From Candidatus Gullanella endobia (lineage in GTDB: Bacteria > Pseudomonadota > Gammaproteobacteria > Enterobacterales > Enterobacteriaceae), in NCBI RefSeq assembly GCF_900048035.1, contig NZ_LN999832.1, forward strand, positions 124,001-188,000: 64,000 bases of DNA, written 5' to 3'. Positions within the stretch are counted from its first letter, which is position 1. Every line of letters starts with the position of its first letter. The position numbers were made by a program, and so were the translations under genes. Below, piece after piece: positions 1-64,000 of the stretch. A model generated the notes under the pieces. It was not told where the DNA came from. It ran no database searches and was given only the letters and a program-made list of their open reading frames with translations.

Positions 1-594
1 AACCGGCTTATTATGCGTTTTCGAGATTGCCTTTACGTTGTGTCACGTTTACCTTCATTTAAAGATAAGCAAATTTACTTTCCTTGGCCAAAAGAAAGTG
101 AATACTTAGCATTACCTAGTGGGCTTGGAAAGTTATACCGACGTCAATTTGACCTCAGTAGTTTATTACCGGAAAAATCATGCATTTCGGTAATAAAAGG
201 AGAGTTACAAAAAAATAATACAAGTTTTTTCTCATCTATTGATCATGTTATTAATATTAATATTGAGATTAACAATAACCATTATAATATTATTAATTGT
301 AACAACAGTACAGCTTTTAAGCTCACTGTTGTAAGAGCGCCTTCATCTGATGAACAAGTCTCAGTGCGTTTTTGTCCCGTTCATGGTCTATTATATATTG
401 TAGGACGGAGTCGCGGTCGAAAATTGAAAAAAATCTGGCAAGAGCTAAATATTCCACCATGGCGTCGAAAATATACTCCGCTGTTATTTTATAATGATAA
501 ACTTATTGCAGCACTTGGAGTTTTCGTGACTTTAGAAGGCAAAGTTCGTGAAAATTATACTCAATGGCATCTTTTTTTGACATCAGAACAGTAA
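1..594 (+). CDS. tilS: tRNA(Ile)-lysidine synthase, C-terminal part (cut by window edge)
   Basis: TilS puts lysidine on the wobble C of the tRNA-Ile that reads AUA, changing both codon reading and charging. The frame is open from base 1, so the visible 197 or so residues are the C-terminal half of a protein of about 430 in E. coli. The N-terminal ATP-pyrophosphatase domain lies outside the window. The end carries the typical TilS C-terminal domain, with [45 protein letters not shown]. The ATG at 13 is an internal methionine, not the start. In E. coli tilS also precedes proS, with a few genes between that are gone here. Confidence 0.93.
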
Positions 595-1532
595 TTACAT
601 GACAGCTATCTTAATAGAATAATATTACTTAGTGTAATATTATTTAAATAAAGAAATGTTTAATAATCTAATCTTGTTAGTAATCTAATTAAACTAGATT
701 TATTTATCAAAACCTAATTAATCTATTAGCAGATATTCAGAAATAATTTTTATAATATTTCATGTGCTACGTCGATTACTATTTTCATATTATATTTAGT
801 AATATTTACTACCTAATGCTACACATAAATAATTTTGATATTATTGTAATTATTAAAATAATAAGCTTATATTATTTCTTTATGCTTACAATAGTTTGTC
901 TATATTTGTATAATGGACACATACTATTTATTCCTTAGTATTAATAATTAAAAAACTTAACGCGATAACACTTTTAATATAGTATGTTATTGTATTTATA
1001 ATGTAAAATTTACAAACAGTACTGATTTTTGTTATATCAATTAAGCAATTTGATATTTTTCTGTTTCTATTAACGTATAGTATTTTCTATTTGACGGAAA
1101 ATTTAGTAAAAATATTAAAATAATAATAGCATTATTATTTTGATTTTAGATTATTTTTAGTATTACCATTCCTTTAAAAGGATATGATCTGATTTTATTT
1201 CGTAATTTTAACTTTAATAGAAAAAGTAACTAATATAAAACTATTAATATAATTTAGTGAATATTAGCTATTATTTATGGTTTTGTATCGAATATATTTT
1301 TTAGTAATCAAAACTATATTATGATAACCGTATATTTTAATGGATATACTGATATATTCTATAAAAGTTCGATTAAATTTAAATTAAAATATTTATTAAC
1401 TTCACTTAATATTATTAAGTGATATTTATTTTTTAATAAAAATTTTATGTGTTTATATAGAATATATATATTTCTATTTTAGAAAATATAGAATAATAAA
1501 TATATTATCAATACTTAAAATTTAAGCTAAAA

Positions 1533-1565
1533 ATTAATTCATAATTAATTCATAATTAATTCATA
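1533..1565. repeat. Three tandem copies of an 11-bp unit
   Basis: The unit attaattcata occurs three times head to tail without mismatch. It sits in decayed DNA and looks like replication slippage. No function is suggested. Confidence 0.85.
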
Positions 1566-1911
1566 TTTAATATGAAATAAATAAACAATTTTTAACATCT
1601 TAGTTATCTGTTTATTAAAAAATTTAAATTAAAATATAATATTGATATATTAATATAATTCCCTTCTCAGGGAAAGAATTAAAAATTAATTTTATATATT
1701 TTTTTGATCTCTTATAATCAAAAAATTAAATTAGAATATAAATTTATTGGTTTTTATTATTTAAATATAGTACTATCACTATCAATATTTCTCAAATTTT
1801 AATAATAGAAATTAGGAATAATGAATATAATTTTCACTAATATTTCATCAATATATCATTACAATTATTAATAGTAGTTCTAGTTAAATCTTACAATTAT
1901 TATATATAATA

Positions 1912-1961
1912 TATTAAAACTAAAAACTAAAAATTCATATTTTTAGTTTTTAGTTTTAATA
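1912..1961. repeat. Perfect 23-bp inverted repeat, 4-nt loop
   Basis: Positions 1912-1934 are exactly complementary to 1939-1961; the loop is tcat. The arms contain two copies of ctaaaaa. No gene abuts it, so it is not obviously a terminator in use. Confidence 0.9.
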
Positions 1962-3321
1962 AATAGTTACTTTTATTAAGAAAAATGTACAATTTGTAAA
2001 GAAATATTTATTTAAAATAAATAAATATGGAAACAAAATAGTTAAGAGATCTAAATAAAAACAAAATGATAATTTTAATTTTTAGCATTGAAAATTTTAT
2101 TTATTAGTTTATATCTAATTTATATTGATGAAAATATAAATTATTAGATTCTAATACTAGAAAGTACGATATTTCTATATTTAGAAATATGCTCAGAGAT
2201 TTTTTCTAATTATATATTAACGATATTTAATTTATAGAATTAATTTCTCATATAAAATTATGTATTTGTTATAAATACAAGTTAAATAGCTACTATTTTA
2301 TAGTAGTAAAATTATTAGATAATAGATGATAGAATTATATGTTAAAAATTAATTATGATCTGTTAACTAAAGTAAAGATATTAATTTTATAAAATTTTCA
2401 TATTTATAAATGTAATTTACCTTATCTAAACTTATAATAAATTATAATTTTCAGTAATATAGTACATTACAAATATTAAAAAATAATATATTAAAAAAAG
2501 TATAATATCTTTTGTATTAAAGATCTATTCTGAAAAAACTATTGTAAATATTATAAAATAAAGATCTTTAACTCATATTAAACATAATTATAACTTATTA
2601 ATATTTTCCTTATTTTTATAATGTAAAATATTTTAAAAGCATATTAAATAGAGTATATTTCTCGGTATCTTGTTCTTTTAAAAATACATTATTAATAATA
2701 ATATTTTTATATTTTAGAAATAATTTTATCGATTTATCATGTTGATTAAAATAAATCATTTATTAGTAACCTTCAATATTTATAATTACAAAGATAATAA
2801 AAGCTATTAAAGATTTTGATTTTATCCTATAAACTAATGTTCAATAAGATTGAATGTATTTTTAATAAATACTGATGAATAATGACTTTCTACTAAATAT
2901 ACTATCCTGATATCTAGATGTTATCTCAATTTTTTAAAAAATACAGGAAGAAACATATCTAATTTATCTTAAATTTTTGTCATTTCAGTTGTGGTGAAAT
3001 ACAACAGTAATATTATTCTTCTTTTATTGGAAATAAAATTTTTAAAGATTTTACTAGAACAGAAATTTGATTTTTATAAAAACATCTAAATCATCTTTAT
3101 ATGGCAAAACTTACTACAAGATTATTTTAATAGAAACTATAAATAGATCTTTTTTTAATAAGAATCTTATTTATACTAAATCCTGACTATCTGATTCAAA
3201 TTAGAAACATTATATTCATATAACTGACTAATAATAGTTTAGGTTTTTATATTAAACTATTAAATTATAATATATTATCTATAATATATAGAGTAACATA
3301 TAGGAATATTCAATGCAAATT

Positions 3322-5046
3322 TTACTTTTTTTCTATAATTTTATTTGCTAAATAATCAACAATGGCGTTTAATTTAATCATCTTTTTCTCACCGCTACGC
3401 CGATTTTTCTCTTCGATCTCTTCTTTATTTAGATTGCGATCACTTATTATTAATTGATGCGGTATACCGATGAGATCCATATCAGAAAACATAATACCTG
3501 AACGTTCTCTTCTGTCATCAAATAAAACGTCAATGCCACGTTCTTGTAACTGGTGATAGAGATTTTCTGATATCTCCTTTACCCGTAAGGATTTATGCAT
3601 ATTTATAGGCAAAATTACTGCATTAAAAGGTGCTATAGACTCGGGCCATAAAATACCTCTCTTATCATGGTTTTGTTCAATAACAGCTGCTACTATGCGA
3701 GTAATACCAATCCCATAACAACCCATCATCAGAGTTTTATTATGACCATCTTCTCCTTGAACAGTAGCTTTCATCATTTCTGAATATTTAGTACCTAACT
3801 GAAAAATATGACCAACTTCAATACCATGCTTTATGTGTAGTATACCATTACCGTCTGGACTAATATCACCATTAACAACCTTACGAAGGTCAGCTATCTG
3901 CGGAAGAGGCAAATCTCGATCCCAATTAATTCCAAAAAAATGTTTTCCTTCGGAATTAGAACCAGCAACAAAATCACTCATCACTCCTACGCTGCGATCA
4001 ATAATTAATGGAAATGGCAAATTGATAGGTCCAAGCGAATTGGGACTAACGCCTACTGAAAAGAGAATTTCTTCTTCGCTAGCAAATGTTAGTGGGGTAG
4101 AAACCTGTGGCAACTTTTCAGCTTTTAGGTAATTAAGTTGATGATCACCGCGAATTATCAGGGCTATCAAAGGATATCCAGTATTTTCGTTTGCATACAC
4201 TAGAAATGTCTTAACAATTTTTTCTATAGGGAGAGAAAATTGTGCTGTTAGTTCAGCAATAGTAAAAATATTAGAAGTATCGACAAGTCGTATATCTTCA
4301 CTTGGTATAGCACGTGAAGTTTCCGATGATATCGCTTCAGCTAGTTCAATATTAGCAGCGTAATCAGATACTGTTGATAAAACAATATCATCTTCACCGC
4401 TACTGGCTAGTACTTGAAATTCATGTGATGCACTACCACCAATAGAGCCATTATCTGCTTGAACTACATGAAATTCTAGTTCCATACGAGTAAAAATAGT
4501 ACTATAAGCCCGATACATAGTATCATAGGTTTCTTGTAACGAAGTTTGGTTAGTATGGAAAGAATAACCGTCTTTCATAACAAATTCTCGCGAACGAATA
4601 ACACCGAAACGTGGACGTATTTCATCACGGAATTTAGTTTGGATTTGATAGATATTTAGAGGTAGTTTTTTATAGGACGTAACTTCATTTCGAATAAGGT
4701 CAGTTATTACCTCTTCATGCGTTGGACCTAAAACAAATAGTCGTTCGCTTCGATCGGTAAATAATAGTAGCTCCGGACCATATTGTGCACAGCGTCCACT
4801 TTCTTTCCATAGATTCGCTGGTTGTACTATCGGCATTGACACTTCAATAGCACCAACATTATTCATCTCTTCACGCACGATATTTTCTATTCTATGCAAT
4901 ACACGTAAACCGGTTGGTAGCCAATTGTAAAGACCGGATGCTAACTTACGAATCATTCCAGCTCGCAGCATTAACTGATGACTAATTATTTCCGCATCAG
5001 TAGGGATTTCTTTGAGGGTTGAGAGTAAATATTGGCTAGTACGCAT
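3322..5046 (-). CDS. proS: Prolyl-tRNA synthetase
   Basis: Charges tRNA-Pro with proline in the cytoplasm. The 574 residues match the bacterial-type enzyme (572 in E. coli). Class II motif 2 is seen as [13 protein letters not shown] (about residues 136-148), followed by [12 protein letters not shown]. The family insertion (editing) domain fills roughly 220-400, and the motif 3 region reads [17 protein letters not shown] near 443. The C-terminal anticodon-binding domain is complete. The start is supported by the typical N-terminus [13 protein letters not shown]. It stands alone between two decayed stretches; in E. coli trmO (tsaA) follows on the same strand but could not be found. Nothing suggests loss of function. 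Confidence 0.97.
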
Positions 5047-7528
5047 ATTAGTTAAGTTCCATAAAAGTGATTAGTATCGATACTCCTTTAGAAAGAAATC
5101 AAAAAATATTAAAATACTATACTCTATCAGTACTTGTCTATAGCAAAAACGATAGGATATTTGCTATGCTATCTTGAAAATACTGTCAATATTTAGCTTA
5201 TTTTTGATCTTTTTAAGTCATCGACATTACGTTTAGTATTTAATATAAAATATCAATTATTTTAATTATAACTTAAGATTAGATACTACTACGCTAGTAG
5301 ATATCAAAATTCAGTAATTTTAAATTATTATTTCAACGCTAATATCAATTAATATTGATAAGTAGTTTAGCGATATAGTCTATGCTTTTAAAGAGAAAAA
5401 ATAATCTATATAATCTATATATAGTCGTCTAATGATATTTTATAATAAAGAACAGAAAAATATATGAAATTCATAAGATCTAAATCGATTCTGCTATTAT
5501 TATAAGATAATAGTACATAAAAATAATTAATACTACATAAAATTAATCCCTAATTGATTTAGAAAAATTTTATTAATGATAAGATTAAAGTATGCTTAAT
5601 AATAGATAATTTTAATAATTAGTAATTAACTATTTTGTGTTGATATTTTTTATATTAATTAATAAAAAATAACTAGTTTTACATCTAGGTTATTATATCC
5701 AACATTTTTCTAGAATTTTATATTGAAAAGATATCCCTTATTAATACTAAATTATTTAGATAGTAGTTTTGATACTCTGTCACATAAAGATTTTATAAGG
5801 TCTTATCAGTATTATTGTTAATGAACATTAATAGATATAAGACAAACACTACTGAATTTTATTAGATATATATAAAATACCGAAAATACTGTTCTTAATA
5901 ATAGTATTGTATAATTAATATAGTTTTATTATATGCTAATGTATTTTTATCTTGTCAGATTTTATAAGTCTAATAACAAATACTATTAATATATTATTGT
6001 AATAAATATTACAATCCTAATGTAAATTAGTCCCGCATAATTTTTTATATCAGTACTTTATTAAAGATTTAAAAAATAATTTATCGCTGATCTTTTATAA
6101 TATTTTAATTAACTTGAATAGGTTCCAAAAATGCTTTTTAAGCAGATAGCTAATAAAAATAGCAATACTTATTATTAACGATAAAATTATGCTATTAAAA
6201 TTGATTGAATCATTAAAATAATACGAGCAAATAGTTTACTAAAACTAGAATAATAATAAACAATATTAAATAAAATACTTTTATTAACTTTGATATTGAA
6301 CTACGAAGTTTAGTATCATTGATAATATAATCAGGTTAATTAATACAAAGTAATATACTAATACATAAGTTAATAACAAAAATAAAATATGATATAAATA
6401 TCGTGATCAAAGTTAATTATACTTTTCAATAAAATATTAGAATTATTTTATAAGATATTAATAAACCATTTTTACTTTTATCTGATATTTCTTAATATAG
6501 GTACTAATTAAAGTAATATATAATGTATTTTATTTTTTTTATTTTGATATAAACAAAATATGAAGATTTTCGATAGTAATCTTTATAGATCAAAAAAATA
6601 TTTTATTTTTGTTATTTTATTTTTAATAAAAAATTCCTTGATAAGGATTAGGATTCAATCACTATTTTATCTTATAATATTTGTTATATTAGTAATAAAT
6701 AATACATTTAAAGGAAAATATTTTTGGATATTTCAATAATATAAAATATAATAGATTGTATTATATTTAAAATATGCCGTTAGCTACTATTCTATAATAG
6801 TAATTTAGAGTTTTTAGCTAATGTATTATTCAATACGATTTATTTTGGGCGCTATAAGATTTTTTAGTTAATTATCTACTTTAACCTTTAGTTATATCAA
6901 TTTTAATAATTCAATAATCTGATGGGTAATATAGCTTCAATTACATTGTTGAGTTTTAATAACAATATAATATTACTCTACCATTTTCGAAGAAAATAAA
7001 TTTGAATATTGTAGTTGAATATAAATTCAATAGCAAATATTGATCTCTGATCAGCTAAATTCGAAAAAATTAGTATTATTAATAACTATTGTTAATAGAT
7101 ATGGGTTACTACAGTAGATTACTACAGTAACTTATTTTTCATAAATAAGATATATTAATGATATTGAAAATCTAATCGACATAGCTGAAGAACAAATAAA
7201 AAGTTAATATAGATTTCATTAATTGTCTATATGCCCATCTTAAAATTTAATTAATGTAATATCATTATTATATTTACATAAATTTTATATTTTATATATA
7301 CATTAGAACCTAATATAAATCAATATTGAAATAAATATATTTCAATCTTATGAGATTTCTTATTGTTAAAATATAAAAATATAGATAATTAATAATTATT
7401 GGTTTTTATAGCATAGTTTTATGTAATTTCTATATCATAGAAGCCTTATAATAACTAAGAAAAAATTAAAATTTTCTATGAAAATAATTACTCATCAATC
7501 TAAACTAGCTTCTAATTATTTAGAAACA

Positions 7529-7569
7529 GATAATAAATCTATCTAATTCTATTAGATAGATTTATTATC
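7529..7569. repeat. Perfect 19-bp inverted repeat, 3-nt loop
   Basis: Positions 7529-7547 pair without mismatch with 7551-7569 around the loop tct. It lies in decayed DNA, away from any intact gene end. Confidence 0.9.
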
Positions 7570-7734
7570 AACAGATCGTACTGTTAATTTAAATGATATC
7601 TATTTTATTTTATTATTTATAGATTTTAGTTAAAATCTTATCTCGGAATACAACTAGCAAAAACTAAAAAAAGATATTACTAAATGTGAAGCGAAACTTG
7701 TATATCAAAATATTTATTTCTACATGAGAAGCAC

Positions 7735-7826
7735 TAAAATGGTCAATACATTACCAACTCAGATTGTAAAGATTAACATATAAATATTAGCAAAAGTGAA
7801 AATGCTAATTTCGAAAGATAGCTCGT
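7735..7826 (+). pseudogene. Probable 5S rRNA relic
   Basis: The stretch catta-ccaactcag (7748-7762) resembles the E. coli 5S segment CATGCCGAACTCAG, with 11 of 14 bases the same. A gatggtag-like piece (aatattag) follows at the same offset of 20 bases, and cgaaagatag (7812-7821) resembles CGAGAGTAG near the 5S 3' end. It lies upstream of tRNA-Asp, as in the E. coli rrnH operon. The copy is clearly non-functional. The match was made by eye against remembered sequence, so it is only moderately sure. Confidence 0.4.
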
Positions 7827-8043
7827 TAATAGATTTGTTGTTAATAGTTTTTTGTATTTCAAGCTGACGTTAAACAACGTTAAAAAGATATATAATTAAT
7901 ATTAATTAGTTACTTAAAAATAAAAATATTTCCTTGCTATTTCAGAGAAATTCTCTATAATAATTTCTATTATCATTTATACTATTTCTATAGTAAATTC
8001 AAAGATGATTGATATAGATATAGATAAATAAAAATCGATCAAA

Positions 8044-8072
8044 TTAACTTGTATTAGTTTGATTTATATAAT
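8044..8072 (+). promoter_or_regulatory. Probable sigma-70 promoter of tRNA-Asp
   Basis: TTAACT (8044-8049), a 17-base spacer, and a perfect TATAAT (8067-8072). The expected start point falls at or within 1-2 bases of the mature tRNA 5' end at 8081, so the transcript would have almost no leader. In the ancestor this tRNA was presumably read from the rRNA operon promoter. Confidence 0.6.
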
Positions 8073-8080
8073 ATTTCTAT

Positions 8081-8157
8081 GGTGCGGTAGTTCAGTCGGT
8101 TAGAATATCGGCCTGTCACGCCGGGGGTCGCGGGTTCGAATCCCGTCCGCACCGCCA
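8081..8157 (+). tRNA. aspU: tRNA-Asp (anticodon GTC)
   Basis: A complete 77-nt cloverleaf. The acceptor stem is ggtgcgg/ccgcacc, the anticodon arm holds cctGTCacg, and the T-arm has cgggttcgaatcccg. The discriminator base is G and the CCA end is encoded. It is nearly the same as E. coli tRNA-Asp. By position it corresponds to aspU, the last gene of the E. coli rrnH operon; the rRNA genes themselves are gone. The second E. coli copy (aspV, after dnaQ) was not found here. Confidence 0.97.
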
Positions 8158-8867
8158 CTTTAGTTAAATTTTTCACTAATATTTAAATATTTATTTTTAT
8201 TATTTTTTATTATAAAAATAATAAAAAAATTAACTATGTTTACTATCTCAAGGAATAATAAACAAGCTTATATAATATACTTTATAACTTATTGAATCTC
8301 TTATTAATTAAGAGCTTATAATAATGCAATTTTGAGAGGTAGTTAAAAATAAAAACAACAGAGAATTGAATTTAATCTTTTAATAAAGAAGTAAAAAACT
8401 CAATAATGTAAGCAGTATAATACTTTTAAATAAAAGAGCAATATTAGCCATCAATTATAAAAAGAACTTATTAAAACTCTAGAACTGATTCTGCTAAAAG
8501 AAGTGCAAGCTGCTCTTGAATTAGTTTAATTAGCTATTATATTTTTAGCATTTAATAGCTAATTAAAGATTCATCTTTTTTATAATACTTATCTAAATAA
8601 TAACTTTATCTGTGACTTAATTCTATATTACTACCTCATACGTGAAAGCAGACTGCTATTAAGAACTTATTATTATATACAAAATAATAAGAAGAGATAA
8701 ATGCTTATAAAACTTTAGTGCGAATCAATGTAGCTTCATGCTATGATCTTTTTAATCAAATTTAAGTTTAATCTCTTCGAGATTACTCTATGCTAGAGCA
8801 AAAATATCAATACAGATCTATAATCTATAGTTTTCCTTTCAAAAAAAAGACAGTGATATTTTAAAGT
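8158..8867. other. 0.7 kb non-coding between tRNA-Asp and gloB
   Basis: In E. coli mltD lies just beyond gloB on the minus strand. A minus-strand ATG-AAG at 8739 could be its ruined start, but the match is too short to call. No gene is visible. Confidence 0.55.
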
Positions 8868-9641
8868 TTAAGCATAAAGATCATAATTTTTAAAAAAATT
8901 TCTTTTCTTTCTTAATATAGAAAAAATATGCCATTCCTCGCCTGGAGGTGGATAAAGATTTAATGTATTTTTCAAAGTAATATCATGACAGCGAAAAAAA
9001 AGATTAATTTTTCGTTCTAAACTTAGTTTTGTTGGTAGGCTAGATTTATTTTTTAACCGTAACTTTTTAATTTTATTTTTGTAAGCAATAATAAAACTAT
9101 CTTGTGGTAATAGAGAAGTAGCAAAGTTTAAATTACTCAAAGTATATTCATGGGCAGGACAGATAATAGTATTAGATGGAAATTGATTAATCTTCTGAAA
9201 AGATTTATACATTTGTTCAGGTGTACCCTCAAATAGGCGGCCACAACCTGCGGAAAAAACTGTGTCTCCACAAAAAAACCAAGGTGCGCTATAAAATCCA
9301 ATATGTCCAAGTGTATGACCAGGTAATGTTATTATACTGAAGTAGTAATTAAGCAATATTAGACTATCGTTTTCACTAACTATATGTGTTGCTCCTTTTG
9401 AACGAGTTTCTTCTGGACCATAGATTGGTATTTGGAAATTTTGTAATAATCTAGCAACTCCATCTACATGATCTTGATGATGGTGAGTTAATAAAATAGC
9501 GACAGGTGTCAATTGGTAGTCGGTTAGTACCTTTAAAACCGGTGCTGCTTCACTTGGATCGACTATCAAACATTGCCTATTTTTATTGTATAAAATCCAA
9601 ATATAATTATCTACTAATGCAGGAATACTAATAAGATACAT
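8868..9641 (-). CDS. gloB: Hydroxyacylglutathione hydrolase (glyoxalase II)
   Basis: Cleaves S-D-lactoylglutathione to D-lactate and glutathione, the second step of methylglyoxal detoxification. The 257 residues compare with 251 in E. coli. The metallo-beta-lactamase metal site is complete: THHHQDH at 52-58, GHTLGH for the next histidine, [18 protein letters not shown] for the bridging aspartate, and PAHEYTLSN for the last histidine. The N-terminus [15 protein letters not shown] fits the family start. The C-terminal substrate-binding part is less conserved and lysine-rich. The partner gene gloA is not in the window. Confidence 0.95.
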
Positions 9642-10245
9642 TTATTAAATTAATTATCTTTCTATGAAATTTAGAAAACAGATTAACATAAAATTAATAA
9701 AAAATAAAAACGGTTACTAAAGAGTTGATTTCATAAAATAATATTTCTTATAACGATTATTATCGTTAGACGCTAAAGCAAAACTTGAAAGTCTGATAGC
9801 AAAACTATTTAGTTTTTATCTGCTTAAAAATTAATACGTTGAATACAGATCTAAATACTATTAATCAGATAATTTTACTTTATTTTTGTCAGTCAGTCTT
9901 TTAAACAAAATCTACTTAATCTTATTTAATACAATCTAATAACTATTTTACATATGAGGTAATTATTAGATTAATTTATACTATTTAATTTTAAAATTTT
10001 ATGCTGTATGTATTTTTAGTATTGCCTTGATTTTTCTAGTGAAAAACTACTTATCATCTATATTTCAGATATTAATTACTTTAGTATGTTTGCTATGTAA
10101 TAATATACATTTCTTTTTAATCTAATATTAATAAAGAATTTAATATTTTCTTAAAAATTAAGAGTTAATGTTATCCATAATTCCTAATGGTTTTGTATCT
10201 ATTACACAAAAATAAATTAATTTTATCTATTAAATTATCTCTAGT
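9642..10245. other. 0.6 kb non-coding between gloB and rnhA
   Basis: Site of yafS in E. coli (between gloB and rnhA). No frame, RNA gene or notable repeat was seen here. Confidence 0.6.
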
Positions 10246-10713
10246 TTACATCTTCATAAGATAACCAAGATCCTCTAATGTCGGATGGCTGGCAGAAATA
10301 CGTGCTAATTCATCGCAACGTTCGTTTTCTGGGTGACCTGAATGACCTTTTACCCAATTCCAATGAAGTCTATGAGGCTGAATAGCTATGTCTAATCGTT
10401 TCCATAAATCTATGTTTTTTAAAGGTTTATTATCTATAGTTTTCCAACCCTGCTTTTTCCAATTGTGTATCCATTCAGTAATTCCTTGTCGAACATACTG
10501 ACTATCAGTACTTATAACCAATTCACAAGAATCTGTTAAAGCTTCTAATGCTACAATCGCCGCTATTAGTTCCATCCGATTATTAGTAGTTAGATAATAA
10601 CCTAAACTAAAGATTTTTTCATGATGTTTATAACGTAGTATAGTACCATAGCCGCCAGGACCGGGATTACCTAAACATGAACCATCAGTAAAAATTGCAA
10701 CCTGTTTTTCCAT
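10246..10713 (-). CDS. rnhA: Ribonuclease HI
   Basis: Cuts the RNA strand of RNA-DNA hybrids, removing primers and R-loops. The 155 residues equal the E. coli length. The catalytic residues are in their usual places: D10 in [15 protein letters not shown]48 in [10 protein letters not shown]70 in STDSQYV and D134 in ERCDELAR. The basic handle region (NWKKQGWKT) is present. It is divergent from dnaQ with only 56 bases between the starts, the same pairing as in E. coli, so the two promoters must lie in or overlap that short gap. Confidence 0.97.
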
Positions 10714-10769
10714 CTCTGGTAAATTTTCTCCATATCAAAAAGATAAAAAATCCGATATAAATAAATATT

Positions 10770-11519
10770 ATGAGTACTGATATTATACGACAAATTGTTT
10801 TAGATACAGAAACTACAGGAATAAACAAATCAGGTGCCCACTATGAAGGACACCGGATTATCGAAATCGGTGCAGTAGAAATTATCAATCGCCGCTTAAC
10901 AGGTCGATATTTTCATGTTTATTTAAAACCAAACAGACAAATTGATCTCGAAGCATTTAATGTGCATGGCATTAAAGATGATTTTTTGACAGATAAGCCG
11001 ACATTTTCCGAAATAGCTGATGAATTTCTACATTTTATCTGTGGCGGAGAATTGATTATTCATAATGCTCCATTTGATATTGGTTTTATAGATTACGAAT
11101 TTAGCATGTTAAACCGTAACATCGAAAAGATAAACACTTTTTGTAAAGTAACGGATAGTTTACTTCTGGCACGAAAAATATTTCCGGGTAAACGTAATAG
11201 CCTAGACGCATTATGCGATCGATACTTGATCGACAATAGCAAACGTAACCATCATGGCGCATTACTTGATGCTGAAATTCTAGCAGATGTTTTTCTGTTG
11301 ATGACTGGTGGTCAGACTGCAATAAATTTTTCAATAGAAAATGAACAAGAGCAACATAGCATAGGCGAAATTGTAAAAATTAGACGGGTGAAGCGCGATA
11401 AAAAAATGATTAAAGTCCTCTTTGCTAGCAAAGAGGAAGTGATAGACCATGAGCAGTATTTAGATTTTCTTCAAAAGAACGGTGGTATCTGTATATGGCG
11501 ATCGGAAAAATCTAAATAA
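10770..11519 (+). CDS. dnaQ: DNA polymerase III epsilon subunit (3'-5' proofreading exonuclease)
   Basis: The proofreading subunit of the replicative polymerase. The 249 residues (243 in E. coli) keep all three exonuclease motifs: VLDTETTGI near residues 11-18 (D12, E14), IIHNAPFDIGFID for ExoII, and NHHGALLDAEILADVFL for ExoIII (histidine and aspartate). The C-terminal tail that binds the alpha subunit is present. Replicative proofreading therefore looks intact, in contrast to polA in this window. It is divergent from rnhA. Confidence 0.96.
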   Translation: MSTDIIRQIVLDTETTGINKSGAHYEGHRIIEIGAVEIINRRLTGRYFHVYLKPNRQIDLEAFNVHGIKDDFLTDKPTFSEIADEFLHFICGGELIIHNAPFDIGFIDYEFSMLNRNIEKINTFCKVTDSLLLARKIFPGKRNSLDALCDRYLIDNSKRNHHGALLDAEILADVFLLMTGGQTAINFSIENEQEQHSIGEIVKIRRVKRDKKMIKVLFASKEEVIDHEQYLDFLQKNGGICIWRSEKSK

Positions 11520-12636
11520 AGAAAATAAATTATTCTCTTATAGCGAAATAAATATAGGATATTGAATTTTATTGAAAATAATTTCCGGATAAATAAAATC
11601 ATTTTTATAAATGACATTAATGTTAGTATTTGTTTAATTTTTAAAATAAAAACAGAGTTGAAGTAATTTAATTAATTAAACAATCAACTCTTTTATTTAT
11701 AGTTTTATTTTATTAAAAAGAAAATAGATTAGGTAGAGAATTTCTATTATATTAAGTAATTATTCAAATAATACTAACATTCTAATATTATTTCTATGAT
11801 TAATTTTTTTAGATTAATACATCATAAAGATAAACATTGTTTAGGATAGTATATATAAAGTAGTATTATATATTTGATCATATAGTTTTATTGTCCCTTT
11901 CTATTAGAAATAGATTAGTTATTGCTAATATAAAATACATTTTTTATTAAAACCTTCTGGTTTTGTTTGTATAGTATATAGAAAAGTTTGTTATAAAATA
12001 TTTGATAAAATCGAACAAGTAACTTATTAGTCTTAATGAGATATAGATAAAATTCGATTTCCTTTTAAAAATTAATGTTAGTAAAGAGATTTCCTTATAT
12101 TTAATTACACAAAAAATTGAAACCACTATCCATAGATATTTCTTTTTTTATAGTCTATGAATATTTCTAATAATTAGACTGAATCTGTGGTTAATTAATA
12201 TTGTTAATATTATTGTTACATTAACAATATTAACATAATTTTATATATTTTGCTTATTTTTTATCTCACCAAGATTTAATTAGATCTCTTAGTAAAAATG
12301 AAACTGTGCATAGATATTTTATAATATTATACATATTTATATATGCCTATATTCTATTAGATAAAAATTTTCGATAACCTAGTATCACTAGTTTGAGTAA
12401 TTATCAAACATATAAATCTAATCATAAATTTTCATTATATCTAAATAATATAACTTTATAAGCATTATTATAGTACTTATGCTTCATTTTATACATAAAA
12501 TATAAATAAATCTTATGACTATTAATCACGAGTTTGTCATAATTAATAAAAAATTGAGTTGTTAATAATCTAATATTAAATTTATTGTTATATCGAATCT
12601 TTAAAAAATCGAACTTATTTATATCTCTGAAAATTA

Positions 12637-12676
12637 TACGATCACATATGATAATTAATTATTATATGTGATCGTA
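12637..12676. repeat. 40-nt palindrome with one mismatch
   Basis: The 40 bases are self-complementary with no loop, apart from a single G/T pair at 12650/12663. The outer arms, tacgatcacatat and atatgtgatcgta, are richer in GC than the surroundings. It resembles an operator in form, but no gene lies beside it. Confidence 0.85.
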
Positions 12677-13651
12677 AACTAGTGTATATCAATAATTGAT
12701 ACTATAAATAATTTTATTAAAGAACATTTTTTAGAAGAATAAATAGGAGATATTAATAGTACAGCTATATCACTCAATTGACTAAAAATATTTTATTTTT
12801 ATAACATCACTAATTATCTGTATGTTAGTATCATTTAATACTAAACATTATTTTTTTGACCTATAAAGCAATAGATGAACACCTACTACGTAAAATTAAA
12901 TAATGATATTTTCCGATTAATAAAATGTGCTTATTCTTTCATTTCTATCATTAATAATAAAAAGTTTATTTTCTATGAGTAGCAATTGGAAATAATCTAT
13001 TTTTAAAAGCGATATACATTAATTTTTACGCTTACACCGTCTAGATTAATCTGTAAATGTATTTTGATTATATTTTTAATAAATTAAAACTCAGTCAAGA
13101 TACTAGCTTTTATATTTTTATATTAGTAAGTATTAAATAGTCTAGATTTTTATTATTAGTTAATAGATAACTTGACATAGCTTTTATTTTAATTATATTA
13201 ATAAGGATAATCTATCTAGAACTATAGCAACGCAGATTTATTTTTTCACTTCTATCCGGTCATACATAAGATCTGATTAATAAAAAGAACAGAAAATATG
13301 ACGGCTAAAAATATATATTTGATGTACTAGAGATATTCTAATTAATAGAATTTAAAACTAACCTTTTAATAGTATTATTAATACTAATCTAAGTAGTTCT
13401 TCTATTAAAATATATTAAGAAATAATAAATAATTATTATCCATTAATTTATCACTACTATATAGAAAGTTCTAAAGTTCTATTTTATTAACGAAGATTAA
13501 CTTCTAACTAAAAATAATTTAAACTGCTAATAAAAATAAGCTTATAATACGACATTAATAAATAAATATCCCTTTATAAAATTTTAAAAAGTTTTAATAA
13601 TATAAATTATTATATAAATTTAATAAAAAGTAAATAAATCAAAAGAGAATT

Positions 13652-13688
13652 AATTAATTATTCTATTTCGAAAATAGAATAATTAATT
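13652..13688. repeat. Perfect 17-bp inverted repeat, 3-nt loop
   Basis: Positions 13652-13668 pair exactly with 13672-13688 around the loop cga. It lies in decayed DNA. Confidence 0.88.
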
Positions 13689-15092
13689 TTTTATAAATAC
13701 TTACTTATTTTATGCATATAAAATAAAATAATGAATAACTTATATACTCTAAAAATAGAGATAGATAATACATCTATAAAATAATTATCTAATGATATAG
13801 CTTAGTTTTAAGTTTTTATTTTTATTTATTTTACACTATTTTATCAGAATAAAAATTAATCTTATTTTAAAGATAAAACTCTAATTTAATTAAAACTATT
13901 AAAGGTAAATACTGTAACTATAATAGTAGATATTATCATGAATAGCAATCAGTCTCTTCAGACTGGCATATATCGATTATCTTTTTACTGCTAACTAATA
14001 TTATTAAAATAGCTAATAAAGTAATTTTCTATCAATCTAAGGTATCTTGAATTAAAAATTAAATTTTAATTTGAGGATTATTATATAATTAGTATTAGTT
14101 AATTAACTACTGCAATAGTAATATTTAAACATAAGTTCAGTTAAAACTATGAGAACATCAATGATGTTATAATTTATAAATTTGAGTCTGTTCTTAGCTA
14201 CTGTTATAGTTTAATTTATATTAAAAATTGATTTTCTTAAATGAATAATAACAAAAGAAAAATTATTTTCTTATTAATTTCTATATTAATTAGTATACAA
14301 AAAGATAAAAATTATTAAAATTTTCTAAAAGTTAACAATAAGTAAAATATTCCCGATGCTAATTTTAAAGATATAACAGAAATGTATTATTGCATTACTT
14401 TTTAATTGATTTTTTATTTTTTATTTGCTTATTTTAAAGTTTTAAAGGAAAATTCTAAGTATTCTGTTTCGAATAAAAAACTTTTATTAGTTAGATAACA
14501 GACTTTCTCTAGAATATCTCTTAATTCTAATTAGCATAGTAAGAATTCTCTATTAGATATTCATAATATTACCATCTGTTCTTTCGTTCTGTAACTAAAA
14601 TTAGTGATATAGTCATTCTGCATAGCAGAAAAATAATCTACTATCAATCTAATGGTGCTATAGAAAAAATAATATAGAAAGATATTGAAAATAGTGACCT
14701 GCTAATCAGCATACATGTATACCTCAAATATTTTTATGATATTTTATCATGTGTTGATTAATTCAATTTTCTATTTAATTACTATGTCAATATTCTAGTT
14801 AATATTCTAATTTTAATAAACGACACTAAACTATAAAAACTGCTCTACGAACAGTCTAGTATTCTGGTTAGAATTATTATTAACTTTTATATATCTTAAC
14901 TAATCTCATCGAGACTACTTGATGACTATCTAATTCAATCTACATATAGAAAAACGCTTAATACGAAAAAAAAACAAAAGAAAGAACAAATAGCTCAGTA
15001 AAAAGCGAAAAATATTAATAAAATTAAAATTGAATTAATATCACTTAAAAATAAATATATTATCTTTTATGATATGCCTTCACGTATACCTA

Positions 15093-15120
15093 TTGACTTT
15101 TTATAGATTATACATAATAT
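15093..15120 (+). promoter_or_regulatory. Probable sigma-70 promoter of tRNA-Thr
   Basis: TTGACT (15093-15098), 16 bases, then TAATAT (15115-15120). The predicted start near 15127 gives a leader of about 28 bases before the tRNA. Confidence 0.5.
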
Positions 15121-15154
15121 GTGTACTGTTAATATTTGAGTTTTGATTATCTGT

Positions 15155-15230
15155 GCCGGTATAGCTCAGCTGGTAGAGCAGCGCATTCGTAATGCGAAGG
15201 TCATGGGTTCGATTCCTATTATCGGCAACA
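15155..15230 (+). tRNA. thrW: tRNA-Thr (anticodon CGT), altered CCA end
   Basis: Reads ACG codons. It is almost the same as E. coli thrW: D-arm gctcagctggtagagc, anticodon loop ttCGTaa, T-loop gttcgatt, and acceptor gccggta paired with tatcggc, including one G-T pair. The encoded 3' end is A-ACA where E. coli has A-CCA, so the first C of CCA has become A. The working end would then have to be rebuilt by tRNA nucleotidyltransferase. It marks the E. coli proA-thrW region; proBA is gone. Confidence 0.95.
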
Positions 15231-18200
15231 TTAAAGCAATGCAATATTGAAAATAAAATATTTTGCGATATTTTATTTTTTCTCATCTAATCAGCATTAC
15301 TATTATAAACTATAAAACCGTTCGAATATGTACTTTTAACATTATTAACTAGTGCTATAGTTAATGGTAGACTCCCTAATCCTAATAGCTTTCAAATAAA
15401 ACGATGCTAAATAGCAATACATATAATATACAATTTTCTATCATCGATAGAAAAATTTTTTATTAATTAATAATACATACGAATACAGACTTATTTAAGA
15501 ATCTGAATTAATTTTTATTTTTTGTTCGTATCTTTGAGTTTTTTATCTAAAACATAAATTTGATATTCTCCTTAACACTGCCGTTATTTGATATTTTACA
15601 TTGACTAAAAGAATTTATATCAGTTTTTGCTTTTTAATAATTTGCTTTAAGCGAAAAATATCTATACATATATAGTAATATACTGAATACAATAGCAGAT
15701 TTTTTCTACTATCAGTAAATGTACTGGCAATAAACAATAATGACTCAACAAGAAATTAATGAGAAATTCATGAATTATACTAGTAACAATAAAAATTAAT
15801 TCATATTAGCAATAAAATAATAATTGATCAATTCTACTTATTGAAAAATTAATATTTATTTTAATCTATTTAAATATCTTATAAAGATATAAATAATATA
15901 TTTGATCTTCTAAAATAAAAATAGAAACTTCAATCTACTGTTGAAAATAAATAATAACAAACTAAATATTACTAATAATATTTAGTTAATAATATTATTT
16001 TTTAATGCTAAAAATATAAATATATTACTATATTGTAGACTATGATATTCCCTTATTTAATCATTTTTATAATTTTAAATAAAAACAAATCAGTCATAAA
16101 GCAATTTTATTGTTCTTGAACTGCTTGATAAAAAATATCTATTATTTAGTATAAATTAATAATAATTAGTTCTACAAAATCAATAATATTACATATAGTT
16201 CTTAGAATATATCCTAAATATAAATAAAAAATGAAAGATATATTAATAAATAAATTCTTAGAATATTGTTTAGTAAAATATAAATATATATTAAATAAGC
16301 TGGAATTTTATTTTTTTAGCGAAATAAAAAGCATATTCTAATAGAATATATTATATTAACTAATAATAACAGAACAAATAGAATTTAAAGATTAGTAAAA
16401 TTAGTAAAGAATTTATATTATATTTCATATAATTAAAAATTTTTCTAAATATAATAGAATAATATAAAAGAACAGAAGATATCACTAGCAATTAACTAAT
16501 ATATGCTTAATCTTAAACTAACTAAAATACTTTATTTTTATCATAATAAGATCATATATTTTATTAATTAGTATATCTAAATTATCAGTAATCTTAACTG
16601 TATTTTTAAAGAAAAAATAAAATAAAATATTAGTAAACATATTATTCAATATAATAAATATTAATTACTCCTATGAGGTTTACATTAATATGGATTTTTC
16701 TATGTAATATTTATCATATAGCCATACGTAACTGCTATAAATTAGTAACTGAAACTTAATGACGAGTAATCTTGTGTATGTCATTAAAACATAGAAGATT
16801 TATAATGAATGTTATAAACAAGATAATTTATTAAAAATTGTTTCTAAATGGATACTTTAAATACTTATAATAAAGTCCCATATTTTGTTTTATGTTTAGA
16901 TATTAAATTAAGCATATTATAAAATATGCGTTTTTAAAGTTACATAAGCAACATTTCTATAAATGTGCTAAAAATAAAATAAGATATACTTAAATTTAGT
17001 AATATTTAACTATAAATTAAAATAAAATAAAATTTATAGTTAAATATTACTAGTTGTAACTTTTTATGAAAACGTTTTCATATATTTTCTTACGAGGTAT
17101 AAAAGCAATTTTATTACTATTATTAAAATAGTAATAAAATATTTATCGTTAGATAATGCTATTAATAGCTTATTTAATAAAGCATAAAATGCTAAACCCT
17201 TTATTACTTTATGCTATATTAAAATATGACATATCTTATATCGTATATATTATTGCTTTATTTATTATTCTTAAAATGATAATCTAACAAAATTCAATTA
17301 CATTATTATATAATAATTACTACAGTTAGATAAAAGTAATTTTTTTAATTTTCTTAATTAATAGATCGATTATACGCTTAAAAATTAATTATTATATTAT
17401 TTAATACCTATTATGTTATTTAATATAAAACAACATAATAGATATTCCTAAATCTGAGAAGCAAAAAGTAGTTTTTTAAAAAAAAACGAGAATAACATTC
17501 TAAATTAGATGAGAAAAGATAATATATATTTATACGGATATTACCTATTGCGATAAAATAACTTTTATCTAAAAAATAATAATTTTTATTAATTAATCTT
17601 ATTTTTATTATTTAATAATAACAAAAGATAGAATATTATATTATAATATATCATATTATTACTTAATATTATTTTATTACTGTCATTAATTATCAATAAT
17701 TTTTCTATTAATTAAGACAATTGAGTTTTTATTAAATATACTTAGTACGGTTAGTACATTACTTTAGATAGTTTTAATATACTTTAATACTTGATAAAAT
17801 AGTTTAAAAAAATAATCAAAAGTGATCAAATATTAATTATTATATAAATTTATATATTTTATCCATTATTTTAATTCGATAAGATTATTGAAGTAATTTC
17901 AAGCCTAATAATAATTTTAGCTATTATAAAATATAATATAATGCATACACATGCTACTATTACATTATAAACTACTTTATTTTTTACGAAAAGTTCTTTA
18001 CTCTTTAGTACACGATATAGTATCAAAATAGCATTATTAACAAGATAAATGAAAGATAATGAAAGATAAAGTGAATAAATCTTATTTAAATATGTAATAC
18101 CTTGTATCGACTACTAAAATATATACCTATTGTTCTTTATTTACAAAAATATTTTCATTGAGTTTATAAATTTGTTATTTATATTAAATAACGCAATAAA

Positions 18201-20194
18201 GCTTAGATATTTAGCTCTGTCTTGATCTCACTAACTTAGCTATTGCAATAAATAAGCTCAATAACGATCAAGAAAAAACATTTATTCTATACCTTTATTT
18301 GTCTATACAAACATTAAACTGTTTATTTTTTCAGATAAGTGAATATATTTTTCCTAGTGTAATATACATCATATTGATAGTTTATTTCAGTCAGTTTTTC
18401 ATTAATTAATTTTTTAAAAAATACATAATTTACAACTGATACCATATCTATTTCTATACTATCTTTAATTATATAAATTAGTTATGTTTTATCACTATAA
18501 GCGGCCTAATACTCAGAATTAGATTGTTATGAGTACTGGTAAAATTTACTTAATTCGGATTATTTATAAAATCAATCAACATATGACATCGATTAACAGT
18601 AGCATAGGATATTATTACTAACAATTTATGATCAACATGTGTAATCGTTTTTAATATAATCGCTAATGGAAAATGTTTCTCTAGAAAGTTAAAAAATAGA
18701 AAAATCTAATTTAATTTTTATTAAATTAATGATCGTAAAATCATCAAGGGATTAGAGAAGATCGTGTTGTATAATCACTATTTAATGTGTTTTATATTTA
18801 TATTTTCTAAATAAAGAACATTATTATATTCTTTATTATAATTGCACTATAACTTAATCAGATTCGTTGGAAACACTATTTAGTTATTCATCTGAGAGTA
18901 TACATTTCATTAATTTATAATATTTATCTTATACTGTAGACAACGATATAAGAACGAATCCTATATAGAATCTTAATCTTTCTATAAAATATAACAGGTA
19001 GAAGATAATAGATAGATTTAGGTAGGTAGATTTAGGGTAAATTAAGTATTTCTTAATGCTTATTCAAGAGTTAACTGCGCTATTATACTATGAATTATGG
19101 TGATATATGACAGAAAATTTGTCAAATAATGATTATAGTATTATAAATATCATAATCATTATTCAAAATATTAGTTATCTTTTTTTTCTTTTAATTTTTA
19201 ACTAAAATAAACTAAGATAAAAGACGATATTATTTTAATAATCATTAATGTAACATTTATATAATTACTATTTAAACCCGTTACAAAATATTCAAAAAAA
19301 TAAAATTTTATTTATTGAAAATAAATCTATAACCTATAAATAATCTGATTTCAAATCAGATTCAATTAAAAAATATTTTTAATATGATCATCTAAGATAA
19401 TTTTAGATCATTTATCATTTCAATAAAGTTATTTTATTATAGTATGACCTATTTTAATTTATTATCATCCATATTATTTCTTAAAAACTAATAATAACTA
19501 AATATTATGCTATTAAAACAAAATATTTAGTTATTAAAGCAATAGGTAATAATCATTTCTCCCTACCTAAAAAATGTAATATTACATATTATATCAGGTA
19601 CGATCTTTTATTTTAAAATAGAGTAAAGTAGAAAAATAAAAAAGAGCAATAGTAAACTATTTTGGTATCTTCTTATAAAAATCTTTCTTCACTATAGTAT
19701 ATAAGATACCTATAGCTTTATTATCTACTTCACTCCATCAACTAAGGAATGGAAATGAAACTAAAAATCTAATGATATTTTTTGAGATCAGCGTCTATAT
19801 AGATATATAATAAGATAATTTAATAATATTTATATCTTATATTAAGGAATATTAATATAATAAAAATTAATTATAGTATAACTTATAATTAAAAATATAT
19901 TTGTAATTACATTTGTTTAAATAAAAAAGTTAATTTCTTAATTATATAAGAACATATTATAGATTTAGATTTTTATCTAAAAATTATTTTTTAATAAAAT
20001 ATGCTTCGTGATTAATATCAATAATTTTTAATTATTATTCCATTAAATGGATATTTAATATAATTAATTAATACAATACAGATAAGCAAAAATCATTCTT
20101 TTTAAGAGAAGTAATAAAGTTTGCTATCATTTGATCTTTTCATAGTAAAAGATATAGTTCTATAGTATATTACTTTTTAGGCTAAAAACTTTTC
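15231..20194. other. 5 kb decayed non-coding DNA
   Basis: This corresponds to about 160 kb of the E. coli map (thrW to queA), almost all deleted. No gene was recognised on either strand; frames are short and AT-driven. The one striking element is the 22-bp perfect inverted repeat at 16997-17052. Confidence 0.6.
16997..17052. repeat. Perfect 22-bp inverted repeat, 12-nt loop
   Basis: Positions 16997-17018 pair without mismatch with 17031-17052. The loop is aaaataaaataa. There is no nearby gene. Confidence 0.9.
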
Positions 20195-21259
20195 ATGCAC
20201 GTTACTAATTTTTCATTTGAATTACCCGATACCTTAATTGCTTGCTATCCTCAAGAAAAACGTAGCGCCTGTCGCTTGTTATCGCTAGATGGTCCAACGG
20301 GAGCCATATCACATAAAATTTTTACTGATTTGCTAGAAAAACTGGAACCAGGAGATTTGGTAGTGTTCAATAACACTCTGGTAATTCCAGCACGATTATT
20401 CGGTAAAAAAATTAGCGGGGGTAAAATTGAAGTCCTTATAGAAAAAATATTAGATGATAAACGGGTACTTGCGCACGTTCGCGCTTCTAAAGCACCGAAG
20501 CTTGATACTACAATTCTTTTAGGTGATAATAACAATATTATTACTACGGTAGTAGCTTATCACGATTCACTTTTTGAGTTGTTTTTTAACGATACTCGCG
20601 ATGTCATAACACTACTCAATGATGTTGGTCATATCCCCTTGCCAAAATATATTAATAGGCTTGATAATGCTATAGATCGTAATCTATACCAGACGGTCTA
20701 TGGTAATCGATATGGTGCAGTGGCAGCGCCTACTGCTGGTTTACACTTCGATAAACCATTGTTAGCAGCACTACATGATAAAGGTATTAAAATAGCATTT
20801 ATTACTCTTCATATAGGAGCTGGTACCTTTCAACCAGTTCGGGTAAACGAGATCGAACAACATCAAATGCATTCTGAATATACTGAAGTAACGCAAGAAG
20901 TAGTTGATGCAATACTAGCATGCAAAGCGCGTGGTAATCGGGTTGTTGCTGTTGGTACAACTTCCGTCCGTTCGCTTGAGAGCGCTGCCGTTACAGAAAA
21001 TAATAAAGTAATAGCGCCATTTTCCGGAAATACGCGTATTTTTATTTATCCTGGCTATCAATTTCGAATTATTGATATTCTGATAACTAATTTTCATCTC
21101 CCAAAATCTACACTAATTATGCTGGTATCTGCATTCGCTGGCTATCGACATACTTTAGCAGCTTATCGGGAAGCAGTAGATAAAGCATATCGTTTTTTCA
21201 GTTACGGAGATGCAATGTTTATTACTCGTAATCCCGCTGCTTCAAAAGAGAAAATATGA
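20195..21259 (+). CDS. queA: S-adenosylmethionine:tRNA ribosyltransferase-isomerase
   Basis: Adds the ribosyl part of S-adenosylmethionine to preQ1 in tRNA, giving epoxyqueuosine. The 354 residues (356 in E. coli) include the family's [15 protein letters not shown] near residue 60, [10 protein letters not shown] near 180, [11 protein letters not shown] and TSVRSLES. The start [16 protein letters not shown] fits the family N-terminus. No Shine-Dalgarno sequence is evident before it. It is first in the queA-tgt-yajC string, in the same order and strand as E. coli. Confidence 0.96.
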
Positions 21260-21381
21260 GTTTTTATCTTCTAAATCTGAACTTCACATTTATATCTCTA
21301 TTGAACCTAATTATTTATACATTATTAATAATAAAGAGCATTTATTGAAAACGCTTATAATAAATATACTGCTATAATTAG

Positions 21382-22602
<1,221 letters not shown>

Positions 22603-22614
22603 TGAGGAATTTAA

Positions 22615-22947
22615 ATGAATTTTTTCGTTTTTGACGCTATTGCTAATAGCAATACTCCATTACAATCTACTTCTTATTCTTTAGTAGTAATGCTGTTTTT
22701 TTTTAGTTTGATCTTTTATTTTATGATCCTGCGTCCACAGAAAAAACGCGATAAAGCACATAAAGAGCTGATAAGCTCCATTTCTAAAGAAGATGAAGTT
22801 ATGACGACAGGTGGATTAATTGGTCGCGTAGTCAAAGTCATGGACACCGGTTATATTTCCATCGCATTAAATGATACTAATGTAGTAGTCATTAAGCGTG
22901 ACTTTATAACCACTATCTTACCAAAAGGTACAATGAAAAAACTGTAA
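22615..22947 (+). CDS. yajC: Sec translocon accessory protein YajC
   Basis: A small inner-membrane protein that in E. coli joins SecD and SecF in the holo-translocon. The 110 residues have one membrane helix (about 20-40, SLVVMLFFFSLIFYFMILRP) followed by a basic cytoplasmic part (QKKRDKAHKEL) and a conserved GGLIGRVVKV segment. Ribosome-binding site gagga; 12 bases after tgt. It now has no SecDF partner beside it: secD follows only as a relic. The helix codons contain a run of nine T. Confidence 0.95.
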   Translation: MNFFVFDAIANSNTPLQSTSYSLVVMLFFFSLIFYFMILRPQKKRDKAHKELISSISKEDEVMTTGGLIGRVVKVMDTGYISIALNDTNVVVIKRDFITTILPKGTMKKL

Positions 22948-22953
22948 TAGTTA

Positions 22954-22975
22954 ATTCTTTTTTTTTGAAAAGAAT
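22954..22975 (+). terminator. Weak hairpin after yajC
   Basis: attctttt (22954-22961) pairs with aaaagaat (22968-22975). It is all AT but one G-C pair, so it is a doubtful terminator. Confidence 0.25.
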
Positions 22976-22980
22976 CTATC

Positions 22981-23155
22981 ATGTTAAATAATTAATTTTT
23001 ATGGAGGTATATTATATTACTACTAATTACTAGTAGTCTTTAATTTGTTTTATTCGTTACTAGATATCTTTTCTGAAAACTTAGCCATATAGATCACTGA
23101 TACACAGTGTAGCGAGATTAGCAAATTAATATTGATCCGAATCTATAATATGTTA
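22981..23155 (+). pseudogene. secD: secD relic (N-terminal part)
   Basis: An ATG 33 bases after yajC begins MLNN-stop-FLWRYIILLL, matching E. coli SecD MLNRYPLWKYVMLIVV. After a small frameshift the frame from 23057 reads LLDIFSENLAI-stop-ITD against LPNLYGEDPAVQITG; the stop is where Gln was (CAG to TAG). A further S-E...L-I match follows. The rest of secD and all of secF are unrecognisable. SecDF normally uses the proton gradient to help pull proteins through SecYEG. The position directly after yajC is that of E. coli, which makes the call strong. Confidence 0.8.
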
Positions 23156-24204
23156 TAACAAAATATATGCTTAATAAACGATATTAAAATAATCAATTCT
23201 TTATTTTTAAAAGAGCTTGGTTTTTCCGGAATATGTTATTTATAATTAGTATTATATAATTTTTTGAAGTAGTGGAACTAATGATCTTTTTGTAATTTAA
23301 AACAGTGATATACGCGGATCCTTAAAAATTATTAAATCTTAGCTAAACACTACTGGTGATCAAGAAATCTTAAATAAGATGATCTATTTGTCATGGTTTT
23401 TATGATATTCGAAATTTTAGAAAAATTATACAACTATATGATCAGACGAAATTATTTAGAAATATCTTATAAATTATACTAAAGTTTATTATAAAACTTT
23501 TTAATCTGATGTGGCTAAGTGATTTTAAAATAACACTTAACTCCAACATTAATTCAATCATTATTTACAATAAATATGTTGTATATATGTATTTTTATCT
23601 GTATACAGATTTGTTACATGATTTATAATTAAACTTTCAGTATTTCTTTATAATTTTACTTTTATGTGGTATTATTAAACTTAATAAGTTTTTATTAACA
23701 AAAATTTATTAAAGTATTTAGTACTATATTACCGAAAATAACGGTATTCTTTTCATTAATATCACAATAATAATTAATCGTTTTTGTTTTAAAAATTAGG
23801 TACTATCAATTGTTATTAGAGGTATATCTAATCTCTTTAACTTCAGAAGAGTTTTTAGTAGTTAGTGTAATCTATTATCAATAACGCCAACTATATAATT
23901 TAATGACTTTTCATTAAAAGTATGAAATAGCTCTGTTCTATTTGATATGCTTTGCTCTAAATAATTTAATGTTACCTTTATAACTAAGGTCATTTCTACT
24001 ACTGGCTAACAAAGGCAAAAACTTATTTGCATCTTAATTTTATATAGATAATGACACGATTGAGTTATTATTAAATTGATAAGTTATTGATTAAATTGTG
24101 AAGCTTTCCTCTGTGCTATTTTACAACCAGATAATTTCTGAGTTAAATTAATTCTATATTAAATATAGAAACTTTTTAGAATAGATACTGTTTATTTTTT
24201 CTAT
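23156..24204. other. 1 kb decayed DNA (site of secD end, secF, nrdR)
   Basis: No part of secF or nrdR could be recognised. There are only short AT-rich frames. Confidence 0.55.
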
Positions 24205-24294
24205 TGAAAAGATCGAAATGCATTAACGTTAAGTAATTTTTGATTAACAATCTTATGGTGATCATTAAATCTTTGTTTATATCTAAAAAGATAA
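24205..24294 (+). pseudogene. ribD: ribD relic (C-terminal end)
   Basis: The frame ending at TAA 24292-24294 reads NF-stop-LTILW-stop-SLNLCLYLKR, against the RibD C-terminus QFKFKEIRHVGPDVCLHLVG. The C-L-x-L pattern and its 8-residue distance from the isoleucine agree. It lies just before ribH, as ribD does in E. coli. RibD performs the deaminase and reductase steps of riboflavin synthesis. The match is short and was made by eye. Confidence 0.5.
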
Positions 24295-24388
24295 TGATCT
24301 TATTGAATTAACTTACATAGCAATAAATTATTATGTTATAATTTATTTTTATTAAAAAATTTATCTTCTGCTATTTTTAAGGATAACT

Positions 24389-24859
24389 ATGAATGTTATT
24401 GAAGGTATTGTTTTAACCTCTGATGCGCGCATTGCAATTGCAATTTCGCGCTTTAACCATTTTGTTAATAACAGCTTACTTGATGGCGCAATTGATATCC
24501 TGAAACGCATAGGTCAGGTCAAAGATAAAGATATTACTGTAGTTTGGGTTCCTGGGGCTTATGAATTACCATTAGCAGCAAAAGTATTAGCCGATAGCAA
24601 AAAGTATGATGCTATAATAGCGTTAGGAACAATTATCCGTGGTGATACTTCACATTTTGAATTCGTTGCTGATCAGTGTAGTTCTGGTTTGTCAACTGTT
24701 GCAACTCGTGCTTCTCTTCCGGTAGCATTTGGAGTACTAACCACTGAAAATATTGAACAAGCTATCGAGCGTGCTGGTATAAAAGTTGGAAATAAAGGCG
24801 CAGAAGCTGCGCTGACCGCACTAGAAATGATTAACATTCTGAAAGCAATTAAAGAATAA
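24389..24859 (+). CDS. ribH: 6,7-dimethyl-8-ribityllumazine synthase
   Basis: Condenses the ribitylamino-pyrimidine with the 4-carbon sugar phosphate, the step before riboflavin synthase. The 156 residues equal E. coli. Seen are the substrate-loop [13 protein letters not shown] (about 54-66), the phosphate-binding [15 protein letters not shown] with the catalytic histidine near 89, [11 protein letters not shown], and the conserved tail [19 protein letters not shown]. Good ribosome-binding site aagga. It is 15 bases before nusB. The gene supplying its pyrimidine substrate, ribD, is only a relic upstream, so that substrate must come from elsewhere. Confidence 0.97.
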
Positions 24860-24874
24860 CTAAAAAGGAATATT

Positions 24875-25300
24875 GTGAAATCAGCTTCTCGTCATCGAGC
24901 TCGTGAATACGCTACTCAAGCGCTTTACTCGTGGCAATTGTCACATAATGATGTTGCTGATATCGAAGCTCAGTTTCTAGCGGAACAAGAAGATATATCA
25001 GATGTAGATATCGCTTATTTCCACGAGCTGTATACTAGTGTAATAAAGAATGTTCATGAACTAGATAAATTGATGTTGCCTTACCTTCTATCACGTCAAT
25101 TAGAAGAACTTGGCAGTGTTGAACGCGCTGTATTACGCATTGCGTTGTTTGAACTAAGCAAACGCCAAGATATACCTTATAAGGTTACTATTAATGAAGC
25201 TATCAAACTAGCTAAAACCTTTGGTGCAGAAGAGAGCTATAAATTCATTAATGCTGTACTGGATAAGGTAGCTTCTCAGATTCGCTTCAATAGAAAATAG
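24875..25300 (+). CDS. nusB: Transcription antitermination factor NusB
   Basis: Binds boxA RNA with NusE (S10) in rRNA antitermination complexes. The 141 residues (139 in E. coli) are all-helical. The arginine-rich N-terminus [19 protein letters not shown] binds RNA, and the end holds [27 protein letters not shown] and FINAVLDK. The start is GTG with aaaagga upstream; this choice gives the exact family N-terminus. It sits directly after ribH as in E. coli. It is retained although no rRNA operon remains at the nearby rrnH site. Confidence 0.96.
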
Positions 25301-25764
25301 TAGAATACAATTGAAGTAATTATTTAAATTATAACATACATATTATGTATTAATGTAGCCTTTAATCTTTAATAAGGCATATCCATCGGATATTTAATAT
25401 TCGTTTAAAGTAATAGCAGAATTAGAGATAATTTTACGCTATTGCTAGTAGCTAATGAAAATGGATTACTGTCAGTATAGAGCATAGTTACACTAATGGT
25501 AAACATGCACTTTAAAGCATAAAGTACTAGCATAAAATTAAGTGCTTTAGATTCTATCTAAAGGTAATAGCATAAAATCTGATTTTTGTGAAAACATTTT
25601 TCTTTTTAAGAACTAGATACTAGTTTTAGTTATAGTTTATTTTAATTAGTTAAATTATCACAATATATAGTTTATTAAGAATAATAATACTATCTAAAAT
25701 CTATTGTTAAACTAATATTGGTTATTTTAAATATCGTTAACTAGCTTTGTTATAACTTGATAGA
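25301..25764. other. Decayed DNA between nusB and the thiL relic
   Basis: The 5' two thirds of thiL would lie here; no match could be made. Otherwise empty. Confidence 0.5.
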
Positions 25765-25890
25765 GTATTTATATCGATAAATATAATCAATATTATTGGA
25801 ATATTAAAAACTAATATAGTTGGTTTGATTATAAATTTTCAGATTTATATAGCAGGTGATGTTATTCTCTGGCAAAATATACTTATTTAA
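25765..25890 (+). pseudogene. thiL: thiL relic (C-terminal end)
   Basis: An open frame without a start, ending at TAA 25888-25890, reads NIVGLII, then a gap, then GDVILWQN. E. coli ThiL ends [21 protein letters not shown]/N-I-x-G-L, G-D/E, V-x-L and W agree in order, and the piece ends 14 bases before pgpA, where thiL ends in E. coli (nusB-thiL-pgpA). ThiL is thiamine-phosphate kinase, the last step to thiamine diphosphate. Dxs in this window needs that cofactor. Confidence 0.55.
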
Positions 25891-25904
25891 GAGGATAATA
25901 TTGC

Positions 25905-26396
25905 ATGACGATAGATATATTAGCAGACGCTAAACGGTTAATTAAACTCTCTAATCCTTGGCATTTTTTAGCTACAGGTTTTGGTATCGGGATGTTTCCC
26001 TACATGCCTGGTACTATAGGTTCATTAGTAGCAATTCCTATTTGGTTCTTATTACTAGCGCTGCCATGTCAGTTTTATTTTCTAACAATTATTTTCAGTT
26101 TTTTTATCGGTATTTATTTTTGTCATAAGACAGAATTGGATATAGGTATCCACGATCACGGTTGTATTGTTTGGGACGAGTTTATTGGAATGTGGATTAC
26201 TCTGATGGTATTACCAGAAAATAATTGGTGCTTGGTGTTAATTGGCTTCTTTCTATTTCGATTATTTGATACTTGGAAACCCTGGCCGATTCGCTGGTTC
26301 GACCATAAAGTATATGGCGGTATTGGAATCATTATAGATGATATAATAGCGGGGAGTATTGCTTCAAGTGTTCTGTACTGGATTAGATGTTACTAA
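25905..26396 (+). CDS. pgpA: Phosphatidylglycerophosphatase A
   Basis: Removes the phosphate from phosphatidylglycerol phosphate to give phosphatidylglycerol in the inner membrane. The 163 residues (172 in E. coli) are shorter at the C-terminus. Conserved parts: LSNPWHFLATGFGIG at the start, PGTIGSLVAIP, the acidic HDHGCIVWDEFIGMWITLM, FRLFDTWKPWPIRWFD and GGIGIIIDDIIAG. It has about four hydrophobic segments. Ribosome-binding site gagga. It closes the ribH-nusB-(thiL)-pgpA string. Confidence 0.95.
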   Translation: MTIDILADAKRLIKLSNPWHFLATGFGIGMFPYMPGTIGSLVAIPIWFLLLALPCQFYFLTIIFSFFIGIYFCHKTELDIGIHDHGCIVWDEFIGMWITLMVLPENNWCLVLIGFFLFRLFDTWKPWPIRWFDHKVYGGIGIIIDDIIAGSIASSVLYWIRCY

Positions 26397-27333
26397 TCAG
26401 TATTTTAATATAAAATAATCACAGTGAATTTAACTATATACTAATATTATTATTTATTACCTTCATATAAGAAATAAGTTGATATTTATCTCATAATAAA
26501 AACATACTTCTTATGATGATAAGAACCTTATCATGTAGTGTATTAGATTGCTTCTAGTTCAATAATTTTGTTTTTGAAATATGATTAAATCGCTCTATCA
26601 ATTATAATTAATATAAGATATCAAAAATATATACTATTATAAAAAGCTGTTAAAACACTTATTTCAATATAATTTATATATATAAAATATGATGGATTAT
26701 AGTTATTATACTTTTCTATTCAGAAATATATAGAGTGTTTATCTTCATTTCGATTATTTAGTATTTTTGATAAATTTACTTGATATGATCCGTGAAGTAA
26801 TTTTTTCTAGATCTGTATTAATTAGTTATACTATAGGAGGATTTAAAGATAAGACAATAATTTTAGGTCAGATATAGCTAATATGTTTTATGTTCTTATT
26901 CGTTCTAAATTAAATTTAATTAATCCCGTATACGCATATACAATCTATGATCATGTAGATAGATATTATATTAAAGAACAAACAGATTTATAATCATACA
27001 TCTTAGAATAAATTTTAACAAATGGCTAATTAGACTTTTACTGTATTACGAAAAACTATAAGATTTTCTTTCATAAGAATATAACGTTTAATTTCTCGCT
27101 CGTTGGTTTTAAAAAATCTGTGCAATCTATGCTAAACTATATTATGATAACTTCGTTTCAATAAATAGTTTTTTCATAATTTAACTAATAACTTCTTTTT
27201 TTTGATTTTTCTGCTGTTATCGTAATAAATCTCAGTAGTATCAAAAAAAGATTAATGTAGTTTATTATAGATAGTTAAGTACGATATTAATCGTACTGAC
27301 TTAAAATAAAAGATACTTTACTTTCGCTTTATG
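26397..27333. other. 0.9 kb non-coding between pgpA and dxs ends
   Basis: Site of yajO in E. coli. No gene, RNA or clear terminator was seen in this convergent gap. Confidence 0.6.
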
Positions 27334-29202
27334 TTATTGATCTAGCCAATCCTTTATTTTTTTCTGTATTCCTATGCTATCAAGACCAAGATGTGCGCGA
27401 ACTTCTTCTTGGCTACCTTGCGGAATAAAATAATCTGGTAGTCCTATATTTAATACTGGTATCTGTAATCTCTGACGCATTACATACTCGTTTACGCCGC
27501 TGCCTGCACCGCCTAAAATGGCATTTTCTTCAACTGTCACTAACGCTTGATGAGTATTAGATAGATCATGTATTAGTACACTATCGAGTGGCTTAACGAA
27601 ACGCATATCTACTAAAGTTGCATTGAGTACTTTCGCTACATGTTCAGCTTGTGGTAGTAATGTACCAAAATTAAGAATTGCTACGTCGACACCTTGACGA
27701 CGTACTACTCCTTTACCTAAAGGTAATTTATATAAATTACTGAGTATAGCGCCGGTACCGCTACCACGTGGGTAGCGTACTGCACTTGGCCCAGACTGAT
27801 AGTGATAACCTGTATTTAACATTAAACGGCATTCATTTTCATCGCTAGGTGTCATGATAACCATATTAGGAATACAACGTAAGTAGGAAAGATCAAACGC
27901 ACCTTGGTGACTCTGTCCATCTGCACCAACAATACCGCCGCGATCAATTGCAAATAATACTGGTAAGTTTTGCATAGCAATGTCATGGATAACCTGGTCA
28001 TAAGCGCGTTGTAAAAATGTAGAATAAATAGCTACAATGGGATTATAACCACCAATAGCTAGTCCGGCAGCAAAGGTAATAGCATGCTGTTCAGCGATAG
28101 CTACATCAAAATATTGGCGCGGATATTGATGTGAAAACGTTACCATACCAGAGCTTTCTCGCATGGCAGGAGTAATCGCCATTAATTTAGTATCCTCTGC
28201 AGCAGTGGAGCATAACCAATCACCAAAAATAGAAGAATAAGTGGGATATCTATCGTCGCTTTTTGGTAGCTTTCCTATATGGGGATCAAATTTTGGTACT
28301 GAATGCCAACTAATAGGATCTTTTTCAGCAGGTGCATAGCCATAACCTTTTTTTGTTATGAGATGTAATAGCTTCGGACCTTTTTTATGCTTCATGTTTT
28401 TCAAAATCTGTACTAATCGTTGGACATCATGACCATCCAGTGGCCCGATATAATTAAATCCTAATCCTTCAAACAATGCGTTTGGCATTACTATATTTTT
28501 AATTTTCTCTTCAGTACGATTTGCTAGCTTTTTAAATAGCAGAATATCGGATAATTCTTTTTTCCTGTCTTCGTAAATAGTTAAGTAGGATTTTTTTAAA
28601 GAAAAAATTTTCGCTAAATGGTTATTCAATGCGCCAACATTTTTTGAAATAGACATTGTATTATCATTTAGAATTACTAGTAAATCAGGTTTGATATCAC
28701 CAGCATGATTTATAGCTTCGAAAGCTATACCAGCAGTGATAGCGCCATCACCAATAATACAAACTGTGCGACGATCCAATCCTTCATATTCAGATGCAAC
28801 CGCCATACCGAGACCAGCACTTATAGAAGTAGAAGAATGACCTACCGAGAGATGATCATATTCACTTTCACCACGCCAAGGAAATGGATTTAAACCGTTA
28901 AATTTACGAATAGTACTAATACTATCTCGTCTCCCGGTTAATATTTTATGGGGATAAGCCTGATGGCCGACATCCCAGATTAATTGATCAAACGGTGTGT
29001 TGTACACATAATGCAGAGCTACCGTTATTTCTACTGTACCTAAGCCTGAAGCAAAATGTCCGCTTGAATAACTAACACTATCAATTAGAAATTGCCGTAA
29101 TTCATTACATAGTAACACTAAGTCATCTTTAGGCAATTGACGTAATTTTATAGGATTTTTGACTAAGCTCAGTATTGGATATTTCTTTATATTAAAACTC
29201 AT
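27334..29202 (-). CDS. dxs: 1-deoxy-D-xylulose-5-phosphate synthase
   Basis: Joins pyruvate and glyceraldehyde-3-phosphate, the first step of the MEP isoprenoid pathway, using thiamine diphosphate. The 622 residues (620 in E. coli) have the cofactor motif [21 protein letters not shown] ending with NDNTMSIS (about 150-185), [16 protein letters not shown] near 120, the catalytic glutamate in [14 protein letters not shown] near 370, [15 protein letters not shown], and the transketolase C-terminal domain with YPRGSG. In E. coli ispA lies just upstream in the same operon; here it is a relic. The later MEP genes are not in the window. Confidence 0.97.
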
Positions 29203-29237
29203 AACGTACTCATATTTGAAGTATAAAATAATATCAT

Positions 29238-29390
29238 TTATTTTTTATATATTTTTACATAAAATAATATAGCAAGTTATAGCTACTAGTGTAGTACATT
29301 ATAACTAAGTACTTTGATATACTTTCGTAATATATTCATAATATGAATCCTAAGTTTTAATCCGTGTAATTTCCACTATAAGAAAAGTTA
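29238..29390 (-). pseudogene. ispA: Possible ispA relic (C-terminal end)
   Basis: On the minus strand, directly upstream of dxs, a frame ends YVKIYKK-stop (stop at 29238-29240), like the IspA end YIIQRNK. Before it, in shifting frames, come YTSSYNLL (DTSALEAL), SKYLV (SLKQLA) and VYQST (ARQSLK). Order and position agree with the E. coli ispA-dxs operon. Each match alone is weak and several frameshifts are needed. IspA makes farnesyl diphosphate. Confidence 0.4.
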
Positions 29391-32300
29391 AATAAGTTAT
29401 TTTAAAAAATTCTTTATAAGAATCCTATTTTTATTAATATTCTTAAGATCGTTATTAATATTAAGAATACTGTCTTGTATTTATAAAATAAGGCTGATAG
29501 CAACAGTAAAATAATAAAGATAACACAACGTCGTTGTATTGCGATCTATAGATAATAGTATACTAATACGAACTGATACATAGATAAATGTTCTTATAAT
29601 TTAAATTAGTAAATTATTTTAAGTCGCTTATAAGAGATCTTTCATCTCTCAGTTAAGACATATAATGCTTATATAAATTTTTAAATTTGATATGACAGGT
29701 TGGTTACTTTTATTGCAATACATAATTATTTATTATTAGTTGATTATTATAGATTAGTGAATAGAAATGGATATTTCTTAATTATAGAAAACGGTATATC
29801 AAAATTTTTAATTATTGCCTTAATAACTAATTAGTTTATTACACTAAGAATAGACACAATTCTTTTTCCAAAGAAAAATACTTTGATATATAGTCCTGAA
29901 TAAAAAACGCTTATGGATTAACGAAGATACGGAGGTAATTTTTTGGTACTGTTACTATTTTTACTAGCTATTCCAATAACTATGTTTGAAACTAGTTGTA
30001 ATATATTATTGTTTTATAATAATATATTAAGCTAGAGTGTAATGTAGTAGCTAGTATAATCTATATTATTTTTTCTTCTGTTAAAGTGTTTTTGAGCCAT
30101 ACTGTGCTAGTTCTACTTTATACTAAATACATTAAATATCTTCTTCAACAAGAATGCACCAGATTCAATCTGGGTAACTATTTTGTTGTAGTTATTTAAA
30201 TATAATTTTGAAAATTGATATGTCATTTTTTATATATTTTAATTTTATCAATAAATAGTGAAATTACGAGCACTAGCCAAGAGTGTGCTGATAAGCAGAT
30301 TGACCTTAATGACTTACAATAAAATAATATATTTATAACTTAAAAAATCGAAAAATTGGATTTTTTTATAGTTAAATATCTCACTGTTATATAAAATATA
30401 TAAGTATGTTGATCTTTAACAATTAAATAAATAATTATCGCTGTAATGATTATTTATTATGAAGTTTATCATTAAACTACTTCGGAAATTATGATAAAAA
30501 TCAATCTATGTAGTAGTTTTTATAAAATTCTATTAAAAATAATATTCAATATTAAAATAAATATTTAGGGATAGTACATTATTAAAATCATAATAGATGA
30601 TTGCTAATAACGAATAATATCAGCTTTTTGGTAGTTACTAAAGTTTTTATCCGTATTAAAAATTATTAAGCTCTCGTAGCAGAAAATATCCTTCTCATGA
30701 TATGAGATTATGATTTTTTCCTGTAAAAGCTATTGTATATAGATCGAGTATCGTGTTATGCTTGAGGTTTTACCTATCAGGACATACAATACTATCATGA
30801 CGTCGGTAATAACTTAAATAAGAGCATTAATAATGCCATAGTAAATTAATCTGATAAAATCAATTTATTCTTTCTCAAAAGAACAAATTGATTATTTTTA
30901 TCATAAAGCATATATGAGATTTTATTAGTTTTTCTCTATTAATATAGAAGAAGATATAATATCACTTGACATTAATAATAATGACGATTATTGTCTAATA
31001 TTAAACTATCTAGGAACCGATTACCATTAATATAGTAGTTTAATGAACTAAAAAACTAATTAATCTTTATAAAATTGATAAAGTATTAAATATCTTGATT
31101 GCTAGGTTCTATTTTCTCTCAAGATAAAATATATTACTATATCAATCTGTTATAATAATATAAAAGAACATGCTAAATTATACTAAAGCACTATGTGAGA
31201 TTTACAATAGTTTAACTGTATGTTACTTAAGTTTATATTAAGAAAGAAGTATATTAGTTTAATTCTTTAATCCTAATAAAATAATAATAAAAAAAGTGAA
31301 GAGCGAAAGTGGTATATAACTATTTGTACAATAGTCACTGAAAAATAATATACTTGTCTCTAAAGCAAACGTAAATACAGAATTTAGCAATAACGATATT
31401 ATCTTGGATATCCGTTTAGAAGATGAGTGAGAAAATTTTCCATTAAAACTGACCGATATAGTGTGATATAGGCGTTACTGTTTTATAAGTTAAATAGTTA
31501 TTTTTGCAAACTAGATCAGAGTAAATTATGCTTTCTTTGCTGTGATCCAGAAGTAATGAGTCATCTACAAGCTCTTTATTTATAAGAGAACCGTTTTAAA
31601 AATATTAAAAGTCTACTATTATCCTTAATTTTTACTAATAGATACTTTAAAAAAGACGATTAAATCTTATATTAATTTTACTTATTGCTTACTTATTACT
31701 TGTCTTGTAATATTTTTCTGTATGATTTACTCATATTTATTAACACTCTGGTTTTATTTATTATTGATCTTTACTTTGTAAGTAATACTAAGTATTAATG
31801 AACTGTAGTATACCTTTATTAATCTTTATTAAAGATTTATATGAAGTATATATAGTATATCACTCTAATAGTATCTATTAGACAGAAAAATAAAAATGAT
31901 ATGTCTGCAGTGTTTCTGCTCATATCTTTATTTAATTAAATAACAGCGGATTTTTTTAAATATAGTTTATGCTTACCGTTTGTAAGACATAATATAATAT
32001 TTTTACTACGCTACTTTTATACACATATTATGTTTATAATTAATATGTGCTATATTAGAAATAGAAATAGTGAATTTTAAAAAAAAAAGCGAATGCTTAT
32101 AAATAAGCAATTATAAATAGTGACTAAAAATAAACCATTTCTTATAATTTCTAAGAACATTGTATAGTAATATAAATAAAATAAAAATTTATTTTATAGT
32201 TATTAGAATTACAAATAACTTCCTATATGTTCTTCTAGAAAAGAACAAACAATTTTCTATCATTAATAGGTCATTATATCTATAATAAAAGATTTTTTAT

Positions 32301-33271
32301 TATCAGTAATAAATACAGCTAATATATTATATATATCTATATAAGTAATTCAAGTGTAATACTAAGGAAGTAGAACTATTATTTTTTTGGATAAAAATAA
32401 AAAATTTACAGTAGTAAAAATACTAATATTAAAAAATAAAATAAATTATGATTTATTAAAAAATTTACTAGACTAATTATAGATATAAAATTAAAAGTTT
32501 AGTTTAAATAACTATGTCATCGATAAAACTTATAAAAAAGTAATCACACCTAATAGATGACTGCGCTACGAAAATAGTAGAATTGAATATCATAATATTC
32601 CTGCTATATTTCAATTTTTACTTATTTAACGCTGTACATTATCCAATTTATTATTAAGCTATAATAGAGTATAGTGTTGTTACTGTATACCTTCCAATAA
32701 TAAATAAAAATCTCAGTGATGCCTAGGTTTGCTTTATCATGCCAAACTAATTTACTATTTTACTATACAAGTCAATATGGAAATTTTTTCAGATTATTTA
32801 ATCCTTAATATAAGGACATATTACAGAAAAAATCATCACTATAATTTATATTTAACTAATTACTTATAAAATTGAATGTTATATAAAATATATGAATATG
32901 AGAAAAAATAATTTAGAGGTAACTATTAGGTTAATCGTAGTTCTATATGAATTATTATTAATAATATTTATTACTATATAAAATTATTCTAATTATTATA
33001 ACGATACAATATTAATTTCTTTAAAATTTATTTTAAATACTTTCTGTATACTATTGATATTAAAAATAAATCCATCTCTTTTCTAGAGTTATATCTTAAT
33101 TTTTTATTTTTTAATAAAAAGAAAAATTAATTATATTTTTTAAATAAAAAATAAATTAATTACTAGTAACACACTGATGAATATAATAGAAAGGTATAAT
33201 TAACTTATTTACTTCAAATAGAAAGCAATTCATAGCAATATAACTAAATTTAGTGAAAATGATCTTAGTTC

Positions 33272-33316
33272 TATTGATTATCAAATAATTAATATTTAAT
33301 TATTTGATAATCAATA
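33272..33316. repeat. Perfect 21-bp inverted repeat, 3-nt loop
   Basis: Positions 33272-33292 pair exactly with 33296-33316. The word tcaaataattaa in its left arm recurs in the next hairpin, 38 bases on. Confidence 0.9.
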
Positions 33317-33330
33317 AAAATTAACTACGC

Positions 33331-33367
33331 TTATTTTAATTATTTAAGCATCAAATAATTAAAATAA
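33331..33367. repeat. Perfect 15-bp inverted repeat, 7-nt loop
   Basis: ttattttaattattt pairs with aaataattaaaataa around aagcatc. It shares a word with its neighbour at 33272-33316, so the two may have a common origin. Confidence 0.85.
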
Positions 33368-33731
33368 AATAAAAAACAAATATAGTAATTTTTATACAAA
33401 TAAAGGATTGTGTTCTTCTTTTATTAAAGATTTATTGAAAATATGCTAAATAAAATACAGTTTATACGACTGCTAAAATTACTAGTAATGTAATCAGAAT
33501 AATGTTATCCTATATATTGCTACATCATGATAAATAAGATCATAAAAATAACAAAATTAATGAAACTAAAGTTATAGATTCTAAATCTATTAATAAAAAT
33601 ATAAATATAAATTTTGTTATAAAAATTAAATTAAAATTACTTATTTATTTTTAAATTAAATGTAATAAAAAATTTAAACTCTTATCATAAAATTTTCAAA
33701 TAAAATAAGAATCACATAGATACTAACTAAT

Positions 33732-33782
33732 ATAAAAAACTAAATAACAATGCATTCAATGCATTGTTATTTAGTTTTTTAT
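33732..33782. repeat. Perfect 25-bp inverted repeat with 1-nt centre
   Basis: Positions 33732-33756 are the exact reverse complement of 33758-33782; the centre is c33757. The top of the stem is aatgcatt. A T-rich stretch follows on the plus strand, so it could act as an intrinsic terminator in form. No gene lies nearby. Confidence 0.92.
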
Positions 33783-35574
33783 TTTTGATAATTAAATTAT
33801 AAACTCACAAAAATTCAATATGGATAAAAATCGATACTTAACAGGAATAGCCTAGGCTAAATTAAAATTAAATAAAGATTTTATTAGTACTATAAATAGC
33901 AAATATCGTTAAGTATCTCTATTACAGGTAATATATTAATATAAAAGATGCTTAAAATATCCTTACTTACTCATAGATAATGTAGTATTTTTTAATACTA
34001 TTTATATTAATAAATAGATTATAATTAATTTTTAGATAAAAATAAAATATTTTATTTTTATCTAACATCGTTATATACATATTCAATCTCAATAAAAATA
34101 ACAGTTTTAATACGTTCTATTTCTTTTATAGAATAGAATAATAATAACATTGCGCCAGCATATTTCAATATATTAATATAATTTATATACAGTATTTTTA
34201 TAAACAAGTTGTTCTTGCTTTGTTCTTCATAATATATTTATTTATTAAAATATGTTACAACAGAAAAGTAATGGAGCAGTGAAGAACAGAAATTTCTAAC
34301 TCTAGAATAAAAATTCTATAGATTAAATATTAAATTAAGGTTCTATTTTTTATTAAATATACTAATTTATGATCTGGATTTTTATAATAAAACATTTAGT
34401 TCTAACATTGCAATATCATCACATACTTTATACACATACTCTATAAACAGATAACTTAGATAAGTTTTATATTATTTTACTCTTGGTTAGATTACATTTT
34501 TTATAATACTAAAAGCTAATTAACGCTCTTGTAATATTAACAAATAAGTATTTTTCCAGCTGAGTTTGCATTAATGGTTTTCAAAAAAAAAGAAAACTTC
34601 TATTAATTTCATTATGAAATACTACAGTGCCTCTATATAATATAATGTTCTGAACAATCTAATAAAATATAATTTTATTGATACTATTATCATCTATAAA
34701 TCTATCTAATAGAAGATTAAAATTTTTTCTCCTGGTAAATATTTTAATAATAAAAATTTAACTATACAATAGAATTTTAAATAAAATTTAAAATTTCAAT
34801 TATGAATTTGAATAATATCTCAATCAAAAACTATAAGAAGAAATAAAAGATACTTATATCGATATCATGTTAAATATGATAAATATCAGAATAACTAAAA
34901 ACATTTTATTCTGCTAAAATAAAAAGTACGTTACTATAAACTTAATAGTTTCCATGAATAAAAACGAAGATAAATATACCGATTTTATGCTAATAATGAG
35001 CTAAATCGGCATAATTTATTAATTTTTGAAGAAATTTTATCAGTCATAAAAACAAAAAAACTTCATATTCAGTATTACTTTCCTGGAAAATCTGTATAAT
35101 ACTACTAAATTTTCTGTTAAACTGAAAAATGAAAAAATATCAACTGCTTTATTTTTATATTATCTTTATTTAAAATTTAAAGGTTTTTATGATCTTTTAA
35201 AAGTTGTATACTAAGTACATAAAAATAAAATACAATATAAATGCTATTTTCATCTATATGAAATAATTTATTCAAAATTTTTTTCAACGTGAATAATATC
35301 AATATTATTAAGATAATAACAAATGATAAATATATATCCTGAAACATCAAATGCAATGCTATTTAGTAGTAAATAAGAAACAGCTCTACTGTAATAATCA
35401 TATAAGATGTTTAAATAGTAAACACTATTCCGTGTCAATATTAGTCTTCTTAATAGAAGCATTCATCCAAAAATATAAATAAAACAAATAAATCGTACAT
35501 CAGCGCTTTGATTAAAGGACTATATCTACCTATGCATATATTAAATATATTTTTGATTTATATAGAAAAATAAA

Positions 35575-35600
35575 ATACTACTATACTAGTATAGTAGTAT
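35575..35600. repeat. 26-nt perfect palindrome
   Basis: atactactatact and agtatagtagtat join with no loop. It overlaps short tandem agtatagt repeats, so it may have arisen by slippage. Confidence 0.85.
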
Positions 35601-35990
35601 AGTAGCATAAGCAAAGACAGTTAAGATCTCACTTATTAATATTCATATGATATAAAGGAAATTAATTTTAACAAATTAATAAAGCATTTTTAGTGAAAAT
35701 AGATATTTTAGTGATTTATAATCATATAGGCTTATAAGTTTAGTTGTTATCCTTCAAAGTCGTGTCATCCTACGGTGTCAAACTTTATATAAACTTGTCT
35801 TGCTATTGATACTAATAGATAGTGTTATATTTAACTGGAAAACAGTTTTAAGAACAAAGTATGCTACAGAAATTTAGGTAATATTCGATATTAAAATAGT
35901 AAAACTTTGTTTTAAAAAAACATCGCTTTTCTTCGATTAGTATTAAAGAAAAAACAAGTAGTGAAAAATTAAAAACGGTTTTAAAAATTA

Positions 35991-36015
35991 TAGAAAAAAT
36001 CGACGATTTTTTCTA
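35991..36015. terminator. 12-bp perfect hairpin upstream of clpP
   Basis: tagaaaaaatcg pairs with cgattttttcta around one A. It has six A and six T in opposing arms, as in two-way terminators. In E. coli tig ends upstream of clpP; this may be the surviving end signal of a lost tig. Confidence 0.4.
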
Positions 36016-36089
36016 GTCTGGTAATAATATTTCATTTCACATAAAATTGGAAATTTTTACGCTAAAAAGTTTTATTTTTAGGAGATAAA

Positions 36090-36713
36090 ATGCCATACAA
36101 TCGCGAACAAAATTATTCTTCATTTCATATGGCTCTAATACCGATGGTAGTGGAACAGACCTCACGCGGAGAACGTTCATATGATATTTTTTCGCGTTTA
36201 TTAAAAGAACGAATTATTTTTATGACCGGACAGATTGAAGATTACATGGCAAATTTGATTGTGGCACAGATGATGTTTTTAGAAGCAGAAAATCCAGAAA
36301 AAGATATTTATCTGTACATCAACTCACCTGGTGGAGTAATTACCGCCGGAATGTCAATTTATGATACTATGCAATTTATTAAGCCTGATGTTAGCACATT
36401 TTGTATGGGGCAGGCTGCCTCCATGGCGGCTTTCCTGCTAGCTGCCGGTGCAAATGGCAAGCGTTTTTGCTTGCCAAATTCACGAGTGATGATTCATCAA
36501 CCACTAGGTGGTTTTCACGGACAGGCAACCGATATTGAAATACATGCTCGTGAAATTTTAAAAATTAAGGTTCAGATGCATAAATTGCTGACAAAACATA
36601 CAGGACAGCCTATTGAAGTAATAGAGCGAGACACTGAACGTGATCGTTTTCTTTCAGCTCCTGAAGCGGTAGATTATGGATTAGTAGATTCTATATTGAT
36701 TCAGAGAAAATAA
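36090..36713 (+). CDS. clpP: ATP-dependent Clp protease proteolytic subunit
   Basis: A serine protease that forms the 14-subunit chamber fed by ClpX. Its 207 residues equal E. coli. The catalytic triad is present: serine in [11 protein letters not shown] (about 111), histidine in MIHQPLGG (about 136) and the aspartate in [10 protein letters not shown] (about 185). The first 14 residues, ending HM before [15 protein letters not shown], match the self-cleaved propeptide of E. coli. Strong ribosome-binding site aggag. clpX follows 146 bases later. No clpA or tig is seen. Confidence 0.98.
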
Positions 36714-36859
36714 TTTTTTAATAGCAGAATCCAATAAACTATAGTTAACATAGTATATTGTTAGAAATATAATCCGATTCTTTTGATTTGTTTTGAGTTA
36801 AGCCATTGTATTATTTGCTCTGACCGACTTGCTGAAAAAACAAAGTAAGAGGTGTACTA

Positions 36860-38137
36860 ATGACAGATAAGTGCAAAGATAGTTCAGGAAGAAAGTTACT
36901 ACATTGCTCTTTCTGCGGTAAGAGTCAACATGAGGTGCGAAAATTAATCGCTGGGCCATCTATTTATATCTGTGATGAATGTGTCAATTTATGCAATGAT
37001 ATTATCCGTGAAGAAATAAAAGAAAATACTGCACATCGTGAACACAGTGTGTTACCAACGCCTCATGAAATTCGATGTCACCTAGATAGTTATGTAATTG
37101 GTCAGGAAAATGCTAAGAAAGTACTCGCAGTAGCAGTTTACAACCATTATAAGCGTTTACGCAATTTTAGTATTAATAATCGAATTGAACTTGGAAAAAG
37201 TAATATTTTACTAATTGGTCCTACCGGAAGTGGTAAGACATTATTAGCAGAAACATTAGCCCGTTTCTTGGATGTACCTTTTGCCATGGCCGATGCTACA
37301 ACTTTAACAGAAGCTGGTTATGTTGGTGAAGATGTTGAGAATATTATTCAAAAACTCTTGCAAAAAAGTAATTTTGATGTGCAAAAAGCCCAATGCGGTA
37401 TTATATATATCGACGAAATTGACAAAATCTCTCGTAAGTCGGACAATCCTTCTATTACTCGTGACGTATCCGGTGAAGGGGTACAGCAGGCGTTACTTAA
37501 ACTAATAGAAGGGAGCATAGCTTCAGTTCCACCTCAAGGAGGACGCAAACACCCTCAACAAGAATTTATACAAGTAGATACCTCAAAGATCTTATTTATC
37601 TGCGGTGGCGCCTTTTCAGGTCTGGATAAAGTAATTGAACAGCGTACTGAAACTAGCCACGGTATTGGTTTTGGTGCTACTGTTAGAGGTAGTTCTGAGA
37701 AAGCATCAGAGAGTGAGTTACTAGCTAAAGTTGAACCGGAAGATCTGATTAAATTTGGTCTCATTCCTGAATTTATCGGTCGATTACCTGTTGTTACAAC
37801 CTTAAATGAATTAAATGAAGAAGCACTTATTAAAATCTTACGCGAACCGAAAAATGCATTGACAAAACAGTATCAAGTACTGTTTGACCTCGAAGGTGTA
37901 GAACTAGAATTCCGTGATGAAGCTCTTACTGCTATTGCAAAAAAAGCTATGGCGCGTAAAACTGGTGCTCGTGGCCTACGCTCTATTATTGAAGGCGTAC
38001 TGCTGGAGAATATGTACGAATTACCCTCTCAAGATAGTATAGAAAAAATAGTAATTAACGAAGAGGTTATCGCTGGCTGCTCGAAACCATTACTTATCTA
38101 CTGTAAACGTGAAACGCAGAAAACCTCCAACAAGTAA
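36860..38137 (+). CDS. clpX: ATP-dependent unfoldase subunit ClpX
   Basis: An AAA+ ring that unfolds substrates and threads them into ClpP. The 425 residues (424 in E. coli) have the N-terminal zinc-binding domain (CSFCGKSQ...CDEC, about 16-41), Walker A GPTGSGKT near 120, Walker [10 protein letters not shown] near 182, the pore motif GYVGEDV, sensor regions, and the ClpP-docking IGF loop ([10 protein letters not shown] near 268). The C-terminal tail shows no truncation. A 15-bp inverted repeat starts 4 bases after its stop. Confidence 0.98.
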
Positions 38138-38140
38138 CAC

Positions 38141-38180
38141 CTACCATTTGTAGCGCGTTAACACACGCTACAAATGGTAG
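38141..38180. repeat. Perfect 15-bp inverted repeat between clpX and lon
   Basis: ctaccatttgtagcg (38141-38155) pairs exactly with 38166-38180; the 10-nt loop is cgttaacaca. It is unusually GC-rich for this genome and starts just after the clpX stop. No T-run follows, so it is more likely to set the mRNA 3' end or protect it than to be a classical intrinsic terminator. Confidence 0.85.
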
Positions 38181-38226
38181 CGTCTACATGTGGAATTTCA
38201 TTTGTTCTTTTCGTTATTAATTACTA

Positions 38227-38253
38227 TTGAATGTAAGTGATTTGACCCCACAT
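38227..38253 (+). promoter_or_regulatory. Heat-shock (sigma-32) promoter of lon
   Basis: TTGAA (38227-38231), 14 bases, then CCCCACAT (38246-38253). E. coli lon has TTGAATG...CCCCATAT with the same 14-base spacing, and the surrounding bases also agree (ttgaatgt, ccccacatat). The -10 C-run stands out against the AT background. It lies about 95 bases before the lon start. Confidence 0.75.
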
Positions 38254-38347
38254 ATATTGCATATCTAAATTCAATTTTTATAGTTGTAAAAAATCGATTT
38301 TTACGCATCCTATAAACTTAGTGGATATTAAATTAAGAGAAAACTCT

Positions 38348-40708
38348 ATGAATGCTGATCGTTCCGAAAGCATAGAAATTCCTGTTTTGCCTCTACGCGA
38401 TGTAGTGGTTTATCCACACATGGTTATCCCATTATTTGTCGGTCGTGAAAAATCGATTCGGTGTCTTGAAATAGCTATGGATAGCGATAAAAAAATTATG
38501 TTGGTAGCTCAGAAAGAAGCCTCAACAGATGAACCAGGTATTAATGATCTTTTTTCAGTTGGGACTGTATCTTCTATCCTTCAAATTCTGAAATTACCAG
38601 ATGGTACGGTGAAAATACTTGTTGAAGGATTAGTTCGTGCTCGTATTAAACAATTATCAGATAGAGGTAATCACTTTAGCGCTGAAGCAGATTATTTCGA
38701 TACGCCTGAGTTAGATAAACGCCAGCAAGAAGTGCTTGTACGAACTGCTATCAATCAATTTGAAGATTACATTAAATTAAATAAAAAAATTCCTCCAGAA
38801 GTACTCACTTCATTAAATAGTATAGATAATGCGACTCATCTAGCTGATACTATCGCTGCTAACATGCCCATAAAACTATCTGATAAACAATCAGCACTAG
38901 AAATAGCTGATGTAACTGAACGACTTGAATACTTAATGGCGATAATGGAGTCGGAAATTGATTTGTTACAAATAGAGAAACGTATCCGAAACCGCGTTAA
39001 AAAACAGATGGAAAAAAGTCAGCGTGAATACTATTTGAATGAGCAAATAAAAGCAATTCAGAAAGAACTAAGTGATATGGATGACACGCCGGATGAAAAT
39101 AAAATTTTAAAACGTAAGATAGATGCGGCAAAAATGCCACATGAAACCCGAGAAAAAACCGAAGCAGAACTACAAAAATTGAAAATGATGTCACCAATGT
39201 CTGCTGAAGCAACCGTAGTACGCTGCTATATCGACTGGATGCTATCAGTGCCTTGGCATGCACGTAGCAAAGTAAAAAAAGATTTGGCGAAAGCGCAAGA
39301 AACTCTTAATCAGGATCATTATGGACTTAGGTGTGTCAAAGATCGTATTCTGGAATATCTAGCAGTACAAAGTAGAGTGAGTAAAATTAAAGGACCGATT
39401 TTGTGTTTAATGGGACCACCTGGAGTAGGGAAAACTTCACTAGGTCAATCCATTGCTAAGGCAACTGGACGTAAATACGTACGTATGGCATTAGGCGGTG
39501 TACGAGATGAAGCAGAAATTCGTGGGCATCGTCGTACTTATATCGGCTCAATGCCGGGTAAATTAATACAGAAAATGTCTAAAGTTGGTGTGAAAAACCC
39601 TCTTTTTCTACTCGATGAAATCGACAAGATATCTTCCGATCTGCGTGGTGATCCGGCTTCAGCTTTGTTAGAAGTATTAGATCCAGAACAGAACGTAGCG
39701 TTCAATGATCATTATCTAGAAGTGGACTATGACCTCTCTGATGTAATGTTTGTTGCTACCTCTAACTCAATGAATATTCCAGCACCGTTACTTGATCGTA
39801 TGGAGGTAATTCGCCTATCAGGCTATACTGAAGATGAAAAACTTAACATTGCTCGTCAGCATTTACTCCCTAAGCAATTTAAACGTAATGCGCTGAAAAA
39901 AGGCGAATTGACAGTAGAAGATAGTGCACTAGTTGGAATTATTCGCTATTACACTCGTGAAGCTGGAGTACGTAATTTGGAACGCGAGATTTCTAAACTA
40001 TGCCGAAAAACAGTTAAGACAATACTAATGAATAAGAATATTAAACATATTACCATTAGTGCTGATAATCTGAAAGATTCTCTTGGAGTTCAGTGTTTTG
40101 ATTACAATCGTGCGGGAAATGAAAATCGTGTTGGCCAAGTAACTGGTCTGGCATGGACAGAAGTCGGCGGAGAATTGCTAACTATCGAAACTGCATGTGT
40201 ACCTGGAAAGGGCAAGCTGACTTATACTGGTTCTCTTGGCGAAGTAATGCAAGAATCTATTCAAGCAGCATTGACTGTGGTACGTTCGCAAGTGGATAAA
40301 CTTGGAATTAACCCTGATTTTTATGAAAAACGAGATATTCATGTTCACGTACCTGAAGGTGCTACGCCAAAAGATGGTCCGAGTGCTGGTATTACAATGT
40401 GTACTGCGCTAGTATCTTGCTTGACCGGTAATCCGGTTAAATCCAATGTGGCGATGACTGGTGAAATAACACTACGTGGTCAAATATTACCTATCGGGGG
40501 TCTAAAAGAAAAACTACTAGCAGCACACCGTGGTGGCATAAGAACTGTTCTAATTCCATTTGATAATAAGCGTGATCTAGAAGATATGCCATCTAACGTG
40601 ATAGATAATCTAGATATTTATCCTGTACAACATATCGACGAAGTTCTGCATTTAACACTACAGAACATGCCTTTCGGGGTTACATTAGCATCAGAAACAG
40701 CAAAGTGA
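38348..40708 (+). CDS. lon: ATP-dependent Lon protease
   Basis: Degrades misfolded and regulatory proteins; an AAA+ and serine-lysine protease in one chain. I chose the ATG at 38348 (786 residues, 784 in E. coli), because MNADRSESIEIPVLPLRDVV fits the E. coli N-terminus and aagagaaaa stands upstream. A GTG nine codons earlier is also in frame. The substrate-binding N-domain is followed by Walker A GPPGVGKTSLG near 357, FLLDEIDK, and the protease domain with catalytic serine in PKDGPSAGI (about 680) and lysine in GGLKEKLLAA (about 723). It follows clpX as in E. coli. Confidence 0.97.
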   Translation: MNADRSESIEIPVLPLRDVVVYPHMVIPLFVGREKSIRCLEIAMDSDKKIMLVAQKEASTDEPGINDLFSVGTVSSILQILKLPDGTVKILVEGLVRARIKQLSDRGNHFSAEADYFDTPELDKRQQEVLVRTAINQFEDYIKLNKKIPPEVLTSLNSIDNATHLADTIAANMPIKLSDKQSALEIADVTERLEYLMAIMESEIDLLQIEKRIRNRVKKQMEKSQREYYLNEQIKAIQKELSDMDDTPDENKILKRKIDAAKMPHETREKTEAELQKLKMMSPMSAEATVVRCYIDWMLSVPWHARSKVKKDLAKAQETLNQDHYGLRCVKDRILEYLAVQSRVSKIKGPILCLMGPPGVGKTSLGQSIAKATGRKYVRMALGGVRDEAEIRGHRRTYIGSMPGKLIQKMSKVGVKNPLFLLDEIDKISSDLRGDPASALLEVLDPEQNVAFNDHYLEVDYDLSDVMFVATSNSMNIPAPLLDRMEVIRLSGYTEDEKLNIARQHLLPKQFKRNALKKGELTVEDSALVGIIRYYTREAGVRNLEREISKLCRKTVKTILMNKNIKHITISADNLKDSLGVQCFDYNRAGNENRVGQVTGLAWTEVGGELLTIETACVPGKGKLTYTGSLGEVMQESIQAALTVVRSQVDKLGINPDFYEKRDIHVHVPEGATPKDGPSAGITMCTALVSCLTGNPVKSNVAMTGEITLRGQILPIGGLKEKLLAAHRGGIRTVLIPFDNKRDLEDMPSNVIDNLDIYPVQHIDEVLHLTLQNMPFGVTLASETAK

Positions 40709-40759
40709 GAAATACTATATATAATAGTAAAGTGATTTTTTTCTGTTGTGTTAGGCAGA

Positions 40760-41002
40760 TTTATTCTTTCTCAATATACTAAGTTTGATATAGTAGCTAG
40801 ATTATTAATTTATTAGATACTATTATCGATTTAACCGCTAAATCTCTATAAGATTATATAGTATATTAGTTAAGCCTAATAATTTTATTTTTTAAAAGAA
40901 TTTTTAGTAGCTGAACTAATATAAATCGGCAAAGAAATTACTATTTCTCAAAAATATCGAGATTTTATTCTAAAAACTATTAGAATATATGATAAAAGAT
41001 AA
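40760..41002 (+). pseudogene. hupB: hupB relic (HU-beta), nearly full length
   Basis: One frame from about 40766 to the TAA at 41000 can be followed through several stops. It shows SQ-x2-K-x-DI-x-A-R-x-L near the start (HU: SQLIDKI...DIS...AGRALD), then FLKE (FAVKE), then GKEITI at 40928-40945, the same as HU-beta, then K-x-x-x-F and LKTIR (GKALKD) before the end. It lies between lon and ppiD, exactly the E. coli position of hupB. The ATG is lost. HU-beta is a nucleoid protein; hupA might lie elsewhere. Confidence 0.8.
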
Positions 41003-41115
41003 AATTTTACATTCTCACTATTATTAACTAACACTTAATATAAAAAGTAATAAGAGGGAAGAATAAAAGATAGATTATCAGAATATATTTATTTAAAGTG
41101 GAATCTTATCATACT

Positions 41116-42987
41116 ATGTCGATAAACAGTTCACGTACAGTTACTACTAATATTGTATCAAAAATTATTTTGGTGCTTATTATTATTTCATTTATACTAA
41201 CTGGAATAAATAATTATATCATTAGCGATTATGGTAATTATGCTGCTAAGGTGAATTCTTATCAGATAAGTTACTCACAACTTGAGCAAGCAATACAAAG
41301 AGAGCGTGATCACCAACAGAAATATATTAATAGGCAATTTTCTAAATTATCTATTAATGAAGATTCTATACGACAAAAAACGCTTTCACAGTTAATAGAT
41401 GTAACCCTCTTAGATCAGTATGCTAATAAGTTAAAATTAGTTATTAGTGATGATCAAATTAAACAAGCAATTTTAGCTATTCCAGATTTTTGCAGTGAAG
41501 GTAAATTTAGTAATATCAAATTTCGATTACTTATAAATAAGATGGGACTATCGTCGGATCAATATGCTGCGTTGATACGAAAAAAATTGCTTATACAACA
41601 GCTAATTCAAGGTGTTGTCAATACCTGTCTTTTACTACCAGTAGAAATTGATCGGTTAATGGAGATTATATCACAAACTCGAGAAGTACGTTTAGCAAAG
41701 TTTGATATCTCATCGCTAGAAAAAAAACAAACTGTAAATGAAGATGAGATTTATAAAAATTATAATACATATAAAAACAAGTATGTGTTGTCAGAAGCAT
41801 TTAAGGTAAGCTATATTCCAATAAATATTGAAGCAATACAGGAAAAAACTACTGTTGATGAACAAGAAATTCAGATTTGGTACAATCAACATCATGATCA
41901 ATTCATTATTCCTGAGCATAAACACTATAGCATTATTCAAAGTAAAAGCAAAAATAACGTTAATGAATGTTTAAAAAAACTAAAACAGGGTATTAGTTTT
42001 TCCGACTTGGCTAAAGTCTATTCCACCGATATTTTCTTAGCTAAGAATAGTGGTGACATAGGTTGGATTAGTGATAAAAATACCTTATATGAACTAAAAA
42101 AAGCTAATTTAAAAAAGAAAGGACAGGTATCCGATGTAATCAAATCATCAGTAGGTTTCTTTATTATTCGCCTTAATGATATTCAACCAAAAAAAATCCT
42201 TCCTTTAAGAAAAGTCTATGATGAGGTGGCATTTAAAGTAAAACAGGAAAAAACTATTGATTCCTATCGTACTTTGCAAAAAAAAATAAACGATGCAGCA
42301 AAAAATAATAGTAATATTCTAGAATTAGCTGAAACCGCTTCTGGTATCAAAGCACAACAAACTGATTGGTTCGATAAAAATAATATCCCTGAAGCAATTA
42401 ACTATAATGCAGTGAAAAAGGTTTTATTTCATAAATTGCTTTTTAATAGAAAAGGCATACCAAGCAATAATTCAAATATTATTACTATAGATAAAAATCG
42501 CACTTTTATTATTCGTATTACTGATTATCGCCCTGAACGTATACAGCCTTTTAAAAATGTGCATATGCAGATAGAAAATGAAATTAAACGAAAAAAAGCA
42601 CTAGAAAAAGCGCGTTTTAACGTTGAAAAAATATTAATTGCCCTGAAACAAAATAAAAATGAAAAAGTATTGAAGACGCTTGGGTTAAGTTTTAGCACAC
42701 CAAAGCAATTTCATTCTATTAATCAAGATAATCCGATAGTACAGACTATCTTTTCGCTACCAAAACCACCCTATAGAAAAAGTAGCTATGCTATAGCTAA
42801 CAACTCTCATGGCGATATCGTACTAATCGCGCTAGATAGAATAATGTCACGCATTCTAGATAAACCAGAGCGAAAACAACTCGTGGATAAATTAAATCAA
42901 TGGATGAGTGACATCATTTTTGAAACATTACTTATGAATTTGCATGCAAAAGCAAAGATAAAAATAGGTGTGGCGGCTCAGATATAA
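41116..42987 (+). CDS. ppiD: Periplasmic folding chaperone / parvulin-like PpiD
   Basis: An inner-membrane-anchored chaperone that meets proteins leaving the Sec translocon. From the ATG at 41116 it has 623 residues, the E. coli length; a GTG at 41098 would add six. A short cytoplasmic N-terminus precedes one membrane helix (IILVLIIISFILTGI, about 17-31), then SurA-like N-domain helices, the parvulin domain (HYSIIQSK ... SGDIGWISD ... SSVGFFIIRL, about 265-355), and a C-terminal helical domain. Lysine content is high from AT pressure. It follows the hupB relic. PpiD is kept although SecDF is lost. Confidence 0.94.
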   Translation: MSINSSRTVTTNIVSKIILVLIIISFILTGINNYIISDYGNYAAKVNSYQISYSQLEQAIQRERDHQQKYINRQFSKLSINEDSIRQKTLSQLIDVTLLDQYANKLKLVISDDQIKQAILAIPDFCSEGKFSNIKFRLLINKMGLSSDQYAALIRKKLLIQQLIQGVVNTCLLLPVEIDRLMEIISQTREVRLAKFDISSLEKKQTVNEDEIYKNYNTYKNKYVLSEAFKVSYIPINIEAIQEKTTVDEQEIQIWYNQHHDQFIIPEHKHYSIIQSKSKNNVNECLKKLKQGISFSDLAKVYSTDIFLAKNSGDIGWISDKNTLYELKKANLKKKGQVSDVIKSSVGFFIIRLNDIQPKKILPLRKVYDEVAFKVKQEKTIDSYRTLQKKINDAAKNNSNILELAETASGIKAQQTDWFDKNNIPEAINYNAVKKVLFHKLLFNRKGIPSNNSNIITIDKNRTFIIRITDYRPERIQPFKNVHMQIENEIKRKKALEKARFNVEKILIALKQNKNEKVLKTLGLSFSTPKQFHSINQDNPIVQTIFSLPKPPYRKSSYAIANNSHGDIVLIALDRIMSRILDKPERKQLVDKLNQWMSDIIFETLLMNLHAKAKIKIGVAAQI

Positions 42988-43504
42988 TGATATATCACAG
43001 CTTGTTATACCATTAATTTTAAAAATTTAATAGACTATGAAGTAGTATATTAAATTTAATATTGTTAATACTTGAAAGTGTAGTATAAGGAAGATAGTAT
43101 ATAAAACAAAAATCGAGATAAAATTTATATCTGTTAGAAACGCTAAGTTTTTTAAAAAATCATAGAATGAAGTAGCTAATCTTATGGCTGATAGTAAATA
43201 CATAGAAAATATCAACAGGATATAAGCAATATTAATATTGCTAGATAATACAAGTTAAAAATATCGTTTCTAATATTGCTAAAGAACTATTAACTACTAT
43301 TTAAATATCTCATAAATTAAATATTACTTAAGTTAAGTACTGCTCTTAAGACTTTAAAAAACGCAGCGGATGTAAATAATGGGTATAATTTATTCAGATC
43401 TGATAAAGGTATTTCACCTTCGTTTACAGCATAAGATACTAAAACTATTTTCAGTATAAATAATTTATTCTATTGAATAAATTATTTTAAATATTATTTA
43501 ACGT
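42988..43504. other. 0.5 kb non-coding between ppiD and queC ends
   Basis: Site of ybaV and ybaW in E. coli. A patch at about 43335-43432 has higher GC and an open plus-strand frame (LSTALKTLKNAADVNNG...) of about 40 codons without a start. I could not match it to ybaV, ybaW or anything else. Confidence 0.45.
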
Positions 43505-44200
43505 TTAATACAAGCCAATTTTAGTTCTCATAGAGACCATAACCGCATGTGGTTTAGCCCAATAGTTAGCTAACCCCTTCGATCTCAAATGACAAGCTGT
43601 ACACTGACCACAACCATCACCTTTGATACCATTATAGCAAGTAAGTGTACAGTAACATACTCGATCCAGCTGGTGGTAATAATCCGCTAGCGCCCAGATT
43701 TCAGCTTTATCTAGCCACATCAGCGGTGTAACAAAGTTAAGTTCATTTGCCATTCCAAGATTCACTGCAATATTTAACGCTTTGATAAAATCATTTCGGC
43801 AATCGGGATAACCTGAAAAATCTGTTTCACAAACACCAGTAATAACTACGCTTGCTTTGATCTGATAAGCATAAATAGCAGACAAGGTCAAAAATAGAAT
43901 ATTTCGACCAGGTACAAAAGTACTAGGAAAACAATTTTTTCTATTTTCATAATCTGGAACATGAATATTATCATGAGTAAGACTGCTTAACGTTAAAGTA
44001 TTCAATAGTCTAGCATCTATTATTTTATGTGCGCAGACCCCAAATTGAATTGCTAGTTTACGAGCGAAATTAATTTCTTCCCGATGGCGCTGACCATAAT
44101 CAAAAGTAATACAATAGACTTCATCATATTGACTTAACGCTTGAATAAGGCAGGTTGTTGAATCCTGACCACCACTAAATACTACAACCGCTCGTTTCAT
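43505..44200 (-). CDS. queC: 7-cyano-7-deazaguanine synthase
   Basis: Turns 7-carboxy-7-deazaguanine into preQ0 with ATP and ammonia, on the way to queuosine. The 231 residues equal E. coli. The pyrophosphatase loop [10 protein letters not shown] lies at 9-18, the conserved [10 protein letters not shown] near 35, PGRNILFLT near 112, and the zinc cluster [20 protein letters not shown] holds its cysteines near 185-204. It stands alone. With queA and tgt in this window, three of the queuosine genes are present; queD, queE and folE are not here. Confidence 0.97.
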
Positions 44201-45031
44201 TTATTTTATTTCTCTTTAAGATAATAAATATAAGGTATTAGTTCTTTTACCTTATAAACACTAGAAAGAAATAAAAAGATCTAAGATAATGTTCACTGAT
44301 TCATTATTTTACATATCTATTTATTAATTTTTTTTAGTGTGCTATATCTATATTTTAGTCGATAAAACTAATTATAACAAATAATACTAAGCTTATCAAA
44401 ATAAGTAATCATATACTTTCAGTATTAATGAACTAATAAATAGGATATTATATGCTCTATAAATAATTAACATAAGGTCTATATAAGGTATTTATAAACA
44501 AATGAACCTATTAATTAATAGATAATCTACAGATAACTCTAAACAGGAATACACTATCTTTTTGTTATATTAAATAGTGTTGAAAAACTATTAATCCTAT
44601 GAAATCATAGTACTACTATAGGAAAATTAGAGCGATATATCTTATAAGCTATAAATACTATAGCTAAATAATATAAGCCTAAGTACTTATGAACAGAAAT
44701 AGAAAAACATGATATTAAAATTTTTGTTAAAATAATTTATAGCTAATTAATTCTTAATCAGATAATAATTTATATTAAATTAGTTATACTAATCACTCAT
44801 TTTTGCTTAAATTAAGTTTTTATTTTCGATTTTATAGTTACAATTCTTATTGTTGAAAATAATAAGAAAAACAGTGATATAAATTGACTAATACTAAATA
44901 TTAGTTAGCTAATGAATAATCTTACTCATATTGATCAATGTATTATACTACCGTAATATGCCATTAAAAATTATCGTATAATTATGCGTATTTCTTTAAT
45001 TATCTGATAAAACATTTAGTAACTAAAATCA
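44201..45031. other. 0.8 kb decayed DNA between queC and the 4.5S gene
   Basis: E. coli has cof, mdlAB, glnK, amtB, tesB and ybaY around here. None was seen, and no notable repeat. Confidence 0.6.
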
Positions 45032-45143
45032 GTGGAGATCCTGATAGCAGCATCTTGGCACATACATCACTTGCTACGGCTGCTTCCTTCCAGATCTGAC
45101 CGAGTTTACAAGATAGCATTTCAAGAGAACCAACAGGATCTCC
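45032..45143 (-). ncRNA. ffs: 4.5S RNA (signal recognition particle RNA)
   Basis: The RNA partner of Ffh in co-translational targeting to the membrane. On the minus strand the 112 nt (114 in E. coli) begin ggagatcctgttggttctc and end in the complementary caggatctcc, giving a perfect 10-bp terminal stem. The conserved apical part ggtcagatctggaaggaagc (about 45085-45104) holds the GGAA tetraloop and the asymmetric internal loop that Ffh binds. It is well kept while its neighbours have gone. An antisense-looking 69-codon frame across it is spurious. Confidence 0.95.
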
Positions 45144-46716
45144 ATATTGGTTATTACTTTTAAAATATATAAAGTATATTCTAATTAAATCTTTTATAAT
45201 TAAAAGCAAAGACTATTAATCATATTTTTTAATATATTTTATGCATATTAAATTTTTCAGTTCAAACAAATTAAGGTGGATGAATAAATATAATAGGATT
45301 ATTTTAATATTCATTTAACTGTAAAGTAAAGATACGTTTATCTTTATTCTAATAATTTTCTTAATATATTTACTATATCAAAAATATTCCTTATAAACTA
45401 CTAATTATAGATGTATTATGATATAACTAATATATGAATTAATCTTATCAAACATTATATTTGAGATCTTTAAAGTTGCTTTTTGCTCTTAAAGTTATTA
45501 ATATCCTACCGTTAGTTTTAAATTTTTTGCCTAACTAAAAATATAAATAATGATTTTATTAAAAATAGTATGATGATTATCATATTAGTTATTTCTAACG
45601 TTCAATACTTCTTCAGTGAAGTCATTTAAAGACACATATCCTTAAATATAATTCATTATTAAATGAGATTACAATCGATACTGTCATTAAAATAATTAAC
45701 ATAACTTTCGCTTATAATCATACAGATAGTAATATTAATATTCGATGGAGTACCTATATCATATCAATTTCTTATAAATAAGAAATTTTATCTAGAATAT
45801 CTTCTGGATTATTTAATCAGATGTATTACATACATATCAGGATTCTGTATTACTATTTATAAAAACTAATTATACGCAACTATCAGTTATTTATTTTTGA
45901 TAGTTTTTATCAATATTTTATTGTCCTTTTTTACGGAAATATTTATGAAAATTTTAATTTAGTAAAAGAAAAAAATTACTTTTAGTAGTGTTTGTAATTA
46001 TGATCTATAACCATAGCAGCTTTACTTTGGTTACGTTTTAGTAATGTCTAATGCATTAGTACTAACAGTAAGCTATAATTTATAAAAATATTAGCTAATT
46101 AATAGATAATACAAGCAATATTACTATATTTCAAGTGATAACGAATATAGTAATAACTCTCAGTTATAACTGCAAGTTATTAGAATGCATTTTTCAGATA
46201 AATTAAACTTAACTTATTAGTAGTTCTTAACCTGATCTAAACAACAATCAATATATTAAGCTATTATTTCCTAAATCGAAATTTGGTAAAAATAGAATTT
46301 AATAATTTAAATTTTTTATTATAAACAAAATATGAATATAAGCTATATTAATATAAGAAATTTATAGAAAAGTTTAAGTTAAATTAAATAAAAACATTCA
46401 TAATAGAATAATAATATTTTAATTACAATAAAAATAAAATATTGCTTTTTTATGAAGTACTAATTTTAGCTAATTCACTAGCTAAGAAAAAAGAATTTTA
46501 TAAATTGCTATAAAATAAATTCAACAGATCATTGGTAAAGTAAAAAGAACGCAGCATCATTTAATGATTTATAAAAACTTGGTATTAATATTATTAATAA
46601 TAATGCTATTATTAAACTGATGATTTTATCTAATTATTACTAATAACAACCTCGCACTATAGTATAAAGCTGTGTTAATATGTTCTTATTTTCTCCTTAC
46701 GCATATACTATGACTT
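45144..46716. other. 1.6 kb decayed DNA before dnaX
   Basis: In E. coli apt lies just before dnaX. A faint similarity to the Apt C-terminus near 46435-46500 was judged too weak to call. The 4.5S promoter region lies at the left end. Confidence 0.5.
45173..45178 (-). promoter_or_regulatory. Possible -10 box of the 4.5S gene
   Basis: TATACT on the minus strand would start transcription near 45166, leaving a 5' leader of about 23 nt. That is close to the processed leader of E. coli 4.5S RNA. No good -35 box is seen. Confidence 0.4.
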
Positions 46717-48819
46717 ATGAGTTATCAAGTTCTTGCCCGTAAGTGGCGTCCAAAAAAATTTTCCGATATAGTAAGCCAAGAACATGTTTTGACAGCACTG
46801 GAAAACAGCCTTTCATTAGGTAGAATCCATCATGCTTATCTTTTATCCGGCACTCGAGGTATTGGTAAAACTACGATTGCACGTCTACTAGCTAAAGGAC
46901 TTAATTGTAAAATAGGTATCACAGCTACTCCATGTGGTCAATGCAAAAATTGTCTAGAAATAGATCAAGGCTGTTTTATTGATCTTATTGAGATCGATGC
47001 AGCTTCTCGTACTAAAGTTGAAGATACTCGTGAACTACTTGATAATATTCAATATTCTCCTGCACATGCTCGTTTCAAAGTATATCTAATCGATGAAGTG
47101 CATATGCTCTCTCGCCATAGCTTTAATGCCTTACTTAAAACTCTTGAAGAACCTCCAGCGCACGTTAAATTTTTACTGGCTACTACTGATCCACAAAAAC
47201 TACCGATAACTCTTCTTTCCCGTTGTCTGCAATTTTATTTAAAGTTGATTAATGTTGATCAAATCCAAAATCAGTTATCCTTTATCTTAAAGCAGGAAAA
47301 AATAGTCTCTGAACCACGTGCGTTGCAATTACTAGCTCGTGCTGCTAATGGAAGTATGCGAGATGCTCTTAATTTGACCGAGCAGGCTATTGCTATTGGT
47401 TATGGGGAAGTAAATACCGATACGGTTAGTTTAATGCTTGGTACAATTAACATTAAGTACCCATTAGCACTTCTCGAAGCACTTGCTAACGCTGATGGCA
47501 ATGAGATTATGTCTCAACTTTCGCAATACGCTACTCATAATATAGATTGGGAAGGTTTACTGATTGAAATGCTTCGTTTAGTTCATCGTCTTGCATTATA
47601 CCAACTTATACCAAACCAATTAAATAATGAAGATGATTTAGAAAATACATTACATCTACGTGATCTATCTCGGCGTTTTCCTCCGACCGATCTGCAACTT
47701 TACTATCAAATTCTACTTATTGGGCGAAAAGAACTGCCATTTGCGCCAGATCCTCGAATGGGAGTTGAAATGACACTACTTCGTGCGATGGCATTCCAAC
47801 CTAATATAATGGAAACGGTAACTACAACTGTTAGCACAGAAAAAAAAACACTTAAATTCAGCGATAATGCACATCATAATAGTATCGCTATTAGCGATGA
47901 AATAGTAGTTGATACTATAAAAAATACGCATGTTACCCAACATGAATCAATGAAATTAATATTTAATAATATTAAGTGCACTAGCGTGAATACGGCGATT
48001 CCAATGCAGAGTAATTGGCAAGATAATATGGTAATTCTTGATAAGAAAACTTCACAGGTTCCTTTTTCTCCATCTTCTAATAGCGATAATTCATTATCAG
48101 ATGTAACTACTCAAGTTTTACTTGCTCGCACTGCTTTATTAAAGTTACAAGAAGACAAAAAAATAAAAAAGAACAAACCAGTAATAAAGCTTAATAAAAC
48201 TATTATTACTAATCTGAATCGCTTTACTACTATGAATGACCAAGAAAAAAAATGTCAACTTATTGTTAGTCAGAAAAAGCCAGTGAACATCTCACCTATG
48301 AAAGTTTGCCAACGTTATTATAATAACCAGCAAGTTGAAACTACTTCTGAACAAGAAGTAATCCAAAAAGCTCTGTGCACAAAGATAAAAAACGAAAAAA
48401 CACCAGAGCTAGCGTTCTATGTAATAGAAGAATCATTAAAACGTGATCCTTGGGCAGCACAAGTGAATCGTTTAATGGTACCTAAACCAGTAAAGCAGCT
48501 AGCTTTAAATACCTGGAGAGAAGATTTAGCACCTGGTATAATCTGTTTGCACCTGCGTTCCTTCTATTCTTATTTAAACTCTACTTCGGCTAAAAATGCT
48601 CTGTGTACTGCTTTAAGTGCAGATTTTGGCTTTCAAGTTAAATTAACTGTAATAGAAGATGATAGTCTTTCTATAAAAACACCATTAGAATGGCGCCAAA
48701 CAATTTATGAAGAAAAATTAATACAGTCGCGAGAAGTAATTATAAACGATGTGTATATTCAAATGTTGCAATACTTTTTTGACGCTGAGCTAGATAAAGA
48801 TAGTATCTGTCCTTTATAA
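46717..48819 (+). CDS. dnaX: DNA polymerase III tau subunit (and possibly gamma)
   Basis: Clamp-loader ATPase that also ties the two polymerase cores to the helicase. The 700 residues exceed the 643 of E. coli, the extra being in the variable linker. Walker A GTRGIGKT lies at 45-52, the zinc cysteines around CGQCKNC, Walker B with VYLIDEVHMLSRHSFNALLKTLEEPP near 122-147, and the SRC sensor at LSRCLQF. Domain III ends near 365 (MTLLRAMAFQP). The C-terminal domain that binds the alpha subunit is retained (TPLEWRQTIYEEKL). Two A-runs may allow a frameshift (listed separately). ybaB and recR follow, as in E. coli. Confidence 0.97.
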   Translation: MSYQVLARKWRPKKFSDIVSQEHVLTALENSLSLGRIHHAYLLSGTRGIGKTTIARLLAKGLNCKIGITATPCGQCKNCLEIDQGCFIDLIEIDAASRTKVEDTRELLDNIQYSPAHARFKVYLIDEVHMLSRHSFNALLKTLEEPPAHVKFLLATTDPQKLPITLLSRCLQFYLKLINVDQIQNQLSFILKQEKIVSEPRALQLLARAANGSMRDALNLTEQAIAIGYGEVNTDTVSLMLGTINIKYPLALLEALANADGNEIMSQLSQYATHNIDWEGLLIEMLRLVHRLALYQLIPNQLNNEDDLENTLHLRDLSRRFPPTDLQLYYQILLIGRKELPFAPDPRMGVEMTLLRAMAFQPNIMETVTTTVSTEKKTLKFSDNAHHNSIAISDEIVVDTIKNTHVTQHESMKLIFNNIKCTSVNTAIPMQSNWQDNMVILDKKTSQVPFSPSSNSDNSLSDVTTQVLLARTALLKLQEDKKIKKNKPVIKLNKTIITNLNRFTTMNDQEKKCQLIVSQKKPVNISPMKVCQRYYNNQQVETTSEQEVIQKALCTKIKNEKTPELAFYVIEESLKRDPWAAQVNRLMVPKPVKQLALNTWREDLAPGIICLHLRSFYSYLNSTSAKNALCTALSADFGFQVKLTVIEDDSLSIKTPLEWRQTIYEEKLIQSREVIINDVYIQMLQYFFDAELDKDSICPL
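47839..47889 (+). promoter_or_regulatory. dnaX: Nine-A slippage-prone run in dnaX with downstream hairpin
   Basis: Codons 375-377 read gaa aaa aaa with nine A in a row (47840-47848). A -1 slip, or one extra A in the transcript, gives N-T-stop, a 379-residue product ending just after domain III. Twelve bases downstream agcgata (47860-47866) can pair with tatcgct (47883-47889). Whether it is used is unknown. Confidence 0.4.
48165..48171 (+). promoter_or_regulatory. dnaX: A-AAA-AAG frameshift heptamer in dnaX
   Basis: The heptamer is in the -1 slippery phase (codons 483-485: ata aaa aag). It lies in the lysine-rich linker that aligns with the E. coli dnaX frameshift site, which has the same A-AAA-AAG. 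A -1 shift adds EQTSNKA and stops, giving a gamma-like protein of about 492 residues. The strong upstream Shine-Dalgarno-like stimulator and the GC-rich stem of E. coli are not seen. Confidence 0.55.
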
Positions 48820-48878
48820 TTAATCTTACCTTGACAAGATATTACTAGTAGTGCAACTCATATAATAGAGAGAATAGT

Positions 48879-49208
48879 ATGTTTAGCAAAGATGGAATGA
48901 GTAACATGATAAAACAAGCACAGCAAATGCAAGAAAAAATGCAGCGAATACAAAAAGAAATTGAAAAACTAGAAGTAACAGGAGAATCAGGTGCTGGCCT
49001 AGTTAAGGTTACTATTGATGGTACGCATAATTGCCGCCGTGTTGAAGTTGATTCAAGCTTACTAGAAGATGAAAAAGATATGCTAGAAGATCTAATCGCA
49101 GCTGCCTTTAACGAAGCCGTCCGCCGTATTGCCGAAATTCAAAAGGAAAAAATAGCATCTGTCTCTAGCGGAATAGAGATTCCTTCTAATTTTAAAATGC
49201 AGTTCTAA
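48879..49208 (+). CDS. ybaB: Nucleoid-associated protein YbaB/EbfC
   Basis: A small dimeric DNA-binding protein. The 109 residues equal the E. coli length, with the family pattern: a helix [22 protein letters not shown], then [14 protein letters not shown], then [27 protein letters not shown]. It lies 60 bases after dnaX. Its TAA overlaps the recR ATG (taatg), so translation of the two is coupled. With hupB lost it may be one of the few nucleoid proteins left. Confidence 0.95.
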
Positions 49209-49813
49209 TGTACAGTAGTCTCTTATTAGAAAAACTAAGGGAAGCTTTACGTTGCCTTCCAGGTGTCGGACCAAAATCAGCACAACGTATGGTTTTTCAT
49301 CTATTGCAACGAGATCGTGACGGCGGTATCCGCTTAGCTCAAGCACTAACCCAAGCGATGTTAGAGATTAACCATTGCTCAGATTGTCGCACATTTACTG
49401 AACAACCTATCTGTTCGATTTGTACTAATCCTCGTCGGCAGAAATCAGGTCAAATTTGTATTGTGGAAAGCCCAGCAGATATTTATGCTATTGAGCAGAC
49501 TGCTCAGTTTGACGGACGCTATTTTGTATTAATGGGACATCTGTCACCTCTCGATGGTATTGGTCCGGATGAGATTGGTCTAAAGCGACTACAAGAAAGA
49601 CTTAAAAACGAAAAAATTGAAGAGGTTATATTAGGAACGAACCCAACAGTAGAAGGAGAAGCAACCGCTAACTATATTGCTGAAATTTGTGCACATTATG
49701 GTGTGATGGCTAGCCGTATTGCGCATGGTGTACCGGTAGGTAGTGAGCTTGAAATGGTGGATGGTATTACACTTTCCCATTCGCTAGCAGGCCGTCATCC
49801 AATAAAATTATGA
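49208..49813 (+). CDS. recR: Recombination mediator RecR
   Basis: Works with RecF and RecO to load RecA at gaps. The 201 residues equal E. coli. The helix-hairpin-helix [15 protein letters not shown] comes first (about 13-27), then the four-cysteine zinc motif (CSDC ... CSIC, about 57-72), then the Toprim domain from [15 protein letters not shown] to ANYIAEICA, and the C-terminal [22 protein letters not shown]. The start overlaps the ybaB stop. Neither recF nor recO is in this window. Confidence 0.97.
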
Positions 49814-50315
49814 TATACTTATTACTATAATAAACCTCCCTAGTATAAAATACTAATAAGATCATATTTTTATATTATAATTAGGAAAAAATAAAACTAT
49901 ATATTCAGCGTTTTTATAAGAAAAAAGTATTAAATAATTTATTTAAAATATTTATTTTGCTTACTAAAATTTAAAATTTCAATAATAGCATAAGAAAAGC
50001 ATCACTTAACCGTTTTGTTTTATCTTTAATAAAATTAATAACCTGCTACGTATCATTTGATTAAAAATACGTTTAGTATATTATTAATTAATAACTAACT
50101 GATATGTTAAATAATCACTTCCTGTTCCAGGTAGGAAGTAGGATATTTGTATTCCTTAATATATATTAATGAAATAGCAAATATTTTATTACGAAGTGAG
50201 AAAAATTATATTAAAATTAATATATCTGATTATTTAAAAATAAGTATTAATAATGTTATAGCTTATTATTTTATAATTTTTTAAAGGCTATTTAAATTCA
50301 AATAGGATTAACATA
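49814..50315. other. 0.5 kb non-coding between recR and adk
   Basis: E. coli has htpG here. No recognisable part remains. acttcct (about 50115) and aggaagt form a small 7-bp hairpin with higher GC than the surroundings. Confidence 0.55.
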
Positions 50316-50963
50316 ATGCGTATCATTTTACTTGGTGCTCCTGGCGCTGGCAAAGGAACTCAAGCACAATTTCTTATGGAGAAATATGGTATTCCGAAGC
50401 TTTCTACTGGTGATATGATACGTGACATTGTTTTAAAAACACAATCTGAACCTAGAAAACAGCCAGAAACTCTCATGAATACCGGAAAGTTAGTGTTTGA
50501 TGAGCTAGTTATCGATCTTGTCAAAGATCGTATTAAACAAAATGATTGTCGCAATGGCTTTTTATTAGATGGGTTTCCCCGTACTCGCCCTCAAGCAGAT
50601 GCTATTAAAAAAGCAGGTATAATAATAAATTATGTTCTAGAACTCGCGGTTTCTGATAATTTTATTATTAACCGTATTATTGGTCGACGAATACATGCCC
50701 CTTCAGGACGAATATATCACGTTAAGTTTAATCCACCAAAGCAAGAAGGTAAAGATGATATAACAGGTGAACCTTTAACTATCCGTAAGGATGATCATAA
50801 AGATGTTGTAAAAAAGCGTTTGATTGAATATCGTCAACAAACTTCACCTTTGATTGACTATTATCGTAAAGAAGCAGACGCTGGGTATACCCATTATTTT
50901 ACTATCGATGGTAACCGTAATATAAGTGAAGTAAGCGCTGAATTATCTACTATCTTAGATTAA
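50316..50963 (+). CDS. adk: Adenylate kinase
   Basis: Balances ATP, ADP and AMP. The 215 residues (214 in E. coli) have the P-loop [13 protein letters not shown] at 7-19, the AMP-binding LSTGDMIRD near 30, [14 protein letters not shown] near 82-95, and the long [23 protein letters not shown] with [15 protein letters not shown], lacking zinc cysteines as in E. coli. The end of the protein is intact. Confidence 0.97.
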
Positions 50964-51408
50964 TCTTATCATTGGATTCTTTATTACTACAAAACTGTAT
51001 CTTTACTTAAATCTAATTACAAGTTGTTAACACGCCTAATTAAGAATTACTGTTAATTACTATATTAATTGAAATGACTATTCCTATTAATAATAATATC
51101 TTTATTCAGATTGTTTATTTTTATTATTAATATTTTATCTAACTAATATAAACAAATTTTTCGTTAAAATATAACGATATATCTATCTTTATATTGATGA
51201 CTTATCTTTCTTGTTCATTAATATTATTAATATTTTATCTTATCATTAGTGATAATGTTTTTTATCAACGTCACTTTTATATCTAAATACAAGCATTAAT
51301 TAATATATAATGCATAATAGACAATGGATGATGTTTATTTATAAAAGCAACTTTCAAAAATATTATTTGATAATACGTCTTACTGTATTTATAAGGTTAA
51401 TACCTAAT
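50964..51408. other. Non-coding between adk and hemH
   Basis: The gap is AT-rich; adk and hemH are direct neighbours in E. coli too. A 33-codon in-frame extension upstream of hemH (from 51310) is not conserved and is treated as non-coding. Confidence 0.6.
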
Positions 51409-52395
51409 ATGAACCAATTTGGAAATAAAAATGAATTTAAAAAATATGGTGTACTGATGGTGAATTTAGGAACACCAGAAACCCCTACTTCTCGAGCAGT
51501 TAAACGTTACTTAGCTAAATTTCTAAGTGATAAACGCGTTGTAGATAAGTCAAGAGCACTATGGTTACCAATATTATACGGTATTATTCTGCCACTACGC
51601 TCACTTCGAGTAGCAAAGCTTTATCGAAATATCTGGATGGATGAGGGATCGCCACTACTGGTCTATAGTCGTCGTCAGCAGCAGGCACTAGCAATTAGTT
51701 TACCTGATGTAGTAGTAGAATTAGCAATGAGTTATAGCCAACCAGTACTAAAGAAAGCAATAGCGCGATTGTTTAGAAAAGATATTACTCGGCTAGTAAT
51801 TTTACCGATGTATCCGCAATACTCCTGTTCTACTAGTGCTGCAGTTTGGGATGCAGTTGCGCGAATTTTTGTTAATTATCGCAAATTACCATCGATAAGT
51901 TTTATTCGCGATTATGCAGAAAATCCCACCTATATTGCAGCATTAGCTGAAAGTGTTAAACGAGCATTTGCTCTACGCGGTAAACCGGATCGATTAATTA
52001 TCTCCTTTCATAGCATACCACAGCGTTATTCAGATGAAGGAGATGATTATCTACAGCGGTGTAATATAACCTATCAAGCTTTAAGTGCAGCGTTAGATTA
52101 TCCAAATAAGCAGATAATGATGACTTTTCAGTCATGTTTTGGTCGTGATCCTTGGCTATTACCAGCTACTGATAAAACAATAAGAAATCTACCTTCTTCT
52201 GGTGTGCAACATGTGCAAGTGATTTGTCCTGGTTTTGCAGCTGACTGCCTAGAAACGTTAGAAGAAATTCAAATACAAAATCGGAAGATATTTAAATATG
52301 CTGGTGGTAGTGTTTTCTATTATATTCCAGCACTTAATGATGATGTATTACATATAGAATTATTACGTCAACTTGTAATAGCAGAGTTACATTAA
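51409..52395 (+). CDS. hemH: Ferrochelatase
   Basis: Inserts iron into protoporphyrin IX, the last step of heme synthesis. I chose the ATG at 51409 (328 residues, 320 in E. coli), because homology starts at [15 protein letters not shown] a few residues later and aagg stands upstream. An ATG at 51310 would add 33 hydrophobic residues not known in the family. Conserved: [42 protein letters not shown] with the iron-site histidine, [11 protein letters not shown], and [15 protein letters not shown] with the catalytic glutamate. Other heme genes are not in this window. Confidence 0.95.
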
Positions 52396-52480
52396 CTTTT
52401 ATTATTCTACGGTAGATAATAAAATCGGAGCTATTTCTATAAAAACAATAGTAACACCGCGATTACTATTACTAATATCT
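52396..52480 (-). pseudogene. purE: Possible purE relic (N-terminal end)
   Basis: On the minus strand downstream of lpxH a frame reads NSNRGVTIVFIE and stops soon after, near 52396. PurE starts with a short leader then RVAIVMGS. V-x-IV and the place (purE follows lpxH in E. coli) agree, but few residues match. Confidence 0.28.
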
Positions 52481-52710
52481 GTTATCACTACTGTGCTTTA
52501 TTCCATTCCTTTTATTATATAATATAAATGTAGATAATATTAATTATTCTTATTTTTATCTGAAAAAGATTTTTTTAATTAAACTCAAGTTTAATTGATA
52601 TTGCAATAAATAAGATCTTTACACAGTTCTTTAAAGAAGTTTTTCCTTAAAAACATTGTATAGAAAAGATATAAATCTTTCTCTTAAGTAATAAAAATAC
52701 TTTATAGACT
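52481..52710. other. Short non-coding gap downstream of lpxH
   Basis: Between hemH and lpxH, which converge. Nothing else was recognised. Confidence 0.5.
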
Positions 52711-53430
52711 TTAAGCAAAAAAAGGAAATTTATGCAATATGATACCGCTAGTTGAAACTTCAATAACTGATCCTTGATTATACCAGGCGCCAAGTACTGC
52801 ACGAAGTCGTTTACCAGGCAATTGATGTATTGCTGGTCGGTGTGTATGCCCGTGAATCATAACTGTCGCCCTAGCATTATCCATTACAGCTATAACTGAT
52901 TTTGCATTGACATCCATAGTATCGGCAGTTTTGCTAGTATTAATACGTAAACTATTAATACGCATCCTATGAACGATATATAAGCGTAACCAGAGTGGCA
53001 AGGTTAAAAATAGCTGTTGTAACCAGCGTTGATGTACCTGACGGCGAAAACGTTGATAACTTTCATCAACAGTACATAGTATATCACCATGCAAAATTAC
53101 GATTCGTAGTCCCTCTAGTTGTACTACTCTCTGTGTAGGTAATAGCGTTATACCACAAGTAGCAGCATAGTGTTTGCCAAGTAAAAAATCACGATTCCCA
53201 TGGATAAAATAGCAAGAAATACCACGCTCAGTTAGTGTTTTTAATGAGATAGCAATTTCGTGATGCAGAGGACTAGGATCATCATCACCTATCCATACCT
53301 CAAACAAATCACCAAGAATATACAGTGCTTTTGCAGCGATAGCACGTGTACGCAAAAAATGCATAAAACCAGCAGTAATCACTGGTTCTTGTTCGCAAAG
53401 ATGAATATCTGCAACAAATAAAGTTGACAT
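52711..53430 (-). CDS. lpxH: UDP-2,3-diacylglucosamine diphosphatase
   Basis: Cuts UDP-2,3-diacylglucosamine to lipid X in lipid A synthesis. The 239 residues (240 in E. coli) hold the metallophosphatase motifs: ADIHLCEQEP (D8, H10), LGDLFEVWIGDDDP (D41), HGNRDFLLGK (N79), ILHGDILCT (H114) and MIHGHTHRPAIH (histidines near 195-197). Lipid A synthesis thus leaves at least this step here; no other lpx gene is in the window. In E. coli ppiB overlaps its 5' end; a relic of ppiB lies there. Confidence 0.96.
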   Translation of the reverse strand: MSTLFVADIHLCEQEPVITAGFMHFLRTRAIAAKALYILGDLFEVWIGDDDPSPLHHEIAISLKTLTERGISCYFIHGNRDFLLGKHYAATCGITLLPTQRVVQLEGLRIVILHGDILCTVDESYQRFRRQVHQRWLQQLFLTLPLWLRLYIVHRMRINSLRINTSKTADTMDVNAKSVIAVMDNARATVMIHGHTHRPAIHQLPGKRLRAVLGAWYNQGSVIEVSTSGIILHKFPFFA

Positions 53431-53443
53431 ACGAGTAAGATTA

Positions 53444-53503
53444 CTACGAAATAATTATATTATTAATGATAATATCTTTTATAGATGTTATAATATGTAC
53501 TAC
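53444..53503 (-). pseudogene. ppiB: ppiB relic (C-terminal end)
   Basis: Just upstream of lpxH on the same strand, a frame reads VH-x6-DIIINNIIIS and stops at 53444-53446. E. coli PpiB ends MHQDVPKEDVIIESVTVSE. Histidine, aspartate, I-I and S fall at exactly the same spacing, and the remaining differences are mostly I for V. ppiB-lpxH is the E. coli order. PpiB is cytoplasmic cyclophilin, and is dispensable in E. coli. Confidence 0.6.
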
Positions 53504-54183
53504 TATGATTTATAACTATATTTTTGATATTAGCGAGAATATCTGATCTTTTCTTTTCGATAAAAGGTTATTCTGACTATTTATTGAGTTCAAAATAAAG
53601 AACAAAAAATCCATTACCTATAACATAAATAAAATTTATGGTCTCGGAATATTAATTATTAATGCAAGTCACTATCAACAAAAATGTATATCGGTCTTTT
53701 ATGTCATCATTGACTTTATTTTTACTAGTATCTATGTGATTCTTATATTAAGAATATAAATTAGTGATCTGAATTATAAAGTAATTAATCACTTAGTAAA
53801 AATAGTACTATTATAAAATAAACTATAGTATTAAATTAATAAATTTAAAAAATAATTTTTAATTATTTATAAGGGTTAAAATAATAATATCACCATGATT
53901 CATATATAAGATGATTATAGCTAATTTCATTATAGGAATAATGAATGTCAATAAATGACATTAATATAAAGTATACATCAATAGATTGTACAAAATAATT
54001 CTATCATAGAGTTATCAAAAACGTGCTTATTTCCCTTATAAAATAATGTTTAAATATCAATAATTCTATTACATAGACTTGTAATAATAGTAAATTCAGG
54101 TTTCGATATTATTTTATTTTTATTATTTTTACCGCTAGATAGTTTTTATGCGAGTAATCCGAAGATATCTGGAATAATTTTCA
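53504..54183. other. 0.7 kb non-coding between ppiB relic and cysS
   Basis: The rest of ppiB (about 450 bases) would lie here but is not recognisable. The cysS promoter must be in this gap; no convincing boxes were picked. Confidence 0.55.
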
Positions 54184-55560
54184 ATGTTAAAGATTTTTAA
54201 TACAATGACTCGAAAAAAAGAAGAATTTAAACCTATTTATCCCGGTAAAGTCGGTGTGTATGTGTGTGGGATAACCATGTATGATCTTTGTCATATTGGT
54301 CATGGGCGTACCTTTGTGGCCTTTGATATCGTTATTCGCTATCTTCGTTACTGTGGTTATGATGTAAATTATATCCGTAATATCACGGATATTGAAAATA
54401 AAATTATTCACCGTGCTGCTAAGAATAAAGAAACTATTTATGAGCTTACTGAACGTATGATTAGTGAGATGTATATTGATTTCGACCAATTAAATATCCT
54501 TCGTCCTAATCAAGAACCGCGCGCTACACATTATATAAACGAAATCATTGAATTAATTAGTCAGCTTCTTAAAAAGAATCACGCTTATGTTGGCACTAAC
54601 GGTGATATGATGTTCGCTATAGGTACTTATAGTGATTATGGTTTACTTTCCCGTCAAAATTTAAAAAAACTTCAATCTGATGCCTACATTAAAACGATTA
54701 ATGTAAAACGAAATCCAATGGATTTCGTTCTGTGGAAAATAGCAAAATTCGGTGAACCTAGTTGGCCATCTCCATGGGGAGATGGCCGGCCTGGTTGGCA
54801 CATCGAATGTTCAGCTATGAATAGCCGGCAGCTTGGCTATCATTTTGATATTCATGGAGGTGGTTCAGATCTTCTTTTTCCTCATCATGAAAATGAAATT
54901 GCACAATCTGTCTGTGTCCATAATGGTCCTTACGTAAATCTATGGATGCACACCGGCATGGTTATGGTTAATAACGAAAAGATGTCTAAATCAATTGGTA
55001 ATTTTTTTACAATTCGTGATGTCCTACGGTATTATGATGCCGAAACTGTGCGGTATTTCTTGATGTCTTGTCATTACCGTAGTCAACTAAATTATAGTGA
55101 AGATAATCTTAAACAAGCGCGTTCTTCCCTTGAACGTCTATATATTGCTTTAAACGGTACTGATAAAAATGCCATACCTAAAGGTGGAGAGCACTTTATG
55201 GCGCAATTTTTCGCTGCAATGGATGATGATTTCAATACGCCGAAAGCCTATTCTATTCTATTCGATATTGCTCGAGAAGTTAACCGACTAAAAAACGAAA
55301 AATCAGAAGAGGTACATGGGATTTCAGCGACACTACGACATCTAGCCGGTATTCTAGGTTTATTAGAACAAGATCCTATTTCTTTTCTAAAAAAGAACAT
55401 TGTAAAAGATCATACCATCATAGAAGCACTCATTCAGCAACGAAATAACGCAAGAAAAGCCCGTCAGTGGATATTAGCAGATGAAATACGGGATAAATTG
55501 ACCAAACTTGGTGTTGTACTAGAAGATAACTTTCATGGAACAAACTGGCGTCGTAGTTAA
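54184..55560 (+). CDS. cysS: Cysteinyl-tRNA synthetase
   Basis: Charges tRNA-Cys. The 458 residues (461 in E. coli) show the class I signature HIGHGRTF near 36-43, after the zinc cysteine of [10 protein letters not shown] (C28). The other zinc ligands are in WHIECSAM (near 209) and [11 protein letters not shown], and the [11 protein letters not shown] loop lies near 266. The helical C-terminal anticodon domain is complete. The start [15 protein letters not shown] fits the family. Confidence 0.97.
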
Positions 55561-55849
55561 AGTTTTATGTTTTTTGTTAAGTATTGGTTATTCAAATACT
55601 ACAACTATAACTCCCTAAATCAATTATTTAAACTTATTGATAGATAATAGATAACGTACTACTCATTAATTATTTTTCAATTTTGGTAAGTTTTTAATAT
55701 GATACTAACCACTATATAACCTTTATAAATCTCTAATTTAATTGATAAAATGTACTCATATATTAACCTGAGTTATTCGGAAGACTACAATAAATTAATT
55801 TATAGAATGGCTTTTAAAAGAAAAAATAACGTTATAATTATCAAATTCT

Positions 55850-56713
55850 TTATACTAATATATCGTGGTAATCTTCACAAGCTTTCAAAGTGTTTTGGAT
55901 AAGCGTAGCTACTGTCATTGGACCAACACCACCAGGTACAGGCGTAATGTAAGAAGCACGCTCAGCAGCTGTTGAATAATCTACATCACCTACTACTTTG
56001 CCGTTTTCTAGACGATTGATACCTACATCTATAACTACTGCACCAATTTTTATCCATTCTCCGGGAAGAAAACCTGCTTTGCCTACTGCTACTACTAATA
56101 GATCAGCATTTTCGATATGACGCCGTAAATCACGTGTGAAACGATGGGTAATAGTCACAGTGCAACCTGCTAACAATAATTCAAGACTCATAGGACGACC
56201 AACAACATTAGAAGCACCAACTATAACGGCATTAAGACCAAGGATATCGATATTATATCGCTCTAATAAAGTCATAATACCGCGTGGAGTACAAGGACGT
56301 AATAATGGTGCACGCTCGCAGAGTCGACCGATATTATATGGATGGAAACCGTCTACGTCCTTATCTGGTGCAATACGCTCTAAAATATTAATATTATCTA
56401 TCTCTGTCGGTAACGGTAGCTGTATTAAAATCCCATCTAATTGACGATCAGCATTTAATTGATCAATCAACTCTAATAATTCTATTTCAGTGACTGTATC
56501 AGGCAAATAATAGGAGAAAAATATAAAACCAACGTCTTCACAGGCTTTACGTTTACTAGCAATATAAATTTGCGAAGCAGGATCGCTACCGAGTAGTACT
56601 ACCGCTAGTCCTGGAACGCGTTTGCCTGCCTTCAGACGAATCTGAACTTGAGAAGCTACATCATTTCTTAGTTGCTGAGAAATAGCCTTACCATCAATTA
56701 TTTTTGCTGCCAT
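55850..56713 (-). CDS. folD: Methylenetetrahydrofolate dehydrogenase/cyclohydrolase
   Basis: Interconverts methylene-, methenyl- and formyl-tetrahydrofolate. The ATG at 56713 gives 287 residues (288 in E. coli) and the exact start [16 protein letters not shown]; an upstream in-frame ATG at 56755 would add 14 unconserved residues. The catalytic lysine is in [14 protein letters not shown] (about 54), followed by [19 protein letters not shown], the NADP site [12 protein letters not shown] near 166, and the end [15 protein letters not shown]. It faces cysS tail to tail, as in E. coli. Confidence 0.97.
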
Positions 56714-56831
56714 CTGAATTGAAAATCTGTTAATATAATTATAATAATAGCGCAATCTTGTCAGAAGTACATCCTCTATCAGGTATAAAATGCATTCTAC
56801 TCTTTTTAAGCAGAGTAATAAATAAAAGCTA

Positions 56832-56859
56832 TTGACTCAAATCTATACCTTCGTATAAT
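56832..56859 (+). promoter_or_regulatory. Sigma-70 promoter of tRNA-Arg
   Basis: TTGACT (56832-56837), a 16-base spacer, and a perfect TATAAT (56854-56859). The start is predicted near 56866, about 28 bases before the tRNA. This is one of the clearest promoters in the window. Confidence 0.7.
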
Positions 56860-56893
56860 TCAATTAAAACTCAATACTATTAATAATTTTGAT

Positions 56894-56970
56894 ACGCCCT
56901 TAGCTCAGTTGGATAGAGCAACGGCCTTCTAAGCCGTAGATCACAGGTTCGAATCCTGTAGGGCGTACCA
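56894..56970 (+). tRNA. argU: tRNA-Arg (anticodon TCT)
   Basis: Reads AGA/AGG codons, which are common in AT-rich genomes. It is a 77-nt cloverleaf close to E. coli argU: D-arm gctcagttggatagagc, anticodon arm acggc-ctTCTaa-gccgt, T-arm acaggttcgaatcctgt, and encoded CCA. The acceptor opens with A1-T72 where E. coli has G-C, a paired change, and the discriminator is A. It follows folD as in E. coli, and is the last gene of the colinear block. Confidence 0.96.
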
Positions 56971-58813
56971 TACAGATTATATAGCAATAAATCTATTTGA
57001 AGAGGTTATCACTATATTGTCGAGCATTTTTCACTGTCGCATTTTTATTTTTTTAATACTAAGCATGTTAAATTTATACAAATTCTCTTTTTTTTAGAAA
57101 TTTGTAATTTAATTTTGCTTTATTTAAAAAATAATCGTCTTTATTAAGTTCAATTGTGTCTATTTTAGAATAGATGATTTATAAAAAATATATTATTCAA
57201 TTATATTGATTAACTTATTGAAAAACGTTATTTTAAAGTATTGATATAAGCGAAAAGAGCTATAAAAAGAACAAACAGAAGATAATAGAGAATAAGTTTA
57301 TAATGATAGTCCCTGTTTATAAAAATAAAAATTTTTTAATTTATAAATATATAAATTAGGTGAAAAGATATAATACTATGTTCTATCTTTAATAGATAGA
57401 TAAAAATTTTATGGTCTAGTTTTTATAAACTATTGTATAAGATAGCTTATCAATTACAATTGATAAAAATACTTTTCAAAATAAAGATAATATAATAATA
57501 GCTATTATTATGGAAAATACTATCTATAACCTATTCGATAGATTTATTTAGATTTATTTAAAATATTCTATTAAATACTATAGATTCTTTTAATTCTCTC
57601 GAGATATAGATATATCTACATAAAATATAGACAATTTTCTATTTATCAAGTTTATTTAAATATTATAATAATTTTAATTTTAATCTATTTTTTTTAAAAT
57701 CTTTTAATTTTTTATTAAAATCGATAAATCACTCTTTTAGATGCTTTTTAAAAAAAATAAAGAATGTTATTTTTCAATAAATTAACTAAAAAAGAGAAAA
57801 TATTTAGCATTACAGGTTAATGTTAACTAGAATTATACCTCTAATGCTATTATTTATTATTGGATCTATTGTGTTATGAAAGAACCTTAATATACAAAGA
57901 TTTCTCTTTGTAGTGAGGATTACTCTTTATAATAAGGGTATTCTTCTTAGATTAAGAAATCTAGTAATATAATGTTAAAATCATAAAAATTTTTGACTAA
58001 TTAAATTTAAATTACTAGAATTTTTCTAGTTTTCTACCGTATTGTTATTAATTCAAGTAAATTTAATTCTATTTTTAGAATTTTTAAGATTATGGTTTTA
58101 ACATAAAATAACCAATATCATGTTAATTTAAATTTAATCTCTGAATAACTGAACAAAACTTTAATTATAGTTATAGCACTAAATGCTTTAGTGAAAAATT
58201 AATTAAATTGCTATTTAATAGTTGGAAAAAATTAAAAATATTAAACTTATGATAGCATTTATAATATATTTATTTATTAAAATTAATAAAAATTTAAACA
58301 GAAGAATTTAATTTCAGATTAAAAGATCTTTCGTAAAAGATCTTATTATATATCAGAAAAGAGCAGCTTCTGTTCTTTGTCATAACAGATTTTATAAATT
58401 TTTTATTAGCAATAATATCTAACGAAAATGAAAATTAACTGAATACTATTAATAGATAAGATTAATTAAAAATATTTCTAATATCGCATAATTTTTATTA
58501 ATTCAAAAATACTTCTTTCTGTAAATCAACGATACATAATTCCATTAGATTCTGATATTGTCGTTTATATCAAAGATAAATAATTAACATTATTGTTTAA
58601 TAATAAAGATTATTTATTTAAAAATATAAATATTATAGTTATTAATAAAATGTATTTTACTCATGAAATTATCTAAAGTATTACTTTATAAGCTATATCA
58701 TATTCTTGATATTTTATCACTTTTATTTTATACAGAAATTTATTTCTGATTGAATATTATATATATACTACAAATTCCTAATGTTTAGTAACTAATAAAT
58801 AACGAAATACACC
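56971..58813. other. 1.8 kb decayed DNA containing a rearrangement joint
   Basis: To the left the order follows E. coli minute 12; to the right it is polA-engB of minute 87. The joint itself cannot be placed within this gap. No gene, IS end or long repeat was recognised. Confidence 0.6.
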
Positions 58814-61600
58814 ATGGTTAAAATCGTAGAAAATCCAATTATTTTAGTGGATGGTTCTTTTTATCTTTATCGTGCCTATCATGCCTTTCCATCACTAATT
58901 AATAGCGCTGGAGAAACAACCGGCGCGATATATGGCGTATTGAATATGCTTAAAAGTTTACTAGTACAATATCAGCCAAGCCATGTTGCAGTTGTATTTG
59001 ATGCTAAAGGAAAAACGTTTCGTAATAGGTTATTTAAAGATTATAAATCCAATCGATCACCTATGCCAGACGATTTACAAAATCAGATAACGCCACTACA
59101 TGATATGATCAAAGCAATGGGTTTGCCGTTGGTAGTTGTTGGCGACGTTGAAGCCGACGATGTTATTGGAACACTAGCGCTATCAGCAGCGCGTAATGGT
59201 CATGATGTTCTGATAAGTACCGGCGATAAAGATATGGCACAGCTAGTATCATCTAAAATTACTCTAACTAATGCTATATCTAATACTATTTTTGGTCCAG
59301 AGGAAATAAAGATAAAATTCGGTGTACCACCGGAGCTTATTATTGATTATCTTTCATTAGTTGGAGATAACTCAGATAATATTCCTGGTGTTCCAGGGAT
59401 AGGTGAGAAAACTGCACTGGCATTATTACAGGGATTAGGTGGGTTAGAAGTCTTGTATAACCAACTTGATATAATTAGTACACTAAACTTCCGCGGCGCT
59501 AAAACTATAGCTATTAAACTAGAGAAATACCGCGAGGTAGCTTTTCTTTCCTATCAATTAGCAACCATTAAAACTGATGTATTGTTAGATTTAACTTATG
59601 ATAAATTAAGAGTAAAGAAATACGAATCTGAAGGATTAATGCTATTGTTTCAGCGTTATGAATTTAAACGTTGGCTAAGCGATTTAAAAGTAGGAAAATG
59701 GTTACAGGAGTATAAAAATACTGCTGTTCAGCCATTACTATTTAGTGCACCTCGATTAGTACCAAACAAACATTTAACAAAAACATTGTCGAAGTGCAGT
59801 TATATTATTATTAATACTATATCAACTTTAGAGATGTGGATTAATGCAATTCGTCAAGCTGGTTTTTTTGCTTTTAATATATCAACTGATAGACTAGATA
59901 TATTTATTACTAATCTGATAGGTTTGTGTTTTTCTATAAAACCTAATGAGGCTGCCTATCTTCCGATAGGACATAATTATTTAAATGCGCCGAGTCAACT
60001 GGATTGCAAAACTGTTCTAACAGCATTGAAACCAATTTTAGAAGATCCTACTATTACTAAAATTAGTCAAAATCTTAAATTTGATTGTAGAATTTTAAAA
60101 CGATACAATATTAATTTATCTGGTACTTTGTTTGATACTATGCTGGAATCTTATGTATTAGACAGCGTCGCTGGCCGTCACGATATAGAAAGCTTATCAA
60201 AGCGATTTTTACAATATACTATCGTAAACTCTAATAAAATATTAGGTAAAAATCGAAATCAACTAGTATTTGATCAAATATCAATAGAACAAGCAGCACT
60301 TTATTCTGCCGAAAACGTTGATATAACTCTCCGTTTACATCAAAAAATATGGCCACGTATTAATCAGATACCTAATCTGAAAAAGATATTTGAAGAAATC
60401 GAAATACCATTAGTTCCAATTCTATTACGCATAGAACAAAACGGCGTGCTAATAGATAAATCAGTTCTTACTGCATATTCAGTAGAACTAAAAAAATGTT
60501 TAGAAGAACTCAAAGCGAAAGCTCATCAATTAGCGGAGGAATCGTTTAATCTTTCTTCTATTAAACAAATACGAGCAATTTTATATAAAAAGCAGAAATT
60601 ACCAGTACTAAAAAAAACTCCCAGAGGTGCTCCTTCTAGCAATGAAGGAGTATTAACTGAGTTAGCATCAAACTATCCACTACCGAAACTAATTTTAGAA
60701 TATCGTAGCCTAGTTAAGCTTAAATCTAGCTATACTGATAAACTTCCAAAAATGATTCACTCCTTTTCGAATCGAATACATACCTCCTATCATCAGGCAA
60801 TCACTTCTACTGGACGACTATCCTCAAGTAATCCTAACCTACAGAATATTCCAGCACAAAATAATACAGGTCAACGAATCCGGAAGGCATTTATTGCACC
60901 ACCAGATAAAATTATCATGACAGCAGATTATTCTCAGATTGAATTGCGTATTATGGCGCATCTCTCACGCGATCCTGGATTACTAAATGCCTTCGCTACT
61001 GAAACAGATATTCATTGCGCTACTGCCGCTGAAATATTTAATATTCCGCTGGAAAAAGTAACACAAAATCAGCGCCGTAGTGCAAAAACTATTAATTTTG
61101 GCTTAATTTATGGTATGAGTATTTTCGGTTTAGCACGTCAGTTATCAGTTTCTCCATCGGATGCAAAAAAATATATGAATCTTTATTTTGATCGTTATTC
61201 TGGTGTTTTAGAATATATGGAACGTATCCGAAAACACGCTAGAGATTTGGGTTATGTTGAAACTCTAGATGGCCGTCGGCTGTATTTACCAAATATTCAC
61301 TCGAGAAATAGTGTACTAAAAAAAAGCGCGGAGCGAGCTGCTATTAATGCTCCGATGCAAGGAACTGCCGCTGATATTATTAAGCGAGCGATGATTATAA
61401 TTGATAATTGGCTACAAAAGGAAGCACCACCTATCCATATGATTATGCAAGTACATGATGAAATAGTATTCGAAGTACAGCGTACTATACTTGAAAGTGC
61501 CAAAATACAAATTAAAGAATTAATGGAAAGTTGTTTTAGATTAGATATACCACTTCATGTAAAAATTGGTATCGGAGAAAATTGGAGTCAAGCTCACTAA
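58814..61600 (+). CDS. polA: DNA polymerase I, proofreading site damaged
   Basis: Fills gaps and removes primers. At 928 residues it has the same length and numbering as E. coli. The 5'-nuclease domain (1-320) is intact: VDGSFYLYRAYHAF, VEADDVIGT, STGDKDMAQL, GDNSDNIPGVPGIGEKTA. The polymerase domain is intact: ADYSQIELRIMAHLSRD (D705), RRSAKTINFGLIYGMS (O helix, 754-769), MIMQVHDEIVFEV (D882). In the middle 3'-5' exonuclease domain three of the four metal-binding acids are replaced: D355 is N, E357 is S and D501 is N; D424 stays. Proofreading by this enzyme is therefore very probably dead. Confidence 0.97.
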   Translation: MVKIVENPIILVDGSFYLYRAYHAFPSLINSAGETTGAIYGVLNMLKSLLVQYQPSHVAVVFDAKGKTFRNRLFKDYKSNRSPMPDDLQNQITPLHDMIKAMGLPLVVVGDVEADDVIGTLALSAARNGHDVLISTGDKDMAQLVSSKITLTNAISNTIFGPEEIKIKFGVPPELIIDYLSLVGDNSDNIPGVPGIGEKTALALLQGLGGLEVLYNQLDIISTLNFRGAKTIAIKLEKYREVAFLSYQLATIKTDVLLDLTYDKLRVKKYESEGLMLLFQRYEFKRWLSDLKVGKWLQEYKNTAVQPLLFSAPRLVPNKHLTKTLSKCSYIIINTISTLEMWINAIRQAGFFAFNISTDRLDIFITNLIGLCFSIKPNEAAYLPIGHNYLNAPSQLDCKTVLTALKPILEDPTITKISQNLKFDCRILKRYNINLSGTLFDTMLESYVLDSVAGRHDIESLSKRFLQYTIVNSNKILGKNRNQLVFDQISIEQAALYSAENVDITLRLHQKIWPRINQIPNLKKIFEEIEIPLVPILLRIEQNGVLIDKSVLTAYSVELKKCLEELKAKAHQLAEESFNLSSIKQIRAILYKKQKLPVLKKTPRGAPSSNEGVLTELASNYPLPKLILEYRSLVKLKSSYTDKLPKMIHSFSNRIHTSYHQAITSTGRLSSSNPNLQNIPAQNNTGQRIRKAFIAPPDKIIMTADYSQIELRIMAHLSRDPGLLNAFATETDIHCATAAEIFNIPLEKVTQNQRRSAKTINFGLIYGMSIFGLARQLSVSPSDAKKYMNLYFDRYSGVLEYMERIRKHARDLGYVETLDGRRLYLPNIHSRNSVLKKSAERAAINAPMQGTAADIIKRAMIIIDNWLQKEAPPIHMIMQVHDEIVFEVQRTILESAKIQIKELMESCFRLDIPLHVKIGIGENWSQAH

Positions 61601-61721
61601 ATAATAAATAAGCAAGTATTTTAATAAATCTATATCAGAATATGATATAGATTCTAAATATAAATAAGTATTTTAAAAGATTTTTTCTCTATTAATAGAA
61701 CTAAATAATTTTAAAATATAC
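61601..61721. other. Spacer between polA and the Spot 42-like relic
   Basis: A short AT-rich spacer. No promoter was picked with confidence. Confidence 0.4.
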
Positions 61722-61805
61722 TATATAACAAATATCTTCTATCTTTTAAGCTCTTTAATTTATTTTAATAGCTAGATATTTTATTGGTACCAATAAAATA
61801 CTGAA
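61722..61805 (+). ncRNA. spf: Spot 42-like small RNA, probably decayed
   Basis: In E. coli spf lies between polA and yihA, and this stretch does too. ttctatcttt (61737-61746) is the same as in Spot 42, the next 20 bases agree at most positions, and gctagatatttta (61771-61783) matches GCTGAATATTTTA at 11 of 13 after a 6-base deletion. The GC-rich terminator stem has been replaced by the AT palindrome tattttattggt/accaataaaata with no T-run. Spot 42 represses sugar-use mRNAs with Hfq; a function here is doubtful. Confidence 0.6.
61777..61800. repeat. 24-nt perfect palindrome
   Basis: tattttattggt joined to accaataaaata without a loop. It overlaps the 3' end of the Spot 42-like relic, where the E. 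coli RNA has its terminator hairpin. Confidence 0.85.
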
Positions 61806-61995
61806 TTATAGACAGTTTTATAATTGCTATAAAATATTATTTAGTTATGATAATTTTAATCCTATAAAACGAAAGTGTAATTATTGCTATTTGCTAATTA
61901 AATTAGATTAATACTGCATTAAGTTGTAATATCATTGATTAGTTTTATTAGAGTTATTACTACTTATACAGGACATTAAACTTAGAAGTAGTGAT
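61806..61995. other. Non-coding gap downstream of engB
   Basis: Nothing was recognised between the RNA relic and the engB stop codon. Confidence 0.4.
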
Positions 61996-62622
61996 TTATA
62001 GTTTTCTAGAATGATATTGAATATGAGTAAACCAATCGTTTAATTTTTGTTTTAGTTTATTTATTCCTATTTTTTTTAGTGATGAAAAAATCTCAACCTG
62101 AATATCGCCTATAAAGCTCAGTACTATTTTACGCACTTGATTTAACTGAGTTTTACATGCAAAAGAAGATAACTTATCAGATTTAGTAAGTAAAATTAAT
62201 ACTGGAATATTAATATCTATCGCTAATTGAACTATTTTCTGATCGAGATCTTTCATCGGATAACGAATATCCATTAGTATTACTAGTCCTTTAAGATTTT
62301 TACGCATTTTCAAGTATTTGACTAGGACATAATGCCAATTTCGTTTTAATTTTTGAGGTACTTTAGCATAACCATAACCTGGTAGATCTATTAGTCGAAT
62401 ACCGGATTTTACTTCAAATATGTTTATTAACTGAGTACATCCTGGAATTTTACTAGTTCTAGCTAGATTTTTTTTATTAGTTAAGGCGTTGATTGCACTA
62501 GATTTTCCAGCGTTAGATCGCCCCGAGAAAGCAATTTCAATCCCACTATCACTTGGAAAAGAGTGAATGTCTGTTTTACTAGATACAAAATGAGTTAACT
62601 GATAATTATAAAATTTTTTCAA
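61996..62622 (-). CDS. engB: Ribosome biogenesis GTPase EngB (YihA/YsxC)
   Basis: A GTPase needed for late assembly of the 50S subunit. The 208 residues (210 in E. coli) carry all G motifs: G1 [10 protein letters not shown] near 34-43, the switch segment [12 protein letters not shown]3 [11 protein letters not shown] near 80, G4 LLTKSDKL near 140 and G5 FSSLKK near 176. The start [18 protein letters not shown] fits the family. Its place facing polA across the spf locus is that of E. coli. Confidence 0.96.
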
Positions 62623-64000
62623 AGTATTCTATCTCTTGATTGAAGTTAATATACTAATAGTAACTATAATAGCTATTATCCGGAATTTATTTTTAGACTT
62701 ATTCTTAGCATAAGGGTATATGTTATTTTATAATTTTATAATAAATTCTGCTAAGATAATAAAAATAATTACCATTGTCTAAGAGAAAATATTATTCATT
62801 TTTTAGACTAATATGTAAAAGTTTTATAAAGCTTTTACTGTAAGTAAAAGAAATAGTAAAAAACCTAAAATGGTTAAATTTCGATCGAGTAATGAAATAA
62901 TAAGTAGTAAAAACACCAATTTGGTAGTAATAAATTTATGATGATAACATTGTAAATAAGAATAGTAATATAACAAAAAATCGACTTTTAAGATTGAGGT
63001 TTTTATCGGTATAGATCATCTTGTTAAGAAAAATGATAAACTAATATTGAAGTTAATAGTATGTTAACTAAATCTATTTAATATTAAACTTTTTTATAAT
63101 TAATATTATTAAAATTATTATGTTTAAAGTTATAATTTTAGACGAATCTATTACGATAATGTAAAATTACAAGATTATGACCTTATCATGTAAGGTATAG
63201 CGTTAAATTATGAACATAATTTCACTTCGTAATTTCAGTAAATCTATGATTTTAATTTTTCTTAATAACTTTATCATTAAAATATACTATATTACTCTAT
63301 AATTACTTATTGAAAAATTTAGAAAAAGATATCACTATCTAATAGTGAACTAGTTAATGATAATTAATATAGGTATATTGAAGTAACTTACTAAAGATTA
63401 TCTGCTTATAAAATATCTATTTTTTATAAACAGTCATAAAACTTAATTCCTAAATAATATGAATAATTCTTTTTCGTTATCAAATAAAACAAATGTCATA
63501 GAGGTGATCAAAATGATAATTATTTCAATGTATTAATAAATAGATTATATAGCTACTATCAATATTTTTTAGGATATACAAAAAAAGATAACTACATTTA
63601 ATTTAAATATTATATACTTGATGAGTATTTTCAATATAAGTTTTTCTTTACATAAATAAAAATACTAATAAGTATAATATATAATTTATATTCATTACGG
63701 TTAATACATTTCTATAGAATAGAAAAATTAAAGCGATTTCTTCCTCTCTAATGCAGATTTTTCTTTTTTTTAATATATAATTCTATGTAATAGAGTTATA
63801 AGTTTTATATTCATAGCGATAATAATAAGTGCATCTAGTTTAAAAAAAGAAATAACCTATTAAAACAGTAAAACTAGCTATCCAGTAGTCTATTTAATAG
63901 AATAGATTTATATCTAATATATATATTTCTGATTTTATATAACATATAAAATTGATCTAATTGAGATATTTAAAATAACTTTTTAACTAATGTACTAACT
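62623..64000. other. 1.4 kb decayed DNA at the right edge
   Basis: E. coli has the CsrC RNA, yihI and hemN beyond engB. No GGA-rich CsrC-like sequence or hemN piece was seen. Frames are short and AT-driven. Confidence 0.55.

Follow-up and report, generated by a model that had tools for sequence, protein, structure and literature searches.

DNA polymerase I (Pol I) without a working 3'-5' exonuclease is already known, and the single gene described here joins that class. The enzymes of Bacillus stearothermophilus and Thermus aquaticus, whose structures are among the matches of our protein, combine a Klenow-like fold with a non-functional 3'-5' exonuclease domain; that loss is old and lineage-wide, whereas in the family of our symbiont it is point-wise and tied to reduced genomes. 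Pol I of Helicobacter pylori lacks D355, D424 and D501; in measurements on this enzyme proofreading was absent, and it extended mismatches and bypassed lesions (PMC3121766). Both enzymes retain their 5'-nuclease and polymerase sites (activities measured in H. pylori, residues read from sequence in ours), and in both the exonuclease structure is thought to be preserved and translesion (TLS) polymerases are absent, as judged in our case from a predicted fold and a Y-family search (PMC3121766). The H. pylori enzyme differs in belonging to another lineage; in our symbiont E357 is lost and D424 retained, and relatives with larger genomes have the site intact.

A survey of bacterial PolA reports DEDDy substitutions in about half of all bacterial Pol I, with inactivation following phylum for the most part and showing no relation to genome size (PMC12926913). 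Its inactive PolA1 enzymes share with ours the site and the kind of substitution, but the survey reports no link with genome size, whereas in our family the loss tracks genome reduction almost perfectly (PMC12926913). The APEX (PolA2) proteins of Actinobacteria likewise carry a vestigial 3'-5' exonuclease domain, yet the survey describes them as a separate PolA group without a 5' nuclease and with a clamp motif, whereas our gene is full length (PMC12926913). Cardinium polA resembles ours in that a reduced endosymbiont has lost functions of Pol I piece by piece; there exonuclease and polymerase domains are partly lost by fragment deletion, whereas here single acids are replaced (PMC12842512). 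What is new is the repeated, near-universal loss in reduced Enterobacteriaceae, with the exonuclease site going before the polymerase. We recognised no family-wide, size-linked pattern with preferential loss of the acids in the open-access literature searched, of which coverage was partial.

The window, a 64,000-nucleotide stretch of the Candidatus Gullanella endobia genome, contains the sole polA match in this single-contig genome of 938,041 bases:

58814..61600, + strand: polA, DNA polymerase I, 928 aa, a single open frame (ORF and Pfam)
58814..59683, + strand: 5'-nuclease (FEN-like) part, aa 1-290 (Pfam and MAFFT)
59789..60370, + strand: 3'-5' exonuclease domain, aa 326-519, fold predicted to be kept, catalytic acids lost
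60374..61597, + strand: polymerase domain, aa 521-928, eight active-site residues kept

PF02739, PF01367, PF01612 and PF00476 all score above cut-off in one chain, which has the architecture of bacterial PolA1 (5' nuclease, 3'-5' exonuclease domain and family A polymerase); the exonuclease domain is still recognised by PF01612 at 2e-27. Residues 326-928 align without a gap to residues 3-605 of the Klenow chain (phmmer against PDB chains), and over that span the initial annotation was right that the numbering is identical to that of E. coli. An AlphaFold2 model of residues 324-928 has a mean pLDDT of 90.2; the four PDB entries that match it best are all structures of E. coli Pol I (TM 0.92-0.93). 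Residue states were read from a MAFFT alignment with 133 relatives. The polymerase residues R668, D705, E710, R754, K758, Y766, H881 and D882 and the nine catalytic acids of the 5' nuclease, both lists following the E. coli literature, are all present, so that the initial description of these two sites as complete holds. Sites invariant across the family have changed at 9 of 133 positions in the 5'-nuclease part, 12 of 49 in the exonuclease domain and 13 of 176 in the polymerase domain.

The surroundings are sparse. After polA, on the opposite strand, lies a GTPase that by eye resembles EngB/YihA (61601-61995), in the order of E. coli, there with the spf sRNA between the two genes; near polA and 61601-61995 no Spot 42 RNA match reached the Rfam cut-off. 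In the 1.8 kb from a tRNA-Arg to polA (56971-58813) the sole ORF of at least 30 aa overlaps the tRNA. Two further stretches, 11520-20194 and 29203-36089, hold no complete ORF of at least 150 aa, and GC is about 18-27% in the 4-kb blocks covering them, consistent with a gene-poor window of eroded DNA not yet deleted.

An active DEDDy exonuclease has D355, E357, D424, Y497 and D501, in E. coli numbering. The corresponding codons of the window gene read directly as follows:

59876..59878, + strand: codon 355, AAT, D355N (phmmer, MAFFT and codon reading)
59882..59884, + strand: codon 357, TCA, E357S (phmmer, MAFFT and codon reading)
60083..60085, + strand: codon 424, GAT, D424 kept (MAFFT and codon reading)
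60302..60304, + strand: codon 497, TAT, Y497 kept (MAFFT and codon reading)
60314..60316, + strand: codon 501, AAC, D501N (phmmer, MAFFT and codon reading)

The N-I-S at residues 355-357, the N501 and the retained D424 of the initial annotation are therefore confirmed, and the alignment with relatives that it had proposed sets NSDYN in the window against DEDYD in the larger relatives. E. coli also has DEDYD, as do 81 of the first 82 larger genomes read in the family, which excludes chance as the source of the changes. An intact D-x-E and D elsewhere in the domain was looked for and not found: there is no D-x-E within residues 340-372, and N487D is the only acid in the exonuclease domain placed where none of 78 reference genomes has an acid, so that the domain holds no intact ligand set elsewhere. 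Window PolA lacks the residue set of an active DEDDy exonuclease and resembles an exonuclease-inactive Pol I, with replaced catalytic acids in a fold that is predicted to be retained. Since D355N, E357S and D501N occur while the polymerase, 5'-nuclease and DnaQ residues are intact, the 3'-5' proofreading of this Pol I has, to judge from its sequence, very likely been lost. The changes fall on three of the four catalytic acids against 9 of the 45 other invariant sites of the domain (p 0.04). At 1.48 the exonuclease/polymerase divergence ratio falls within what the larger genomes show, their median being 1.40 and 18% of 78 reaching 1.48, so the domain as a whole is evolving nearly normally while its catalytic centre is lost.

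This pattern is not peculiar to the symbiont in the window. For the search we took 392 genomes of the family as an even sample of a larger group, and in 134 of them we used MAFFT to read the residues; 121 of the 392, the window's included, are small (at most 2.0 Mb), and no complete DEDDy site was found among them. Exonuclease-plus-polymerase sequence is retained in 52 of the 121, whereas 64 match only in the 5'-nuclease part or in pieces and 5 have no match. Each of the 52 has lost one or more of the five DEDDy residues, which is why we do not regard the window symbiont as special, and none has a D-x-E anywhere in residues 340-372. With gaps counted as lost, all four acids are missing in 25, three in 20, two in 6 and one in 1; the alignment affects which letters are read in the most eroded rows, but not the absence of D-x-E. 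Dropping the damaged rows G371, G055 and G029 leaves 49 of 49 with the site lost. Stops cut the first ORF extracted from G371, so that its exonuclease and 5'-nuclease residues are gaps there; compared with a relative of its own genus the whole protein is spanned, with two stops, a 5'-nuclease part and no motif I D-x-E. The exonuclease-dead relatives include the Sodalis endosymbiont of Henestaris halophilus and the secondary endosymbionts of Ctenarytaina eucalypti and Heteropsylla cubana. In one of the small genomes, G080 (row L108), exonuclease motif I contains in-frame 15-base tandem copies, seen as three FNxxx units, and the linker holds more repeats, so that the motif is disrupted within a polA of 54% GC.

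Among larger genomes of the family (above 2.0 Mb) 82 of 83 keep the site, namely 81 of the 82 first read, which have all three exonuclease motifs, and the 3.6-Mb G327, fetched later. The sole exception is G039, of 2.4 Mb, with polA in two frames. These 83 were sampled from 271 family genomes above 2.0 Mb, after exclusion of six with a split, partial or frameshifted polA (G147, G161, G240, G343, G028 and G315) and of L194, the same genome as L177. Two genera hold both states: in g38 the site is intact at 2.2 Mb (G173) and carries D355H at 1.4 Mb (G037), and in g48 it is intact in G327 and lost in G047 and G383 (0.7-0.8 Mb). Host restriction of most of the small genomes, and their lifestyle, we presume from size and kinship.

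Small genome size alone does not explain the loss, since 54 of 67 small (at most 2.0 Mb) Gammaproteobacteria of other families keep DEDYD. The remaining 13 do not, one of them (G500) having lost only Y497; none of the 67 has lost any of the eight polymerase residues or the nine 5'-nuclease acids. Compared with 52 of 52 in the family, 13 of 67 gives a Fisher probability of 9e-22, with rows that are not independent. Left out of the 67 were five candidates that had been searched (G552, G644, G521, G730 and G740) and further non-family rows of at most 2.0 Mb, complete genomes among them. Here too one genus, g184, holds both states, intact in G418 (1.7 Mb) and lost in G564 (1.0 Mb) and G672 (0.9 Mb). 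The exonuclease residues are lost too in L034, L051, L058 and L074, these four being Candidatus Photodesmus blepharus, a Legionella MAG, a Saccharospirillaceae MAG and the RIFCSPLOWO2 gammaproteobacterial MAG.

The initial annotation read the window gene as selective loss of the proofreading acids within a living gene, and the open 928-aa frame with its other sites intact supports this. The genus of our symbiont is represented by one genome and its nearest relatives are about 74% identical in protein, at which distance we judged synonymous sites to be saturated, so in place of a domain-wise dN/dS we measured erosion of family-invariant sites, defined on 78 larger genomes and scored in 49 reduced ones. 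On average 25% of invariant sites have changed in the 5'-nuclease part, 51% in the exonuclease domain and 18% in the polymerase, and exonuclease erosion exceeds polymerase erosion in 48 of the 49. The exonuclease domain is also the faster one in genomes of free-living size (leave-one-out exonuclease/polymerase ratio 2.27, against 2.78 in reduced genomes), so part of its excess is ordinary.

The acids themselves are hit more often than their surroundings. In an early-stage set of 14 undamaged exonuclease-dead genomes, with at most 35% exonuclease erosion and at least one acid lost, 37 of the 56 cells for the four acids are changed but only 131 of the 614 for the remaining invariant exonuclease sites, about a threefold difference in frequency, and a random draw of four exonuclease sites reaches 37 hits with a probability of 0.0008. 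Non-catalytic invariant D and E residues of the domain have changed in 27 of 83 cells. One row per inferred lineage, with rows hand-picked and summed, gives 17/28 against 54/308 (Fisher), and adding the intact L082, L091 and L092 (2.1-2.2 Mb) gives 37/68 against 132/~746 by hand sum. Other sites of the domain that change frequently in the 14 genomes are M458 (12), D459 (11) and D388 (8), so the metal ligands are not the sole losses; that non-catalytic sites such as M458 and D459 change as frequently as the acids do weighs against the scaffold reading set out below.

The order of loss is seen in cross-section. The eight catalytic polymerase residues are intact in 50 of the 52 small family genomes that have lost the exonuclease site, and the reverse, an intact exonuclease site with a broken polymerase site, occurs in none of the 52. 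Several small family genomes carry polA as two frames, a 5' nuclease followed by an exonuclease-polymerase (rows L111, L112, L115, L120, L122, L126-L129, L131, L132 and L270-L272); each frame is largely open, and these are possibly two working genes. From the cross-section we infer that exonuclease catalysis would go first, then the integrity of the domain, then the Klenow part, with the 5' nuclease probably last.

To count losses we built a FastTree phylogeny on the 5'-nuclease and polymerase parts, excluding the exonuclease domain, from 50 larger and 40 reduced genomes, G327 and three outgroups; nine near-duplicate and three damaged reduced rows were dropped and the larger rows thinned. It contains six clades in which the site is lost throughout, or seven if each lost residue is irreversible, a number that is a floor because the long branches of reduced genomes attract each other, which also blurs the count of independent losses. 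A mixture-model tree built for the Sodalis-like part comes close to a polytomy, and a single loss would suffice in that part. An independent-pairs test yields only six pairs, five in agreement and one without a difference (p 0.06).

The other fidelity layers of these genomes fare differently. The window carries

10770..11519, + strand: dnaQ, replicative proofreading subunit (ORF; match 10788-11501), D-x-E, D, H and D residues intact

as the initial annotation had supposed. DnaQ scores above cut-off in 45 of 47 genomes searched. We read 47 dnaQ loci, one from the window's genome and the rest from 46 other genomes of which 43 are exonuclease-dead, and none has lost a catalytic motif, although the gene is imperfect in G092 (two frames) and G246 (one stop), and in G080 no match over cut-off was found. 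Of 40 hand-chosen genomes, 26 are exonuclease-dead; all of these have lost Pol I proofreading, yet most keep MutS and, where it was read, DnaQ. A MutS match over cut-off is present in 17 of the 26, among them the window's genome, and in the other 9 the gene is missing, fragmentary or broken. Of these 26 genomes 1 has a Y-family polymerase (PF00817), against 11 of the 14 that are exonuclease-intact, and in the window's genome PF00817 has no match, as in the H. pylori situation of no Y-family TLS polymerases. G051 has a weak Y-family match with a stop inside. Three genomes of 2.1-3.3 Mb, G190, G173 and G069, have no Y-family match and an intact Pol I exonuclease; they are possible intermediates.

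This association invites the explanation proposed for H. pylori, that without Y-family TLS polymerases an exonuclease-dead Pol I is favoured, extending past lesions and mismatches instead of idling. The three possible intermediates show that Y-family loss can come first, G080 has changed at three invariant exonuclease sites, two of them catalytic, and G037 at two, one catalytic, and the H. pylori enzyme offers a precedent (PMC3121766). The excess of hits on the catalytic acids could equally mean selection for inactivation. However, Y-family loss is part of general reduction, so that the association, in 40 hand-chosen genomes, is confounded; G039 is exonuclease-dead with a Y-family gene; and plain relaxation would also lose catalytic residues fastest if the fold is still needed. 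We therefore consider selection for inactivation unlikely. It is tempting to speculate further that bacteria turning into host-restricted enterobacterial symbionts go through this loss early, as a selected and stereotyped step in which, after Y-family loss, one to three metal-ligand changes would make Pol I a lesion-bypass polymerase before strong AT drift and the loss of MutS and DnaQ, the Klenow part being discarded later and the 5' nuclease alone staying, but we hold this scenario to be doubtful.

The initial annotation also suggested that a mutator-like repair polymerase could help explain the AT drift of the genome, and this was not supported. Exonuclease loss in E. coli Pol I has been reported as a lagging-strand mutator, as cited in the H. 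pylori study (PMC3121766), and polA is AT-rich in most exonuclease-dead genomes of the family. But G080 and G036 are exonuclease-dead without strong AT drift (polA GC 0.54 and 0.48), the site is intact at a polA GC of 0.39 in G327 and, outside the family, of 0.30 in G678 and 0.27 in G430, and DnaQ and MutS remain in the window's genome. As both off-pattern combinations occur, neither exonuclease loss nor an AT-rich polA requires the other, and it is very improbable that the loss drives the drift, although a contribution to mutation is possible. We give as little credence to a decaying pseudogene in which the exonuclease site is one of many random hits. Several relatives do have a split, frameshifted or 5'-nuclease-only polA, and the window is gene-poor, but the ORF is intact, invariant sites outside the exonuclease domain have changed rarely, no gap separates it from Klenow, all polymerase residues are kept and the changes concentrate on the catalytic acids. 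Residual or altered activity, with N355, S357, D424 and N501 binding one metal and hydrolysing slowly, or with another nuclease acting in trans, is also improbable. D424 and Y497 are kept in a fold that is predicted to be kept and may sustain trace exonuclease activity; on the other side, three of the four acids are gone, N487D is the only acid at a newly acidic column, and H. pylori Pol I without D355, D424 and D501 has no editing activity (PMC3121766).

We instead favour, with a probability of roughly four in five, a living Pol I in which the 3'-5' exonuclease has become a catalytically dead scaffold, lost early in host-restricted, reduced Enterobacteriaceae as the most dispensable fidelity layer. 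In Klenow, D355, E357 and D501 help hold the two metal ions of the exonuclease site; without them the window enzyme would be unable to hold both. Its 5' nuclease would still cleave flaps and primers and its polymerase would still fill gaps, but the enzyme would probably be unable to remove a mispaired 3' end. We infer relaxed selection as the cause: the acids would serve catalysis alone and go first, whereas the domain may stay for a time as a structural platform for the polymerase. DnaQ, which would proofread the bulk of replication, presumably stays under selection. Many repair genes are lost together in reduced genomes, which makes the cause of any one loss hard to isolate.

In a broader context, the link with genome size within this family is close to absolute, and most small genomes sampled from other families do not share the loss. 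As host-restricted Enterobacteriaceae shrink, proofreading by Pol I may be the fidelity layer that they can most readily do without, and the comparison suggests an order in which the layers of replication fidelity fall. It turns a vague idea of decaying repair into a specific prediction, which could be tested with E. coli polA strains.
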